Shown piece by piece: positions 1 to 64,000 of a stretch of 64,000 nucleotides of DNA. Position 1 is the first letter of the stretch. Every line of letters begins with the position of its first letter. The position numbers and the translations under genes were made by a program. The notes beneath the pieces were generated by a model. It saw only the letters and a list, made by a program, of their open reading frames with translations, was not told the DNA's origin and searched no databases. Source of the DNA: Qipengyuania sp. SS22 (lineage in GTDB: Bacteria; Pseudomonadota; Alphaproteobacteria; Sphingomonadales; Sphingomonadaceae); contig NZ_CP107048.1 of assembly GCF_025736935.1 (NCBI RefSeq), forward strand, positions 744,001-808,000, in the 5' to 3' direction.

Positions 1-11
1 ACTCAAGCAAT

Positions 12-1778
12 ATGATCTTCAGGCGTGATCTCGGACTGATCGTAGCACTCGCATTTGCCCTTGCGACGCTGGGGGGATGTGATGAGGCAGCGTCGGACCG
101 ACCCCCCTTGGAGGAGGCGCGGTTCCAGCTGGCGCGGGGTGATGCCCTCGCGGCGCAGGTCCAGCTCGAACAGGCGCTCGCGACAGGCACTCCGCGCGCG
201 GAGCTTGCCGCGCTGTTCGGCGAAAGCGCGCTTCTGACGGGTGACCTGGGCGTTGCGCGTGAGTGGCTCGGCCCGGGCGAATTTTCGGAAGACAGCAGCG
301 CCGCTGGCTTCCAATTGCTGGGCCGTCTCGAAATGGCGGAAGGCAATCTACCCGCCGCCGGCGCCGCTTTCGACCGATCCTATCGGGTCGAACCGGACAA
401 TGCCGGGCTGTGGGTCGACATCGGGCGTCTGCGGTATCGCGGGGGCGAGCAATTCGAGGCCATCGCCGCAGCCGAACGGGCATTGCGGATTGATCCGAAT
501 GATGCCGAAGCGCTGCGCTTTCGCGGGCAACTCGCGCGCGATGCGCAGGGGCTTGAGGCGGGTGCCGAATTGCTCGGCAGGGCACTCGAACGCCAGCCGC
601 AGAATACTGAATTGAGGGTCGAATACGCGGCCACGCTCGGCGATGCCGGCCGTGCGCGCGACGCGTTAAGGGTCCTGCGTGCCGAGGGTGGGCGCGCGGC
701 CTCCACTCCGCGCGGCATGTTCGTCCAGGCGGTGATCGCTGCGCGGGGTGGAGATTTTCGATCGGCTCGCGACTTGCTCGCGCGATCGGGACTGGCGAGC
801 GACAATGTCGCCTCTGCCCGTCTGCTGTCGGGGCTTATCGCGCTCAACGATGGGAATTACGCGAGCGCGGCGCTCACGTTCGCTCGCCTTCACCGGCGCC
901 AGCCCGACAATCGCCGGGTCGGGGATTTGCTCGCCTATGCACTCTCCCGCAGCGGCGGTGAACGCGAGTTGGTGCATCGCTTCGCTGCGCCCGCGTCGAG
1001 TGGCGCGGGGTCGATCTACCTGCGCATGCTGGTAGGCAGGGCATACGAGGCGCTTGGCGAGCGGGAACGTGCAGCAAAATTTCTCGATCTGGCGGCATTT
1101 GGTCCGTCCGAGCTTGCGGTCCTGCCCGGCCTCACGCCGCGCGCGTCGCTTGCCGTCTCCCCTGACATGGGCGGGTTGGAGATACGCGATTACGTTCGCC
1201 ATGCGATTGCTAGCGAAGACGCCGTGGCGGCCGTCGGCAGGGCCCGCAGTTTCGCGCAACGCTTTCCCGGCTCGGGCGATGCGCAGGCCATTCTCGGCGA
1301 TGCAGAATTCGCTAGCGGCGACAAAGCTGCTGCGCGCGCGGCCTATGCACGATCGGCGCTGGTGCGGCGGTCATGGCCGCTGACATTGCGGCTCGCAGCG
1401 GCGCAGGAGGACGCCGCCGAGACCCGCCGTCTGCTCGAGAGCTATGTGCGCGACAATCCCATGAATGCAGAGGCCGCGGCGCTTCTCGCGGATGCTTTCG
1501 CGGCCGCAGGGGATTGGGAGCGCGCTGCGCAATTGCTCGATCATGCCATGGCTCTCGGAATGGCGCGCGTTCCGTGGGTTCTCGCTGCGCGCAGCATCGC
1601 TGCTGGGGAGCTCGATGATAGCGACGGGGCGCTCGATTACGCGCTCGCGGCGCATGAACTGCAGCCGATGAACCCGCTGGCGATTGCCGCCTTGATCGAT
1701 GCGCTGCCCGAAAGCGAGGAGGCGGCAAGAAGCGAGCTTGAAACGAAACTGCGTTCCGTGTCGGCGAGCACGCGCTGA
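12..1778 (+). CDS. TPR-repeat lipoprotein
   Basis: A 588-aa protein with a type II signal peptide: a charged start, a hydrophobic stretch, then the lipobox LGGC with Cys at residue 23. It should therefore be lipidated and held in the periplasm or at the inner face of the outer membrane. The rest is a chain of helical repeats of tetratricopeptide type (for example A-x-x-x-Y-x-x-A-L and alanine/leucine-rich helix pairs with P-x-N turns) over most of its length, which suggests a protein-interaction scaffold. No catalytic domain is visible. It resembles the TPR proteins of export or assembly systems, but no partner genes are nearby. The lipoprotein and TPR reading is firm; its job is unknown. Confidence 0.75.
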   Translation: MIFRRDLGLIVALAFALATLGGCDEAASDRPPLEEARFQLARGDALAAQVQLEQALATGTPRAELAALFGESALLTGDLGVAREWLGPGEFSEDSSAAGFQLLGRLEMAEGNLPAAGAAFDRSYRVEPDNAGLWVDIGRLRYRGGEQFEAIAAAERALRIDPNDAEALRFRGQLARDAQGLEAGAELLGRALERQPQNTELRVEYAATLGDAGRARDALRVLRAEGGRAASTPRGMFVQAVIAARGGDFRSARDLLARSGLASDNVASARLLSGLIALNDGNYASAALTFARLHRRQPDNRRVGDLLAYALSRSGGERELVHRFAAPASSGAGSIYLRMLVGRAYEALGERERAAKFLDLAAFGPSELAVLPGLTPRASLAVSPDMGGLEIRDYVRHAIASEDAVAAVGRARSFAQRFPGSGDAQAILGDAEFASGDKAAARAAYARSALVRRSWPLTLRLAAAQEDAAETRRLLESYVRDNPMNAEAAALLADAFAAAGDWERAAQLLDHAMALGMARVPWVLAARSIAAGELDDSDGALDYALAAHELQPMNPLAIAALIDALPESEEAARSELETKLRSVSASTR

Positions 1779-1818
1779 GGAACTCGACAAGCTTGCACGG
1801 TAGAGGCAAGGGCCGCGC

Positions 1819-2820
1819 ATGACGCTCCGAACCGTTTTTGCCGATCCCATGGTGCGGATGCTGGTCGCCGCCATCCTGCTTGCCGCCCTCCTGCCCGCCA
1901 CCGGTAGCGCGCGAGGCGTGGCGCAGGCAGTGGCCAATGCAGCGATTTTCATCCTGTTCCTGCTCAACGGCATGCGCATCGCGCGGCGCGATATCGCTGC
2001 TGGCATTGCTAATTGGCGGTTCCTGCTGCCGCTGGTGCTGTGGGTGTTCGGCGCGATGGCGCTGATCGGTGCCGCGCTGGCCGCATTGGGTCAGGGCTGG
2101 CTCGCCCCCTCGGTGGCGCTCGGTTTCCTCTACCTAGGGACGCTGCCTTCGACCGTGCAATCGGCCACGTCCTATACCTCGCTGGCGAAAGGCAATGTGG
2201 CGCTATCCGTAGTCGGGGCAGCGCTGCTCAATATCCTTGGCGTCTTCGTCACGGTGCCGATCTTCCTCGCGCTGGGCGGCAGCGGCAGCGGTGCCGTGGG
2301 CATGGACGTGATCGGCAAGATCATGTTGCTGTTGATCCTGCCCTTCGCAATCGGCCAGGCGCTGCAGGGGTTCACGGGCGCCTTCATCGCGGCGCATAAG
2401 CCCAAGATCGCTTGGGTCGACCGGATTGCTATTGCAGCGGCAATCTATGTCGCTTTCTCGGGCGCGGTCGAGCAGGGCATCTGGACCCGGGTCGATGGGC
2501 TGGACTGGCTAGTGATCGCGGCGCTGGTGGCGGCGTTCCTTGTCGCGGGAAATCTGGGCGCGTGGCTGGCGGGCGGCGCGCTGCGCCTCAAACGCCCCGA
2601 TCGCATTGCCTTCCTTTTCGCTGGCGCGCAAAAGAGCGCGGCGGTCGGCGCCCCCTTGGCCACGATCCTGTTTTCGTCCGAAGAGGCCGGGTTCATTGTT
2701 ATCGCGCTATTGCTCTACCACTTCTTCCAATTGGTAGTGGCAGCGCCGATTGCTAATCGGCTGGCGCAGCATCCCCCTGCGGATGACGCCGGTTGTAGCG
2801 CACCGACCACCAGAGGCTGA
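1819..2820 (+). CDS. BASS-family (bile acid:sodium symporter-like) transporter
   Basis: A 333-aa integral membrane protein with about nine or ten hydrophobic segments from the N terminus on. It matches the SBF-like branch of the bile acid/sodium symporter superfamily (YfeH-type), with the discontinuous-helix signatures LGTLPSTVQSATSYTSLAKGN and, near the C terminus, FLFAGAQKSAAVGAPLA. The substrate is unknown; family members move organic anions with sodium. The ATG follows an AGAGG-like site. Its 3' end overlaps the convergent DUF475 gene by 68 bases, so the two transcripts are antisense to each other over their ends. Confidence 0.85.
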   Translation: MTLRTVFADPMVRMLVAAILLAALLPATGSARGVAQAVANAAIFILFLLNGMRIARRDIAAGIANWRFLLPLVLWVFGAMALIGAALAALGQGWLAPSVALGFLYLGTLPSTVQSATSYTSLAKGNVALSVVGAALLNILGVFVTVPIFLALGGSGSGAVGMDVIGKIMLLLILPFAIGQALQGFTGAFIAAHKPKIAWVDRIAIAAAIYVAFSGAVEQGIWTRVDGLDWLVIAALVAAFLVAGNLGAWLAGGALRLKRPDRIAFLFAGAQKSAAVGAPLATILFSSEEAGFIVIALLLYHFFQLVVAAPIANRLAQHPPADDAGCSAPTTRG

Positions 2821-3820
2821 GCCCGATCAGGATCGCGCCGATCAGGCCGGTGATCGTTTCAGGGATATGCACCTTGGCCGAGCCTAGCATGATCCCGCCG
2901 AGCACGATGATCGCCCAGAAAGCCCCGTGTTCGAGGAAGCGATAGGCCGCCAGCGTGCCCTTGCGGACGAGGTGGATCGTCATCGAGCGGACGAACATCG
3001 CACCGATCGACAGGCCCAGCGCGATTACGATCATGTTGTTGGATAGCGCGAAAGCCCCGATGACCCCGTCGAAGCTGAAGCTGGCATCGAGCACGTTGAG
3101 ATAGAGAAAGCCGCCCAGTCCGCTGCGCACGACCGCGCCCTGGAGCTTGGCTGCCTCTTCCTTCAGCTCGAGGATGGCATTGATGCCCTCCACGGCAATG
3201 AAGGTGACTAGCCCGAGGATGCCGGCAACAAGGAATGTCAGCGCCTCGTCGGGCGCGAGCGTGGTCGAGATGCCCCACAGCACCAGCAGCAGGAGCGCGA
3301 TCTCGGCCGCGGGCAGCGCGGCGAACTTGGCGAGCTTGCGTTCGACAACCGAAATCCAGTGAACCTCCTTGTCGAGATCGAAAAAGAATTTCAGCCCGAC
3401 CATCGCGAGGAAGGCGCCGCCGAAGCCGGCAATGCCGACATGGGCGGAGGACACGATCCGCTCATATTCGCGCGGATCGTTGAGCGAGAGATTGATCGTC
3501 TCGACCGGGCCGAGCCCCGCCGCGATGGCGACGATCGCCAGTGGGAATACGATCCGCATGCCAAACACGGCAAAGGCGATGCCCCAGGTCAGGAAGCGGC
3601 GCTGCCAGACCTCGTCCATTTCCTTGAGCACCGAGGCATTGACCACCGCATTGTCGAAGCTGAGCGATATCTCCAGCACCGACAGGACCGCGACGATCCA
3701 CAGCAGCGATAGCGTTCCGGTAACCGAAGCCGTGCTGACCCAGCCGTACCAGACGGCGAGGCCAAGACAGAAAAGCGTGAAAACGAACGAGAATCCGTAG
3801 AAGCGCCAAAGCGTTGCCAT
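2753..3820 (-). CDS. DUF475 family integral membrane protein
   Basis: A 355-aa membrane protein with about nine predicted helices. The conserved block S-x-D-N-A-V-V-N-A near residue 48 and a second VLDASFSFDGVIGAFALSNN block identify the DUF475 family, which is related to TerC-type membrane proteins. Acidic residues inside the helices suggest metal or ion handling, but the function is not established. The open frame runs further upstream; I chose the ATG at 3820 because hydrophobic family-like sequence begins there and the upstream 42 codons are the shadow of panB. Convergent with, and overlapping, the BASS carrier. Confidence 0.8.
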   Translation of the reverse strand: MATLWRFYGFSFVFTLFCLGLAVWYGWVSTASVTGTLSLLWIVAVLSVLEISLSFDNAVVNASVLKEMDEVWQRRFLTWGIAFAVFGMRIVFPLAIVAIAAGLGPVETINLSLNDPREYERIVSSAHVGIAGFGGAFLAMVGLKFFFDLDKEVHWISVVERKLAKFAALPAAEIALLLLVLWGISTTLAPDEALTFLVAGILGLVTFIAVEGINAILELKEEAAKLQGAVVRSGLGGFLYLNVLDASFSFDGVIGAFALSNNMIVIALGLSIGAMFVRSMTIHLVRKGTLAAYRFLEHGAFWAIIVLGGIMLGSAKVHIPETITGLIGAILIGLSLWWSVRYNRRHPQGDAAPAD

Positions 3821-3839
3821 GTGTAGAAAGGTCCTGGGT

Positions 3840-4712
3840 TCAGCGCTTGGGCTGGTAGGTCTGGTCTTCGGTGGGGAAGCTGCGCGCGCGCACTTCCTCG
3901 GCATATTGCACCACGGTCTGTTCGATGACCCCGGCGATATCGGCATATTTCTTCACGAAGCGCGGGACGCGATCGAACATGCCGAGCATGTCCTCGGTCA
4001 CCAGCACCTGTCCGTCGCATTGCGCCGAAGCGCCGATCCCGATGGTCGGGCAGGCGACCGCCTGCGTCGCTTCGATCGCGATCGGTTCGAGCACGCCTTC
4101 GAGTACGATGGCGAAGGCCCCGGCCTCGTCCAATGCCTTGGCATCGCCGACGATCTTCTCCGCTTCGGCATCGCTGCGTCCGCGCGCGGCATAGCCGCCC
4201 AGCACATTGACCGCCTGCGGGGTCAACCCGACATGGCCCATCACGGGGATGCCGCGCTGGTTGAGGAAGGATACCGTCTCGGCCATCGGCTCACCGCCTT
4301 CGAGCTTCACCGCGGCGGCGCCCGATTGCTTGAGCAGGAAGGTCGCGCTCTCGAACGCCTGCTGCGGCGATTGTTCGTAGGAGCCGAAGGGCATATCGAC
4401 CACGACCACCGAGTGGTAGCTGCCGCGCACCACGGCGGCGGCATGGTTGGCCATCATGTCGAGCGTTACGGGAATCGTCGTGGGCAGACCATAAATTACC
4501 TGCGCCAGCGAATCTCCCACTAGCAGGATGTCGCAATGCGCGTCGAGCAACTGCGCCTGCCGCGCAGTATAGGCGGTCAGCATCACCAGCGGTTCGCGCG
4601 TCTCGCCCGCGGTCTTGTGCGCGCGGATTTTGGGCACGGTCAGCCGTTTCATCGGCTGCGGTGTGGGGTTGGCGCGGCTGGTGCTCGTATCAAGCTGGAA
4701 AGTCGTCGACAT
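3840..4712 (-). CDS. panB: 3-methyl-2-oxobutanoate hydroxymethyltransferase
   Basis: Transfers a hydroxymethyl group from methylenetetrahydrofolate to 2-oxoisovalerate, giving ketopantoate, the first step to pantothenate and CoA in the cytoplasm. The 290-aa product has the usual PanB blocks: LTAYTARQAQLLD, the Mg-site region LLVGDSLAQVIYG, VVVDMPFGSYE, GAAAVKLEGG, VMGHVGLTPQ and the catalytic-Glu region FAIVLEGV. Length is normal. The start at 4712 (MSTTFQLD) precedes the conserved core by about 20 residues; the open frame upstream of it has no family similarity. It shares its 2-oxoisovalerate precursor with the valine/leucine genes later in the window. Confidence 0.95.
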   Translation of the reverse strand: MSTTFQLDTSTSRANPTPQPMKRLTVPKIRAHKTAGETREPLVMLTAYTARQAQLLDAHCDILLVGDSLAQVIYGLPTTIPVTLDMMANHAAAVVRGSYHSVVVVDMPFGSYEQSPQQAFESATFLLKQSGAAAVKLEGGEPMAETVSFLNQRGIPVMGHVGLTPQAVNVLGGYAARGRSDAEAEKIVGDAKALDEAGAFAIVLEGVLEPIAIEATQAVACPTIGIGASAQCDGQVLVTEDMLGMFDRVPRFVKKYADIAGVIEQTVVQYAEEVRARSFPTEDQTYQPKR

Positions 4713-4841
4713 GAGCGCCTCACTAGCAAGCGCGTGGACGATGGCAAAGCGAAGCTTGGCATCCCGCAGGATTGCGTGTTTAAGGACGCGCTTGTGACGC
4801 GCGTGCAGGGATCGCCGCGGTTGGAGAGGAACAATCTGAAC

Positions 4842-6272
4842 ATGGTCGCTACCACGACTTCGACGGGCGAGGGCTGGTCCTCGCGCAAGGCGTTTATCCT
4901 CGCGGCGGTCGGGGCCGCCGTGGGGCTTGGCAATATCTGGCGTTTCCCGACGCTGGCGGGTGAGAGCGGGGGCGGGGCCTTCGTGATCGTCTATATCGCC
5001 TGCGTATTCCTGCTCGGCCTGCCGCTGGTGCTGTCGGAAATCTTCATCGGCCGCGTGGGGCAGACCGATGCGGTCGGTTCGATCCGCCGCGTGGCAACGC
5101 AATCGCATGCCGCGCCGGGGTGGTCGATCGTCGGTGCGATCGGGGCGCTGGCGGCTTTCCTCATCGTAGCGTTCTATTCGGTCGTCGCTGGCTGGGTGCT
5201 CTATTACGCAGGCGTGATGGGGGCCGATCTCGGACAGGCGATCATGGCGGGCGACCCGTTCCGCGGCGCGCTGGCAGGCGAAAGCCGGGAGCAGATCCAG
5301 CAACGGCTGGGCGATATGTTCGCCAGCCCGGGTCTGCTGCTCGGCATGCACTTGCTCTTCATGGGACTAACGCTCTTCATCGTCGCGCGCGGAGTCAGCT
5401 CGGGGATCGAGAAGGCCGCGACCTATCTCATGCCGGTGTTCTTCGTGCTGCTGTTCGGCCTCGTCGTCTATGGCGCGATCGAAGGCGATATCGGCGATGC
5501 GGCGGCGTTCCTGTTTACCCCCGACTGGTCGAAGCTCACCCCGCAGGTGATCAACTCGGCACTGGGCCAAGCGCTGTTTTCGCTGTCGCTCGGGGTGGCG
5601 GGGCTGATCACCTATGGCTCCTACATCAAGGAAGGCAGCGGGCTCGGCCCCACCGCCGCAGTGATTGCAGTGGCGGATACCTGTGTCGCTTTGCTTGCCG
5701 GCCTGATGATCTTCCCGATCGTCTTTGCGGTCGGGCTCGATCCGGCGGCCGGGCCGACGCTGGTGTTCCAGACGCTGCCCTTCGCATTCCAGACCATGCC
5801 GGGCGGGGCGCTGTTCGGCTTCCTGTTCTTCGTGCTGATCCTGGTTGCGGCGGTCACCAGCTCGATCTCGCTGCTCGAAGTGCCGACCGCCTACGGAATT
5901 GGCGAGCGCGGCTGGAGCCGGCCCAAATCCGCGCTGATCTTCGGTGCGGGGTCGTTCCTGATCGGGATTGCCTGCCTGCTCGGCTACAATGTCTGGTCCG
6001 ATGTCCGGCCGCTGGGTTTCTGGAGCCTGTTCGCGGAAACCGATATCCTGGACACGGTCGACGGGTTCACCGGCAAGGTCATGCTGCCCGTCGGCGCGCT
6101 GCTGACCTCGATCTTCATCGGGTGGAAAGCGGACGAAACGCTGCTGCGCACCACCACCGGCCTGTCGCCCTGGGCCTTCGGACTGTGGCGCTTCCTGATC
6201 GCCTGGCTGTGTCCGATTGCGGTTGCGGTTATCCTGGTGACCGGCTTGTTCCCGAGCGTGCTCGGCAATTGA
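4842..6272 (+). CDS. Neurotransmitter:sodium symporter (NSS/SNF) family transporter
   Basis: A 476-aa inner-membrane protein with about 11-12 helices. The unwound TM1 signature GLGNIWRFP (residues 28-36) and the following GESGGGAF are diagnostic of the LeuT-type sodium-coupled amino acid/neurotransmitter symporters. TM6 (SLSLGVAGLITYGSY) and TM8 (AAVTSSISLLEVP), which form the sodium sites, are also present. The substrate is unknown; an amino acid is most likely. I chose the ATG at 4842 because a GAGAGGA ribosome site lies 12 bases upstream and the TM1 motif then falls at the usual distance. It is divergent from panB and followed by a strong hairpin. Confidence 0.9.
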   Translation: MVATTTSTGEGWSSRKAFILAAVGAAVGLGNIWRFPTLAGESGGGAFVIVYIACVFLLGLPLVLSEIFIGRVGQTDAVGSIRRVATQSHAAPGWSIVGAIGALAAFLIVAFYSVVAGWVLYYAGVMGADLGQAIMAGDPFRGALAGESREQIQQRLGDMFASPGLLLGMHLLFMGLTLFIVARGVSSGIEKAATYLMPVFFVLLFGLVVYGAIEGDIGDAAAFLFTPDWSKLTPQVINSALGQALFSLSLGVAGLITYGSYIKEGSGLGPTAAVIAVADTCVALLAGLMIFPIVFAVGLDPAAGPTLVFQTLPFAFQTMPGGALFGFLFFVLILVAAVTSSISLLEVPTAYGIGERGWSRPKSALIFGAGSFLIGIACLLGYNVWSDVRPLGFWSLFAETDILDTVDGFTGKVMLPVGALLTSIFIGWKADETLLRTTTGLSPWAFGLWRFLIAWLCPIAVAVILVTGLFPSVLGN

Positions 6273-6278
6273 TACGAC

Positions 6279-6307
6279 AAGGGCCGCTCCGGTGAGGAAC
6301 GGCCCTT
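6279..6307. terminator. Hairpin between convergent genes
   Basis: Perfect 8-bp inverted repeat AAGGGCCG/CGGCCCTT with a 13-base loop, six bases after the NSS transporter stop and downstream of the convergent PNPOx-like gene. It probably ends transcription from both sides. There is no long T run on either strand, so termination is inferred from position and stem. Confidence 0.55.
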
Positions 6308-6334
6308 GGTATTCGCTTGGGGGTTGGGGTCGGC

Positions 6335-6820
6335 CTAGATGTCGACCTTGTCCGCATGCTGTTTCTCGGCTTCTTCATGCACGGTCATGCCGAGCGCCAT
6401 CTTGGCGGTGTTGAGCAGGCCGAGGTCGCCATTCCAGATTTCGGCATCGCCGAGGTCCATGCGCAGGAAGGCGATGTCGGGATCGTTCTTGCCGCCATCG
6501 TACCAGGCCTCGACGAAATTGTTCCAGAACTGGTCGAAGCGTTCCTGGCTGGTTTCGCGCGTCAGCGTACCGTCGAAGCGGGCGAACAGTTCGTGGCCCT
6601 TGCTTTCGAAGGTTGCGGTGGCGCGACCGAGCTTGACGAAATCGCTCTTGGTATGGGTGAAGAACCAGATCGAGCTGTTGGCATCCTTATCGAGCTGCGG
6701 GCTCATCGGCACCGCGGTCGCGCTTTGTCCGTCGAGCTGAAGGAACAGGAAGGGCGAGTCGGCCAATGCCTTCCAGAATTTGGTCTTGAGTTCGTCGGGG
6801 TTTCCTGCGGCGTGTTTCAT
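6335..6820 (-). CDS. Pyridoxamine 5'-phosphate oxidase-like (general stress protein 26 type)
   Basis: A 161-aa cytoplasmic split-barrel protein of the PNPOx-like flavin-binding superfamily (general stress protein 26 group). The barrel runs from residue 20 to 125, with typical elements SPQLDKDANSSIWFFTHTKSD and RFDGTLTRETSQERFDQFWNN. Homologues bind FMN or FAD; the reaction here is unknown. The start at 6820 is set by a strong GAAGGAG site six bases before the ATG. The upstream 142 bases carry the divergent imuA promoter and LexA box. Confidence 0.8.
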   Translation of the reverse strand: MKHAAGNPDELKTKFWKALADSPFLFLQLDGQSATAVPMSPQLDKDANSSIWFFTHTKSDFVKLGRATATFESKGHELFARFDGTLTRETSQERFDQFWNNFVEAWYDGGKNDPDIAFLRMDLGDAEIWNGDLGLLNTAKMALGMTVHEEAEKQHADKVDI

Positions 6821-6910
6821 GGTGTCTCCTTCAAAGGGTGTTGCCTGACCAATGGATGAGGCGGCGGTTCGGTCCCGTTCTGCGACGACGGGAGAACCCG
6901 CTGCGCCGAA

Positions 6911-6939
6911 TTGCGAATCGATCCGATATGGAACATAGT
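6911..6939 (+). promoter_or_regulatory. Candidate imuA promoter
   Basis: TTGCGA (6911-6916) and CATAGT (6934-6939) separated by 17 bases form a moderate sigma70-like promoter. The -10 lies inside the LexA box, so bound LexA would block it. The start site would fall near 6946, about 16 bases before the imuA ATG. Inferred from sequence only. Confidence 0.45.
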
Positions 6940-6945
6940 AGGAAC
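6931..6945 (+). promoter_or_regulatory. LexA (SOS) box upstream of imuA
   Basis: GAAC-ATAGTAG-GAAC, an exact match to the direct-repeat operator GAAC-N7-GAAC (GTTC-N7-GTTC on the other strand) known for alphaproteobacterial LexA. It ends 17 bases before the imuA ATG and overlaps the likely -10 element. Confidence 0.85.
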
Positions 6946-6962
6946 ACACGAGTCGTTCCCCT

Positions 6963-7745
6963 ATGTCCCAGCCCGATCTTGCCTCCCTGCCGCTCATGGC
7001 CTTCGAAGACGTCGCCGCGCTATCCGCGCGGCGCAGTGCGCGCTGGCGTCTGGGCCTGGCGGCAAGCCGGGGGCTGGCACTACACAATGAAGTGTTTGCT
7101 TCCTCGCGCGAGGGGGCAGGGGCGGGTGCCGCGCTGGCGCTGGCGCTCGACGACTGGCGCACTTTGCCGCGCGGCGATGGCTGCGAGGCGCAGGACCGGC
7201 GCAGCGTGCTGTGGGTTCAGACGCGCGAAGCGGCGCGGCGTGCAGGGCGGCCCTATCGCGCCGGACTGCCAGAAATGTTGCAGGGACGGGTGATCCATGT
7301 GCTCGCCGAAAAATGCGAGGACGCGCTCTTCGCACTTGAGGAGGGGCTGCGCTGCCGCGACCTCGCCTTCGTGGTGGGCGAGATCGCGGGCAATCCCAAG
7401 GCGCTCGACTTTACGGCCTCGCGCCGCCTGACGCTGGCGGGGGAAAAGCATGGCGTACCGCTGTTCCTCGTCCGGATCGATGCGGCGCGCGACCTGTCCT
7501 CGGCAAGGATGCGGTGGGAGGTCACCTCTGCTCCTTCCGCCGCGCCGCACTGGAATGCGCAGGCTCCCGGCCCGCCGCGCTGGCAGGCCGAACTGTTCCG
7601 CGCCCGCGCGCATGCACCGGGCGAATGGTTGTTGGCCGAAGAGCAGGGCGATCTTACCGCGAGCACGGCCCGCAGTGCAGATGACGCAATGCTTGGCAAT
7701 TGGACGGCGGGATTGCGCCAGCGGCATCCGCTGCTCAGGGCGTGA
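6963..7745 (+). CDS. imuA: ImuA, SOS mutagenesis protein
   Basis: A 260-aa RecA-like accessory protein of the damage-induced mutasome. ImuA acts with ImuB and DnaE2 in error-prone bypass of DNA lesions. The sequence shows the family pattern: HNEVFAS near residue 40, a strand-helix RecA-like core (RVIHVLAEKCEDALFALEEGLR, LAFVVGEIAG) and a basic C terminus, but no clear Walker A, as is usual for alphaproteobacterial ImuA. It is directly preceded by a LexA box. Its stop TGA overlaps the imuB GTG start, so the two are probably translationally coupled. Confidence 0.85.
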   Translation: MSQPDLASLPLMAFEDVAALSARRSARWRLGLAASRGLALHNEVFASSREGAGAGAALALALDDWRTLPRGDGCEAQDRRSVLWVQTREAARRAGRPYRAGLPEMLQGRVIHVLAEKCEDALFALEEGLRCRDLAFVVGEIAGNPKALDFTASRRLTLAGEKHGVPLFLVRIDAARDLSSARMRWEVTSAPSAAPHWNAQAPGPPRWQAELFRARAHAPGEWLLAEEQGDLTASTARSADDAMLGNWTAGLRQRHPLLRA

Positions 7746-9316
7746 GTACGCCGCAGAAGGGTGGCTCCTGCACCCGCCGCATCCTGTCGATCTGGCTCCC
7801 TGCGCTGGCGATGGATCGCTGGCGGATGGTGACGGGCGAGCAGGCTGAGGCGTTCGCCGCCCGGCCACTGGTGCTGGTCGCCGATACCGCGCATGGACCA
7901 CGGATCGAAGCGGTCAATCGCGCCGCTGCCGAGGCTGGGGCGCGAGCGGAAATGATGCTCGCCGATGCGCGCACGCTGTGCCCTGAAATCGCCACCGCGC
8001 CGAGCGATCCGGCGGGCGATCTCGCCTTTCTCGAGACCTTGGCGATCTGGGCGCAGCGCTGGGGGCCATGGTCAGCGCTCGACCCGCCCGACGGGCTGCT
8101 GGTCGATGTGACTGCGGTGGCGCATCTCTTCGGCGGGGAAAGCCTGTTGCTCGCCGATGTGCAGCAGGCCTTTGCCCAGCGGCAGCTGACGGTTCGCACG
8201 GCGATTGCGCCAACTGCCGGGGCCGCCTGGGCGCTGGCGCATCATGGCCGTGACGGCGCTATCGTCGAGGGAGACGAAGCGATCGAACGCGCTTTGTCCG
8301 ATCTGCCCGTGGCTGCCCTGCGGCTCGACCAGGATGTGGTGACCGTGTTGCGCCGGCTGGGGCTCAAGCGGCTAGGCGAGATCGCGACTTTGGGACGCGA
8401 TGCGATCCAGCGACGTTTCCGCAACCGCAAGTCGCCTGCCGCCAATCCGCTGGTTCGGCTCGACCAGCTCCTCGGCCGCGTCCCCGAACCGCTGCTGCCC
8501 GTGGTTCCGCAACAGGTGCCGCTGGTCCAGCGCCGCTTGCTCGAACCGATCCGCCATCGCCAGTTGCTCGACCAGGTGGTGCAGGATCTGGCGCAGGACA
8601 TGGCGCGCGTGTTGGAGGGGCAGGGGCAGGGTGCCCGGCGTCTGGAGCTCGGTCTGTGGCGAGTCGATGGCGAAGTGGTCGTCCGCCGTCTGGAAATGGC
8701 TGCCGCCACCCGCGATCCGGCGCATATCGTGCGGCTGTTTGCCGCCCGCCTCGACGATGTGGACGCGGGTTTCGGGATCGAGATGCTGCGCCTGCGCGCC
8801 AGCTGGGCCGAACCGCTCGCGCTCGAACAGGGCGATATCGAAAGTGCGGCGGAAACCCAGGGTACCAGCCTTGCCGCCTGTATCGACCGGCTGACCGTAA
8901 GACTCGGAGCCAAGGCCGTCAGCCGTCCGGTGCCTTTTGCCAGCCATATCCCCGAGCGTGCCCAGCGCTGGCAGCCGCCGCTCGAACCCGAAGCCGCCGC
9001 GCAGGGGCAGCTCGCCTTTCACACGCGGCCGCTCAAACTGCTCGACAACCCCGAAAAGATCGCGGTGCTCTACGCCACGCCCGACGGCTATCCGCAGCGC
9101 TTCCGCTGGCGCGGGCAGGTGCACGAGGTCGCGCGGGTCGAGGGGCCCGAACGCATCGCGCCCGAATGGTGGCGTGAACGCGGGGCTGCGCGGCTGCGCG
9201 ACTACTACCGCATCGAGGATGGGCAGGGGCGCCGCTACTGGATCTACCGCATGGGGATTATCGGTGACGGGCGCGGGGGGCCGCCCGACTGGTACCTGCA
9301 GGGATTATGCGCCTGA
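7742..9316 (+). CDS. imuB: ImuB, Y-family polymerase-like protein
   Basis: A 524-aa member of the Y-family polymerase fold that serves as the adaptor of the ImuA-ImuB-DnaE2 mutasome and is not expected to synthesise DNA. The first motif reads LSIWLPALAMDRW, so the catalytic acidic residues of DinB-type enzymes are missing, as is normal for ImuB. The palm/fingers (residues 20-200), little-finger region (about 240-350) and a long C-terminal tail follow. I chose the GTG at 7742, which overlaps the imuA stop as GTGA and places the RRILSIWLP motif about ten residues in, as in homologues. An open frame extends to 7700, but inside imuA. Confidence 0.9.
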   Translation: MSTPQKGGSCTRRILSIWLPALAMDRWRMVTGEQAEAFAARPLVLVADTAHGPRIEAVNRAAAEAGARAEMMLADARTLCPEIATAPSDPAGDLAFLETLAIWAQRWGPWSALDPPDGLLVDVTAVAHLFGGESLLLADVQQAFAQRQLTVRTAIAPTAGAAWALAHHGRDGAIVEGDEAIERALSDLPVAALRLDQDVVTVLRRLGLKRLGEIATLGRDAIQRRFRNRKSPAANPLVRLDQLLGRVPEPLLPVVPQQVPLVQRRLLEPIRHRQLLDQVVQDLAQDMARVLEGQGQGARRLELGLWRVDGEVVVRRLEMAAATRDPAHIVRLFAARLDDVDAGFGIEMLRLRASWAEPLALEQGDIESAAETQGTSLAACIDRLTVRLGAKAVSRPVPFASHIPERAQRWQPPLEPEAAAQGQLAFHTRPLKLLDNPEKIAVLYATPDGYPQRFRWRGQVHEVARVEGPERIAPEWWRERGAARLRDYYRIEDGQGRRYWIYRMGIIGDGRGGPPDWYLQGLCA

Positions 9317-9341
9317 ATCTGCGGCGATACATCATTCGACA

Positions 9342-9369
9342 TTGCAGGATGGTGTATGGAACATATAAT
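9342..9369 (+). promoter_or_regulatory. Strong sigma70-like promoter of the second SOS operon
   Basis: TTGCAG (9342-9347), 16-base spacer, and a perfect TATAAT (9364-9369). The TATAAT lies inside the seven-base spacer of the LexA box. Transcription is predicted to begin near 9376, which is also the first plausible ATG of the radical SAM gene, so the mRNA may be leaderless. Positions are read directly; activity is inferred. Confidence 0.6.
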
Positions 9370-9373
9370 GAAC
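9359..9373 (+). promoter_or_regulatory. LexA (SOS) box upstream of the radical SAM gene
   Basis: GAAC-ATATAAT-GAAC, a second exact GAAC-N7-GAAC operator, two bases before the ATG at 9376. Together with the imuA box it makes the whole 6.9-15.8 kb block a LexA target. Confidence 0.85.
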
Positions 9374-9375
9374 AT

Positions 9376-10620
9376 ATGGCCATGCAATCGATCCTCCAGA
9401 AGCTGGAAATCCTCGCCGATGCGGCGAAATACGATGCCTCCTGCGCATCCTCGGGCACGGCCAAACGCACCAGCATGGGCGGCAAGGGAATCGGTTCGAC
9501 CGAGGGGATGGGCATCTGTCACGCCTATGCACCCGATGGCCGCTGTATCTCGCTGCTCAAGATCCTGCTGACCAATCACTGCGTGTTCGACTGCCATTAC
9601 TGCGTCAACCGGAAGAGCTCGAATGTGGCACGCGCACGGTTCACACCGCAGGAAGTGGTCGATCTCACGCTGTCCTTCTACCGGCGCAATTATATCGAGG
9701 GGCTGTTCCTGTCCTCGGGCATCGTGAAGAACTCGAACCACACGATGGAACAGCTGGTAGAAGTCGCCCGTATCCTGCGGGAAAAACACGATTTTTGCGG
9801 GTATATCCATCTCAAGACCATTCCCGAGGCAGATGCCGAGATCGTCCACCAGGCGGGGCTCTATGCGGACCGTGTATCGATCAATGTCGAACTGCCGACC
9901 GACAGCGGCCTCACCCGGCTCGCCCCCGACAAGGATGCGCGGCAGATCGAAGGCGCGATGGGCAAGGTCAAGAGCGACATAAGCGAACTGAAAGACGCCA
10001 GAAAGCGCTTCAAGCATGCGCCCCGGTTCGCTCCCGCGGGTCAGTCGACGCAGATGATCGTCGGCGCCGATGCCGCGACCGATGCTGACATCGTCGGCAA
10101 GGCCAGCCGGCTGTATGACAATTTCCGCCTGCGCCGCGTTTATTACAGCGCCTTCTCGCCAATCCCCGATGCCAGTGCGGTGTTGCCGCTGAAGCGCCCG
10201 CCGCTGATCCGCGAGCACCGGCTCTACCAGTCCGACTGGCTGATGCGGTTCTACGGCTACAAGCCGGCCGAGGTGATGCAGGCGACCGAGGCGGACGGGA
10301 ACCTGCCGCTCGATATCGATCCCAAGCTCGCCTGGGCATTGAAGTTCCGCGAGCAGTTCCCGGTCGACGTCAACCGCGCCACCAAGGAACAATTGCTGCG
10401 TGTACCCGGGCTTGGCGTGAAGGCGGTGGGCAAGATTCTCGCCAGTCGCCGCCATCGCAATCTGCGGCTCGACGATGTGGCGCGGCTGACGCTGTCGGTC
10501 AGCAAGGTGCGGCCCTTTATCTGCACCGTCGACTGGCGCCCCATCATGCTGACTGATCGCGCCGACCTGCGCAGCCTGCTGGCGCCCAAGACCGAGCAGC
10601 TCGAGCTGTTCACCGCATGA
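9376..10620 (+). CDS. Putative DNA modification/repair radical SAM protein
   Basis: A 414-aa radical S-adenosylmethionine enzyme of the family named for presumed DNA modification or repair. The 4Fe-4S motif is CVFDCHYC (Cys 69, 73 and 76), with family blocks ADAAKYDASCASSG near the start and GICHAYAPDGRCISLLKILL just before the cluster. The C terminus has a helix-hairpin-helix DNA-binding segment (NRATKEQLLRVPGLGVKAVGKI). The substrate is unknown. I chose the ATG at 9376 (MAMQSILQK); 9382 is possible, and earlier in-frame starts lie in the promoter. No ribosome site is visible. Its ATGA stop overlaps the UdgX gene. Confidence 0.85.
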   Translation: MAMQSILQKLEILADAAKYDASCASSGTAKRTSMGGKGIGSTEGMGICHAYAPDGRCISLLKILLTNHCVFDCHYCVNRKSSNVARARFTPQEVVDLTLSFYRRNYIEGLFLSSGIVKNSNHTMEQLVEVARILREKHDFCGYIHLKTIPEADAEIVHQAGLYADRVSINVELPTDSGLTRLAPDKDARQIEGAMGKVKSDISELKDARKRFKHAPRFAPAGQSTQMIVGADAATDADIVGKASRLYDNFRLRRVYYSAFSPIPDASAVLPLKRPPLIREHRLYQSDWLMRFYGYKPAEVMQATEADGNLPLDIDPKLAWALKFREQFPVDVNRATKEQLLRVPGLGVKAVGKILASRRHRNLRLDDVARLTLSVSKVRPFICTVDWRPIMLTDRADLRSLLAPKTEQLELFTA

Positions 10621-12092
10621 CCGCGCTCCAGCACGTCAAGCTTGGTACCTATCATGTGGTCCATTTGCCCGAACCGGACGATTTCGAGTTCTGGCGCGAG
10701 CGGGCGCGTACACTGGTGCAGTGCGATGTCCCGCCCGACCGCATCGCCTGGGTCGAGCCGGGCGGCAATGGCGATCTGTTCGCCGCCGCTTCGTTTCCCG
10801 GGGGTGACCGGCGCATGCCGGTTCCGTCCGGCGATGCCGCTCCGGTGCGCGCGAGCAAGCGTTTCGTGACGCTGGCGCGCAATGCCATCCTCCATTCCGA
10901 CCCCGAACGGTTCGCGCTGCTCTATCGGCTGCTGTGGCGGTTGCAGGCGAACGGGCGGATCATGGAGGACAAGGCCGATCCCGATGTCCGCCGGGTGGAG
11001 GAACTGGCCAAGAACGTCCGCCGCGACAGCCACAAGATGCACGCCTTCGTCCGTTTCCGCCTGGTGGAGGACGAGAACGAGGACGAGGAAGCGGGCGAGC
11101 ATTACGTCGCCTGGTTCGAACCCGATCACCATATCCTGCGCGCCAATGCGGGTTTCTTCATGCGGCGCTTTGCGAATATGCGCTGGTCTATCCTGACTCC
11201 GCGCGGCTCGCTCCACTGGGACGGGACGACCATGTCCGAAGGCCCGCCCGCCGAGCGGTCCGATGCGCCGCAGGGCGATCCGACGGAGGATCTGTGGCGC
11301 AGCTATTACGCCTCGATCTTTAATCCCGCGCGGCTGAAGATCGGCGCGATGCTCAAGGAAATGCCCAAGAAATACTGGAAAAACATGCCAGAGGCCGCGC
11401 TCATCCCCGAGCTGGTGGCGGGCGCGCAGAACCGCGAGGCGCAGATGGTCGACAAGGGCAAGTCGCTGTTCGCGGACGGGCTGGAGGACCGGCCCGATAC
11501 GCTGGCGGCGATCGACAAGGCGATCCATGCCTGCCGCAAATGCCCGATCGGCCAACTCGACAACCATGCGGTGATGGGCGAAGGGCCGGACGATGCTGCG
11601 CTCATGATCGTCGGCGAACAGCCGGGCGACCAGGAGGATCTGGCGGGCCGTCCTTTCGTCGGTCCCGCCGGGCAATTGCTCGACGTGCATCTCGAGAAGG
11701 CCGGGATCGAGCGCAAGCGCGCCTATGTCACCAATACGGTGAAGCACTTCAAATATGTCCAGCGCGGCAAGCGGCGGTTGCACCAGAACCCCGGCGCGAA
11801 AGAGATCGACACCTGCCGCTGGTGGATCGAGAGCGAGCGCGCGATCGTGCAGCCCAAGCTGGTGCTGGCCATGGGTGCCAGCGCGGCGCGTGGGATGCTG
11901 GGCAAGACGGTCAGCATCACGAAGGTGCGGGGCAGCCCGATCATGCTCGAGGATGGCAGCGAGCTGTGGGTCACCGCGCATCCTTCCTACCTGCTGCGGC
12001 TCGATGGGCCGGCGCGAGAGGAACAGGCGCGCCTGTTCGATGCCGACCTTGCCGCGGTGCGCACACGGTTGGCGCAGCTTACGGCCCCATGA
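10617..12092 (+). CDS. udgX: DUF4130-UdgX fusion, uracil-DNA binding protein
   Basis: A 491-aa fusion. Residues 1 to about 250 are DUF4130, a domain of unknown role that accompanies the radical SAM family. Residues about 290-480 are UdgX, a family 4-like uracil-DNA glycosylase. Visible features are the cluster Cys pair at 306 and 309 (CRKC), motif A-like GEQPGDQED (333-341), and the UdgX-specific loop KRRLHQ (385-390). His 389 corresponds to the histidine that in mycobacterial UdgX becomes covalently bound to the deoxyribose after uracil release. Start ATG overlaps the radical SAM stop by four bases. The LexA context implies a role in damage response or bypass. Confidence 0.9.
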   Translation: MTALQHVKLGTYHVVHLPEPDDFEFWRERARTLVQCDVPPDRIAWVEPGGNGDLFAAASFPGGDRRMPVPSGDAAPVRASKRFVTLARNAILHSDPERFALLYRLLWRLQANGRIMEDKADPDVRRVEELAKNVRRDSHKMHAFVRFRLVEDENEDEEAGEHYVAWFEPDHHILRANAGFFMRRFANMRWSILTPRGSLHWDGTTMSEGPPAERSDAPQGDPTEDLWRSYYASIFNPARLKIGAMLKEMPKKYWKNMPEAALIPELVAGAQNREAQMVDKGKSLFADGLEDRPDTLAAIDKAIHACRKCPIGQLDNHAVMGEGPDDAALMIVGEQPGDQEDLAGRPFVGPAGQLLDVHLEKAGIERKRAYVTNTVKHFKYVQRGKRRLHQNPGAKEIDTCRWWIESERAIVQPKLVLAMGASAARGMLGKTVSITKVRGSPIMLEDGSELWVTAHPSYLLRLDGPAREEQARLFDADLAAVRTRLAQLTAP

Positions 12093-12108
12093 AACACGCA
12101 ATTTCCCT

Positions 12109-12192
12109 CGTCACCCCCGCGAAGGCGGGGGTCCAGCCAAGCTTTCGCCAAGTGGCGAGGGTGGATGGATCCCTGCCTTCGCAGGAATGACG
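12109..12192. repeat. REP-like palindromic repeat (CGTCA...TGACG family)
   Basis: An 84-bp element bounded by CGTCA and TGACG. It holds three perfect hairpins: CCCCCGC-GAAG-GCGGGGG (12114-12131), TCGCCA-AG-TGGCGA (12145-12158) and CCTGC-CTTC-GCAGG (12172-12185). This is the sphingomonad-type intergenic palindrome. It fills the udgX-dnaE2 gap. A more decayed relative lies at 41256-41341. Confidence 0.8.
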
Positions 12193-12213
12193 GCAGCCCG
12201 AGGCTCGCCGGCC

Positions 12214-15200
12214 ATGCCCGAAAACGATCTCCAGATTCCCAAGCGAACGATCGAGCTTGATCCGGCGAGCATCGAGGCGCCGCCGCGCTCTCCCTTTGTC
12301 GAGCTCGGTCTTGTCTCCTGCTTCAGTTTCCTGCGCGGCGCGTCGGATGCGGTCGATCTGGTGCTGCAGGCGCGCGCGCTGGGGTATGATGCGCTCGGGA
12401 TTGCCGATGCCAATACGATGGCGGGTGTGGTGCGTATCCATATCGAGGCAAAAACGCTTAAGTTGAAGCCGCTTATCGGCTGCAGGATAGAATCGGTCGA
12501 AGGTCTCACCTTCCTTGCCTATCCCCGCAATCGCGGCGCCTATGGGCGGTTGTGCCGCTTGGTTTCGGCGGGGCGAATGCAGACGCTCGACGGCGAATGG
12601 CAGGCCAAGGGGGCGTGCGACATCAGCCTCGCGATGCTGGCCGAGCATGCCGAGGATGTGCAGCTGATCCTGCTTCCGCCGCGCGATCTCGACGCCGAGT
12701 TCACGATCGCGGTCGAAAACAATGTTCTCCCCTTCCGTCATCCGGAAGCCCGGGGTGACGGGGAAAGCGTGGCGGTGGCGGGAACGCTGGCGGACATCCT
12801 CCCCCATCTCGCGGGCCAGCTTCCCACGCTTCGCCATCTCGCTGCCAGCTTCCTCTATACCGACAGCGATATCGCGCGGATCGAGCGGCTCGATGCGCTG
12901 GCGAAGGCGCACGGTCTCTCCATCCTCGCCACCAATGACGTGCATTACGCGACGCCCGACAAGCGCCCGCTGCAGGATGTGATGACTGCGATCCGGCACA
13001 AGACCACCGTCGCTGCGGCGGGCCACCTGCTGCATGGCAATGGCGAACGTTACCTCAAGCCGCCCGCCACCATGTGCAAGCTGTTCGAACGCTGGCCGCA
13101 TGCCATCGCCGCAACGCGCGAAGTGGCCGATGCCTGCACTTTCAGCCTCGACGAGCTGGCGTATGAATATCCCGAGGAGATTTACCCCGACGGGCAGGCG
13201 CCGCAGCAATTCCTCGTTGGCGAGACGTGGAAAGGGGCCAGCTGGCGTTATCCCAGCGGTGTCCCCGATAGCGTGCGCCAGACGCTGGAGCGTGAGCTGG
13301 CGCTGATCGGCAAGCTCGACCTCGCGCGCTACTTTCTCACCATCAAGGATATCGTCGATTATGCGCGCGGGGTCGATCCGCCGATCTTGTGCCAGGGGCG
13401 CGGCAGCGCGGCCAATTCGGCGGTCTGCTATTGTCTCGGCATCACCAGCGTCGATCCGGCCAAGCACGCGCTGTTGTTCGACCGCTTCATTTCCGAAGAG
13501 CGCAAGGAGCCGCCCGATATCGACGTCGATTTCGAGCATGAGCGGCGCGAGGAGGTGATCCAGTATATCTATCGCAAATACGGCCGCCACCGCGCGGGCC
13601 TGTGCGCTACGGTGATCCACTATCGCCCGCGCATGGCGATCCGCGAGGTGGGCAAGGCGATGGGCCTGACCGAGGATGTCACCGCCGCGCTCGCCAAGAC
13701 CGTATGGGGTGGATGGGGCCGCGAGATCAGCGAGAAACATGCTGCCGAAACGGGCATGGATGTGCGCGATCCGCACTTGCGCCGGGTTCTCAAGCTGACC
13801 GAGCAAATGATTGGTATGCCGCGCCATTTGTCGCAGCATGTCGGCGGGTTCATCCTCACTGAAAGTGCGCTGACCGAAACCGTGCCGATCGGCAATGGCG
13901 CGATGCCCGAACGCAGTTTCATCGAATGGGACAAGGACGATATCGAGGCGCTCGGCATCCTCAAGGTCGATGTCCTCGCGCTGGGCATGCTGACTTGCAT
14001 CCGCAAATGCCTCGACCTGCTCGACGACCATCACAACCGCCCGCTGAACCTCGCCAGCATTCCGCGCGAGGATCCGGAAACCTACGCCATGCTGCGCAAG
14101 GGGGATTCGCTCGGCGTGTTCCAGGTCGAAAGCCGCGCGCAGATGAACATGCTGCCGCGGCTGCGCCCGCGCGAATTCTATGATCTGGTCATCCAGGTTG
14201 CCATCGTGCGCCCGGGGCCGATCCAGGGCGACATGGTCCACCCCTATCTCAAGCGCCGCCGCGGGGCGGAACAGGTGATCATCCCCGCGCCGGCGCCCGA
14301 ACATGGCCCGCCTGACGAATTGTCGAGCATCCTCGAACGCACGCTGGGGGTGCCGATCTTCCAGGAACAGGCGATGAAGATCGCGCTCGATGCGGCGCAG
14401 TTTTCCTCCAAGGAAGCCAACCGGCTGCGCAAGGCGATGGCGACCTTCCGCAGCCGCGGGATGGTCGATGAATTGCAGGACATGATGGTCGAGCGCATGG
14501 TCGAGCGCGGCTATGATCGCGACTTCGCGCAGCGCTGCTTCAACCAGATCCGCGGCTTTGGCGAATACGGCTTTCCCGAAAGCCATGCGGCCAGCTTCGC
14601 GCATCTCGTCTATGTCTCGAGCTGGCTCAAATGCCACTTCCCCGCCGCCTTTGGCTGCGCGCTGCTCAATTCTCAGCCAATGGGCTTCTATGCTCCCGCG
14701 CAGATTGTACGCGACGCGCGCGAGCATGGCGTCACCGTGCTGCCTGCCGACGTCAATCTGTCGCAATGGGACTGCACGCTGGAAGACATTGGCGGCGAGG
14801 CACCCGCGACCGACCGAGAACGGGGGCGGGGCAGGCAGGACAAGACCATCGCGCTCCGCCTCGGCCTGCGGCAGGTGGATGGCTTGCCCGAAGCCGTGGC
14901 GGCGCGGCTGATTGCCGAGCGCGAGGAGGGTGGCCACTATGCCGATGTCGCCGCGCTCAAGGACCGCGCGCGGATCGGCCCGGCCCATATCGAGCGATTG
15001 GCAAGCGGGGACTGCTTCGGTTCGATGCAGCTTTCGCGCAGGCAGGCGTTGTGGGATGCGCGCAGCATCGTCGGCGGGCCGGACCTGCCGCTGTTTGCCG
15101 CTGCTGCGGCGCGCGAGGAGGGGGCCGAGGCCGTGCGTACGCAGCTTCCCGCAATGCCGCTGAGCGAGGAAGTGGTGGCCGATTACCAGACCACGCGGCT

Positions 15201-15783
15201 CAGCCTGAAGGCGCATCCGATGGCATTCCTGCGCGCCAGCCTCGCCGAGCGCGGTTTCGTACGCGCCAGCGACCTGCGTAACCGCAAGTTCCGCAGCATG
15301 GTCCATGTCGCGGGCGTGGTGCTGATCCGCCAGCGACCGGGCAGCGCCAAGGGCGTATGCTTCATCACGCTGGAGGACGAGACCGGGGTCGTTAATCTGG
15401 TCGTCTGGCCCGATCTCAAGGAAAAACAACGCCGCGTGGTGATGGGCAGCCGCCTGATGGAGGTGCGCGGCCGCGTCGAATATGACGACGAGGTGATCCA
15501 TGTGATCGCGCATCACATGGAAGATGCAACGCACCAGCTCTACCGGCTTTCCGACGACATGCTCAATGCCCCGGTCGCCCGTGCCGATCATGTCACCACG
15601 CCGCTGCCTGCCAAGTTCAACCCGCGCGACAATCTCAAAGAAGGCGGGGACGATCCCTACCAACCCGTCGAACCATGGGAGGAACCCCCGCCGGGCAATC
15701 GCGAATGCGGATGGTTCGGGCCGAATTCGGGCGGGCATCCCCGCAATGCGCGGATCATTCCCCCAAGCCGCGACTTCCACTAG
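12214..15783 (+). CDS. dnaE2: Error-prone DNA polymerase DnaE2
   Basis: A 1189-aa C-family polymerase, the catalytic member of the ImuA-ImuB-DnaE2 mutasome. An N-terminal PHP domain (SCFSFLRGASDAVDLV, residues about 30-300) is followed by the palm with catalytic Asp 435 and 437 (PPDIDVDF), fingers, a helix-hairpin-helix and a C-terminal OB domain (VHVAGVVLIRQRPGSAKG onward). The tail after about residue 1130 is Pro/Gly-rich. I chose the ATG at 12214; the in-frame ATG at 12187 lies inside the palindromic repeat and the frame stays open back into udgX. It is probably read from the LexA-controlled promoter at 9342. Confidence 0.95.
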   Translation: MPENDLQIPKRTIELDPASIEAPPRSPFVELGLVSCFSFLRGASDAVDLVLQARALGYDALGIADANTMAGVVRIHIEAKTLKLKPLIGCRIESVEGLTFLAYPRNRGAYGRLCRLVSAGRMQTLDGEWQAKGACDISLAMLAEHAEDVQLILLPPRDLDAEFTIAVENNVLPFRHPEARGDGESVAVAGTLADILPHLAGQLPTLRHLAASFLYTDSDIARIERLDALAKAHGLSILATNDVHYATPDKRPLQDVMTAIRHKTTVAAAGHLLHGNGERYLKPPATMCKLFERWPHAIAATREVADACTFSLDELAYEYPEEIYPDGQAPQQFLVGETWKGASWRYPSGVPDSVRQTLERELALIGKLDLARYFLTIKDIVDYARGVDPPILCQGRGSAANSAVCYCLGITSVDPAKHALLFDRFISEERKEPPDIDVDFEHERREEVIQYIYRKYGRHRAGLCATVIHYRPRMAIREVGKAMGLTEDVTAALAKTVWGGWGREISEKHAAETGMDVRDPHLRRVLKLTEQMIGMPRHLSQHVGGFILTESALTETVPIGNGAMPERSFIEWDKDDIEALGILKVDVLALGMLTCIRKCLDLLDDHHNRPLNLASIPREDPETYAMLRKGDSLGVFQVESRAQMNMLPRLRPREFYDLVIQVAIVRPGPIQGDMVHPYLKRRRGAEQVIIPAPAPEHGPPDELSSILERTLGVPIFQEQAMKIALDAAQFSSKEANRLRKAMATFRSRGMVDELQDMMVERMVERGYDRDFAQRCFNQIRGFGEYGFPESHAASFAHLVYVSSWLKCHFPAAFGCALLNSQPMGFYAPAQIVRDAREHGVTVLPADVNLSQWDCTLEDIGGEAPATDRERGRGRQDKTIALRLGLRQVDGLPEAVAARLIAEREEGGHYADVAALKDRARIGPAHIERLASGDCFGSMQLSRRQALWDARSIVGGPDLPLFAAAAAREEGAEAVRTQLPAMPLSEEVVADYQTTRLSLKAHPMAFLRASLAERGFVRASDLRNRKFRSMVHVAGVVLIRQRPGSAKGVCFITLEDETGVVNLVVWPDLKEKQRRVVMGSRLMEVRGRVEYDDEVIHVIAHHMEDATHQLYRLSDDMLNAPVARADHVTTPLPAKFNPRDNLKEGGDDPYQPVEPWEEPPPGNRECGWFGPNSGGHPRNARIIPPSRDFH

Positions 15784-15792
15784 GCGCGCTGC

Positions 15793-16428
15793 ATGATTGA
15801 TGCCGAAAAGCTCGCCGCCTTCGCGCTGGTGACCGCGACCACCAGCCTGGTGCCAGGGCAATCGATGCTGTTCGTCATGGGACAGGCGGTCTGGCGCGGT
15901 GCGCGGTCGGGTTGGGCGGCGCTGCTGGGCATGCAGATCGGCTATCTGATGTGGTGGGTGCTGGTCGCGTTCGGGCTCGGCACGCTGGCGGCAGCCTATC
16001 CGCTTGCCTTCCGGGCACTGGCCTTTGCGGGAATTGCCTATCTCGCCTGGCTCGGCATTACGGCGATCCGGCACTCCTTCCACGCGGGGGAGGGACCGGC
16101 GCCGACTGCCCGGCCACCCTCGCGTCACGCCTTTCGCGACGGCATCCTCATCGCCATCGGCAATCCAAAGTCGCTGATCTACATGCTCGCGATTATCCCG
16201 CCCTTCGTCGATGCCGCATCGCCGATCGGGCCGCAGATCATCCTTCTCGCCATTCTCGCCCTCGTGATCGACCTGCCGGTCGGGGCACTCTACATCGGCG
16301 CCGGGCAACGGCTCGCCCTCCTGATGGCACGCGCTGCGACGCGCCGCTGGATCGATCGCGGCATTGGAACGGTTTTCCTCCTGATAGCGGCCATCGTGCT
16401 GGCCGAACTGCTGGGGACGAATTTGTGA
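15793..16428 (+). CDS. LysE/RhtB family exporter
   Basis: A 211-aa inner-membrane protein with about six helices. The family motif is near the N terminus (TSLVPGQSMLFVMGQAVWRGARSG), and the second conserved Asn-Pro block is AIGNPKSLIYML. LysE/RhtB proteins export amino acids or related small metabolites; the substrate is not predictable. It starts nine bases after dnaE2, and its stop TGA overlaps the following GTG start, so it forms a small unit with the extensin-like gene. Confidence 0.85.
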   Translation: MIDAEKLAAFALVTATTSLVPGQSMLFVMGQAVWRGARSGWAALLGMQIGYLMWWVLVAFGLGTLAAAYPLAFRALAFAGIAYLAWLGITAIRHSFHAGEGPAPTARPPSRHAFRDGILIAIGNPKSLIYMLAIIPPFVDAASPIGPQIILLAILALVIDLPVGALYIGAGQRLALLMARAATRRWIDRGIGTVFLLIAAIVLAELLGTNL

Positions 16429-17150
16429 CACGGATGATTTCACGAAAGATCGGACGCTTTGCCGGCGACCGCCGCGTGGCGCTGCTGCTGATCGCGGTGG
16501 GACTACTGCTGAGCGGGCGGGTCTGGCTCGCCGAACATCCCGAGCACGATCCCTGGGCGCCGCTCGACCTGCGCGATCCGGTGGGCTGGGCGACCGAGAG
16601 CAAGCTGCTCGCGCTGCGAGAGGATGCGTCCGCATGCCGTGCGGTTCTCGAACGCAGCGCCATTGCGCATGACGTGCTTGAACCCGCAGGCGAAGGCGCG
16701 TGTCGGCGCGAAGACCGTACGCGGCTCACCGACTATCCGCTCAGTCCCAATACGCCGCCGGTCACCTGTCCTGCGTCGATCGCGCTGCTGTTATGGGAGC
16801 GTGACGTCCTCGAGCCCGCTGCGCAGGACATATTTGGTTCGGGAATCGCGCGGATAGAGCATCTTGGCGCCTATTCCTGCCGCCGTCTCTACGGCCGCGA
16901 TTCGGGGGCGTGGAGCGAGCACGCGACTGCCAACGCCATCGATATCGCGGGCTTCGTCCTCGTCGATGGGACGCGGATCAGCGTGCTGCGGGACTGGGCA
17001 GGCGAGGGCGACAAGGCGCGGTTCCTGCGCGCAGTTCGCGATGGCGCCTGCGACGGTTTCGCGACAGTGCTGTCTCCCGATTACAATGCCGCGCATGCGG
17101 ACCATTTCCATCTCGACATGAGCCCGCGCTGGCGCGGGGTCTGCCGCTAG
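16425..17150 (+). CDS. Extensin-like C-terminal family protein
   Basis: A 241-aa protein with one N-terminal membrane anchor or uncleaved signal (residues about 15-32, ALLLIAVGLLLSG) and an extensin-like C domain. Markers are the paired cysteines, LGAYSCRR, HATANAIDIAGF and, at the end, HADHFHLDMSPRWRGVCR, which resembles the metal-binding core of D-Ala-D-Ala carboxypeptidase (LAS/VanY-like) folds. A periplasmic cell-wall role is likely but untested. I chose the GTG at 16425 overlapping the LysE stop; the ATG at 16434 would remove three residues. It ends one base before the convergent phoB stop. Confidence 0.8.
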   Translation: MTRMISRKIGRFAGDRRVALLLIAVGLLLSGRVWLAEHPEHDPWAPLDLRDPVGWATESKLLALREDASACRAVLERSAIAHDVLEPAGEGACRREDRTRLTDYPLSPNTPPVTCPASIALLLWERDVLEPAAQDIFGSGIARIEHLGAYSCRRLYGRDSGAWSEHATANAIDIAGFVLVDGTRISVLRDWAGEGDKARFLRAVRDGACDGFATVLSPDYNAAHADHFHLDMSPRWRGVCR

Positions 17151-17151
17151 G

Positions 17152-17874
17152 TCAGGCTTCGAGCGAATAGCCCGCGCTGCGCACCGTGCGCACGGGGTCC
17201 TTGGCCCCTTCGATCTCGATCGCCTTGCGCAGGCGACGGATATGGACATCGACCGTGCGCAGCTCGATCTCGCTCTCCGTGCCCCAGACCCCGTCGAGCA
17301 ACTGCCCGCGGCTGAACACGCGGCCCGGGCTCTCCATGAAGAATTTGAGCAGGCGGTATTCGGTGGGACCAAGTTGCAGAGTGCGACCGCGGCGCGTCAC
17401 CTTATGCGCCACCGGGTCGAGCATGATGTCGCCCACCTCGATGCTCTCGCCCGCTAGTGCAGGACGAATCCGGCGCATGACCGCGGCCACGCGCGCGAGC
17501 AATTCGCGCGGGGAGAAGGGCTTGGTGAGGTAATCGTCGGCGCCCGTATCGAGGCCGCGCACACGGTCGTCTTCCGCCTCGCGCGCGGTCAGCATTATGA
17601 TCGGAACGTGAGCGGTTTCCTTGTCGCGGCGCAAGCGGCGACAGACCTCGATCCCGCTGGTCCCCTCGATCATCCAGTCGAGAATGACGAGATCGGGGAC
17701 ATCTTCGGTGGCGAGCAGTAGCGCTTCATCGCCATCGGCGGTCGTGCGGACCTGATAGCCCTCGTTGGAGAAACGGTACTCAAGCAGTTCTGAGAGGGCG
17801 GGATCGTCCTCTACCAGGAGCAGTTTGGCGGCGTGCAAATTCTTGCCTTTCCGGGAAAACTCAATCTCGGACAC
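17152..17874 (-). CDS. phoB: Phosphate regulon response regulator PhoB
   Basis: A 240-aa OmpR/PhoB-type regulator. The receiver domain (residues 17-130) has the acid pocket E22/D23/D24, phosphorylation site Asp 66 (LVILDWM), Thr in MLTAREA and Lys in YLTKPF. The winged-helix DNA-binding domain (about 140-238) has ELRTVDVHIRRLRKAIE as recognition helix. When phosphorylated by PhoR it activates the pst and porin genes. The N terminus is about 14 residues longer than usual, so a later start is possible. It is the last gene of the pst locus, 31 bases after phoU. Confidence 0.95.
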   Translation of the reverse strand: MSEIEFSRKGKNLHAAKLLLVEDDPALSELLEYRFSNEGYQVRTTADGDEALLLATEDVPDLVILDWMIEGTSGIEVCRRLRRDKETAHVPIIMLTAREAEDDRVRGLDTGADDYLTKPFSPRELLARVAAVMRRIRPALAGESIEVGDIMLDPVAHKVTRRGRTLQLGPTEYRLLKFFMESPGRVFSRGQLLDGVWGTESEIELRTVDVHIRRLRKAIEIEGAKDPVRTVRSAGYSLEA

Positions 17875-17905
17875 CGCTTTATGACCTTCGCACTACGGTT
17901 TTGTG

Positions 17906-18586
17906 TCAACCGTCCTCGTCGAGAGGATAGTTTCCGGTAGCCGCAAAGTGAACCATTTCGGCCACATTGGTTGCGTGGTCGCCGATACGTTCGAGATTGC
18001 GCGCCACGAACAGCATTTGCGCCGCGCTCGAAATGGTCGAGGGGTTCTCGACCATGTGGCTGACGAGGTTGCGGAAGATCGAATTGTAGAAGGCATCGAC
18101 CTTCTCGTCGGCGGCGATCACTTCGCGCGCCAGTTCGGCATCGCGCGCGGCATAGGCAGTCAGCACATCGTGGACCATTTCGGCGGCCACTTCGGCCATG
18201 GCGGGGAGCAGCGTCAGCGGTTCGAACTGCTTGCGATTGCCGCCGATTTCCTTGCTCGCCTTGGCGATGTTCTTCGAATAGTCGCCGATCCGCTCGACCA
18301 CGCCGGCGATCTTGAGTGCGGCGATCACTTCGCGCAGATCGTCGGCCATTGGCGCGCGCAAGGCGATGATGCGCACGGAGAGCTTGTCGATCTCGCTCTC
18401 GAGCGCGTCGATCTTCTTGTCGCCCTTGACGACCTTGTCGGCCAATTCGTCGTCGCCCTTGACGAGCGCCTCGAGCGACTGGGCGATCGCGGCTTCTGCC
18501 AGCCCGCCCATTTCGGCGATCAGCCCGCGCAGACGGGTAATGTCCTCGTCGAAGGCCTTAACGGTATGTTCTTGCATCGGATTCAT
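17906..18586 (-). CDS. phoU: Phosphate signalling protein PhoU
   Basis: A 226-aa all-helical protein with two PhoU repeats (residues about 15-105 and 120-210), each with the metal-binding helix pattern (VVERIGDYSKNIAKAS and NLERIGDHATNVAEMV). It links the PstSCAB transporter state to PhoR and represses signalling when phosphate is plentiful. The start MNPMQEH is four bases after pstB. The C terminus ends in an acidic YPLDEDG. Confidence 0.95.
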   Translation of the reverse strand: MNPMQEHTVKAFDEDITRLRGLIAEMGGLAEAAIAQSLEALVKGDDELADKVVKGDKKIDALESEIDKLSVRIIALRAPMADDLREVIAALKIAGVVERIGDYSKNIAKASKEIGGNRKQFEPLTLLPAMAEVAAEMVHDVLTAYAARDAELAREVIAADEKVDAFYNSIFRNLVSHMVENPSTISSAAQMLFVARNLERIGDHATNVAEMVHFAATGNYPLDEDG

Positions 18587-18590
18587 GGTT

Positions 18591-19379
18591 TTATCCGTAA
18601 CGCCCCGTGATGTAATCCTGGGTCCGCTGCTCATGCGGGTTGGTGAAAATGTCTGAAGTGCGGCCATACTCTACCATTTTCCCGAGATGGAAAAAGGCGG
18701 TACGTTGGCTGACCCGGGCAGCCTGCTGCATGGAGTGCGTGACGATTACGATGGCGTAACGACCGTTGAGCTCGGCAATCAGTTCCTCGATCTTCGCGGT
18801 GGCGATCGGATCGAGTGCGGAGCAGGGTTCGTCCATCAGGATGACCTCAGGGTCGACCGCGATGGCGCGCGCGATGCACAGGCGTTGCTGCTGGCCGCCC
18901 GACAGCGCGGTGCCGCTATCCAGCAACCGGTCCTTGACCTCTTCCCACAGCCCGGCGCGCTTGAGCGATTTCTCGACGATCGCGTCCAATTCGTCCTTGC
19001 CCTCGGCAAGACCGTGGATCTTCGGGCCGTAAGCGATGTTGTCATAGATCGACTTGGGGAAGGGGTTGGGTTTCTGGAACACCATCCCGACGCGGGCGCG
19101 CAACTGGACGACATCCATGCCCGAGGAATAGATGTCTTCGCCGTCGAGCTCGATGCACCCTTCGACACGCGCCGAAGGAATGGTGTCGTTCATACGGTTG
19201 AGCGTGCGCAGGAAGGTGGATTTGCCACACCCGGACGGACCGATGAAGGCGGTCACATATTCGGTCGGGATGTCGATCGAGACTTCGTCGATCGCCTTTT
19301 TGTCGCCGTAGAATACGGAGACGGCGTCGGCGCTCATCTTGGCTTCGGTCTTCTCGAGGTTGTCGTGGACTACGGTCAC
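18591..19379 (-). CDS. pstB: Phosphate ABC transporter ATPase
   Basis: The 262-aa ATP-hydrolysing subunit of the high-affinity phosphate importer. Walker A is GPSGCGKST (47-55), the Q-loop [14 protein letters not shown], the signature LSGGQQQRL, Walker B VILMDEP and the switch His in VTHSMQQ. The PNPFP loop is typical of PstB. The start overlaps the pstA stop by four bases. Confidence 0.97.
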
Positions 19380-20626
19380 CAGGTTTTCTCGAATTTGTTA
19401 CGCAGGTAAATGGCGAGCCCGTTCATCACGAGCAGGAACAGCAATAGCACGATGATCGCCGCGCTGGTGCGTTCCACGAAGCCGCGGTCGATTTCGTCCG
19501 ACCACAGGAAGATCTGCATCGGCAGCACGGTGGCGGGCGACGTAAACCCATCGGGCGGAGTGGCGACGAAGGCGCGCATGCCGATCATCAGCAGCGGCGC
19601 GGTTTCGCCCAGCGCGCGCGCCATGCCGATAATCGTCCCGGTCAGGATGCCGGGCAGGGCGAGCGGCAGGACGTGGTGGAACACGACCTGTACGGGCGAT
19701 GCGCCGATGGCGAGCGCGCCATCGCGAATGCTCGGCGGGACCGCCTTGATCGCATTGCGCCCTGCGATAACGATGACGGGCATGGTCATCAGCGCGAGCG
19801 TCATACCGCCGATCAACGGGGCGGAGCGCAGATTGGGGAACAGGGTCAGGAACACCGCGAGCCCAAGCAGGCCGAAAATGATCGACGGAACCGCCGCAAG
19901 ATTGTTGATCGACAGTTCGATCAGGTCGGTCCAGCGGTTCTTGGGGGCGTATTCTTCGAGATACAGCGCCGCGAGCACACCGATGGGGAAAGCGAGCAGC
20001 AGGGTGACGACCATCGTCAGCAGCGAGCCCTTGAGCGCGCCCCAGATGCCCGCCTGCTGTGGATTGGTGGCATCCGACCGGCCAAGGAAACCCGGATCGA
20101 AATTCTTCGCCAGTCGCCCGTCTTCATAGAGACCGGCGGCAAGCGCCTGCATCTCTTGAGAGCCTTCGCCTTCATAACCCGATGCGAGATCGGCCGAGGC
20201 GGGCAGCCAGAAGCTTTCGCTGCGCTGGAGCAGCGCGGGGTCGGCAATCACGGCCGCGGCAACATCGCGCCATGCCTGCGCGCCAAGCTCGCTCGCAGCG
20301 TCCTCGCCCAGTTGCTCCGCGGCGAAATATTGCACGACATCGCGCAAACCCTGCGCCTCGAGCGAAGCCAGCGCCCCCGACTGCGCCATCGTGTCGGGAT
20401 TGGCGGCGATGCCGGCCTGGGTGAAGTCGATCGGAACTTCCATCTCGACCCGCTGGAAGCCGCCGATACCGTTGAAGGTCATGGTGCCAAGCAGGAAGAC
20501 CAGCACTGCAATCGAGAACACGATCGCTCCGAGGCCGAGCGCGCGGAAGCGCTTCTCGGAGGCGTAGCGTTTTTTCAGCCGCGCTTCGAATGCGGGCGTG
20601 CGCGTGGGGGCGATGCGCTCACTCAT
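19376..20626 (-). CDS. pstA: Phosphate ABC transporter permease PstA
   Basis: A 416-aa inner-membrane subunit. The N-terminal helix (about 30-50) is followed by a periplasmic insertion of about 140 residues (DUF3333-type, seen in alphaproteobacterial PstA), then five helices with the MetI-type permease domain. The EAA loop includes [14 protein letters not shown] [22 protein letters not shown]. The start overlaps the pstC stop by eight bases. Confidence 0.95.
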
Positions 20627-22004
20627 AAGCTTCGCGATACCTTTTGACGACGCGCAGGGCGACGAAGTTCAGACCCAGCGTCACCATGAACAGGACGAAG
20701 CCGAGGGCGAAAGCGCTGAGTGTGGCCGGATGGTCGAAACTGCCTTCGCCGGTCAGCATGGCGACGATCTGGACGGTCACCGTAGTCATCGATTCAAGCG
20801 GATTGGCGGACAGGTTGGCGGCGGTCGATGCCGCCATTACCACGATCATCGTTTCGCCGATGGCGCGGCTGATCGCCAGCATGACCCCGGCAACGATACC
20901 GGGCAGCGCGGCGGGAATCATCACCCGCTTGATGGTTTCGGATCGGGTCGCGCCCATGGCGAGGCTGCCATCGCGCATCGCGCCGGGCACGGCGGCGATT
21001 GAATCGTCGGCCATCGAGGACACGAAGGGAATGATCATCACGCCCATGACGAGGCCCGCGGCCAGCGCGCTTTCGCTTGAGGGGTTCGATACCCCCAGGC
21101 TCATTGCGAGGTCGCGGATCGCGGGGGCAATCGTTAGCGCCGCGAAATAGCCATAGACCACCGTCGGCACACCCGCGAGGATCTCCAGCGCCGGCTTTAC
21201 CCAGCGGCGCAGCGACGGGTTGGCATATTGCGTGAGGTAGATCGCGCTCATCAGCCCCAGCGGAATGGCGACGATCATGGCGATGATCGCGCCGATGAAC
21301 AGCGTGCCCCAGAACAGCGGGACCGCGCCGTAACGGCTGCCATCCGGATTGTCCGGATTGGCCATCGGGTCGGGGCCCCAATGCGTGCCGAAGAGGAAAT
21401 CGATGGGGGAGACCATGCCGAAGAAACGCACCGTCTCGAACACGAGGCTGGCGAGGATGCCGATGGTCGTCAGGATCGCAACCAGCGAGGCGCCCAGCAG
21501 GATCGCCATGACGATGCGTTCGACCTTGCTGCGCGCCGCGAAATCGGGCCGCAGCCGGAGGAAGGCGTACGTGCCGGCAACGAAGGCGATCAGCAGCGCC
21601 ACGACGATGCCGATCGTGTTGTAGTAGAACAGCGCTTCGCGATAGGGTTCGACGAGGCCGGAAGCCTGCGGATTGAACACTGCCGAGGCAGCCCCGCTTG
21701 CGACCGCACGCGCTTCGTTGAGCATGGTCTGGCGCTGGAACCCGAAGACGGGCAGTTCGGCCGCCGCCGGGCTGGCCAGCACCTGCTGGGTTACGAGACC
21801 CGGAGCGATTGCGCTCCACAGCGCGATGAATGCAACCATGGGCAGGATGACCCACAGCGCGACATACCACGCGTGATAGATCGGCAGGCTGGGCAAGCGT
21901 CCATCCGCACTGTCGCGCCGGAACGCCCACGCGCGGGCACGGGCCGCCAGCCATCCGGCGAGCCCGAGCCCGAGGGCCAGGAGGAGCAAGATAGCTGGCG
22001 ACAT
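20619..22004 (-). CDS. pstC: Phosphate ABC transporter permease PstC
   Basis: The 461-aa partner permease. It has extra N-terminal helices and a periplasmic loop (residues about 60-130, with the QTMLNEARAVASG segment), then the six-helix MetI-type domain whose EAA loop is MRDGSLAMGATRSETIKRVMIPAALPG. The length is that of the alphaproteobacterial long form. It begins 16 bases after pstS and is probably co-transcribed with it. Confidence 0.95.
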   Translation of the reverse strand: MSPAILLLLALGLGLAGWLAARARAWAFRRDSADGRLPSLPIYHAWYVALWVILPMVAFIALWSAIAPGLVTQQVLASPAAAELPVFGFQRQTMLNEARAVASGAASAVFNPQASGLVEPYREALFYYNTIGIVVALLIAFVAGTYAFLRLRPDFAARSKVERIVMAILLGASLVAILTTIGILASLVFETVRFFGMVSPIDFLFGTHWGPDPMANPDNPDGSRYGAVPLFWGTLFIGAIIAMIVAIPLGLMSAIYLTQYANPSLRRWVKPALEILAGVPTVVYGYFAALTIAPAIRDLAMSLGVSNPSSESALAAGLVMGVMIIPFVSSMADDSIAAVPGAMRDGSLAMGATRSETIKRVMIPAALPGIVAGVMLAISRAIGETMIVVMAASTAANLSANPLESMTTVTVQIVAMLTGEGSFDHPATLSAFALGFVLFMVTLGLNFVALRVVKRYREAYE

Positions 22005-22020
22005 GGGTTGCTTTCAGACC

Positions 22021-23067
22021 TTACTTGAGCTGCGCGCCGTCGAGCGTGGTGTACTCGGTGGCTGCCTTCAGGTTGGTCGCCATAACGTCCTCAGGCGACG
22101 CGACAAGGCCGATCTTGGCCAGTTCCCCGTCCTTGGACCACATCTTGGTCCACTCGAGCAGGTATTCCCGCAGGCCCGGGATCGCATCGAGATGCGCCTT
22201 CTTCGCGTAGACATAGAGCGGACGCGCACCGGGGTAGTCGAAATTGGCGATGTTCTCGTAGGTCGGCGCGACGCCGTTCATGTCGAGCCCCTGCACCTTG
22301 TCGGCATTTTCCTCGAGATAGCTGTAGCCGAAGATGCCGACGGCGTTGGGATTGCCCTCGATCTTCTGGACGATGAGATTGTCCTGCTCGCCCTGATCGA
22401 CATAGGCGCCGTCGGAGCGCACTTCGGTACACAGCTGCGCATGGCGATCCTTGTCGCTGTCCTTCAGCGCTTTCATTTCGGCATTGGTGTCGCAGCCAGC
22501 TTCGAGCACCAGTTCCTTGAGCGCATCGCGCGTGCCCGACGTGCTCGGCGGGCCGTAAACGAGAATGGGCTGGTCGGGGAGCGAGGGATCGACATCCGAC
22601 CAGGTCTGGTTGGTCTGTTCGCCGCCATAGGGCGAAGCGGCGATCGCTTCATAGACCTGCTTGGGGGTCAGGCTCATGGTGATCCCGCCCTTGGCCGACG
22701 CGAAGGCAATCCCGTCGAGCCCGACCTGGATTTCGATGATGTCGGTCACGCCATTGGCCTGGCAGTCGGCGAATTCGCCAGCCTTCATGCGGCGCGAAGC
22801 ATGCGTCATGTCGGGGGTGTCCGCTCCGAGGCCCGCGCAAAACAGCTTCATCCCGCCGCCAGTTCCGGTCGATTCGATGATCGGCGAGCGGAAATCGGGC
22901 TGCGCGCGCACGAAGGCTTCGGATACGGCCTTGGCGAAGGGGAACACCGTCGAGGAGCCAACCGCGCGGATCGAATCGCGCGATCCGCCGTCGCCTCCAT
23001 TGGCGCCGCAAGCGGTGAGTGCGACAGCCGATGCTGCGGCGAAGATGATGGATTTGGTCTTGCTCAT
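22021..23067 (-). CDS. pstS: Phosphate-binding lipoprotein PstS
   Basis: A 348-aa periplasmic phosphate receptor with a lipoprotein signal (lipobox LTAC, Cys 20). Phosphate-contact blocks are RAVGSSTVFPFA, ESTGTGGGMKLF, DMTHASRRM and YGPPSTSGTRDALKE. Length and order are typical of the PstS of this class. It is preceded by a candidate Pho box and a short GC-rich hairpin (GGCGC-AAAA-GCGCC on the plus strand, 23095-23108) in its 5' leader. Confidence 0.95.
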   Translation of the reverse strand: MSKTKSIIFAAASAVALTACGANGGDGGSRDSIRAVGSSTVFPFAKAVSEAFVRAQPDFRSPIIESTGTGGGMKLFCAGLGADTPDMTHASRRMKAGEFADCQANGVTDIIEIQVGLDGIAFASAKGGITMSLTPKQVYEAIAASPYGGEQTNQTWSDVDPSLPDQPILVYGPPSTSGTRDALKELVLEAGCDTNAEMKALKDSDKDRHAQLCTEVRSDGAYVDQGEQDNLIVQKIEGNPNAVGIFGYSYLEENADKVQGLDMNGVAPTYENIANFDYPGARPLYVYAKKAHLDAIPGLREYLLEWTKMWSKDGELAKIGLVASPEDVMATNLKAATEYTTLDGAQLK

Positions 23068-23113
23068 GGATAGCCCCTTGTATGTCTAGCTAGCGGCGCA
23101 AAAGCGCCCCAAT

Positions 23114-23131
23114 GTTACATGGTTGCGACAA
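23114..23131 (-). promoter_or_regulatory. phoB-box: Candidate Pho box of pstS
   Basis: On the minus strand TTGTCGC-AACC-ATGTAAC: two 7-base half sites spaced by four, like the PhoB consensus CTGTCAT-N4-CTGTCAT. It lies 47 bases upstream of the pstS ATG, a usual distance. Site assignment is by pattern only. Confidence 0.6.
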
Positions 23132-23181
23132 TATTTTGACCAGTGGTCCGCAGAGCGGAAATAAACCCGTTTCCCGCCCGG

Positions 23182-24495
23182 TCAGAAATCGATTTGCGCA
23201 CGTACTCCGAAAGCATCGACGCCATAGGAAGTGTCACCATTTGCAGCGGGCAGGGTGGCGTCTTCGTACTGCAGGCGGCCGTAATTGACCAATAGCGCGG
23301 TATAGTCGGTCGGTTTCCAGATCAGCGAGGCGAGATAGCCCGCCTGGCGTCCACCAAGGATCCCGGCGTCATTGAGGTCGAGATGATCGTAGCGAAGCGT
23401 AAACTGGAGCGATCCGAAGCCGCCTTCGCCAACCGCGCGCTGCGGTTTGGTGCGATCGAACTTGCCGTTTTTATATCCGCGCGAATCGTCGGTCAGGAAC
23501 ACACCCGCCTCGGCATAGCCGCCAAAGAAGGTCGGATCGCTTGCCAGTGCGGGCATATCGACCGTCTGCCAGTATCCTTCGGCTGCCACGTGGAAGCGCC
23601 CGGCGATCGCGGCAGCTTCGAGCCCGAGGCCGGTTTCGCTGGTGGCCGCCATGCTGCCGGTGTCGATGAAGCGCTGCGAAGTGAAGTGAACCAGCGGGCG
23701 CTGGCGGTAGCGCAGCTGCGCAGCGGGATCATCGAGGTCGTTGTAATGCACCGACCCGGCGAAATGCAGCTGCGCATCACCGGTCTTCGGCATGAAGACG
23801 AGCCGCGCGTCGGCCCCGCGGTTCTTGCTGTCGGTATCCTCGATATTGTCGGTAAAGACGCCCGCCTGGGCGAGGAAATCGCCGCGCGCGTAAGTGATCG
23901 AGGCACCGAGGCGGCGCTCGAAACCGAATGCATCGGTAAAGGCAGCGCGTTCGATGAAGGTCGTGTGGAGGCTGCTGGTCAGCTCCTCGAGCGACTGGAA
24001 GGTGTTGTGCTGGCCAATGCTTACTTCGAGCGGGCCATCTTCGTAGGAAAGGATGGCGTCGGCGACGGATATTTCATTGCCCGCAAAATCGACTTCGAAC
24101 TTGTAGCCGAAACCGCCCGGCATATCGCCCGAAGCGCCCAGCCGCGCGCGGCGCACTTCATTGCCGAAACCGTCGGCAGCGCCGGTCGAAGCAGGGGCCG
24201 AGGTAAAGCCGGCATCGAACATCAGCCGACCGCGGGGCTTGAAGCTCCAGCCGTCCGACTTGCCCAGTGCGGCCACCGGAGCGTCTGCTGCCGCTTGAGC
24301 GGGCGCTGCGACTGCCGGGGCAGCGCGGGTCGCTTCCAGTTCGTTTTCGAGCTGGTCGATGCGGGCATTCATCGCTGCAAGCTGCAAGCGCAACGCCGCC
24401 AGTTCTTCGGCAGCGTTCTGCGCAAGCAGCGGGGTTGGCATGGCGCAGCCCAGCGCAAGGGTAACCAGACAAAGGCGTGTGCGGGTGGGCATCAA
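23182..24495 (-). CDS. OprO/OprP-like phosphate porin
   Basis: A 437-aa outer-membrane protein. The signal peptide is cleaved after PLLAQ (about residue 26). A short coiled coil follows (LAALRLQLAAMNARIDQLE), then an Ala/Pro linker, then a beta-barrel from about residue 80 to the end with alternating strands and terminal Phe (VRAQIDF). The barrel pattern (RLMFDAGF, GYKFEVDFAGNEISVADAIL, QHNTFQSLEELTSS) is that of the OprO/OprP phosphate- or polyphosphate-selective porins. Its place inside the pst-pho locus supports phosphate entry across the outer membrane. Confidence 0.9.
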   Translation of the reverse strand: MMPTRTRLCLVTLALGCAMPTPLLAQNAAEELAALRLQLAAMNARIDQLENELEATRAAPAVAAPAQAAADAPVAALGKSDGWSFKPRGRLMFDAGFTSAPASTGAADGFGNEVRRARLGASGDMPGGFGYKFEVDFAGNEISVADAILSYEDGPLEVSIGQHNTFQSLEELTSSLHTTFIERAAFTDAFGFERRLGASITYARGDFLAQAGVFTDNIEDTDSKNRGADARLVFMPKTGDAQLHFAGSVHYNDLDDPAAQLRYRQRPLVHFTSQRFIDTGSMAATSETGLGLEAAAIAGRFHVAAEGYWQTVDMPALASDPTFFGGYAEAGVFLTDDSRGYKNGKFDRTKPQRAVGEGGFGSLQFTLRYDHLDLNDAGILGGRQAGYLASLIWKPTDYTALLVNYGRLQYEDATLPAANGDTSYGVDAFGVRAQIDF

Positions 24496-24548
24496 TCGAT
24501 TCTCTTGTAAAGAGGATTACGGATCGACGACGCCACTATGACCACGAT

Positions 24549-24566
24549 GTTTCAGATATATGACAT
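24549..24566 (-). promoter_or_regulatory. phoB-box: Candidate Pho box of the porin gene
   Basis: On the minus strand ATGTCAT-ATAT-CTGAAAC: one very good and one weaker PhoB half site, spaced by four, 54 bases upstream of the porin ATG. Its presence suggests that the porin is induced separately from phoR. Confidence 0.5.
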
Positions 24567-24623
24567 CCGGCGTGCGCCGCCCATCCACCGTACAGCTGCC
24601 GAGCCGGCCACCACGTCCCGCGA

Positions 24624-25811
24624 TCAGCTTTCCTTGTCCTCTTTCTCCAGCGGCAGGATGACTGTCACGCGGGTGCCTTCGCCCAGCGTGCTTTCGATAT
24701 CGAGTCGCCCGCGATGGCGTTCGACGATATGTTTGACGATCGCCAGGCCGAGACCTGTCCCGCCCGAGGCGCGGCTGCGTCCGGGATCGGTGCGGTAGAA
24801 CCGCCGGGTCAGATGCGGGATGTGTTCGGGCGCGATCCCGTCGCCACGATCGGTTACGGTCAGCCGCAGCCGGTTCTGGCCCTTGGGATGCAGCCGGACG
24901 GTAACGGGCTGGCCCGGCTTCCCGTATTTGAACGCATTGTCGACCAGATTGCGGACCAGCTGTTCGAGCTGCTGCTGGTCGCCCCGGATAATGAATTCGC
25001 CCGCCGATTCGAAATCGAGCAAATCGCTGCGATCGCCGCTGGCCGCGTCATGCGCGGCGCGTTCGGCAAGCTTGGAGAATTCCAGAGTGCGATCGGGCAG
25101 ATCGTGCTTTTCCGCCTCGATCCGCGAGAGCGACATGAGGTCGCTGACGAGGTCCTGCAGCCGCTTCCCCTCGCGCTGGATGATAGCGAGGAACTTGTCG
25201 GCCATTTTCGGATCGAGATTGTCGACATCCTCGCGCAGCGTTTCGACATAACCGATGATCGCGGCCAGCGGCGTGCGCAGCTCATGGCTGGCATTGGCAA
25301 CGAAATCGGTGTGCGCGCGGGCGATGTCGGCTTCGGCGGTCTTGTTGACGAATTCGATCACCGCCAGCTCGCCCGGCAGCGTCTTGCGGTTGATCCGCCA
25401 GATATCGGTCCGTCGGTTGAGGCCGCGCACCACCGCGCCGCCTTCGGCATTGCGCGCCAACAGGCGGATCGCTTCGGGCTGGCGCAGCGCCATGCGGACA
25501 TCCTGCCCGACGATATGCCCGCCCAGCAGTTTGCGCGCGGATAGATTGGCAATGATCACCCGGTCGCGTTCGGTGATGACCACGGGAGTTTCCGAATGCT
25601 CGAACAGATCGGCCATGTTGTCGCGGGTGAAGGATGGTCCAGCGGGGGCCAGCTTGACCTCGGGCGGGCGCGCAGCGACGAGATAGAGCGAGCCGATCCA
25701 CACGATGAAGATCAGACCGGCATAGACAAGACTGGTACCGAGCGTTGCGAGGATGATGCAGGCGAGCAGCGCCAGCACGAATCCGGACCAGGGAAAACTA
25801 CGCTCGCTCAT
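24624..25811 (-). CDS. phoR: Phosphate-regulon sensor histidine kinase PhoR
   Basis: A 395-aa membrane-bound kinase. Two N-terminal helices (about 9-30 and 31-47) have almost no periplasmic loop, as in PhoR. A PAS-like domain (about 65-155) follows, then the dimerisation domain with phospho-acceptor His 176 (ANASHELRTPL) and the ATPase domain with N box (NLVDNAFKYG), G1 (DRGDGIAPEH) and G2 (GGTGLGLAIVKHI). It senses phosphate through PstSCAB-PhoU and phosphorylates PhoB. It is first in the locus, with the regulator gene phoB at the far end, about 7 kb away. Confidence 0.93.
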   Translation of the reverse strand: MSERSFPWSGFVLALLACIILATLGTSLVYAGLIFIVWIGSLYLVAARPPEVKLAPAGPSFTRDNMADLFEHSETPVVITERDRVIIANLSARKLLGGHIVGQDVRMALRQPEAIRLLARNAEGGAVVRGLNRRTDIWRINRKTLPGELAVIEFVNKTAEADIARAHTDFVANASHELRTPLAAIIGYVETLREDVDNLDPKMADKFLAIIQREGKRLQDLVSDLMSLSRIEAEKHDLPDRTLEFSKLAERAAHDAASGDRSDLLDFESAGEFIIRGDQQQLEQLVRNLVDNAFKYGKPGQPVTVRLHPKGQNRLRLTVTDRGDGIAPEHIPHLTRRFYRTDPGRSRASGGTGLGLAIVKHIVERHRGRLDIESTLGEGTRVTVILPLEKEDKES

Positions 25812-25829
25812 TGCTTCGCGGCTTAGCGG

Positions 25830-25847
25830 GGCGCGGTTCGCCGCGCC
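25830..25847. terminator. Perfect GC-rich hairpin between phoR and tRNA-Glu
   Basis: GGCGCGG-TTCG-CCGCGCC, a perfect 7-bp stem with a TTCG tetraloop, 28 bases past the 3' end of the nearer tRNA-Glu on the minus strand. It may end tRNA transcription before phoR. There is no T run, so this is tentative. Confidence 0.35.
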
Positions 25848-25875
25848 ACCTGCTTTTCCCGATGATGTGGTGAGA

Positions 25876-25950
25876 TGGTGACCCGTACGGGAATCGAACC
25901 CGTGTTTCAGCCGTGAAAGGGCCGCGTCCTAACCGCTAGACGAACGGGCC
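25876..25950 (-). tRNA. tRNA-Glu (TTC), copy 1
   Basis: A 75-base cloverleaf with anticodon TTC, T-arm GGGTTCGATTCCC, and encoded CCA. The acceptor stem GGCCCGT pairs with ACGGGTC (one G-U). It is identical to copy 2 and transcribed leftward. Confidence 0.95.
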
Positions 25951-25995
25951 ACAGATGTGGCGCTTGCAAGGAATTGCAGATGCAACACCCCACCG

Positions 25996-26070
25996 TGGTG
26001 ACCCGTACGGGAATCGAACCCGTGTTTCAGCCGTGAAAGGGCCGCGTCCTAACCGCTAGACGAACGGGCC
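25996..26070 (-). tRNA. tRNA-Glu (TTC), copy 2
   Basis: Identical in all 75 bases to the copy 120 bp away, including CCA. Flanking sequence diverges within two or three bases of the gene ends, so the repeat is the gene itself. Confidence 0.95.
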
Positions 26071-26154
26071 ACGCCCGCATGGCGGGTCGGTGGCGTGGCG
26101 GGCCAATTAGGCGTGGGGGTGCGGGTCGTCAACCCTCCAATGCACGCATTTCGG

Positions 26155-27933
26155 TCAATCGGCCCAGGCGGCGTCCTCGAGGTGCAGTTCGGCCTGCGGA
26201 CGGCTACCCCAATCGTCGATCTTCACCCGGCCTGCCAGCCACAGCCGGCGCCCGCGCGAACCGTGCAGCAACGCCTGGCCCATGTCGCTGTCGGCAGCGC
26301 GGAAAGCGATGCCCTTGAAGCTCTTGCCGTCGTCACCTGCGGCGATCAGACGCACGTGATCGGTGCCCACGATATCGCATTTGACGAGACGCACCGGTCC
26401 CACCGCCACGCGCGGTCCGGGCCAGCCCACGCCGTAGGGGCCGGCCTCGTCGAGCGAATTGACCAGTTCGGAGGTCAGCCCGCCCGGCGACACTGCAAGG
26501 TCGAGCGCCATCTCGCGACTGGCGGAGGCGCGTGCAACCTGACCTTCCAGCGTGCGATCAAGCCATTCGGCAAGCGCATCGACCTTGTCGGCGCTCACCG
26601 TCAGACCGGCAGCCATCGCATGGCCCCCACCGGCCACCAGCAGCCCTTCGTCACGCGCGCGGATGATCGCCGCACCCAGGTCGACGCCGGAAATCGAGCG
26701 GCCCGAGCCCTTGCCGGTCTCGCCATCGAGCGCGATGACCAGCGCGGGCTTGCCGGTCTTTTCCTTGATCCGCCCGGCAACGATCCCGATCACACCCGGG
26801 TGCCAGCCTTCGCCCGCAACCAGATGGACCGCGCGGTTATGCTGGGCAGCCAGCTGCTGTTCGGCCGCTTCCTGGACCTCGGCCTCGATCAGACGGCGTT
26901 CTTCGTTGAGCGCGGAAAGCTGCGCGGCGATGGTCCGCGCCTCTTCGGGGTCTCGGGTGGTCAGCAGGCGGACGCCAAGCGTCGATTCACCGACGCGTCC
27001 GCCGGCATTGATCCGCGGCCCCAGCGCGAAGCCCAGGTCCGAACAAGCGGGCGAGCGTTTCAATCGACTCGCATCGATCAGCGCCGCCATGCCGATATTG
27101 TCGCGCCGCGCCATGACCTTGAGCCCTTGCGCAACGAAAGCGCGGTTGAGCCCGTGCAGCGCCGCGACATCGGCAACCGTTCCCAGCGCGACCACATCGA
27201 GCAGCGCGAGCAGGTCGGGTTCCTTGCGATCGGCGAAGAAACCGCGCTGGCGCAGCGTACGGACCAGCGCGATCGCCAGCAGGAACGCGACGCCGACTGC
27301 GGCGAGATGGCCATGCGAAGCGGCCTCGTCCTCCTCGTCGAGCCGGTTGGGATTGACCAGCGCGACCGTCTGCGGAAGATCGGGGCTGCATTTGTGGTGG
27401 TCGACCACGATCACGTCGATCCCCGCTGCATGCGCCATACCCAGCGCTTCATGCGCCATCGCGCCGCAATCGACCGTGACGATTAGGCTGGAGCCCGCCT
27501 GGCCCAGCTTGACCAGCGCTTCGCCCGAGGGGCCATAGCCTTCGAGCAGGCGGTCGGGGATGTAATAGCCCGCCTCGACGCCCAATTCGCGCAAGAGGCG
27601 GATCAGCAGCGCGGAACTGGTCGCGCCATCGACGTCGTAATCGCCATAGATGGTGATCGTCTCACCCGCGATGACCGCTTGCGCAATCCGGTCGGCAGCA
27701 ACGTCCATATCGCGAAACAGCGACGGATCGGGCAGGAAATTGCGCAGGGTGGGTTGGCGGTGCCGTTCGATATCTGCGGCTTCCACGCCGCGCGACAGCA
27801 GCAGCTGGCGGACGATATCGTCGCCCAGTGTCGGCTTGGCGCCAAGCTCCATATTGCCGCCGCGCCAGCGCCATGCGCGGCCGGTGAGCGACGACGATAC
27901 GCCGAAAACGTGTGAAAGGGCCTGTGATGCCAT
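26155..27933 (-). CDS. recJ: Single-stranded-DNA exonuclease RecJ
   Basis: A 592-aa 5'-3' exonuclease of recombination and mismatch repair. The DHH phosphoesterase core has YGDYDVDGATSS (residues 96-107) and VDHHK (DHH at 178-180). Further metal-site motifs are the DVVALGTVADVAAL block, GPRINAGGRVGE and the DHHA1 motif AGGGHAMAAGL. The OB domain closes the C terminus. The start at 27933 (MASQALSHVF) fits homologues; the frame stays open upstream across the divergent flavodoxin-like gene without family similarity. Confidence 0.95.
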   Translation of the reverse strand: MASQALSHVFGVSSSLTGRAWRWRGGNMELGAKPTLGDDIVRQLLLSRGVEAADIERHRQPTLRNFLPDPSLFRDMDVAADRIAQAVIAGETITIYGDYDVDGATSSALLIRLLRELGVEAGYYIPDRLLEGYGPSGEALVKLGQAGSSLIVTVDCGAMAHEALGMAHAAGIDVIVVDHHKCSPDLPQTVALVNPNRLDEEDEAASHGHLAAVGVAFLLAIALVRTLRQRGFFADRKEPDLLALLDVVALGTVADVAALHGLNRAFVAQGLKVMARRDNIGMAALIDASRLKRSPACSDLGFALGPRINAGGRVGESTLGVRLLTTRDPEEARTIAAQLSALNEERRLIEAEVQEAAEQQLAAQHNRAVHLVAGEGWHPGVIGIVAGRIKEKTGKPALVIALDGETGKGSGRSISGVDLGAAIIRARDEGLLVAGGGHAMAAGLTVSADKVDALAEWLDRTLEGQVARASASREMALDLAVSPGGLTSELVNSLDEAGPYGVGWPGPRVAVGPVRLVKCDIVGTDHVRLIAAGDDGKSFKGIAFRAADSDMGQALLHGSRGRRLWLAGRVKIDDWGSRPQAELHLEDAAWAD

Positions 27934-28012
27934 AGCCCGGCAATAGCCCCTGCTTGTGGGCAGCGGAAGTTCCGGTGATTGACAATCGACAGGCGCGGGT
28001 GATGCTCCGGTT

Positions 28013-28510
28013 ATGACCACCGGCCCCCTCCTCATCATCTGGCACAGCCGCACCGGCACCAGCGAGCAATTGGCCGCAGCTGCATTCAAAGGGGCGGGCG
28101 AGGAGGCGGGCGAGGGCAGCCGGCTGCTGCGGGCCTGCGACACCACGCCGGACGATCTGCTCGCCGCGGGGGGCTATCTGTTCTGTTGCCCGGAGAATCT
28201 CGCCAGCATGAGCGGCGAGATGAAGGAGATGTTCGACCGCTGCTATTATCCCGTCCTTGGGCGCATCGAGGGGCGCCCTTATGCCACGGTGATCGCGGCG
28301 GGGTCGGATGGAGAGGGCGCGCAGCGGCAGCTCGACCGGATCGCAAAAGGCTGGCGGCTGAAGCGCGTTACCGATCCGTGGATCGTCATGACCGACGCGC
28401 AGGAGCCCGAGGAGATCCTCGCTCCGAAAACCGTGAGCGACAGCGAGCGTGCGCGCGCGGCCGAACTCGGCGCGGCCCTGGCGGAGGGTATCGCGCAGGG
28501 CATCTTCTAG
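28013..28510 (+). CDS. Flavodoxin-like NAD(P)H-dependent reductase
   Basis: A 165-aa flavodoxin-fold protein. The phosphate-binding loop of FMN is HSRTGTSEQLA (residues about 11-21), and the loop FCCPENLASMSGEMKEMFDRCYY matches NADPH-dependent FMN reductase or flavodoxin-like oxidoreductases. The physiological electron acceptor is unknown. It is divergent from recJ with 79 bases between starts. Confidence 0.75.
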   Translation: MTTGPLLIIWHSRTGTSEQLAAAAFKGAGEEAGEGSRLLRACDTTPDDLLAAGGYLFCCPENLASMSGEMKEMFDRCYYPVLGRIEGRPYATVIAAGSDGEGAQRQLDRIAKGWRLKRVTDPWIVMTDAQEPEEILAPKTVSDSERARAAELGAALAEGIAQGIF

Positions 28511-28606
28511 AACTCGCACCACATCCGAGCAGTCGGGCTGCGAAGACTCGACGGAGTATCCGATAGCCGCCAAGACCACCCTGCGGGCAGAAGGGCGGCG
28601 ATTTCA

Positions 28607-29413
28607 GTGACAGTGGATGCGCAAAGCGGCGAACAGGGCGGGGGCACCCGGCCCGGCCTGCTGCTGATGTTCGACCGTGGCCAGCGGCCCGACCGCGCGG
28701 CTGTGGCCGCAGCGCTGGCGACGATTCCGCGCGCCGTGGTCAGCCATGATCCCGCACAGACCGATACGGCCCATCATGTCGCCGATCCGCAGCAGCGGGC
28801 CACGGCGGGGGAGCACTGGCTCGAGCTTCTCGCGGACGGGCTGACATTCGACCTGTTGGGACTCTCCCCCGGTCCAGCATTGGCTGCACCCGAGGTCGCC
28901 TACCGGTACAATTGCGAGATCGACTGCCTGCTCGACAGCGAGGCGATTGCGCTCTTTCCCGGTCCGCATATCGCGCAAGGCGCGCATACCTTGCCGATCA
29001 TCCGCACGCTGCTCGGCCTTGGAGCAGCGCTGACCGACGCGCTCGAGGGCGTACAAACGGTTTGCTGGCCGGTGGCGCGCACCGCCATTGCACCGCGGTT
29101 CTTCGCGCGAACGGTCGATGCTTGGCGCGCCGGGGGACCGTTTCCCGCGCTCGGAATGCTCGGGTTCGACTTCGACGAACTGGGTGGGTTGCACAGCGAA
29201 GGCCTGCGGTTCTTCATCGGCTGTGAACTCGCGATCGATCCTGCGGTATGTCGTGATCGGCTCGCCGCCACGCGTCTGGCAGTCCGCATCGTCCAGGAAT
29301 TGGTTGGCTACCAGCTACCCGACGGGCCTCAGGAGTTTCCAGCCGAGGGCGGGGAAATATTCACGCTTGAACCCGATCTGCCGGTGGGGCTCGTCAGGGT
29401 CCGGCCAGCCTAG
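28607..29413 (+). CDS. Uncharacterised protein, DUF4261-like
   Basis: A 268-aa cytoplasmic protein with no signal or membrane segment. I do not recognise it with certainty. The layout (LLLMFDRGQRP at the start, a central VQTVCWPVARTAIAPRFFARTV, then LHSEGLRFFIGCELAIDP) reminds me of DUF4261, but this is a weak match. The start is GTG with AAGGGCGG nine bases upstream. The next gene, an AHH-type nuclease, begins eight bases after its stop, so they are probably one operon. A protective or accessory role for the nuclease is possible but is inference. Confidence 0.55.
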   Translation: MTVDAQSGEQGGGTRPGLLLMFDRGQRPDRAAVAAALATIPRAVVSHDPAQTDTAHHVADPQQRATAGEHWLELLADGLTFDLLGLSPGPALAAPEVAYRYNCEIDCLLDSEAIALFPGPHIAQGAHTLPIIRTLLGLGAALTDALEGVQTVCWPVARTAIAPRFFARTVDAWRAGGPFPALGMLGFDFDELGGLHSEGLRFFIGCELAIDPAVCRDRLAATRLAVRIVQELVGYQLPDGPQEFPAEGGEIFTLEPDLPVGLVRVRPA

Positions 29414-29420
29414 GCGCGAT

Positions 29421-29954
29421 GTGGGCGAGGGCGCGCGATACACTTCCTCGCATACGCGCCATCGCCTGCCGTTCTGCGCGGTCAACCGGCGGGGGTCGCC
29501 GCAGCACGATCCGGCGCTCCAACGGCATCACCTGCTGCCCTGCCAGTTGCTCGGGAAAGAGTGCTTCGCTCCGCTGATCGAGACGCTGGGCAAGGACCGG
29601 ATCGGGTTCGACGGCTTCCGCCGCAACGGCCTGCTACTGCCTGCGCGCGAGGAGGCGGTGCGGCGACTTGCGCTGCCGCTGCATCGCGGGCCGCATCGCG
29701 ATTACAACGCGATGGTCATTGAGCGTGTCGGGCGGATCGAGCGGCGCTGGTCGCGTCAGGCACTGGCCGATCCGCGGGGCGCAGCGGATACCGCACTGAT
29801 GCGATTCTCGTTGCTCCAGCGCGCACTGCGTCGGCGCCTGCTCGATGAACGCCAGCCGCTGCGGCTCAACCGCAGGGACCCGATAGGCAAGGGATTGGAT
29901 TTCGCCGACCTCGACGCGATGGCCGAGACCCTGTGGGGCGCGACCGCGCCCTAG
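29421..29954 (+). CDS. AHH-type HNH/endonuclease VII-like nuclease
   Basis: A 177-aa protein. The N-terminal half carries the AHH nuclease signature of the HNH/Endo VII superfamily: LQRHHLLP (His 36-37), a Leu/Gly-rich helix, RRNGLLLP (Asn 69) and HRGPHRDYN (His 88, 92). These would bind the metal and cleave nucleic acid. The C-terminal 70 residues are Arg-rich. No secretion signal or toxin-delivery domain is present. The GTG at 29421 is the best start: it follows the previous stop by eight bases and no ATG exists before the motif. Its end overlaps the convergent nitronate monooxygenase by four bases. Confidence 0.7.
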   Translation: MGEGARYTSSHTRHRLPFCAVNRRGSPQHDPALQRHHLLPCQLLGKECFAPLIETLGKDRIGFDGFRRNGLLLPAREEAVRRLALPLHRGPHRDYNAMVIERVGRIERRWSRQALADPRGAADTALMRFSLLQRALRRRLLDERQPLRLNRRDPIGKGLDFADLDAMAETLWGATAP

Positions 29955-30919
29955 GCAGTCGCGCGCGCCAGAGCTTCTTTCGCTGCGGTATATTCGCGTT
30001 CGAGCCGCGCCACGGTGTCCTCGACCGGTGCGCTGGCGGTGACCGTACCGATGCCCTGGCCCGAGCCCCACACATCCTTCCACGCCTTGGCCTTGGTGTT
30101 GCCGCCGCTGCCGAAGTTCATCTTGGTCGGGTCGCTCACCGGTAGATCGTCGGGGTCGAGCCCGGCGCTCTCGATGCTCGAGCGCAGGTAATTGCCATGC
30201 ACCCCGGTGAACAGGTTGGTGTAGACGATGCCATCGGCGCCGCCTTCGACAATGGCTTCCTTATAGCCTTCGTCGGCATTGGCCTCGGTGGTCGCGATCC
30301 ATGGCGAGCCGATATAGGCGAAGTCGGCCCCCAGAGCCTGTGCGGCGAGGATCGAGCGGCCATGCGCGATCGAACCCGAAAGCGCGACGAGCCCGTCGAA
30401 CCATTCGCGGATCTCCTGCATCAGCGCGAAGGGGCTGAGCACGCCGGCATGTCCGCCGGCACCCGCCGCCACGGGGATCAGGCCCGTCGCGCCCTTTTCG
30501 ATCGCCTTGTGCGCGAAGCGGTTGTTGATCACGTCATGCATGGTGATTCCGCCCCAGCCGCTGACCGCGTTGAACACTTCCTCGCGCGCACCGAGCGAGG
30601 TGATGACCATCGGCACCTGCCATTTGGCGCAGGTCTGCATGTCGGCATCCAGCCGGTCGTTGGATTTGTGGACGATCTGGTTGACCGCATAGGGCGCAGC
30701 CGGGCGATCGGGATTGTCGCGATTATGCGCCGCCAGCTCCTCGGTGATCTGGTGCAGCCATTCGTCGACCTGGCTTTGCGGGCGCGCATTCAGCGCGGGG
30801 AAGCTGCCGACAATGCCCGCCTTGCATTGCGCGATGACCAGTTCCGGCCCGGAGACGATGAACAGCGGCGATCCGATAACGGGGATGCGCAGTTTGTCGA
30901 AGGGGGCAGGCAGGGTCAT
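29951..30919 (-). CDS. Nitronate monooxygenase
   Basis: A 322-aa FMN-dependent TIM-barrel enzyme of the 2-nitropropane dioxygenase/nitronate monooxygenase family, which oxidises toxic nitronates. Markers are VIGSPLFIVSGPELV at the start, the catalytic/FMN phosphate region VAAGAGGHAGVLSPFAL and SGSIAHGRSILAAQALGADFAYIGSPWIAT. Length is typical. Confidence 0.88.
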   Translation of the reverse strand: MTLPAPFDKLRIPVIGSPLFIVSGPELVIAQCKAGIVGSFPALNARPQSQVDEWLHQITEELAAHNRDNPDRPAAPYAVNQIVHKSNDRLDADMQTCAKWQVPMVITSLGAREEVFNAVSGWGGITMHDVINNRFAHKAIEKGATGLIPVAAGAGGHAGVLSPFALMQEIREWFDGLVALSGSIAHGRSILAAQALGADFAYIGSPWIATTEANADEGYKEAIVEGGADGIVYTNLFTGVHGNYLRSSIESAGLDPDDLPVSDPTKMNFGSGGNTKAKAWKDVWGSGQGIGTVTASAPVEDTVARLEREYTAAKEALARATA

Positions 30920-31002
30920 GGCAGGCGGGCTCCTCGCTGGTGTCGTGAGACGTGGGCGTATGGCGCGTTCCCGCGCTTGTCGAGGGTGACGTTACGTCAA
31001 CG

Positions 31003-32052
31003 TCAAGTGGTCGGAAGGACGTGCTCGATATCGTAGATGCGCGCTGCAGTGCCGGCGAACAGCGCGTGCTTCTCTGCCGCGCTATGCCCCGTGGCCAACC
31101 GCTTGAACGTGTTCCACAGCACCGGATAGCTCGCGCCCCAGCGGTCGACAGGATAGTTCGATTCGAACATCGCCCGGTCCGCGCCGAAGGCTTCGATGCA
31201 GGTCTCGATATAGGGCCGCCACAGTCCCGCGAGATGCTCCGAACCGTGCCCCTTGTCCGGGCCGGTATCGGGGAGGCCGCAGAACGCCATCGCCAGTCCC
31301 CCCAGCTTGACTGCTACATTGGGGCATTCGGCAATCGCCTGGATCGACCGGCGCCAGCCGTCGAACCGCTCGTGCAAGGTGCCGTGATAGCAGGCGATAT
31401 TGAGCGGCGTGCCGCAATGGTCGAGCACGATCTGTTGGTCGGGAAAGGCCTTGGCGAGCGCGAGGACATCGCCGAGCTGCGGTTCCAGCAGCCAGGCATC
31501 GAAGGTCAGCCCGTATTCGGAATAGGCCGCCATCCCGGCGCGAAAGGCATCCGAGGCGTAGAGCCCCTCGGGGGCATGGAACGGCGGACCGAGCACAGCG
31601 GGATCGGCGTCCCACGCGGCGCTGTGACGGATCCCTTTGAAGCGGCCGTTGCCCGCTGGAACCAGAGCCTCGACCACTGGTTTGACCGCATCGCCCAATG
31701 TAAGATCGGCATGACCGACAATCGCCGCGCAGGGGCGGTAATCGCCATAAAGACCGCTTGCCCCCTGCGCCGCCACGCCATTGACGAACTCGACCTCGCC
31801 AACGGGTTTCATCGCCTCGTCGCGCCCGGCATCGTAGAAGGCGCCGCATTCCATGAACACGGTGCCCACGACATTGTGGCCCGAATGCGTGTCTGCGTGC
31901 AACGCGTCGAAGGTGTAATAGGCCGCCCCCGCGATCGCCTCGATGAAATCGTGCCGCGGTTCGGGAAAGGCGGGCACCAGCGCGCGCAGGTCCCACAGAT
32001 GGTGGTGCGGATCGATGATCGGCAGCTCGGGTTCGAGGATCTCTTCGGTCAT
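31003..32052 (-). CDS. Amidohydrolase-family (Amidohydro_2) hydrolase
   Basis: A 349-aa TIM-barrel metal hydrolase of the Amidohydro_2 group. Metal-binding motifs are IIDPHHHLWDL near residue 14, VLDHCGTP in the middle and FESNYPVDRWG near the C terminus. Relatives are decarboxylases or lactone hydrolases for aromatic or sugar acids; the substrate here is unknown. Its start is 211 bases from the divergent GGDEF gene. Confidence 0.8.
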   Translation of the reverse strand: MTEEILEPELPIIDPHHHLWDLRALVPAFPEPRHDFIEAIAGAAYYTFDALHADTHSGHNVVGTVFMECGAFYDAGRDEAMKPVGEVEFVNGVAAQGASGLYGDYRPCAAIVGHADLTLGDAVKPVVEALVPAGNGRFKGIRHSAAWDADPAVLGPPFHAPEGLYASDAFRAGMAAYSEYGLTFDAWLLEPQLGDVLALAKAFPDQQIVLDHCGTPLNIACYHGTLHERFDGWRRSIQAIAECPNVAVKLGGLAMAFCGLPDTGPDKGHGSEHLAGLWRPYIETCIEAFGADRAMFESNYPVDRWGASYPVLWNTFKRLATGHSAAEKHALFAGTAARIYDIEHVLPTT

Positions 32053-32263
32053 CGGCGGCTCTCTCCCCTTCGCTGCCGTTTAGGTATCGTTCGGCACCCG
32101 TTCCGAGGCCTGCGACGATGGAACACACGGACCGCGGTCATGACAAGCAAAATTGCCGTGCGCCGCACCAGTTGCAGCGCGCGGATGGCCGCGGCAGGAT
32201 GGTACGGGCGTTTCCGGACGCAATCCTTTCCAACCGTTAACCTTACCGGGCTATCGCTGCCGT

Positions 32264-34099
32264 ATGGGACGAGCAGTATCTCCGACGCACCCGGTGTGGC
32301 AGATCGCTCTTTACGGCGCGATTTTCTTCGTCGTGACCTCTTCCACGATCTTCTGGACGCGGTTTGCCGGCGGGCTGGCGCTGGTCTGGCCCGGCACTGC
32401 GATTGCAGCAGTGCTGTTCCTCTCTCTTCCAAATTCACGCCACCTCTTGGCGGCAACGGTGCTGGTCGTGCTGAGCACGCTGGCGACAAGCCTGTTCGGC
32501 TTCGGGCAGAAATGGGCTTTCCCGCTCGGGCTGATCAATATTTTCGAGGCCTGGTTCATCGCACGGCTGCTGCTGCACTTCCGGCCACAGCGCGATTATC
32601 TGGACCGGGAAAGCGGTATCGTCTGGCTGGGCCTGCTTGCGGGACTGGTCGGGCCACTCCCGTCATCGGTGGTGGGCGGAATCGTCGTATCGCAGATTGT
32701 CGGCGGCGAATGGCAGGACCATGCGTTCTCGTGGGCGGTTTCGCACGGCCTTGGGACCCTGCTGGTCATGCCGCTAGTGTTGTTGTTGGGGTCCGCGAGC
32801 CGCTCCGGACCGCGGGTGTTGGTGGAGAGGCGGGCGCGGACGGCGTCATTCGTCGGAATGGTGGTGCTGACGATCGCCATTTCGCTGGTCGCCTTCCTCC
32901 AATCGACATTGCCTTTGCTATTCCTGCCGATCGTCCCGCTGGTGCTCGCCAGCTTCCGGTTCGGGCGGCTCGGAGCATCCGTCGCGGTGCTGATCATCTC
33001 GATGACCGCCGCCGGATCGCTCGGGATGGACGCGGGCATCCTTGCCGAATTGGCCATGCCATTGTGGCAGAAGGCACTGTTCCTGCAATTCTACCTCGCA
33101 GGGTTGCTGCTGATCTCTTTCCCGCTTGCGGTGGCACTCAACCAGCGTGAACGGGTCATGCAGGAACTGGTCGATCGCGAAGCGATGCTGCGGCTCATCG
33201 CGGACCATTCGGACGATGCGCTGCTGCAACTCGACCGGCATGGGACGATCCGCTTCGCATCGCCGTCGTCGCAGCGCCTGAGCGGTCTCAATGAGGTTAT
33301 GGATCTGCATCTGGCGGTGTTTTTCAGCGATACCGATCAAGAGATCGTGTCCGCTGCGCTTGCCGCTGCCGCTCGGCATCCGGGCCGGACGGAGATTTTC
33401 GAGCGGTCCGTCGTGCGCGGCGGCCAGACCTTCTGGCTTGAAGCGAAGCTGCGTGCGGTCGAATCTTCCACGCAACAACCCTCGGCATTCGTCGTCACCA
33501 TTCGCGACGTAACAGAGCGTAAGCTGGAGGAGCTTCAGGCCTCGCTGGAAGCCCGAACCGATGCGCTGACCGGATTGCCCAATCGCAGGGCCTTCCTCGA
33601 TGTCCTCGACGGCCATCTCGAGAGCGCCCACGAACATCCCTTCGCGCTCGCCCTGATCGATCTCGACCACTTCAAGCGCGTCAATGACACCTATGGCCAT
33701 ACAGTGGGCGATGCGGCGCTGAAGCAGGTCGCGGAGATCATGCGCGATGCTGCCACCGGAGACTGCTTCTTCGCCCGGGTGGGCGGGGAAGAGTTCGGGA
33801 TGATTGCGACCGGCCCGGCATTGGAGACCGTATCAGAGGTCTGCGAACGCCTGCGGCTCGCGATCCAGCGTCATGTCATGACCGATGGCGACGGCGGCAC
33901 CTTCTCGATCACCGCCAGCGTCGGCATCGCCCGGATCACGGAGCGATGCAGTTCGACCATAGCCCTCCAGGCAGCCGACGGGCCGCTTTATTCGGCCAAG
34001 GCCTCGGGACGCAATTGCCTCCGCCACGCGCAGGACATTGACCGTTTCGGATCCCGCAAAGAGCCGGTCAGGAAATTACCGCTGACCGTGGTCAGCTAG
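32264..34099 (+). CDS. MASE1-PAS-GGDEF diguanylate cyclase
   Basis: A 611-aa membrane signalling protein. Residues about 10-290 are a multi-helix MASE1-type sensor, 310-430 a PAS domain (LIADHSDDALLQLDRHGTIRF) and 445-590 a GGDEF domain. The active-site loop is GGEEF (507-511) and the metal/substrate helix LIDLDHFKRVNDTYGH is intact, so cyclic-di-GMP synthesis is expected. No RxxD inhibitory site is evident. The ATG at 32264 lacks a clear ribosome site; the frame is open to 32153. Its end overlaps leuA by four bases, convergently. Confidence 0.88.
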   Translation: MGRAVSPTHPVWQIALYGAIFFVVTSSTIFWTRFAGGLALVWPGTAIAAVLFLSLPNSRHLLAATVLVVLSTLATSLFGFGQKWAFPLGLINIFEAWFIARLLLHFRPQRDYLDRESGIVWLGLLAGLVGPLPSSVVGGIVVSQIVGGEWQDHAFSWAVSHGLGTLLVMPLVLLLGSASRSGPRVLVERRARTASFVGMVVLTIAISLVAFLQSTLPLLFLPIVPLVLASFRFGRLGASVAVLIISMTAAGSLGMDAGILAELAMPLWQKALFLQFYLAGLLLISFPLAVALNQRERVMQELVDREAMLRLIADHSDDALLQLDRHGTIRFASPSSQRLSGLNEVMDLHLAVFFSDTDQEIVSAALAAAARHPGRTEIFERSVVRGGQTFWLEAKLRAVESSTQQPSAFVVTIRDVTERKLEELQASLEARTDALTGLPNRRAFLDVLDGHLESAHEHPFALALIDLDHFKRVNDTYGHTVGDAALKQVAEIMRDAATGDCFFARVGGEEFGMIATGPALETVSEVCERLRLAIQRHVMTDGDGGTFSITASVGIARITERCSSTIALQAADGPLYSAKASGRNCLRHAQDIDRFGSRKEPVRKLPLTVVS

Positions 34100-35778
34100 G
34101 CGTCTTCGACCGCTGAATTCGCGGCACTCAGGACTGCCCTGACGCTGGCGGTCGCCACGTCTTCGTCGATCCCGCAACCCCAAACCGTCAGACCCGAGGC
34201 ATCGCGGCATTCGAGATAGGCGGCAGCGCGGCTGTCGCGTCCGGTGGTCAGCGCGTGCTCGGTATAGTCGACCACTTCCAGTTGCAGACCGAAGGCATCC
34301 TCGATCGTCGTCAGTACCGAGGAAATCAGGCCGTTGCCCCGGCCGGAGACCGTCTGTTCCTGCCCCGCAACCGCGATCGTCCCCGTGAACAGCCGCGTAC
34401 CGTCGGTCCCGCGGCGTTCCTCGTAATCGACCAACTGGAAGTGCTTGTCACTTGTCTGGACGTGATAGGCGGCCTTGAACGCGTCCCAGATGTCGGCAGC
34501 ATTGAGTTCGCGACCCACCCGATCGGCCATGCGCTGGACGTGGGGGCCGAAATCGGCCTGCATCTTCTTGGGCAGCTTGAGACCCTGGTCCTGTTCGAGC
34601 ACCCAGGCGAAGCCGCCCTTGCCGGACTGCGAATTGACCCGGATCACCGCTTCGTAGCTGCGTCCGAGATCGGCGGGATCGATCGGCAAGTAGGGCACGC
34701 GCCAATGCGGGTCGTTCTGCGTTTCAAGCGCGCCGAACCCCTTGCGGATCGCGTCTTGGTGGCTGCCCGAAAAGGCCGTGTAGACCAGTTCGCCGCCGTA
34801 GGGATGGCGCTGGTGGACGGGCAGTTCGTTGCAATATTCGACTGTCTCGATCACGCGGTCGATATCGGAGAAGTCGAGCCCCGGATCGACGCCCTGTGTG
34901 TACATGTTGAGCGCCATCGTCACGAGGCAGCAATTGCCCGTGCGCTCGCCATTGCCGAACAGGCAGCCTTCGACGCGGTCGGCGCCTGCCATCAGCGCCA
35001 GTTCGGCCGCCGCCACGCCCGTACCGCGATCGTTATGCGTGTGCAGGCTGATCACCGCGCTGTCGCGATTGGGCAGGTTGCGGATGAAATACTCGACCTG
35101 GTCGGCGTAGATGTTGGGCGTCGCTGCCTCGACCGTAGCGGGCAGGTTGAGGATGATCGGATGGTCTGGCGTCGGAGCGAGCACATCCATCACCGCGGTG
35201 CAGACCTCGAGACTGAAATCGAGTTCGGCGGTGGAGAAGGTTTCCGGGCTGTACTGGAAATGCCAGTCGGTATCGGGCTGCTTGCCCGCTTCGTCGCGCA
35301 TGATCTTGGCGCCAAGGACCGCGATGTCGCGGACCTGGTCCTTGGTCATGCCGAAGACCACTTCACGCCACGCCGGGCTGACTGCATTGTAGAGATGGAC
35401 GATTGCCTGCTTCGCGCCGGTCAGGCTGGCGAAGCTGGTGCGGATCAAATCCTCGCGGCTTTGTGTCAGGACCTGCACGAACACATCGTCGGGAATACGG
35501 TCCGATTGCACGAGGCCGGAGATAAAATCGAATTCGGTCGCGCCCGCGCTGGGGAAACCGACCTCGATCTCGCGCACCCCGATCTCGACCAGCAGGTCGA
35601 AGAAGCGGTTCTTCTTATGCGCATCCATCGGATCGACGATCGCCTGGTTGCCATCGCGCAGATCGGTGCTGAGCCAGCGCGGCGGCGCGGTGACGGTGCG
35701 CGTCGGCCACTGCCGGTCGGCGAGCGGGACCTGCGGAAAGGGCGAATATTTGCTGCTCGGGTCGCGGAGCATGGGCAT
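34096..35778 (-). CDS. leuA: 2-isopropylmalate synthase (long form)
   Basis: Condenses acetyl-CoA with 2-oxoisovalerate, the first committed step of leucine synthesis. The 560-aa product has the LeuA type 2 layout: catalytic barrel (residues 30-330, with LSTDLRDGNQA, the HTHNDRGTG metal site and FGNGERTGN), linker, and a C-terminal allosteric domain (about 430-555, YTEHALTTGRDSRAAAYLEC) that binds leucine. A Leu-rich leader peptide and long stem lie upstream, suggesting control by leucine supply. Confidence 0.96.
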   Translation of the reverse strand: MPMLRDPSSKYSPFPQVPLADRQWPTRTVTAPPRWLSTDLRDGNQAIVDPMDAHKKNRFFDLLVEIGVREIEVGFPSAGATEFDFISGLVQSDRIPDDVFVQVLTQSREDLIRTSFASLTGAKQAIVHLYNAVSPAWREVVFGMTKDQVRDIAVLGAKIMRDEAGKQPDTDWHFQYSPETFSTAELDFSLEVCTAVMDVLAPTPDHPIILNLPATVEAATPNIYADQVEYFIRNLPNRDSAVISLHTHNDRGTGVAAAELALMAGADRVEGCLFGNGERTGNCCLVTMALNMYTQGVDPGLDFSDIDRVIETVEYCNELPVHQRHPYGGELVYTAFSGSHQDAIRKGFGALETQNDPHWRVPYLPIDPADLGRSYEAVIRVNSQSGKGGFAWVLEQDQGLKLPKKMQADFGPHVQRMADRVGRELNAADIWDAFKAAYHVQTSDKHFQLVDYEERRGTDGTRLFTGTIAVAGQEQTVSGRGNGLISSVLTTIEDAFGLQLEVVDYTEHALTTGRDSRAAAYLECRDASGLTVWGCGIDEDVATASVRAVLSAANSAVEDA

Positions 35779-35822
35779 GGGATTTACTCGGCTGTAGCGT
35801 AACTGTCTGGGTGAAATTCGGT

Positions 35823-35875
35823 CCCTTGGGCGCTCAGCGTACCCGGGGAAGCACGCCAGCTATCACGCCCAAGGG
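35823..35875 (-). promoter_or_regulatory. Stem-loop in the leuA leader
   Basis: Perfect 10-bp inverted repeat CCCTTGGGCG/CGCCCAAGGG with a 33-base loop, between the leader peptide and leuA. The 5' arm on the mRNA covers the last three codons of the leader peptide, so ribosome position would control folding. No T-rich terminator tail is visible, so it might be an antiterminator or a translational switch. Confidence 0.5.
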
Positions 35876-35913
35876 CGGGTAAGTCGCAGGGTCAGGCCGA
35901 GTGCAATGCGCAT
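35863..35913 (-). CDS. Putative leucine-rich leader peptide of leuA
   Basis: A 16-codon reading frame, MRIALGLTLRLTRPWA, ending 84 bases before leuA. Four of the 16 residues are leucine, at alternate positions 5, 7, 9 and 11, and its final codons overlap the 5' arm of a 10-bp stem. This is the layout of ribosome-mediated attenuation for leucine genes. No good ribosome site precedes the ATG, which weakens the case. Confidence 0.5.
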   Translation of the reverse strand: MRIALGLTLRLTRPWA

Positions 35914-36005
35914 GGCGATTGCTATGCGAAAGCCAGACAGGGTTGTAAAGCAAAACAGTCTTGGGCATCGCAAGAAATTATATTTCACGCTGCGCAGGAG
36001 AGAGC

Positions 36006-36434
36006 ATGGCCGAGGGGCATTCGCTGAACGAAACTTTGGGGCTGATACGGGTCGTATCGACCGACGCGGAGGGCCACGCGAGCCTGGAGTACGAGGCGAA
36101 GCGCGAGCAATGCCATTCGGGCGGCGTGGTACAGGGCGGCTTCATCAGTGGATGGATCGATGCGGCGATGGCGCATGCGGCCATGGCGAAGAACGGGCCG
36201 GGCATCGTACCGATGACACTGGAGCTCAAGGTCAGCTATTTCGCCCCGACGAGGCCCGGGCTGGTCGTGGCCGAAGCGTGGGTCGAGCGGCATGGCAAGC
36301 GCACGAGCTTCTACGAAGGGCATCTCAAGGATGCGGAAGGAACCGTGCTGGCCAAAGCGACGAGCACGATCCTGCTGGCGGATATGAGCCGGGTGGTGGC
36401 CGCTTCGAAGAAAGCGACGGGCGAGCAGGCATGA
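36006..36434 (+). CDS. PaaI-type hotdog thioesterase
   Basis: A 142-aa hotdog-fold acyl-CoA thioesterase. The catalytic-loop region is CHSGGVVQGGFISGWIDAAMAHA, and the beta strands MTLELKVSYFAPTRPGLVVAEAWV and LAKATSTILLA follow. The acyl substrate is unknown. The start at 36006 is set by CAGGAGAG 3-10 bases upstream; the frame extends 15 codons further without similarity. Its TGA overlaps the epoxide hydrolase ATG. Confidence 0.85.
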   Translation: MAEGHSLNETLGLIRVVSTDAEGHASLEYEAKREQCHSGGVVQGGFISGWIDAAMAHAAMAKNGPGIVPMTLELKVSYFAPTRPGLVVAEAWVERHGKRTSFYEGHLKDAEGTVLAKATSTILLADMSRVVAASKKATGEQA

Positions 36435-37558
36435 CCGCGATCCGCCCGTTCGAACTTGCCATTCCCGAAGACCAGCTGGTGGCGCTTGCTGACCGGCTCG
36501 ACCGCACCCGCTGGCCCGAAGAAGAACCGGTTGACGGCTGGTCGCAGGGCACACGGCTTGCAGCGCTCAAGGAACTGGTGGCTCATTGGCGGATCGAATA
36601 CGACTGGCGGCGCTGCGAGGCGCGTCTCAACTCGCTTGGCCAGTTTGTCACCGAGATCGACGGGCTCGATATCCACTTCCTCCACAAGCGCTCGTCGCGC
36701 GAGGATGCGCTGCCGCTGATCATCACGCATGGCTGGCCGGGTTCGGTGGTCGAATTCCTCGGCGTGATCGACGAATTGGTCGAGCCTTCGGATCCGGCGG
36801 TGCCCGCCTTCCACGTCGTTGCGCCATCGCTGCCGGGTTACGGTTTTTCCGGCAAGCCGGGGCAGACGGGCTGGGGGGTCGAGCGTATCGCGCGCGCCTG
36901 GACGGAGCTGATGCAACGGCTCGGTTACGGGCACTGGGTGGCGCAAGGGGGCGATTGGGGTGCTGCGGTGACCACCGCCATCGGCCAGCTTGCGCCCGAC
37001 GGGTGCCGCGGCATCCATCTCAACATGCCCATCGGTCGTCCCGGATCCGACGATATGCAGAGCAAGGACCCAAAGGTGCTCAAGGCGCTGCAGCGCCTGG
37101 GGTTCTACCAGCAATGGGATTCGGGTTATTCGAAGCAGCAGAGCACGCGTCCGCAAACGATCGGCTATTCGCTGGTCGATTCCCCGGTCGGCCTCGCTGC
37201 GTGGATCCTCGAGAAAATCTATTTCTGGACCGACAATGACGGTTCGCCGTGGGATGTCCTGTCGATGGACCAGGTGATCGACGACATCATGCTCTATTGG
37301 CTACCCGCGACCGGCGCGTCGGCGGCGCGGCTGTATTGGGAGAGCTTCGGTAGTTTCGGTGAAGGTATCGTCGCGATCCCGGCAGGTGCCAGCGCGTTTC
37401 CCGGAGAGATACTCCCCGCACCGCGGGAATGGACGGAGCGCACGCTGACCAAGCTGGTCTATTGGAACGAGGTCGAGCGCGGCGGGCACTTCGCCGCATG
37501 GGAGCAGCCCGAGCTGTTCGTGCAGGAATTGCGCGCCTGCTTCGCGAAAATGACCTAG
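36431..37558 (+). CDS. Epoxide hydrolase, alpha/beta-hydrolase fold with EHN domain
   Basis: A 375-aa enzyme with an N-terminal epoxide hydrolase domain (EHN, residues about 4-110: FELAIPEDQLVALADRLDRTRWP) and an alpha/beta-hydrolase core. HGWPGS (100-105) forms the oxyanion hole; Asp 175 in GGDWG is the expected nucleophile; the general base is His in GGHFAAWEQPE near the C terminus. It should open an epoxide by hydrolysis; the natural substrate is unknown. Coupled by an ATGA overlap to the thioesterase. Confidence 0.88.
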   Translation: MTAIRPFELAIPEDQLVALADRLDRTRWPEEEPVDGWSQGTRLAALKELVAHWRIEYDWRRCEARLNSLGQFVTEIDGLDIHFLHKRSSREDALPLIITHGWPGSVVEFLGVIDELVEPSDPAVPAFHVVAPSLPGYGFSGKPGQTGWGVERIARAWTELMQRLGYGHWVAQGGDWGAAVTTAIGQLAPDGCRGIHLNMPIGRPGSDDMQSKDPKVLKALQRLGFYQQWDSGYSKQQSTRPQTIGYSLVDSPVGLAAWILEKIYFWTDNDGSPWDVLSMDQVIDDIMLYWLPATGASAARLYWESFGSFGEGIVAIPAGASAFPGEILPAPREWTERTLTKLVYWNEVERGGHFAAWEQPELFVQELRACFAKMT

Positions 37559-37570
37559 GTTCTGAACTCT

Positions 37571-37647
37571 GTCATTGCGAGGAGCCGAAGGCGACGCGGC
37601 AATCCAGCCATCTCGTCACTGGATTGCTTCGCTGCGCTCGCAATGAC
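37571..37647. repeat. Palindromic repeat with 10-bp terminal inverted repeats
   Basis: A 77-bp element with perfect ends GTCATTGCGA/TCGCAATGAC and a second inner inverted repeat GCAATCCAG/CTGGATTGC (37599-37607 and 37619-37627). It belongs to the widespread CATTGCGAGGAG...CTCGCAATGAC class of intergenic palindromes. It fills the gap between two convergent genes. Confidence 0.75.
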
Positions 37648-37658
37648 TGGGTGAGTGC

Positions 37659-38807
37659 TTACCGCCAGCGCAGCCGATCGACGGTCAGCTGGTCGATCAA
37701 TGTCACGCCCATCAGCCGCATGCCGCGTTCGATTTCTTCCTTGAGGATACCGATCGCGCGTTCGACGCCCTGCTGTCCTGCGGCGGCAAGCGCATAGAGA
37801 TAGAGCCGTCCACCCGAGGCCGCAGTGGCGCCCGCTGCGAGGCCCTTAAGTGCATGCGTCCCACGCCGGACGCCGCCATCGAGAACGATCTCGATCTCGC
37901 CGCCCACCGCATCGACGATCTCGCGCAGTTGGTCGAAGGGTGCGCGGCTGCCATCGAGCTGGCGGCCGCCATGGTTGGAAATCCAGATCGCATCGGCGCC
38001 GATCGCGACTGCGCGGCGCGCGTCGGCGGCGCTCATCACGCCCTTCAGCGCGAAAGTCCCGCCCCAGTCCTGCCGGATACGCGCGGCGGTGTCCCAATCC
38101 ATGTTCGTATCGAGCATGGTGTTGAAATAGTCCTGGATGCTGACCGATTTCCCGCTGCCTTCCTGCACATGCCCATCGAGATTGGGCAGGCGGAACTTCG
38201 GCCCGAACACATAATCGAGCGTCCAGCGCGGGCGCGTGGCGTAACTCCACAGCGAAGAAGCGCTGAAGCGGGGCGGGGTGGTGAAGCCCGACCGCAGGCA
38301 CCGCTCGCGCTTGCCCGAAACGATCGTGTCGACTGTCAGCGCCAGCGCATCGAATTGTGCTTCGCGGCAGCGCTCGATCATCGAGGCGTTCAGCCCCTTG
38401 TCCTTGTGGACATAGAGCTGGAACAGCTTCGGGCCGCTGGTGAGCGCGGCAATTTCCTCGATCGAATGGGTCGCGAGGCTGGAGATGCCGAACCAGATGC
38501 CAAACTTCTCCGCGGCCCGCGCAACCGCTCGCTCGCCATCCCTGTGAAAGGCTCGCTGCAGCGCAGTCGGGCTGAGCATCAGTGGTAACGCGCTGCGGCG
38601 CCCCATGATCGTGCAACTGCTGTCGATTTCGCCGACTCCCCCCAGCACATCGGGGACGAGGTCGACCTCGTCGAAGGCGCTCGTGTTGCGCGTCTTTGTG
38701 ATCTCGTCATCGGCAGCACCGTCGATATAGTCGAACACCGGCCACGGCAGCCGTTGCCGCGCCAGGCGGCGGAAATCATCGATATTATGGCAGTCTGACA
38801 AGCGCAT
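37659..38807 (-). CDS. FMN-dependent alpha-hydroxyacid oxidase/dehydrogenase
   Basis: A 382-aa FMN TIM-barrel enzyme of the lactate dehydrogenase (LldD)/glycolate oxidase family. Key elements are the N-terminal FDYIDGAADDE, LSPTALQRAFHRDGE, LALTVDTIVSGKRE, the catalytic His in ISNHGGRQLDG and the FMN-phosphate region VLDGGVRRGTHALKGLAAGA. It oxidises a 2-hydroxy acid to a 2-oxo acid; lactate is likely but the side-chain preference is not shown by the sequence. Confidence 0.88.
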   Translation of the reverse strand: MRLSDCHNIDDFRRLARQRLPWPVFDYIDGAADDEITKTRNTSAFDEVDLVPDVLGGVGEIDSSCTIMGRRSALPLMLSPTALQRAFHRDGERAVARAAEKFGIWFGISSLATHSIEEIAALTSGPKLFQLYVHKDKGLNASMIERCREAQFDALALTVDTIVSGKRERCLRSGFTTPPRFSASSLWSYATRPRWTLDYVFGPKFRLPNLDGHVQEGSGKSVSIQDYFNTMLDTNMDWDTAARIRQDWGGTFALKGVMSAADARRAVAIGADAIWISNHGGRQLDGSRAPFDQLREIVDAVGGEIEIVLDGGVRRGTHALKGLAAGATAASGGRLYLYALAAAGQQGVERAIGILKEEIERGMRLMGVTLIDQLTVDRLRWR

Positions 38808-38850
38808 GCGGCGGACCGTGGCCGCTCGTCATGCGCTTGTCGAGAGCACT

Positions 38851-39495
38851 TTATTCGCGTTCGAAAGCCGCGCTGATCTCGAGGTCGACCATCGAGTCGA
38901 CCAGCGGCGCGGCATAGCTGATGCCCCATGCCGTGCGGTCGATCTGCGCGCGGGCGTGGAAGCCGACGGTCTGCGCCTTGTTCATCGGGTTTTCGCCAGC
39001 CCCGGCAAATTCGACCAGCATGGTGACCGGACCGGTCTCGCCGTTCATCGTCAGCTGGCCGGTCGCGATGGCGGTGGTGTCGCTCGCGCGGCGGACCGAG
39101 GTGGAAACGAAGCGCGCCGCGTCGGGTTCGGGGCCGAAGAAGTCGGGTGCGCTGCCCTCCTTGCCCGGACGCAGCAGATGGTCGCGCAGCCCTTCGCTAG
39201 GCACCGAGACGCTGGTGATGGGTACGGTGATGTCGAACTCGGTCGCCTCGATATTGGCGGGGTCGAGCGTCATCGTACCTTCGATCTGGCCGAACAGCCC
39301 GAAGTAATCGTTGAAGCCGAAATGGCCGACCTGCCAGCTGACCAGCGTATGCGAGGCGTCGAGCGTATAGCTGCCGGCCTGGACCCGGCTGACATCGGGT
39401 GCGCCGGGAACCTGCGGCTGCTCCTGCGCAGAAATGGCGGTGACGGCGAGCGTTCCGCTGGCGGCGAGCGCGATGGTAAGGATCGATTTCGTCAT
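38851..39495 (-). CDS. YceI-family periplasmic lipocalin-like protein
   Basis: A 214-aa secreted protein. The Sec signal ends near AISAQ (residue about 24). The YceI beta-barrel follows: YTLDASHTLVSWQVGHFGFNDYFGLF at its start and DRTAWGISYAAPLVDSMVDLEISAAFE at its end. Family members bind isoprenoid or amide lipids. A GGAGG site lies six bases before the ATG. Confidence 0.9.
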   Translation of the reverse strand: MTKSILTIALAASGTLAVTAISAQEQPQVPGAPDVSRVQAGSYTLDASHTLVSWQVGHFGFNDYFGLFGQIEGTMTLDPANIEATEFDITVPITSVSVPSEGLRDHLLRPGKEGSAPDFFGPEPDAARFVSTSVRRASDTTAIATGQLTMNGETGPVTMLVEFAGAGENPMNKAQTVGFHARAQIDRTAWGISYAAPLVDSMVDLEISAAFERE

Positions 39496-39575
39496 GGTCG
39501 GCCTCCTGTTGATACTCAGTCCAGAATGATCGTCGGCAAACGCCCGTTCCCGCGCGCGCGGCGCCCGAGCTTGCG

Positions 39576-40175
39576 CTACGAGAGTGCGAGGCGCTGTTCG
39601 GCTGTGAGCCGCCGCGGCTTGGCGACCGGTTGCAAGGTCTTGGGGTCGAACAGCGGAGTGCGGCGGCGATCCCCCGATACGTAATCCTTTACCATGCGCA
39701 CCAGAAAACGCCGCATCAGCGTGGCCATCGACAGTGGCTTCAGCCCCTCTGTCGAACCCGTGACATCCTCGAGAAACAGATGTCCAAGTGGTGGGCCAAG
39801 ACGTTCACAGCCCGCTGCGTCGCAATTGGCGAGAACGGTCGTGAGGTAAGGTATCCGCCCGGTGGCATAGGTGTTGAACATCGGCGTGTCGCAACAGATC
39901 GCATACCAGCGCAGCGTCGGCTTGTCGGTCAGGTGCACACAGGCCAGACGCTCGCTACCCCGCTCGAATTCGAGCCGTGCGCAGCGCGACTGATAAAGCG
40001 CCGTGCCCCCGGCATCGTCGAGAATGCAGTCGGCGACGCCGAGAAAGACGGTGAGGGCCTGGCAATCCTTGCAATGGCAGACGACATGGTCGCCCTGATC
40101 GGGTGTCGCGCGGTGGATCGCTCCCGCGATCGTCCCGCAGGCGCATGCAAAGCTCAGTCGGTTGTCAGCATCCAT
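39576..40175 (-). CDS. DUF6151 family, GFA-like zinc protein
   Basis: A 199-aa cytoplasmic protein with a cysteine-rich zinc-binding layout like the glutathione-dependent formaldehyde-activating (GFA) fold: CACGTIAG near residue 11, VCHCKDCQAL near 32 and YAICCDTPMFN near 92. It matches the DUF6151 group. Its biochemical role is unknown. It sits 35 bases after ilvC on the same strand, so read-through is possible. Confidence 0.7.
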   Translation of the reverse strand: MDADNRLSFACACGTIAGAIHRATPDQGDHVVCHCKDCQALTVFLGVADCILDDAGGTALYQSRCARLEFERGSERLACVHLTDKPTLRWYAICCDTPMFNTYATGRIPYLTTVLANCDAAGCERLGPPLGHLFLEDVTGSTEGLKPLSMATLMRRFLVRMVKDYVSGDRRRTPLFDPKTLQPVAKPRRLTAEQRLALS

Positions 40176-40210
40176 CGGCGAGTCCCCTCGACGGATGCCG
40201 ACACTAACGG

Positions 40211-41353
<1,143 letters not shown>

Positions 41354-41869
41354 TCAGTCGGGCTGGGGCCCGCGCATCATGCCCACGATGCCCGAGCGAC
41401 CGACCTCGACCAGGCCGAGCTCGCGCATCAGGACGATGAAGCTGTCGATCTTGTCGGGCGAGCCGGTCAGTTCGAACACGAAACTGCTGGTCGTGGTATC
41501 GACCACATTGGCGCGGAACAGTTCCGCGATCCGCAGTGCCTCGACCCGGTCGTCGCCCTTGCCGGCAACCTTGACCAGCGCCAGCTCGCGCTCGACATGC
41601 TCGCCGCTCTCGGTGAGATCGATGACCTTGTGGACGGGCACCAGCCGCTCGAGCTGTGCACGGATCTGATCGATCACCGGCTCGGGGCCGCGCGTCACGA
41701 TGGTGATGCGGCTGATCGCGTGATCTACGGAGATATCGGCCACGGTCAGGCTGTCGATATTGTAGCCACGCGCGGTGAACATGCCGGTGATCTTGGCGAG
41801 AATACCCGGTTCGTTATCGACGATGACATTGAGGACGTGGCGCTCGTTCGCCTCCTGGGTGATCTTCAT
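41354..41869 (-). CDS. ilvN: Acetolactate synthase small (regulatory) subunit
   Basis: A 171-aa regulatory subunit that gives valine feedback control to IlvB. The N-terminal ACT domain (residues 8-85, HVLNVIVDNEPGILAKITGMFTARGYNID) and C-terminal ACT-like domain (about 90-165) are complete. The start at 41869 overlaps the stop of the upstream small gene as ATGA; an in-frame ATG six codons earlier lies in that gene. Confidence 0.95.
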   Translation of the reverse strand: MKITQEANERHVLNVIVDNEPGILAKITGMFTARGYNIDSLTVADISVDHAISRITIVTRGPEPVIDQIRAQLERLVPVHKVIDLTESGEHVERELALVKVAGKGDDRVEALRIAELFRANVVDTTTSSFVFELTGSPDKIDSFIVLMRELGLVEVGRSGIVGMMRGPQPD

Positions 41870-42165
41870 CGCGCGCGATCCTGCCACACGGGTTCGAACA
41901 TCCGGCCATCGCCGTCATATTCGGCCAGGAACACGCGGCCCATGCGCACTGCCTCGAAATTCTCGGTCTGCCGCGTCAGGTCGAGCCGGTCGGACAATAG
42001 CGTCCAGTTCCCGTCGTCCTGTTTCTGCGCGACATCCATGCCGACGAAGCGGTGGCCATTGTCTTCAAGCCAGTCGAGCAGGCGTTCCGCATCCGCGCGT
42101 GAAAACCAGCTGCGGCGCTCGGCGCGCGTTTCGAAGCCCTGCGGAATTGTCGCCATCATGCCCAT
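41866..42165 (-). CDS. Small unknown protein between ilvB and ilvN
   Basis: A 99-aa soluble protein that I do not recognise. It begins at an ATG that shares one base with the ilvB stop (TGATG) and ends in an ATGA overlap with ilvN, so it should be made together with both enzyme subunits. The sequence has a charged helix SRADAERLLDWLEDNGHRF and a beta-rich C half (NFEAVRMGRVFLAEYDGDG). No signal peptide, metal motif or membrane segment is seen. In-frame ATGs six and nine bases later are also possible starts. Function unknown. Confidence 0.7.
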   Translation of the reverse strand: MGMMATIPQGFETRAERRSWFSRADAERLLDWLEDNGHRFVGMDVAQKQDDGNWTLLSDRLDLTRQTENFEAVRMGRVFLAEYDGDGRMFEPVWQDRAR

Positions 42166-43916
42166 CACACCAATGCCTTCGCTTCGTCGTCCATCGTGCC
42201 GCCCACCTGGTCGCCATAGAGCAGCATTTCGGTATGTGCCGCACCGCTCGGGATCATCGGGAAGCAGTTCGCTTCCTTCGCCACCATGCAATCGACCATG
42301 ACCGGCCCGTCATGCGCGAGCATCGCTTCGATCCCGGCGTCGAGCTGGCTTTCGTCCTCGATCCGGATGCCCTTCCAGCCGTAAGCTTCGGCCAGCTTTA
42401 CGAAATCGGGCAGGCTGTCCGAATAGCTGTTCGAATAGCGGCTTTCATAGGTCAGTTCCTGCCACTGGCGGACCATGCCCATATACTCGTTGTTGAGGAT
42501 GAAGACCTTGACCGGCAGGCGGTACTGGCTGGCGGTGCCGAGTTCCTGGATGTTCATCTGGATGCTGGCCTCGCCCGCGATGTCGATCACGAGGCTGTCG
42601 GGATTGCCCAATTGCGCGCCGATCGCGGCGGGCAGACCATAGCCCATCGTCCCCAGACCGCCGCTGGTGAGCCATTTGTTCGGCCCGAAGAACCGGAAAT
42701 ACTGCGCCGCCCACATCTGGTGCTGGCCGACTTCGGTTGTAATGATCGGATCGCGATCCTGCGTCAGCGCGAATAGCCGCTCGATACTCTTCTGCGGCAT
42801 GATCAGATCGCTGCCGCGCTCGGGATAGGCAAGGCAGTCGCGCGCCTTCCAGCCGAGGATACGGGCGTTCCATTCGGACAGATCACGCGGTTTGCGCCCG
42901 CCCCAGGCTTCGAGCATCTGCTCGAGCACATGCGCGCAATCGCCGACTATGCCGAGATCGACGGGGACGATCTTATTGATGCTCGCACGGTCGATATCGA
43001 TGTGGATCATCTTGGCTTCTGGTGCGAAGGCATCGAGCCGCCCGGTCACCCGGTCGTCGAAACGCGCTCCGATGGCAATGATCAGATCGGCGCGGTTCAT
43101 CGCCATATTGGCTTCGTAGGTGCCGTGCATGCCCAGCATGCCGAGCCAGTCGGGATGGTCGGCAGGAAATGCGCCGAGGCCCATCAGCGTGCTGGTAACG
43201 GGCGCGCCGGTGGCATGCTGCAGGCGGCGCAACATTTCGGTCGCTTGCGGGCCGGCATTGATCACGCCGCCGCCGGTATAGAACACCGGGCGTTCTGCCG
43301 CAGCGAGCATGTCGATGGCTTCGGCGATCTCGTCCGCTGCGCCGACCATCCGCGGTTGATAGCGGTGCGAGGGGAGGGGGGTGTCGTCCTGTTCGTCCCA
43401 ACTGGCCAAGGCTATCTGGACGTCCTTGGGAATGTCGACCACCACGGGGCCGGGACGGCCCGTGGTGGCAATGCGGAAGGCTTCCTCGATCGTCGCCTGC
43501 AGGCGCTCGGGGTCCTTCACGAGGTAATTGTGCTTGGTGCAGTGACGGGTGAGGCCGACCGTATCCGCTTCCTGGAACGCGTCGGTTCCGATCAGCGCCG
43601 TGGGGACCTGCCCGGTGATCACTACCAGCGGGATCGAATCCATATAGGCATCGGCAATACCGGTGACCGCATTGGTCGCACCCGGTCCGCTGGTGACAAG
43701 CACCACGCCGGGCTTGCCGGTCGAGCGGGCATAGCCTTCGGCGGCATGCGCCGCGCCAGCTTCGTGGCGCACGAGGATGTGACGGATGCCGTCATCGGCG
43801 AACAGTTCGTCATAGATCGGCAGTACTGCGCCGCCGGGATAGCCGAAGACGAATTCGACATCCTGCCGTTTGAGGCATTCAATCAGGATTGCAGCGCCGC
43901 TGCGCTCGGTATTCAC
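42165..43916 (-). CDS. ilvB: Acetolactate synthase large (catalytic) subunit
   Basis: A 583-aa ThDP enzyme that makes acetolactate or acetohydroxybutyrate in valine, leucine and isoleucine synthesis. Catalytic Glu is in [16 protein letters not shown]; the FAD domain lies about 190-330; the ThDP/Mg region is [13 protein letters not shown], then [11 protein letters not shown] and [12 protein letters not shown]. The Mg-loop reads GEAS rather than the textbook GDGS; I believe this occurs in related alphaproteobacterial enzymes. The GTG at 43916 has GGAGG five bases upstream, which decides the start over the longer frame. Confidence 0.96.
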
Positions 43917-43960
43917 ACTAACCTCCGGCCCGTTTCCGGTGTTTACGAGACACAAATCGA

Positions 43961-43987
43961 CCCGGCGCTGGGGTCTGTAGCGCCGGG
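43961..43987 (-). promoter_or_regulatory. Perfect hairpin in the ilvB leader
   Basis: A 9-bp perfect stem CCCGGCGCT/AGCGCCGGG with a 9-base loop, in the 107-base gap between miaA and ilvB. It could terminate miaA transcripts or attenuate ilvB. No T run and no convincing Ile/Val-rich leader peptide were found. Confidence 0.4.
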
Positions 43988-44023
43988 CCGACAGGCTCCC
44001 AATAGGGACCTTGAATTGCGTGG

Positions 44024-44977
44024 TCAACCGCCATTATGAAAGAATGAAACAAAATTATCGGTCTCAACAATAGTTTTGTTATCCATGCGCGGCCAGGCCC
44101 GTGGTGGCTGGTTGCGGAACCACGTATATTGCCGCTTGGCATACTGGCGGGTCGCGGTCTGGCCAGCGGCGATAGCTTGAGCGCGCGATAGTTCGCCTTG
44201 GAGCATGCCTGTGATCTCGCGTACGCCGATCGCGCGCATCACTGGGAGGTCGGGATCGAGGCTGCGCGCAAGCATGGCTTCGACCTCGTCGATCGCGCCC
44301 GCGTCCAGCATGCGTTCGAACCGCAGGTCGCAGCGCGCATTCAACCAGTCGCGATCGGGCAGCAGGATGAGCGGATGCAGTGCGATCTCGTCGGCAATCC
44401 CGCCGGTCTTGTGCGCCTGCCAGTCCGTCAGCGTCCGACCGGTCGATCGCACCACTTCGAGCGCGCGGGTCGTGCGCGTCGCATCGGCGGGGGCGAGGCG
44501 GGTAGCAGCTTCGGGATCCTCGCTTTCAAGCGCGGCGCGCGCATTGGCTTGGGGCAAGGCGCGCACGGCCTCGCGAATTTCGGGGTCGATCTCCGGCACC
44601 GGCGCGATCCCTTCGAGCAGCGTGCGCAGATAAAGGCCGGTACCCCCGCACAGGATCGGGACATCCCCTGCGCCATGAACCTCGCCGATCGCCTGTTTCG
44701 CCGCCGCGGCCCAATCGGCAGCCGAGCACGCTTCTGCCCCGTCCCAGGTGCCGAACAATCGGTGCTCAATACCGCCTATCTCATCAATGGTCGGACGCGC
44801 GGAAAGGATCGTGAGGTCGCGATAGACCTGCTGGCTATCGGCATTGACAATGACCCCGCGCCTCCCGGCACGCGCCAGCCGCTGTGCCAGTTCGACCGCG
44901 AGATGGCTCTTGCCGCTCGCGGTCGGCCCTGCAATGAGCGCGACCGGCTTTTTCTCGGGAGGGTTCAAGGTGCTCAT
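44024..44977 (-). CDS. miaA: tRNA dimethylallyltransferase
   Basis: Adds a dimethylallyl group to A37 of tRNAs that read UNN codons. The 317-aa product has the P-loop GPTASGKS, the tRNA-contact block [35 protein letters not shown], and the C-terminal [16 protein letters not shown]. The ATG at 44977 is chosen to fit homologues; an in-frame ATG at 44998 gives seven more residues. Neither has a good ribosome site. Its first bases overlap the divergent serB start. Confidence 0.95.
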
Positions 44978-45866
44978 AGCGCGGCTGATAGCAGACATGG
45001 AGGAGGTGGAAACACGCCTCGATGCGGCAATGCAGGCTTGCGCTGCAGCGGATATGCCGGTGGCGATGGCGGGATTGCTCGATTTCTGTGGCGATGTGCT
45101 CCAGCTCTCGCTCCCGCATGGCGATTGTGCGCAGCTTACCGCAATCCTCGTCGAGCACTTCGGCGAATGCGACCTCCTTGTGGCGGATCATGAGATCGAG
45201 ATCCCGCGGCTGTTCGTTTCCGACATGGATTCGACAATGATCGGCCAGGAATGCATCGACGAGCTCGCCGACTATGCCGGGATCAAGGAGCAGGTCGCGG
45301 CGATCACCGAGCGCGCGATGCAGGGTGAACTCGATTTCACCAGCGCGCTGAAAGAGCGGGTGGGGCTGCTGGAAGGCCTCGAGGAAAGCGCCATCAACCT
45401 TTGCCTACGCGAACGGATTCGCCCCGTCGAAGGTGCCCGCACGCTGGCCGCGACCTTGCGCAGCAAGGGCTGCCGGACCGTGCTGGTCACCGGCGGCTTC
45501 CATCATTTCGCCGATCCGGTGGCACAGGATCTCGGCTTCGAACGCGTGGTGGGCAATCGCCTTGGCGTGGCGGGTGGCAAGTTGACCGGCCTGCTTGCCG
45601 GACCGGTCAGCGATGCCTCGACCAAGCTGGCAACGCTGGAGGACGAGCGGACCGGACTCGGCGAGGGCGCGCGTGTGCTGGCAACCGGCGATGGCGCGAA
45701 CGATATCCCCATGCTGGAAGCAGCCGACTACGGGATTGCCTATCGCGCCAAGCCCAAGGCGCGCGATGCCGCCAATGGCCGGATCGCCAGCGCCAGCCTG
45801 ACCCCCATCCTCAAACTGTTCGGTATTCCCGAAAGCGAGTGGGTCGAGGAATTCAACCCGTCATAG
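44970..45866 (+). CDS. serB: Phosphoserine phosphatase
   Basis: Last step of serine synthesis; removes phosphate from phosphoserine. The 298-aa HAD-family protein has an N-terminal ACT-like extension (about 1-75), nucleophile Asp 85 in DMDST (85-89), motif [13 protein letters not shown], motif III Lys, and motif [15 protein letters not shown]. The GTG at 44970 is preferred because GGGAGGG lies seven bases upstream and VLIARLIAD matches the homologous N terminus; the ATG at 44997 would cut into it. Confidence 0.95.
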
Positions 45867-45922
45867 GCGTGGCGAGCATTTCCAATTGTAGGGGGTCGGT
45901 TTCCGTTAAGGACCAATCCGAT

Positions 45923-46771
45923 ATGAACAGACCCATGACCACCAGCGCCTTTAATTCCGCCGATCTGGATGCCGCCCGCGACGGCACGCCGCTGCGGCAC
46001 CCGCGCCGCCCCAAGGCTCGCTACCGGCCGCTTACGGCGGTGAAGCACTTCCGTCGGCTGCTCAAGGACAAGGAAAACACCGCTGAGGTCTTCAAGATCT
46101 ACGACGCGCTTCCCTCCGCCAAATTCCTGCCCCGCGTTCGCGCGCTGACGCTGAGCCCGCATGGCGAGGCGTTGCGCGCAAGCGAACCCTTCCTGCCGTC
46201 GATCCTCGACGATCACGAGGCGCTGCGCCGCCTCCCCGGAGGTTCGGTCGCGCAGGCCTATTGCGATTTCATGGAGCGCGAAGGTCTCTCCGCTGCCGGG
46301 CTGGTCGAGGAATCGAACAAGACCGGCCGTCCCAGCTATGACGATCTGGTCCAGTGGTTCGGTTATCGCCAGCGCGATACGCACGATCTGATGCATGTGT
46401 TGACCGGCTATGGCCGCGATGCGCTGGGCGAACAGTGCGTGTTGCTGTTCACCCATGGCCAGGCACCGAGCCAGGGACACTTGCTGCTCGGCTATGCGGG
46501 TTCGTTCCATCTGAAGCAGCAGGTTAAAAGCGCGGCGCCGATCCTGAAGGCGGTACGCCAGGCCCATCGTACCGGCGCCGCCTGTCCCACACTCGTTGGC
46601 CTGTCGATCCGCGAGCTACTGACCAAGGACCTCGAAGAAGCGCGGGCCGAACTGAACATTCCCGAGCCGCATTGGTATCGGGAATGCCACCGCGTCTGGC
46701 GTGCGGAGGGGTTCGATCCCTACGATTTGTTAGCGCAGCAGTCCGAGCGTGAGATGGCGGCAGCGGCCTGA
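45923..46771 (+). CDS. Coq4-family ubiquinone biosynthesis protein
   Basis: A 282-aa member of the Coq4 family, needed in mitochondria and some alphaproteobacteria for ubiquinone synthesis. The family metal motif H-D-x-x-H-x11-E is exact: His 154, Asp 155, His 158, Glu 170. It is followed by a hydrophobic GHLLLGYAGSFHLKQQ segment and SIRELLTKDLEEAR. Coq4 has been linked to ring C1 decarboxylation and hydroxylation. The ATG at 45923 is chosen; 45935 is an alternative. Nearly touches the convergent nitroreductase (two bases between stops). Confidence 0.88.
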   Translation: MNRPMTTSAFNSADLDAARDGTPLRHPRRPKARYRPLTAVKHFRRLLKDKENTAEVFKIYDALPSAKFLPRVRALTLSPHGEALRASEPFLPSILDDHEALRRLPGGSVAQAYCDFMEREGLSAAGLVEESNKTGRPSYDDLVQWFGYRQRDTHDLMHVLTGYGRDALGEQCVLLFTHGQAPSQGHLLLGYAGSFHLKQQVKSAAPILKAVRQAHRTGAACPTLVGLSIRELLTKDLEEARAELNIPEPHWYRECHRVWRAEGFDPYDLLAQQSEREMAAAA

Positions 46772-46773
46772 AA

Positions 46774-47445
46774 TCACAGCCAGCTCGAAATCTGTTTCAG
46801 AGGTTTCTTGCTTAGCGCATGCGCGGGGACGGTGGCGCCTTCCTCGGGGTGTCCGACCACCACCACCATCAACGGCTTTTCATGATCGGGCCGACCGCAG
46901 AGCTTGCGCAGGAACCCCATGGGCGAGGGCGTGTGCGTTAGTGTGGCTAGCCCCGCTTCATTCAGCGTCGCAATCAGCATGCCGCAGGCGATTCCGACGC
47001 TTTCGTTGACGTAATAGTTCTGCGTGATGCCGTCCTCCTCGATCCCGCCCTTTCGCTGAGCGAAGACCACGATCAGCCAGGGGGCGGTTTCGAGAAAAGG
47101 CTTGTCCGCGTCGGTCCCGAGCGGGGCCAGCGCGTCGAGCCATTCGCCGCTCGCCTTGCCGGCATAGAAATTGCGTTCCTCGGTTTCAGCCGCGTCACGG
47201 ATCGCGCGTTTCTTGTCGGGTGATGAGACGACTGCGAAATGCCAGGGCTGGTGGTTCGCGCCATTGGGCGCACTGCCGGCGGCCTCGATCGCGGCCTCGA
47301 TAATTTCGCGGGGGACCGGCCGGTCCGAGAAATAACGACAGCTGCGACGCTGGCCAAGCCGGTCGCGCAGGGCCCGGGCGCGGGCGATGCGGTCCTCGTT
47401 GGGCAGGTCGGGAAGCGAATAGGGGACGGTGTCGTGGTCGCGCAT
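46774..47445 (-). CDS. Nitroreductase-family FMN oxidoreductase
   Basis: A 223-aa FMN-binding nitroreductase-fold protein. FMN contacts are in [41 protein letters not shown], and the C-terminal core is [18 protein letters not shown] then [18 protein letters not shown]. It probably reduces quinones, nitro compounds or a flavin cofactor with NAD(P)H. Substrate unknown. Confidence 0.88.
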
Positions 47446-47471
47446 GGGCCATGTTCTAGCCCAAACGGGGA

Positions 47472-47879
47472 TCAGCGCAATTCCTTGCGGATGACCAGCT
47501 TGAGACCCGACCAGATGTCATCCACCGCGCAGACCTTGGTATCGACGAGGCCCAGCGGTATCGCAATTTCGCGGATAGTATCCTCGGTGATGTCGGTCTG
47601 CAGGTTCGCCGCCTGTTTGGGCCAGCTGACCCAGACATGCCCGTCGCGCGCCATGTGATCGCGCAGCGTCACCAGCTTTGCTTCCAGCTGCGTCCGTTCG
47701 GTAACGAAGATATGCGCAGCGTCCGGGCCTTCCTCCGGGCCGCGGACGAAGGTCAGCTCGAGCGCGTATTCACCGATATCGTCCTGGATATCTTCGGGCA
47801 TCCCATCGAACCATACCCTTTGCTCGTCGCGCAGGCTGAGTTTTTTCGCCAGCGGCGTGTCGGAATAGCCTGCTGCCAC
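47472..47879 (-). CDS. DUF3052 family protein
   Basis: A 135-aa cytoplasmic protein of the DUF3052 group: [13 protein letters not shown] at the start, [14 protein letters not shown] in the middle and [36 protein letters not shown] ending with [17 protein letters not shown]. The function is not known. The GTG at 47879 is four bases past the purL stop, and the purL end supplies a GGAGGG site, so it is translated as part of the purL transcript. Confidence 0.8.
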
Positions 47880-47883
47880 GCCG

Positions 47884-50130
<2,247 letters not shown>

Positions 50131-50140
50131 GCGCGCGCGC

Positions 50141-50821
50141 TTAGCGCCGCACGCTGGCTACCGCCAGTCCCAGCTGGTTTTTATGCCACCGTGTCGATTG
50201 CACCCAGAAGGCCATGGCGGTCAGAATACCGTAGGAAAGGAAGACCGAAAAATACATGCCGACGCCCGCGTGTTCGGGTTGCGGGCCGAACCAGTTGATC
50301 GCCTGGAACAGCAACATTGCTGCGAGCAGGATCAGCGGCGGGATCGCCGGCCCCTTGGTGCGGCTGATGTAAAACCAGTAGGCAAGCAGGACGAGGCCGA
50401 TCTCCAGCGGCATTTCGATACTTGGGGTGTTCCACAGACCAAGCCCGTATTTGTCCTCGCCCCCTGCAATAGTCAGGTCGGGGCGATGAACCAGCAGGTC
50501 GAGCAGCCAATGGCTAAGCACGACGATCGCGCCCCAGGCGGCTGCGACCACGCTGCGTAGGATGACCCCCACAATTAAGCCAAAGACCAGCGCCCAGCCA
50601 GCGGTCGCCAAAAGGCTGTGCGAATAGGGCGTGAAGACGAGATCAAGCGGGTTCATGGCTGTGATGCCGGGTACGATGCGCAGCTGCTCGACATCGAATA
50701 TCGCGAAGGTGAAGAACGCCCAGTCGACCAGCTGGGCGGCGATGAACAGCACACCGAGCTTGGGCGCATCCTCGGCAACTCCGCGGGCCAGGAAAGCGGG
50801 AGCAAAATGGCCGATGAACAT
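50141..50821 (-). CDS. Multi-pass membrane protein, unknown function
   Basis: A 226-aa protein with about six hydrophobic helices. The N terminus [14 protein letters not shown], with early His and Asp (VDWAFF) and a later [12 protein letters not shown] and [15 protein letters not shown], resembles YdjM/LexA-independent 'metal-dependent hydrolase'-annotated membrane proteins that carry conserved His/Asp on the membrane face. A hydrolase role is speculative. It starts three bases after the DUF2177 stop, so they share a transcript. Confidence 0.65.
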
Positions 50822-50824
50822 GGC

Positions 50825-51220
50825 TTAGCCGAACTTGTCGGCGGCGAAGGTGGCTGCGCTTGCCGCAACTGCCGTCGCGAACGCGCCCCAGATAATGTCG
50901 GCGATGGTGACGGTGGTCGACCAGTTCCGCAACGTGGCCTGGTTGGTTAGATCGTAGGTCGCATAACAGATCGCGCCGAGCAGGGCGCCATTGAACGCTG
51001 CGGATGCGATGCCGTTGGCAAGGCCCGGGCGCACCGCGAACCAGGCCACTGCAGCGACATAGGCAGCGTAGAATACCAGCGCGGGCGTCATGCGGAAACT
51101 GTCAGCCAGAAGATCGCCGAGTTTGGGGCGATAGAAATTGGGTCCGGCCCAGCTCAACCACACCGCATCCAATGCCCCGAACACCAACGCCACAGCGATG
51201 ACAGCGACAATCCACGTCAT
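50825..51220 (-). CDS. DUF2177 family membrane protein
   Basis: A 131-aa protein with four hydrophobic helices. GALDAVWLSWAGPNFYRPKLGDLL after helix 1 and CYATYDLTNQATLRNWSTTVTIADIIWG near the end are typical of DUF2177. Function unknown. A GGGGGAG site five bases before the ATG fixes the start. Divergent from xseB. Confidence 0.85.
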   Translation of the reverse strand: MTWIVAVIAVALVFGALDAVWLSWAGPNFYRPKLGDLLADSFRMTPALVFYAAYVAAVAWFAVRPGLANGIASAAFNGALLGAICYATYDLTNQATLRNWSTTVTIADIIWGAFATAVAASAATFAADKFG

Positions 51221-51282
51221 ATTGGCTCCCCCGTTTGGGTTTACTTGACCGCGCGCAGGCGGACCGTCAATGCTTGCCTGCG

Positions 51283-51540
51283 ATGGCAGAGGAACAGTCA
51301 CAGATTTCGGATTTGAGCTTCGAGCAGGCATTGCGCGAACTCGAGGGTGTGGTCCGCCGGCTCGAGAGCGGCGATGTGCCGCTGGACGAGAGCATCGATC
51401 TCTACGAGCGCGGTGAAAAGCTGCGCAAGGCGTGCCAGGCGCGGCTCGATGCGGCGCAGGCGCGGATCGAGAAGATCGTGGCGGGCGCCGATGGCAAACC
51501 GACGGGGACCGAACCCTTCGATGCAGGCGGCGCCGCGTGA
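51283..51540 (+). CDS. xseB: Exodeoxyribonuclease VII small subunit
   Basis: An 85-aa helical subunit of exonuclease VII, which degrades single-stranded DNA with XseA. The sequence SFEQALRELEGVVRRLESGDVPLDESIDLYERGEKL is the family signature. It is followed directly by ispA, a common pairing. Its stop TGA overlaps a GTG of ispA. Confidence 0.95.
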   Translation: MAEEQSQISDLSFEQALRELEGVVRRLESGDVPLDESIDLYERGEKLRKACQARLDAAQARIEKIVAGADGKPTGTEPFDAGGAA

Positions 51541-52445
51541 CAACAGTTACCGCTATGCCCAACCTGCTTGGCGAGGCGTTCGAGCGGGTGCAGGCCGATA
51601 TCGACAGCGCGTTCGATGCGTTTCTTCCCGTCCCCGACGATACCCGCGCGCGGCTGGTGGAAGCGATGCGCTACGCCGCGATCGGCGGCGGCAAGCGGGT
51701 GCGCCCGTTATTGCTGGCCGCGACCGCCGACCTGTTCGGGGTTAACCGCAACGCCGCGATCAATGCTGGCTGTGCGGTCGAGGCAATCCATGCCTATTCG
51801 CTGATTCACGACGATCTGCCCTGCATGGATGATGACGAATTGCGGCACGGCAAGCCCACCGTGCATACCGCCTTCGACGAAGCGACCGCGGTGCTTGCGG
51901 GCGACTGCCTGCATGCGCTGGCTTTCGATATCCTGACCCAACCCGATACCAGCACCGATCCCTTCGTGCGCGCCGAGCTGGTCGCCACGCTCGCGCGAGC
52001 CAGCGGTCATGACGGTATGGCGGGGGGCCAGATGATGGACATCATGTCCGAAGAACAGGCTTACGATCTGCGTCAGATCACGCGCCTCCAGCAGCTCAAG
52101 ACGGGCGCACTGCTCGCTGCCAGCGTCGAGATGGGGGCCGTACTCGGCCGTGTGCCACCTGAAGGACGGACGCATTTGCGCGCCTATGCCCGCGATATCG
52201 GCCTCGCTTTCCAGATTGCCGACGATCTGCTCGACGTCGAAGGCGACGAGAAACTGGCTGGAAAGGCGCTGCGCAAGGACGAAGTGCAGGGCAAGCAGAC
52301 TTTCGTCACGCTGATGGGCGTCGAACAGGCGCGCGCACAGGCGACCATGCTGGTCGAACAGGCCGGACGGCACCTTGTCAACCATGGCAAGGATGCGCGG
52401 CTGCTGGTGGAGCTGGCGCGTTTCATCGTGAAGAGGGATCATTAA
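51537..52445 (+). CDS. ispA: Farnesyl diphosphate synthase (polyprenyl synthetase)
   Basis: Makes C15 farnesyl diphosphate from IPP and DMAPP, the precursor of carotenoids, quinones and hopanoids. The 302-aa enzyme has GGKRVRP, the first Asp-rich motif DDLPCMDDD, the KT of LKTGALL, and the second Asp motif FQIADDLLD. The start is either GTG 51537, overlapping the xseB stop and preceded by AGGCGG, or ATG 51555, which has no ribosome site. Stop TAA overlaps the coaD ATG. Confidence 0.94.
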   Translation: MTTVTAMPNLLGEAFERVQADIDSAFDAFLPVPDDTRARLVEAMRYAAIGGGKRVRPLLLAATADLFGVNRNAAINAGCAVEAIHAYSLIHDDLPCMDDDELRHGKPTVHTAFDEATAVLAGDCLHALAFDILTQPDTSTDPFVRAELVATLARASGHDGMAGGQMMDIMSEEQAYDLRQITRLQQLKTGALLAASVEMGAVLGRVPPEGRTHLRAYARDIGLAFQIADDLLDVEGDEKLAGKALRKDEVQGKQTFVTLMGVEQARAQATMLVEQAGRHLVNHGKDARLLVELARFIVKRDH

Positions 52446-52954
52446 TGGCCAAGCGTATCGGCATTTACCCGGGGACGTTCGATCCGATCACGCTCGGACA
52501 TATGGATATCATCGAGCGTGGCGCGAAGCTGGTCGACGAGCTGATTATCGGTGTCACCACCAATATCGCCAAGTCGCCCATGTTCGATGATGACGAGCGC
52601 ATCGCGATGGTCGAACGCGAGGTGGCGGGCATCAAGAGCCAGAGCATTCGGGTGGTCGGCTTCAACTCGCTGCTGATGGACTTCGCCCAGCAAATGGGTG
52701 CGGGCATCGTCATCCGCGGGATCCGCGGCGTGACCGATTTCGAATATGAATACCAGCTCACGGGCATGAACCGGCAGCTCAACGACCAGATCGAAACCGT
52801 CTTCTTGATGGCCGATGTCGAACTGCAGCCGATCGCCAGCCGCCTGGTGAAAGAAATTGCTTTCTATGGCGGACCGATCGGGAAGTTCGTGACCCCCGCC
52901 GTGCGCGCCGATGTCGAGGCGCGGGTACAGAAACTCGGCCCGCGCGGGGGCTGA
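52445..52954 (+). CDS. coaD: Phosphopantetheine adenylyltransferase
   Basis: Fourth step of CoA synthesis; joins AMP to 4'-phosphopantetheine. The 169-aa nucleotidyltransferase has the YPGTFDPITLGHMDII motif (T/HxGH) at residues 7-22, RGIRGVTDFEYEYQL and ASRLVKEIAFYGG. TAATG overlap with ispA. With panB it is one of two CoA-pathway genes in the window. Confidence 0.96.
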   Translation: MAKRIGIYPGTFDPITLGHMDIIERGAKLVDELIIGVTTNIAKSPMFDDDERIAMVEREVAGIKSQSIRVVGFNSLLMDFAQQMGAGIVIRGIRGVTDFEYEYQLTGMNRQLNDQIETVFLMADVELQPIASRLVKEIAFYGGPIGKFVTPAVRADVEARVQKLGPRGG

Positions 52955-53031
52955 CGCGGCTATCCAAGCTATTCATTGAACCGACAGACGCCGGTCGCTA
53001 GACGATCCGCCATCCAGGACATTGCTACGGA

Positions 53032-53727
53032 ATGACGATGCTCAAGACGCTTGCCATTGCTGCCACGCTGACGTTTGCCGCGGCGCCCTTTACCGCCCAG
53101 GCTCAGGACGCGGACGAAACGGTTGCCGCCGAAGCGGAAGCCGATACGCGCGTATTCACGCCGGTCAGTTTCGACGTTTCCGAAGATCGCGAAAACATCC
53201 TGCTGCTCGACCTGTCGAATGGCGAGCGCGTGTCGATCCGGCTCAAGCCCGACTGGGCGCCCAACCATGTCGAGCGGGTCAAGGCGCTGACTCGGCAGGG
53301 GTTTTATGACGGGATCATCTTCCACCGCGTGATCGACGGTTTCATGGCGCAGACGGGCGATCCGACCGGCACCGGTACCGGCGGTTCGGAATTGCCCGAC
53401 ATCGCAGAAGAATTCCACCGCATGCCGCATGTGCGCGGGAGCGTGTCGATGGCCCGTTCGGCGAGCCCCGACAGCGCCAACAGCCAGTTCTTCCTCGTCT
53501 TCTACCCGCGTTTCAACCTCGACCAGAATTACACCAATTTCGGCCGTGTCATCGCCAACATGGCGGCCGTCGACGCGATTGAACGCGGCGAGCCGCCCGC
53601 GAATCCCACGCGGATTCTCCAGGCCTCGATCGCGGCGGACAATAAGCCGGTCCCGGCAATGCCTGCGCCGCGCGTGCCGGATGCGGAGATTTCGGCCAGC
53701 GATCTGAACGCGCCGCTCGGCAACTGA
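53032..53727 (+). CDS. Secreted cyclophilin-type peptidylprolyl isomerase
   Basis: A 231-aa periplasmic cyclophilin that speeds prolyl isomerisation in protein folding. The Sec signal ends near FTAQAQ (residue about 24), and a short acidic linker follows. The cyclophilin core runs from about 40 to 195, with [40 protein letters not shown] and [14 protein letters not shown]. The Pro/Ala-rich tail is extra. Confidence 0.92.
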
Positions 53728-53735
53728 CTTTCCAT

Positions 53736-53764
53736 CGCGCCGCACCCGGACTAGGGGCGGCGCG
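53736..53764 (+). promoter_or_regulatory. Strong hairpin abutting the queA start codon
   Basis: CGCGCCGC (53736-53743) and GCGGCGCG (53757-53764) form a perfect 8-bp stem, extendable by CCC/GGG past one bulged base. The ATG of queA follows directly. The only ribosome-site-like sequence, AGGGGCGG, is inside the 3' arm. It may terminate the upstream gene or hold back queA translation. Confidence 0.5.
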
Positions 53765-54793
53765 ATGAAAGTCGACCTCTTCGATTTCGAACTCCCGCCT
53801 GAGCGGATCGCGTTGCGCCCGGCGCGTCCGCGCGATGCTGCGCGTATGCTCGTCGTCCGCGGCGATGGTCCCTTCGAGGACCGCGGCGTGCGCAACCTGC
53901 CGCACATGCTGCGCGCGGGCGACGTGCTGGTGTTCAACGATACGCGCGTGATCCCGGCACAGCTCGAAGGGCGGCGCGGTGAAGCCAAGATCGGTGCAAC
54001 GCTGCACAAGCGGATCGACCTGCGCCGGTGGCAGGCGTTCGTGCGCAATGCCAAGCGGCTGCGGGTCGGCGATATCGCCGAATTCGGGGGCGGGGTAACC
54101 GCGCTCGCTGAAGAGCGGCTGCCCGATGGCAGCTTCGTGCTCGTCTTCGGTGGCGATGAGCCGGTAGAGGTCCTGCTCGAGCGGGCCGGGCGGATGCCGC
54201 TGCCGCCCTATATCGCGGGCAAGCGCCCCACCGACGCGCGCGACCGAGAAGACTACCAGACCATGTTTGCGCAGGAGGACGGCGCGGTCGCCGCCCCTAC
54301 CGCCGCGCTGCATTTCACGCCCGAATTGATGGATGCGCTGGCTGAGGCAGGGGTTGGGACCGAAACACTCACGCTGCATGTCGGGGCGGGGACCTTCCTC
54401 CCGGTCAAGGCGGATGACACTGACGACCATGCGATGCATGCCGAATGGGGCCGGATCGAGCCTGCGGTAGCCGACCGGCTCAATGCGGTCCGCGAGGCAG
54501 GCGGCAGGGTCATCGCAGTCGGAACCACCAGCCTGCGCTTGCTCGAAAGCGCGGCGGGCGAAGATGACGTGATCCAGCCGTTTGCCGGCGATACGGCTAT
54601 TTTCATCACACCGGGCTATCGGTTTCGCGCGATCGACGGGCTGATGACCAATTTCCATCTGCCCAAATCGACGTTGATGATGCTGGTAAGCGCGTTGATG
54701 GGGCGCGATCGGATGATGGCCGCCTACGAGCACGCCATCGCGCAGGAATACCGTTTTTACAGCTATGGTGATTCCTCGCTGCTGCTCCGCTGA
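53765..54793 (+). CDS. queA: S-adenosylmethionine:tRNA ribosyltransferase-isomerase
   Basis: Converts preQ1-modified tRNA to epoxyqueuosine-tRNA in queuosine synthesis. The 342-aa product has [24 protein letters not shown] at the start, [23 protein letters not shown]-like [18 protein letters not shown], the active region [12 protein letters not shown] and the terminal [16 protein letters not shown]. Tgt, the partner enzyme, lies 4.7 kb downstream on the same strand. Confidence 0.96.
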
Positions 54794-54794
54794 T

Positions 54795-55361
54795 TTAGGG
54801 GAACAGGCTGTCCGTATCGAGCAAGCGGTCGATCAGCGTATCGTCGGCGCAAATGCGCCCGTCGAGCATCAGCATCGCAACTCCATGCGCAATCGACCAC
54901 GCCTGCAATGCGAGTGTTTCGGCGCGTTCGGGATCGCTGGTGAGTGTCTGTGTATGTGTGGTCAGGAGCGCGCGCGCCTGATCGGGTGTGTCGCGGTCGT
55001 CGACCGGATGACCCTGGGTGAACATCAGCCGGAAAAGCGCGGGATGCGCGAGCGCGAAACGGACATAGGTTCGCCCCGTCTCGGCAAAGCCCGCTGCACC
55101 GCCGCCCGCTTTCTCCGCCGCTTTCGCCTGCTCGCTTCCGAGTAGCGCGAGGCCCTCCTGCGCGAGCGCCTTGTCGAGCGCCTGTTTGTCGGGAAAGTGG
55201 CGATAGACCGCAGTCGCCGAAACCCCGACCTCGCGCGCCAGTTCGCGGAGCGAGGGTGCCTTGCCCTCGGCGCCTTCAAGGGCTTCCAGGCCGGCTGCGA
55301 GCAAGGCGTCGCGCAAATTGCCGTGATGGTAGCTGGCGGGCAATGTTGACACTGTTAGCAT
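54795..55361 (-). CDS. TetR-family transcriptional regulator
   Basis: A 188-aa regulator. The N-terminal helix-turn-helix (residues about 10-55: LRDALLAAGLEALEG, then LRELAREVGVSATAVYRHFPDKQAL) is typical TetR. The ligand domain with FALAHPALFRLMF resembles the WHG-type C domain. It is divergent from the carotenoid-oxygenase gene with only 45 bases between starts, so it probably controls that gene and the ABC transporter. The ligand is unknown. Confidence 0.88.
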   Translation of the reverse strand: MLTVSTLPASYHHGNLRDALLAAGLEALEGAEGKAPSLRELAREVGVSATAVYRHFPDKQALDKALAQEGLALLGSEQAKAAEKAGGGAAGFAETGRTYVRFALAHPALFRLMFTQGHPVDDRDTPDQARALLTTHTQTLTSDPERAETLALQAWSIAHGVAMLMLDGRICADDTLIDRLLDTDSLFP

Positions 55362-55373
55362 GACCTCTATGTT
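55346..55373 (+). promoter_or_regulatory. Candidate promoter of the oxygenase gene
   Basis: TTGACA (55346-55351) and TATGTT (55368-55373) spaced by 16 bases. The -35 lies in the first codons of tetR, so TetR binding in this gap could block both directions. No clear inverted-repeat operator was found. Confidence 0.4.
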
Positions 55374-55406
55374 TACAACGTTCACTTTATCCGGAGCGAG
55401 TCGGTC

Positions 55407-56837
55407 ATGGCAAGCGTCATCGAGAAAACCATCCGTAAAGCAGTCACTCCCGCGCTGCAGGCGGTTGCCAGCATCAACCGCGGGCGTTTGCCCGGTGCTG
55501 GGGAGAACCCCTTCCTGCACGGTATCCATACGCCGTTGAAAGAGGAATTCACGCTCGATCATCCAACGGTGACCGGCACCATACCCGCCGAACTCGATGG
55601 CCGCTATGTCCGGATCGGCCCCAACCCCTTCGGAGACGTCGGCAAGGGCCATCACTGGTTTTTGGGCGATGGCATGGTGCACGGCGTCCGGCTCAAGGAC
55701 GGCCAGGCCGAATGGTATCGCAACCGCTTCATCCGGTCCGCCGAACTCGAAGGCAAGGGCGGTCCGGCGGCGGTGGGCGGCCCGCGCCGCGGTTTTGGTG
55801 ATACGGTTAACACCAATGTCCTCGATATCGGCGGAACGATCATGGCGCTGGTCGAGGCCAACAGCTTCCCGGTCGAGCTCGACGGCAATCTCGACAGCGT
55901 CGCCTATTCCGATTTCGGCGGCCGACTGACCGGCTCCTTCACCGCGCATCCGCATCAATGCCCGACCACGGGTGAATTCCACGCGATCTGCTATGATGGC
56001 CCATCGCAGGATACGATCCGCCACGTAGCGATGGACCGGCGCGGCAAGGTGCTGCGCGAAACCGAGATCGCGGTGAAGCACGGCCCCTCGATCCACGACT
56101 GTGCGCTGACCGCAAACTTCGTAATCATTCTCGACCTGCCAGTGACTTTCTCGATGCAGGCGCTGATGGCGGGGCACAAATTCCCCTATCGCTGGAACCG
56201 CAATCACAAGGCGCGGGTCGGATTGCTGCCGCGCGGTGCCACCGGCGACGAGGTCGTGTGGCACGAGGTCGATCCCTGCTATGTTTTCCATGTCGGCAAC
56301 AGTTTCGAAGACGAAACCGGCCAGGTAATCATCGATGTCTGCGCCTATGAAACCATTTTCGACGGCGAGATGCCGGGGCCCTATGGCAAGGCGCTCGGGC
56401 TTGAACGCTGGACGGTCGATGGGCAGGGCGGGAAAGTCATTCGCGAGACCACGGACGCGGCGGGCCAGGAATTTCCCCGGCCGGACAAGCGCTATTTCAC
56501 CAAGCCCCATCGCTATCTCTGGTCGATGGGCATGCCCGAAGACGGGGACCTCGAATTTGTCGCACCGATGCCGCTCTATCGCCACGATCTTGCCACTGGC
56601 GAACGGGTGCAACATGTTTTCGGGGACGGGCGGATTCCCGGCGAATTCGTCTTCGTCCCGCGCGCGGTCGACGCGCCCGAAGGTGATGGCTGGGTCATGG
56701 GCTATGTGATCGACCGCAACCAGGGCACCAGCGCACTCGAGATCCTCGACGCGATGAGCCTTTCCCCGATCGCGACGGTCCATATCCCGCACCTCATCCC
56801 ACCGGGCTTCCACGGCAACTGGATCGCCGCTAGCTAG
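55407..56837 (+). CDS. Carotenoid-cleavage-type (RPE65 family) oxygenase
   Basis: A 476-aa non-haem iron dioxygenase of the carotenoid/stilbene cleavage family with a seven-bladed propeller fold. The four iron-binding histidines are recognisable: His 181 (TAHPH), His 230 (SIHDC), His 295 (VFHVG) and His 469 (GFHGN). The GDGMVHGVRLKDGQAEWYRNRF block is typical. The substrate may be a carotenoid, apocarotenoid or stilbene-like lignin fragment; the sequence does not decide. The neighbouring ABC transporter could export product or import substrate. Confidence 0.9.
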   Translation: MASVIEKTIRKAVTPALQAVASINRGRLPGAGENPFLHGIHTPLKEEFTLDHPTVTGTIPAELDGRYVRIGPNPFGDVGKGHHWFLGDGMVHGVRLKDGQAEWYRNRFIRSAELEGKGGPAAVGGPRRGFGDTVNTNVLDIGGTIMALVEANSFPVELDGNLDSVAYSDFGGRLTGSFTAHPHQCPTTGEFHAICYDGPSQDTIRHVAMDRRGKVLRETEIAVKHGPSIHDCALTANFVIILDLPVTFSMQALMAGHKFPYRWNRNHKARVGLLPRGATGDEVVWHEVDPCYVFHVGNSFEDETGQVIIDVCAYETIFDGEMPGPYGKALGLERWTVDGQGGKVIRETTDAAGQEFPRPDKRYFTKPHRYLWSMGMPEDGDLEFVAPMPLYRHDLATGERVQHVFGDGRIPGEFVFVPRAVDAPEGDGWVMGYVIDRNQGTSALEILDAMSLSPIATVHIPHLIPPGFHGNWIAAS

Positions 56838-56843
56838 GAGCCT

Positions 56844-57782
56844 GTGGATCCGATTCTCGAACTCAGCGGCCTGTCGAAGGTCTATCCCGGCGGGCTGAAA
56901 GCGCTCGACGATGTCGATCTTACCGTCAGCAGGGGCGAGATTTTCGCGCTGCTCGGTCCCAATGGGGCGGGCAAGACCACGCTGATCGGTGCGGTCTGCG
57001 GGTTGGTGCGGCCCAGTTCGGGCACGATCCACGCCTTTGGCTACGACCTCGCCAGCGACTGGCGCCGGGCGCGCAGCCGTATCGGTCTGGTGCCGCAGGA
57101 ACTCAGCACCGACATGTTCGAACCCGTCGAACGCGCGGTCAGCTATTCGCGCGGGCTGTTCGGTCTTGCACCCGACCGCGAGCGGATCGAGGAAATCCTG
57201 CGCAGCCTGAGCCTGTGGGACAAGCGCGACGAGCGCATCATGGCGTTGTCGGGCGGAATGAAACGCCGCGTGCTGATTGCCAAGGCGCTGGCGCATGAGC
57301 CCGATTTGCTGTTCCTCGATGAACCCACCGCGGGCGTCGATGTCGAATTGCGCAAGAGCATGTGGGCGATCATCGACGATATGCGCAGCCGCGGCGTGAC
57401 GATCATCCTCACCACGCATTATATCGAGGAAGCCGAGATGATGGCCGACCGCGTGGGGATCATCAATCGTGGGAAGTTGCTGATGGTCGACGAGAAGGAT
57501 GCCATGATGGCCCGGCTCGGCCGCACCGAGGCGCATATCGCGCTGGCCCAGCCGCTGACCGTACTCCCGCCCGCCATCGCGCGCTTCCCGGTCGAGCTGG
57601 AGGAGGGCGGTATGTCGCTCTGCTATCGCGGCGGCGACGGAACCGGCAAGGGCAAGGCCGAGGTCGCGGACCTCACCAAGGCACTGATCGCAGCGGGGAT
57701 CGACTACACCGGCATCGAAACGCGCGAGAGCAGCCTCGAGGACATTTTCGTCTCGCTGCTGGGCGAGGGGGAGGCGGCATGA
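56844..57782 (+). CDS. ABC transporter ATP-binding protein (ABC-2 type)
   Basis: A 312-aa ATPase. Walker A is GPNGAGKTT, Q-loop LVPQELS, signature LSGGMKRRVLIAKAL, Walker B LLFLDEPTAG and switch His in LTTHYIEEAE, as in drug/polysaccharide exporters of the DrrA/YadG type. The GTG start has AGGAG three bases upstream and lies six bases after the oxygenase stop. Its end overlaps the permease ATG by four bases. Confidence 0.93.
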   Translation: MDPILELSGLSKVYPGGLKALDDVDLTVSRGEIFALLGPNGAGKTTLIGAVCGLVRPSSGTIHAFGYDLASDWRRARSRIGLVPQELSTDMFEPVERAVSYSRGLFGLAPDRERIEEILRSLSLWDKRDERIMALSGGMKRRVLIAKALAHEPDLLFLDEPTAGVDVELRKSMWAIIDDMRSRGVTIILTTHYIEEAEMMADRVGIINRGKLLMVDEKDAMMARLGRTEAHIALAQPLTVLPPAIARFPVELEEGGMSLCYRGGDGTGKGKAEVADLTKALIAAGIDYTGIETRESSLEDIFVSLLGEGEAA

Positions 57783-58543
57783 TCTCCTGGCGTTCGACCT
57801 GGTCGATCTACACGCGCGAACTGATGCGCTTCCTGCGCACCGCGTTCCAATCGGTGCTTGCACCCGTGCTGACCACTTCGCTCTATTTCATCGTCTTCGG
57901 CGCGGCGATCGGCGGGCGCATGCCCGATCTTGGCGGGGTGGAATATGGCGCCTTCATCATCCCCGGCCTGCTGATGCTCACACTGCTGGGCGAAACCACC
58001 AGCAATTCCAGTTTCGGCATCTACATGCCGCGCTTCACCGGCACGATCTACGAACTGCTCAGCGCGCCGGTGGGCGTTGCCGAGACGCTGATCGGCTTCG
58101 TGGGCGCCGCGATGACCAAGAGCTTGCTGCTCGCCGCGATCATCCTGATAACCGCGCGGCTGTTCGTCGATTATTCGATCGCGCACCCCTTGCTTGCGGT
58201 GTGCTACATCATGCTGGTCGCCGCGGCCTTCAGCCTGTTCGGCTTCATCCTCGGCATCTGGGCGGACAATTTCGAAAAGCTCGGCATCATCCCGATGCTG
58301 TTCCTGACCCCACTGACCTTTCTCGGTGGGACCTTCTATTCGATCGATATGCTGCCCGAACCGTGGGATACGATCGCGCTGGCCAATCCGATCGTCTATC
58401 TGGTCAGCGGATTGCGCTGGACCTTCTACGGATCGAGCGATGTCGACATCTGGATCAGCTTCGGCATCACGCTCGGCTTCCTCGCAGCCTGCGTCGCGGT
58501 GATCGCCTATATCTTCAAGACCGGATGGCGCCTGCGCGCCTGA
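57779..58543 (+). CDS. ABC-2 type transporter permease
   Basis: A 254-aa membrane protein with six helices and the ABC-2 membrane domain (MPRFTGTIYELLSAPVGVAETLIG amphipathic loop; FLTPLTFLGGTFYSIDMLPEPW near the end), typical of YadH-type exporters. It pairs with the ATPase before it. The longer open frame upstream is a shadow of the ATPase gene. Confidence 0.93.
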   Translation: MISWRSTWSIYTRELMRFLRTAFQSVLAPVLTTSLYFIVFGAAIGGRMPDLGGVEYGAFIIPGLLMLTLLGETTSNSSFGIYMPRFTGTIYELLSAPVGVAETLIGFVGAAMTKSLLLAAIILITARLFVDYSIAHPLLAVCYIMLVAAAFSLFGFILGIWADNFEKLGIIPMLFLTPLTFLGGTFYSIDMLPEPWDTIALANPIVYLVSGLRWTFYGSSDVDIWISFGITLGFLAACVAVIAYIFKTGWRLRA

Positions 58544-58598
58544 TTGGCGCAGCGATTGCAGACTGGCGAGCGACGAAACAAGCCGCTAGGCGGGCACT

Positions 58599-60673
<2,075 letters not shown>

Positions 60674-60698
60674 GGCGCGCGGGCGATAGGCTCCCCGG

Positions 60699-61460
60699 AT
60701 GACGGATAATCCCCAGCCGGTCGTCGCGCCCGTGAAATGGGGCCTGCCCTATGCGGAGGACCACATGCAGCCGGTAATCCAACGCGAGCAAAGCTATATC
60801 CTCGCCTTCGCTGTGCTGACGATTATCGCCTGGCAGACCGAGATCGGGACGCTGGCGCTCATGCCGTTTACACTCCTGGCAACCTGGTTCCACGAGATGG
60901 CGCACGGGCTGACAGCCATGCTGCTCGGCGCCGAGTTCGAGCGTCTGGTGATCTTTGCCAATGGCTCGGGATTTGCCGAATATTCCGGGAGCATGTGGGG
61001 CATCGGGCAGGCCATCGTCGCAGCGGCGGGCTTGCTGGGCCCGAGTATTGCGGGATGCCTGATGATCATCGCCTCGCGTTCGCGGCTGGCCACCCGCTGG
61101 GTACTGCTTGGCCTTGCGGCCGCGTTGGCGGTAACGACGCTGGTCTGGGTACGCTCTATTACCGGTTGGATCGTGCTGCCGCTATTCGCCGTCGCGGCAA
61201 GTTACGTCGCGCTGCGCGGCAATGCGAAATGGCAACGCATATCGGTCGAGTTCCTCGGCGTGCAGGGCGCGGTGAGCGTGTACCAGGACCTTGGCTATCT
61301 GTTCAGCCCTGGTGGCCAGCTTGGCGGGAAAGCGGCCCTGTCCGACACCGGCCGCATCGCCGATGCCCTGCTCCTGCCTTATTGGTTCTGGGGCGGAGTG
61401 ATCACTGCGGTGATCGTGGCGATGGTATGGAAATCACTGCAGATCGCCAGCCGCTATTGA
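60699..61460 (+). CDS. M50-like integral membrane metallopeptidase
   Basis: A 253-aa membrane protein with about six helices. HEMAH (His 65, Glu 66, His 69) in an early helix fits the HExxH zinc site of M50B-type peptidases, and GLLGPSIAGCLMI and SVYQDLGYLF fit the rest of the group. The third metal ligand is probably the Asp in the latter. Substrate unknown. It begins 25 bases after tgt. Confidence 0.8.
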   Translation: MTDNPQPVVAPVKWGLPYAEDHMQPVIQREQSYILAFAVLTIIAWQTEIGTLALMPFTLLATWFHEMAHGLTAMLLGAEFERLVIFANGSGFAEYSGSMWGIGQAIVAAAGLLGPSIAGCLMIIASRSRLATRWVLLGLAAALAVTTLVWVRSITGWIVLPLFAVAASYVALRGNAKWQRISVEFLGVQGAVSVYQDLGYLFSPGGQLGGKAALSDTGRIADALLLPYWFWGGVITAVIVAMVWKSLQIASRY

Positions 61461-61719
61461 TGCAAAGCGCTCACGGTCCGGATGTGCGTCGAGCAGCAAT
61501 ATGTTCATGCTGGGCCTTCCTCTTGATGCCGCGGGCGAGTGTTGCACCAATCCTTGTCCGGCGAAAGGACAAGAAAACCCCCTTCAAGCATGGGGTGAGC
61601 CCAAGGCGGTTGTCCATTTGGATAGGCGGCCATCGGGCCGCAATCAGGCCTTCTCTGAGGTTGCATTGATGCCTCTGGTTGTTAGGCTTCGACGCATTAT
61701 TACTTGAGGGGTCGTATTC
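61461..61719. other. Intergenic region before the S9 peptidase
   Basis: A 259-base gap with no supported gene. It holds a perfect 7-bp stem CTTGTCC/GGACAAG with a 7-base loop (61553-61573). No T run follows on either strand. A 68-codon frame at 61501-61707 has no family likeness. Near its end is GAGGGG, the ribosome site of the next gene. Confidence 0.4.
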
Positions 61720-63714
61720 ATGAACAAGTTACTCGCGGGTGTCGCCGCCATTTCTTTTTGCGCGGCTGCCACGCCGCTCTCCGCAGAGACTGCTGAAGAA
61801 GACGCTACTGCCTTTGGCGCGCGGCAATCGGTGATCCATGCCAGCCTGTCGCCTTCGGGTGACAAGCTTGCCTATGTCGCCAGCGTCGGCGCGGGCGGCG
61901 AAGCGCTTTACACGGTCGACCTTGCTGCGGGCACGCCGCCGCAACGCGCGCTTGCCGCACTCGATGGCCTGAGCGATCTGGCCTATTGCAACTGGATCAC
62001 CGAACAGCGCCTTGTTTGCCAGACGATTGTATCGCGCGAGGACGAGTCGATCGGGCGCTACATCTCGGCAACCCGCATGATTGCGGTGAATTCCGATGGC
62101 AGCGAACCAAACGTTATCGAGGGCGCCCGCTCGCTGCGGGCTCTGAGCCATACCTATTACGGCGGCGGGATCGTCTCGCTCAATGCCGAGAGCGACGACA
62201 GTTCGATCCTAGTTAGCCGGTTATATGGCAAGGAAAGCTCGCTCAACACACGCCTTGCCAATCAGAAGGACGGTCTTGGCGTCGTTTCGCACGATGTCGA
62301 TACGGGGAGAGAAAAGCGTGTCGAAGCGCCGGACAAGGACGCTTTCGGATATATCGCGGACAGTAACGGCGTCGTTCGGATAAAAGGCACCGGTAACGCG
62401 ACAGCGCGCGGTTACTCGAAGGATACGCTGGCCTACTTTTACCGCGAGCAAGGGTCACAGCGCTGGCAGCCGCTTTCTCGGGCGGAGATCGACAGCCAGA
62501 CCGTTGATGGATTTGAACCGCATGCCGTCGATGCAGCCGGTAATGTGGTGTATGGCTTCGATTACGGCGACCGGGGTTTTACCAACCTCTATTCGATCGC
62601 GCTTGATGGCAGCCTGGCGAAGTCGCTGGTGCTTTCCGCCGAGGGTGCCGATGTCGACGATCTGATAACGATAGGCCGCCGTCAGCGCGTGATCGGTGCC
62701 AGTTTCGCGACCGAGAAGCGCTTGGTCAAATATTTCGACCCCGGACTGCGCGATCTGGCTGTTGCGCTGGGCAATGCACTTCCCGGCCAGCCGATTGTGA
62801 ATTTCGTCGGCGCGAGCGAGGACGAGCGCAAGCTGCTGATTGTTACGGGGTCGGATGTCGATCCGGGCATGCTGTATCGCTTCAACCGCGATACCAACGA
62901 GCTGAGCCCGTTGCTGCCCGTGCGTGAGATGACCGAGGGGCGCCAACTGGCCGAGATGAAGCCGGTAACCTTTCCTGCCGCCGACGGAACCGTGATCCCC
63001 GGCTACCTCACACTGCCGACCGGGTCGGACGGAAAGAACATACCCGCCATCGTCATGCCGCACGGCGGCCCTTCCGCCCGAGACGAATGGGGCTTCGACT
63101 GGCTGGTCCAGTTCTTTGCCGCACGAGGCTACGCGGTGCTGCAGCCCAACTTCCGCGGCTCGACAGGCTACGGCAAGGCTTGGTTCGGCAAGAACGGCGT
63201 CAAGGCATGGCGTACCGCCATTGGCGATGTAAACGATGCCGGTCGCTGGCTGGTCTCGCAGGGGATCGCGAATTCGGAAAAGCTAGCAATCGTCGGGTGG
63301 TCCTATGGCGGCTATGCAGCGTTGCAATCGCAGGTCGTGGATCCCGAGCTATACAAGGCTGTGGTCGCGGTCGCGCCGGTCACCGATTGGCGGCAGCTGA
63401 TCGAGGAGGAGAGAATGTCCTCCAATTTCCGCCTCGTTCAGAAATTCGTCGGCGATGGACCGCATCTCGAACAGGGCAGCCCGATGCGCAACGCTCAGTC
63501 CTTCGCCGCACCTGTCTTCCTCGTCCATGGCACGGCCGACAACAACGTCGACGTCGAGCAGTCGCGCGATATGGAAGCGGCACTAAGGCGAGCGGGCAAA
63601 TCCGTCGAATATCTCGAATTCGAGGGCCTGGAACACTCGCTCCGCGATGGTGCATCGCGCAAGGACATGCTGATGCGGATCGACGCGTTCCTCTCCACCA
63701 ACCTCGGCTCCTGA
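61720..63714 (+). CDS. Secreted S9-family prolyl oligopeptidase-like peptidase
   Basis: A 664-aa protein. The Sec signal is cleaved after PLSAE (about residue 24). A seven-bladed propeller spans about 35-410, and the alpha/beta-hydrolase domain 420-664 carries the catalytic triad Ser 528 (GWSYGG), Asp 607 (TADNNVD) and His 639 (LEHSL). Acylaminoacyl- or dipeptidyl-peptidase-like activity on periplasmic peptides is likely. GAGGGG ribosome site. Confidence 0.93.
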   Translation: MNKLLAGVAAISFCAAATPLSAETAEEDATAFGARQSVIHASLSPSGDKLAYVASVGAGGEALYTVDLAAGTPPQRALAALDGLSDLAYCNWITEQRLVCQTIVSREDESIGRYISATRMIAVNSDGSEPNVIEGARSLRALSHTYYGGGIVSLNAESDDSSILVSRLYGKESSLNTRLANQKDGLGVVSHDVDTGREKRVEAPDKDAFGYIADSNGVVRIKGTGNATARGYSKDTLAYFYREQGSQRWQPLSRAEIDSQTVDGFEPHAVDAAGNVVYGFDYGDRGFTNLYSIALDGSLAKSLVLSAEGADVDDLITIGRRQRVIGASFATEKRLVKYFDPGLRDLAVALGNALPGQPIVNFVGASEDERKLLIVTGSDVDPGMLYRFNRDTNELSPLLPVREMTEGRQLAEMKPVTFPAADGTVIPGYLTLPTGSDGKNIPAIVMPHGGPSARDEWGFDWLVQFFAARGYAVLQPNFRGSTGYGKAWFGKNGVKAWRTAIGDVNDAGRWLVSQGIANSEKLAIVGWSYGGYAALQSQVVDPELYKAVVAVAPVTDWRQLIEEERMSSNFRLVQKFVGDGPHLEQGSPMRNAQSFAAPVFLVHGTADNNVDVEQSRDMEAALRRAGKSVEYLEFEGLEHSLRDGASRKDMLMRIDAFLSTNLGS

Positions 63715-63737
63715 GCCTAGGCATACCAACCACAAAG

Positions 63738-63769
63738 AAAAGGGCGGCCCCGCGAGGGACCGCCCTTTT
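63738..63769. terminator. Bidirectional rho-independent terminator
   Basis: Perfect 10-bp stem AAAAGGGCGG/CCGCCCTTTT with a 12-base loop, and T run on the plus strand (63766-63770). It lies between the convergent S9 peptidase and rpsD genes and has A/T flanks on both sides, so it should work in both directions. Confidence 0.9.
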
Positions 63770-63791
63770 TCTGTGTCGCTGCCGGTGAGGC

Positions 63792-64000
63792 TTAGCGCGA
63801 GTAGAATTCGACCACGAGGTTCGGTTCCATCGTCACCGGATAAGGCACTTCGTCGAGCTTGGGCACGCGGGTGAAGGTCACCTTGTCGTTGCCGTCGGGA
63901 GCGACGTAGTCGGGGATGTCGCGCTCGGGCAGGCTCTGCGCTTCGATGACCAGCGCCATTTCCTGCGCCTTCTTGCCGAGTGCCACAACGTCGCCGACCT
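63792..64000 (-). CDS. rpsD: 30S ribosomal protein S4, 3' part (gene continues past the window)
   Basis: The C-terminal 68 residues of S4, [14 protein letters not shown] onward to the terminal NLVVEFYSR, including the typical [17 protein letters not shown] ending. The frame stays open to the window edge, where the start should lie further right. S4 binds 16S rRNA early in 30S assembly. Confidence 0.92.

Follow-up and report, generated by a model that had tools for sequence, protein, structure and literature searches.

The locus analysed here, in Qipengyuania sp. SS22, consists of two adjacent units, imuA-imuB and a radical SAM gene (rSAM) followed by a DUF4130-UdgX fusion (udgX) and dnaE2, each preceded by a LexA-type box. 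The second unit recurs in 11 genera, and its radical SAM protein ends in a conserved motif of the beta-clamp-binding type. We consider it reasonably likely that the locus provides clamp-targeted lesion processing that is co-induced with translesion synthesis. Such a conserved tail of the clamp type would bring a radical SAM enzyme to the replication machinery, and the tandem placement of its gene with dnaE2 offers a system where cells may induce lesion processing alongside error-prone bypass.

Organization of the locus

In the window, which is the whole stretch of 64,000 nucleotides that was analysed, five genes lie head to tail on the + strand with LexA-type boxes 5' of imuA and of rSAM, as a sequence-only reading of this DNA had described. 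The genes, boxes and junction repeat are as follows.

6931..6945, +, LexA-type box 1, GAACATAGTAGGAAC, 17 nt 5' of the imuA ATG
6963..7745, +, imuA, assigned mainly by position (homologues lie 5' of imuB in relatives), with a weak NF033429 match
7742..9316, +, imuB, Y-family-like (Pfam IMS, IMS_C, DUF6504), probably starting at a GTG that overlaps the imuA stop
9359..9373, +, LexA-type box 2, GAACATATAATGAAC, 2 nt 5' of the rSAM ATG
9376..10620, +, rSAM, TIGR03916 (rSAM_link_UDG) by NCBIfam score, with a helix-hairpin-helix-like stretch
10617..12092, +, DUF4130 (TIGR03915) fused to UdgX (TIGR03914), with an ATGA overlap with rSAM
12110..12196, +, 87-bp dispersed repeat at the udgX-dnaE2 junction, one of 18 such matches genome-wide
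12214..15783, +, dnaE2, error-prone C-family polymerase by NF004225 score, with its ATG at 12214

ImuA matched NF033429 weakly over residues 108-190 (24.6 bits, under the cut-off of 150) and had no Pfam match. ImuB, tested from position 7814 onward, scored above threshold for all three of its Pfam families, and DnaE2 reached 1373.9 bits against NF004225 (cut-off 939). The genes imuA, imuB and dnaE2 do not form one contiguous cassette, dnaE2 lying behind rSAM-udgX and the second box. The gap between udgX and dnaE2 (121 nt) exceeds that in most relatives with the same linkage because the dispersed repeat sits there. No Rfam family was found at gathering score between window positions 4000 and 18000.

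LexA-type boxes

The LexA regulon motif of Alphaproteobacteria is a direct repeat, GTTCN7GTTC, close to the start codon. Candidate boxes of this form, read on the + strand as GAACN7GAAC, lie close to the start codons of imuA and rSAM and are kept in relatives. The window contains 4 matches against 1.5 expected, a number reached by 7 of 100 shuffles, and the whole genome contains 81 against 34 for the reversed control. Significance of the exact boxes by themselves was therefore rejected, and with the pattern weak alone it is position and conservation that carry the case. A box precedes rSAM in all 26 genomes where rSAM-udgX is linked to dnaE2 (the window included) and imuA in 25/25 linked loci with imuA in view; in the other locus (L059) the contig begins at the locus, so that imuA and imuB fall outside view. 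Both boxes are found in 25/25 linked loci with both sites in view. More widely, an SOS-type box lies 5' of rSAM in 151 of 158 distinct loci (161 given, loci sharing the gene's first 600 bases being dropped), and among the 141 loci whose box is a direct repeat, 82 have it exactly 2 nt away from the rSAM start.

Sixteen of the 81 genome boxes, picked mostly for A/T-rich cores, were inspected by eye: three adjoin genes recognised as recA, uvrA and a SplB-like radical SAM gene, and the other 13 had no neighbour recognised as an SOS gene. A third direct-repeat match on the + strand (11001-11015), inside udgX, was taken as chance, and the palindromic GAACN7GTTC (69 genome sites versus 56 for the reversed control, one in the window) was not used. 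A TATAAT lies within box 2, at 9364-9369; the sigma-70 sites listed by the promoter scan include none there, so a leaderless rSAM start with +1 near the ATG is something we can only infer. LexA would be expected to bind at both boxes, and one LexA-controlled promoter appears to serve dnaE2 together with rSAM and udgX, both of which are probably induced by damage.

Conservation and history of the arrangement

A search across the sphingomonads showed that the gene order is not unique to this genome and that its boxes recur with it: rSAM-udgX stands directly 5' of dnaE2 in 26 of 147 genomes of the order, representing 11 genera of one family. Among the 59 genomes of the order with rSAM, dnaE2 lies 1.53-1.78 kb 3' of it on the same strand in these 26, rSAM-udgX is apart from dnaE2 in 31, and it occurs without a DnaE2 above the cut-off in 2; DnaE2 is present without rSAM in 45 of the 147. 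No dnaE2 was found in the 17-kb rSAM-udgX locus of Qipengyuania vulgaris.

The distance from imuB to box 2 is 0.44-3.3 kb, with other DNA between the units, in 19 of 25 linked loci and less than 50 bp in 6. What relatives conserve is a pair of LexA-type units, imuA-imuB and rSAM-udgX-dnaE2, rather than a single operon of five genes.

The rSAM-udgX pair also stands alone as an SOS-type unit. In the 13 unlinked genomes inspected, out of 31, rSAM has its box in 13/13 loci and dnaE2 belongs to a compact imuA-imuB-dnaE2 or imuB-dnaE2 arrangement in 12/13. Conversely, dnaE2 exists in relatives where rSAM-udgX was lost; three relatives without rSAM-udgX retain a box-2-type box 5' of dnaE2, and one of these three (L091) holds a decayed rSAM start behind that box. 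A different layout, with rSAM-udgX divergent beside imuA-imuB-dnaE2, is seen in two other alphaproteobacterial groups: in f14, where rSAM and dnaE2 are ~2.5 kb apart on opposite strands in 8/9 rSAM-bearing genomes (phylum-sample coordinates compared by eye, two loci read), and in Henriciella pelagia. Co-occurrence of rSAM and DnaE2 (89/103 versus 116/294; inside the family 56/58 versus 22/28, p 0.013) is confounded by descent. The linked genes are not one clade in the rSAM tree (9 changes, at least 3 forced), and the dnaE2 tree, which omits the G109 protein, requires 6 changes for the linked rows (5 or more of them forced), a pattern that we interpret as a single gain with losses.

The proposal that rSAM and UdgX work with translesion synthesis gains from the boxes before both units, the order in 11 genera and the divergent linkage in f14 and Henriciella, and loses from the genomes in which rSAM-udgX lacks DnaE2 (2/59) or is apart from it (31/59) and those with dnaE2 but no rSAM-udgX. 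DnaE2 may plausibly act jointly with rSAM-udgX but need not, since each part occurs without the other in some relatives. Mere co-regulation, by which rSAM-udgX and dnaE2 would share a LexA-type promoter for economy and deal with different lesions without contact, is a credible account to which we give distinctly less weight. It would explain why each partner occurs without the other and has its own SOS-type box elsewhere, and two LexA-controlled units could join by chance; it sits less easily with a linkage kept across 11 genera, with the separate association with imuA-imuB-dnaE2 in divergent layout, and with clamp-type motifs in both rSAM and ImuB.

Motifs in the encoded proteins

The residues and motifs that bear on function are listed by position.

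9002..9019, +, ImuB QGQLAF, candidate clamp-binding hexapeptide of QxxLxF type, found with a rough pattern
9580..9603, +, rSAM CX3CX2C cluster motif (C69, C73, C76), invariant in alignments A1 and A3
10597..10611, +, rSAM C-terminal QLELF (residues 408-412), predicted beta-clamp-binding motif, found with a strict pattern
11613..11627, +, UdgX motif A, GEQPG, by alignment (E334, Q335 = E52, Q53 of Mycobacterium smegmatis (Msm) UdgX)
11769..11783, +, UdgX R-loop, KRRLH, by alignment (R387, H389 = Msm R107 and crosslinking H109)
11979..11999, +, UdgX motif B, HPSYLLR, by alignment (H455, R461 = Msm H178, R184)

The rSAM protein scored 575.4 bits against TIGR03916 (cut-off 343.5), a family that we take to be the same as COG4277. 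Its match to Pfam HHH_3 (24.0 bits) is under the threshold of 27, and no SplB model was among its NCBIfam or Pfam matches at E 0.001. The three cluster cysteines are invariant in A1 (23 rows) and A3 (59 rows), where six Cys in all and H49 do not vary. Foldseek returned generic radical SAM relatives, including MiaB, HydE and lipoyl synthase, with TM-scores by query length below 0.45 among the 50 matches listed.

Peptides that bind the beta clamp follow a QL(S/D)LF-type consensus and lie in a flexible tail. The QLELF of rSAM appears to be of this type, residues 409-414 having pLDDT <50 in the model. The strict motif ends 146 of 159 distinct TIGR03916 proteins (162 given, identical ones dropped; one of the 159 is from a viral contig), a looser pattern composed after the tails had been seen fits 159/159, and the motif occurs in 119/120, 117/120 and 106/106 proteins from three database searches whose matches extend to Moraxellaceae and Bacteroidota; the same ending occurs in 0/332 other cassette proteins. 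The rSAM protein may thus dock on the beta clamp. In ImuB, the QGQLAF hexapeptide, presumably a member of the QxxLxF clamp-binding class, has a counterpart by the rough pattern in 30/36 linked ImuBs versus 10/26 others. An initial view that the ImuB clamp motif was lost was dropped: a degenerate Q-x-D-[IL]-E stretch had been misread as the site, and the hexapeptide lies downstream.

The fusion protein scored 234 bits against TIGR03915 (cut-off 112) and 321.4 bits against TIGR03914 (cut-off 189.95), with Pfam DUF4130 and UDG both above threshold. Residues E334, Q335, N373, R387, H389, H455 and R461 are invariant in 53 UdgX rows. The protein has the UdgX signature (GEQPG, a KRRxH R-loop with the crosslinking His, HPS) and retains the residues crucial in published mutants, as given, with the Msm numbering, in the accessible text of PMC10359453. 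That text describes UdgX as forming a covalent DNA-protein link at uracil in DNA, and the UdgX part here probably locks onto uracil likewise. DUF4130 has no UDG part next to it in 15 of the 156 loci uncut by a contig end (17/158 counted, two cut), and UDG without DUF4130 occurs in 0/158. The matches listed in two fold searches with the fusion all belong to its UDG part.

These counts raise the doubtful alternative that rSAM and DUF4130 form the core, removing or maturing the UdgX-DNA crosslink or acting on the same uracil-derived adduct, with the dnaE2 link secondary. The pair's occurrence without UDG and the lack of UDG without DUF4130 favour such a core, six invariant Cys plus H49 allow a second Fe-S cluster, and the generic Foldseek relatives are compatible with it. 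However, the Foldseek scores are low, and loci without UDG mean that a UdgX adduct cannot be the sole substrate.

A strict mutasome, in which UdgX captures uracil for DnaE2 and both UdgX and rSAM serve as subunits or as accessories that it cannot do without, seems improbable. The tandem layout, the intact crosslinking residues and the rSAM-DnaE2 co-occurrence would suit it, as would the suggestion, in the part of PMC8565304 covered, that SOS-controlled UDGs handle ribonucleotide misincorporation by error-prone polymerases. Capture for DnaE2 is awkward because, judging from PMC10359453 as far as available, the covalent UdgX-DNA link should itself hinder a polymerase; moreover, rSAM-udgX and dnaE2 each exist without the other, and the UDG part is dispensed with in 15/156 loci. 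Defence against phage or plasmid DNA containing uracil is very improbable: UdgX acts on DNA uracil (PMC10359453, in part) and rSAM is on 158 plasmid records, but PADLOC gave no match, the SOS-type box is in 151/158 loci and only two viral contigs with the locus were found; PHROGs gave one weak radical SAM match.

Proposed model

We favour clamp-targeted lesion processing co-induced with bypass. The second unit would have arisen when a free-standing SOS-type rSAM-udgX operon and dnaE2 came under one promoter, probably in the ancestor of Erythrobacteraceae and some Novosphingobium. DNA damage would release LexA from both promoters; rSAM, with its helix-hairpin-helix-like stretch and clamp-type tail, would dock on the beta clamp where DNA is stalled or gapped. 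There, rSAM, DUF4130 and the uracil-crosslinking UdgX would process a base lesion or sequester it, uracil or a modified pyrimidine being the probable target, and DnaE2, made from what would be the same message, would with ImuA-ImuB fill across the remainder. More speculatively, TIGR03916 enzymes in general might be clamp-tethered fork lesion processors alongside translesion synthesis, and Erythrobacteraceae might have a rSAM-UdgX-DnaE2 repair-and-bypass complex in which rSAM and ImuB sit on the clamp, lesions of the uracil type are crosslinked, or gaps marked, by UdgX, rSAM-DUF4130 resolves them and DnaE2 fills; we consider this rather unlikely.

Comparison with known systems

In the open-licence literature we found no paper joining UdgX with radical SAM or a clamp-binding motif with radical SAM, nor the TIGR03916 clamp-type tail in print. 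Neither 'radical' nor 'uracil' occurs in the main text, as far as covered, of a 2026 survey that treats bacterial polymerases and the genes surrounding them (PMC12926913). DUF4130 has been associated with UDG genes and with radical SAM genes of SplB-like type, and predicted to be a mutagenesis-related enzyme (PMC3765255); the same association is seen here, whereas the clamp motif and the rSAM-udgX-dnaE2 order are absent from the portion of that text covered. Unlike the UdgX of M. smegmatis (PMC10359453, PMC10776899, both in part; 6ajo), the present one is fused behind DUF4130, overlaps the rSAM gene, stands under a LexA-type box and has KRRLH in place of KRRIH in the R-loop (PMC10359453).

The covered part of PMC8565304 reports an SOS two-gene operon, COG1573-COG4277 (UDG and partner), in Alphaproteobacteria, Verrucomicrobia and Bacteroidetes, so that SOS control of the pair and the idea of SOS-induced UDGs serving error-prone polymerases are already published. 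The present locus likewise has a UDG and its partner gene under apparent LexA control; there, however, they form a separate repair operon, whereas here dnaE2 is the third gene, and the clamp-type tail is absent from that part of the text. Finally, the available texts on the imuA-imuB-dnaE2 cassette of Caulobacter and the mycobacterial ImuA'-ImuB-DnaE2 (PMC1839093, PMC10421592) describe a system with which this locus shares all three genes, a LexA-type box 5' of imuA and a candidate ImuB clamp motif, but here dnaE2 is detached from imuAB and has its LexA-type box, the second, in common with rSAM-udgX.

The five-gene array and its LexA-type boxes

Five genes running head to tail, with a LexA-type direct-repeat box (GAACN7GAAC) before imuA and another before the radical SAM gene, had been proposed from sequence alone, and this layout was borne out on the + strand at 6963-15783. 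The radical SAM gene product belongs to TIGR03916 (rSAM_link_UDG; gene hereafter rSAM), the protein after it is DUF4130 (TIGR03915) fused to UdgX (TIGR03914; gene hereafter udgX), and the last is error-prone DnaE2, all scoring well above curated cut-offs. ImuA gives a weak family-model score and is assigned mainly from gene position. The imuB start is probably the GTG at 7742, overlapping the imuA stop.

Features of the array
6931, +: box 1, GAACATAGTAGGAAC, 17 nt before imuA
9002-9019: ImuB QGQLAF, candidate clamp motif of QxxLxF type
9359, +: box 2, GAACATATAATGAAC, 2 nt before rSAM
10617-10620, +: rSAM/udgX overlap, ATGA

The box pattern is frequent by chance (the window count was reached in 7 of 100 shuffles), so weight was placed on box conservation. 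The whole genome holds 81 such sites; among the 16 read, chosen mostly for A/T-rich cores, three adjoin recA, uvrA and an SplB-like radical SAM gene, and the other 13 have no neighbour recognised as an SOS gene, all genes being judged by eye. At 1058300-1060800 of the same genome (locus L217), an SplB-like radical SAM gene (by eye) carries a box, GAACATATATAGAAC, close in sequence to box 2.

Box 1 lies between imuA and a divergent pyridoxamine-phosphate-oxidase-like gene (6335-6826, -) and could serve both. On the same strand as dnaE2, a LysE-type exporter gene (15793-16428, +) starts 10 nt past its stop codon, and read-through from the SOS unit may reach it. Between udgX and dnaE2 there is a dispersed repeat (12110-12196; 18 matches in the genome including itself), which may leave dnaE2 here partly independent of the other genes.

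Distribution of the rSAM-udgX-dnaE2 order

In an order sample of 147 genomes, TIGR03916 was found over cut-off in 59 and DnaE2 in 102. Uniqueness of the order to this genome, which would have refuted the sequence-only reading, does not hold: dnaE2 follows rSAM on the same strand by 1.53-1.78 kb, approximately the length of udgX, in 26 of the 59, representing 11 genera of one family (hereafter linked). The two genes lie apart in 31 (unlinked), and DnaE2 over cut-off is missing in 2. Among 80 named loci dnaE2 stands behind udgX in 13, including those of Qipengyuania polymorpha, Alteraurantiacibacter buctensis, Croceicoccus sediminis and two Novosphingobium species. The rSAM gene also occurs on 158 records of a plasmid collection, 58 of them from Phaeobacter.

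Loci of 11-17 kb were compared around 25 linked relatives, the 2 genomes lacking dnaE2 and 13 of the 31 unlinked genomes, together with 20 dnaE2 loci. In the linked loci, the window included, a box precedes imuA in 25/25 with imuA in view and rSAM in 26/26, and udgX adjoins dnaE2 in all 26. Box 2 follows imuB at a distance of 0.44-3.3 kb in 19 of 25 loci and of less than 50 bp in the other 6; the intervening DNA holds varying open frames, several on the opposite strand and common to some relatives. The genes form two box-headed units, imuA-imuB and rSAM-udgX-dnaE2, not a single one. In 12 of the 13 unlinked genomes the dnaE2 locus is compact and ordered imuA-imuB-dnaE2 (in one of these imuA was not matched and a box also precedes dnaE2); in the remaining genome imuA-imuB diverges from dnaE2. 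All 13 have a box upstream of rSAM.

Other associations of the two partners were also seen. In 8 of 9 genomes with rSAM from the alphaproteobacterial group f14 (G180, G255, G290, G369, G411, G439, G457 and G489; exception G235), rSAM and dnaE2 lie ~2.5 kb apart on opposite strands, by visual comparison of coordinates. In two f14 loci (L108, L109) and in Henriciella pelagia (L179), imuA-imuB-dnaE2 and rSAM-udgX diverge from a region that contains one or two LexA-type boxes. DnaE2 was found in 89/103 rSAM genomes versus 116/294 rSAM-negative genomes of the phylum sample (the 89 counted by hand, using a best E-value of 0 as a proxy, and the DnaE2 total of 205 tallied over cut-off), in 57/59 versus 45/88 of the order sample, and in 56/58 versus 22/28 within the family (p 0.013), in tests that ignore shared descent.

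The rSAM-udgX pair as an SOS-type unit

Of 158 distinct loci, 151 have a box in the 150 bp upstream of rSAM (141 direct-repeat, 10 CTGTN8ACAG), and 7 have none there. Among the 141 direct-repeat loci, 82 show a spacing of exactly 2 nt between the box and the script-chosen start codon. Because box 2 contains TATAAT, LexA would be expected to cover the -10 element there, and the rSAM message may be leaderless; a promoter scan listed no site at box 2. Locus L100 has three overlapping tandem direct-repeat boxes ~1.3 kb upstream of rSAM in opposite orientation.

A clamp-type tail on the radical SAM protein

The beta-clamp-binding consensus is QL(S/D)LF. Among the TIGR03916 proteins encoded at the loci, 159 are distinct, and 146 of these have the motif Q[LMF]xL[FLIW] in their last 16 residues; the other 13 tails are variants (e.g. 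QASLF, QGSLF, QLDMF, QLSLAL, QLGFGF), also covered by a looser pattern written afterwards. These sequences are related, and the counts express conservation, not probability. The preceding linker is variable, both in length and in sequence. Three database searches gave sets in which 119/120, 117/120 and 106/106 proteins end in the strict motif; their lists contain many near-copies. Judged by the names attached, the second and third sets extend to Moraxellaceae and Bacteroidota, and the three exceptions in the second set are a fragment and two proteins in which a single residue follows a terminal QPDLF. The strict motif ends 0 of 332 other cassette proteins, occurs in 0.25% of their 16-residue windows, and is found in no window of the rSAM bodies. 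Residues 409-414 of the tail score below 50 in the structure model, as expected for a flexible peptide. In ImuB, a rough QxxLxF-type pattern matches 30/36 linked proteins versus 10/26 others. Three invariant cysteines and a histidine (residues 23, 48, 49 and 57 of rSAM, 9376-10620) precede the radical SAM motif, which suggests an auxiliary Fe-S cluster.

Origin and proposed role

The linked rows group together in a tree built from 55 DnaE2 proteins (6 changes, of which well-supported branches force at least 5, versus a shuffled mean of 16.0), and several rows without rSAM are placed among them. Three loci without rSAM-udgX (L090-L092) retain a box-2-type box ahead of dnaE2, which in L091 is followed by a decayed rSAM start (DTAECDASCAS for DAAKYDASCAS, by eye). 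For these reasons we read the history as one joining of rSAM-udgX with dnaE2 followed by several losses. The 85-row rSAM tree, poorly resolved and with linked and unlinked rows mixed (9 changes, at least 3 forced), counts against a single joining.

It is unlikely that UdgX has to prepare lesions before DnaE2 can act, as a strict model would require, because rSAM-udgX and DnaE2 each occur without the other and a covalent UdgX adduct should hinder the polymerase. The best reading is that rSAM, DUF4130 and UdgX would act in clamp-directed lesion processing, induced together with DnaE2.

No mention of a clamp-type tail on TIGR03916, or of a promoter common to rSAM-udgX and dnaE2, was found in the open-licence literature searched; the words 'radical' and 'uracil' do not occur in the main text of a 2026 survey of bacterial polymerases and gene neighbourhoods (PMC12926913). 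The rSAM-udgX gene pair, its SOS control and the mutasome cassette are already known, and neither the SOS control of such a pair nor the idea of its link to error-prone synthesis is new (PMC8565304).
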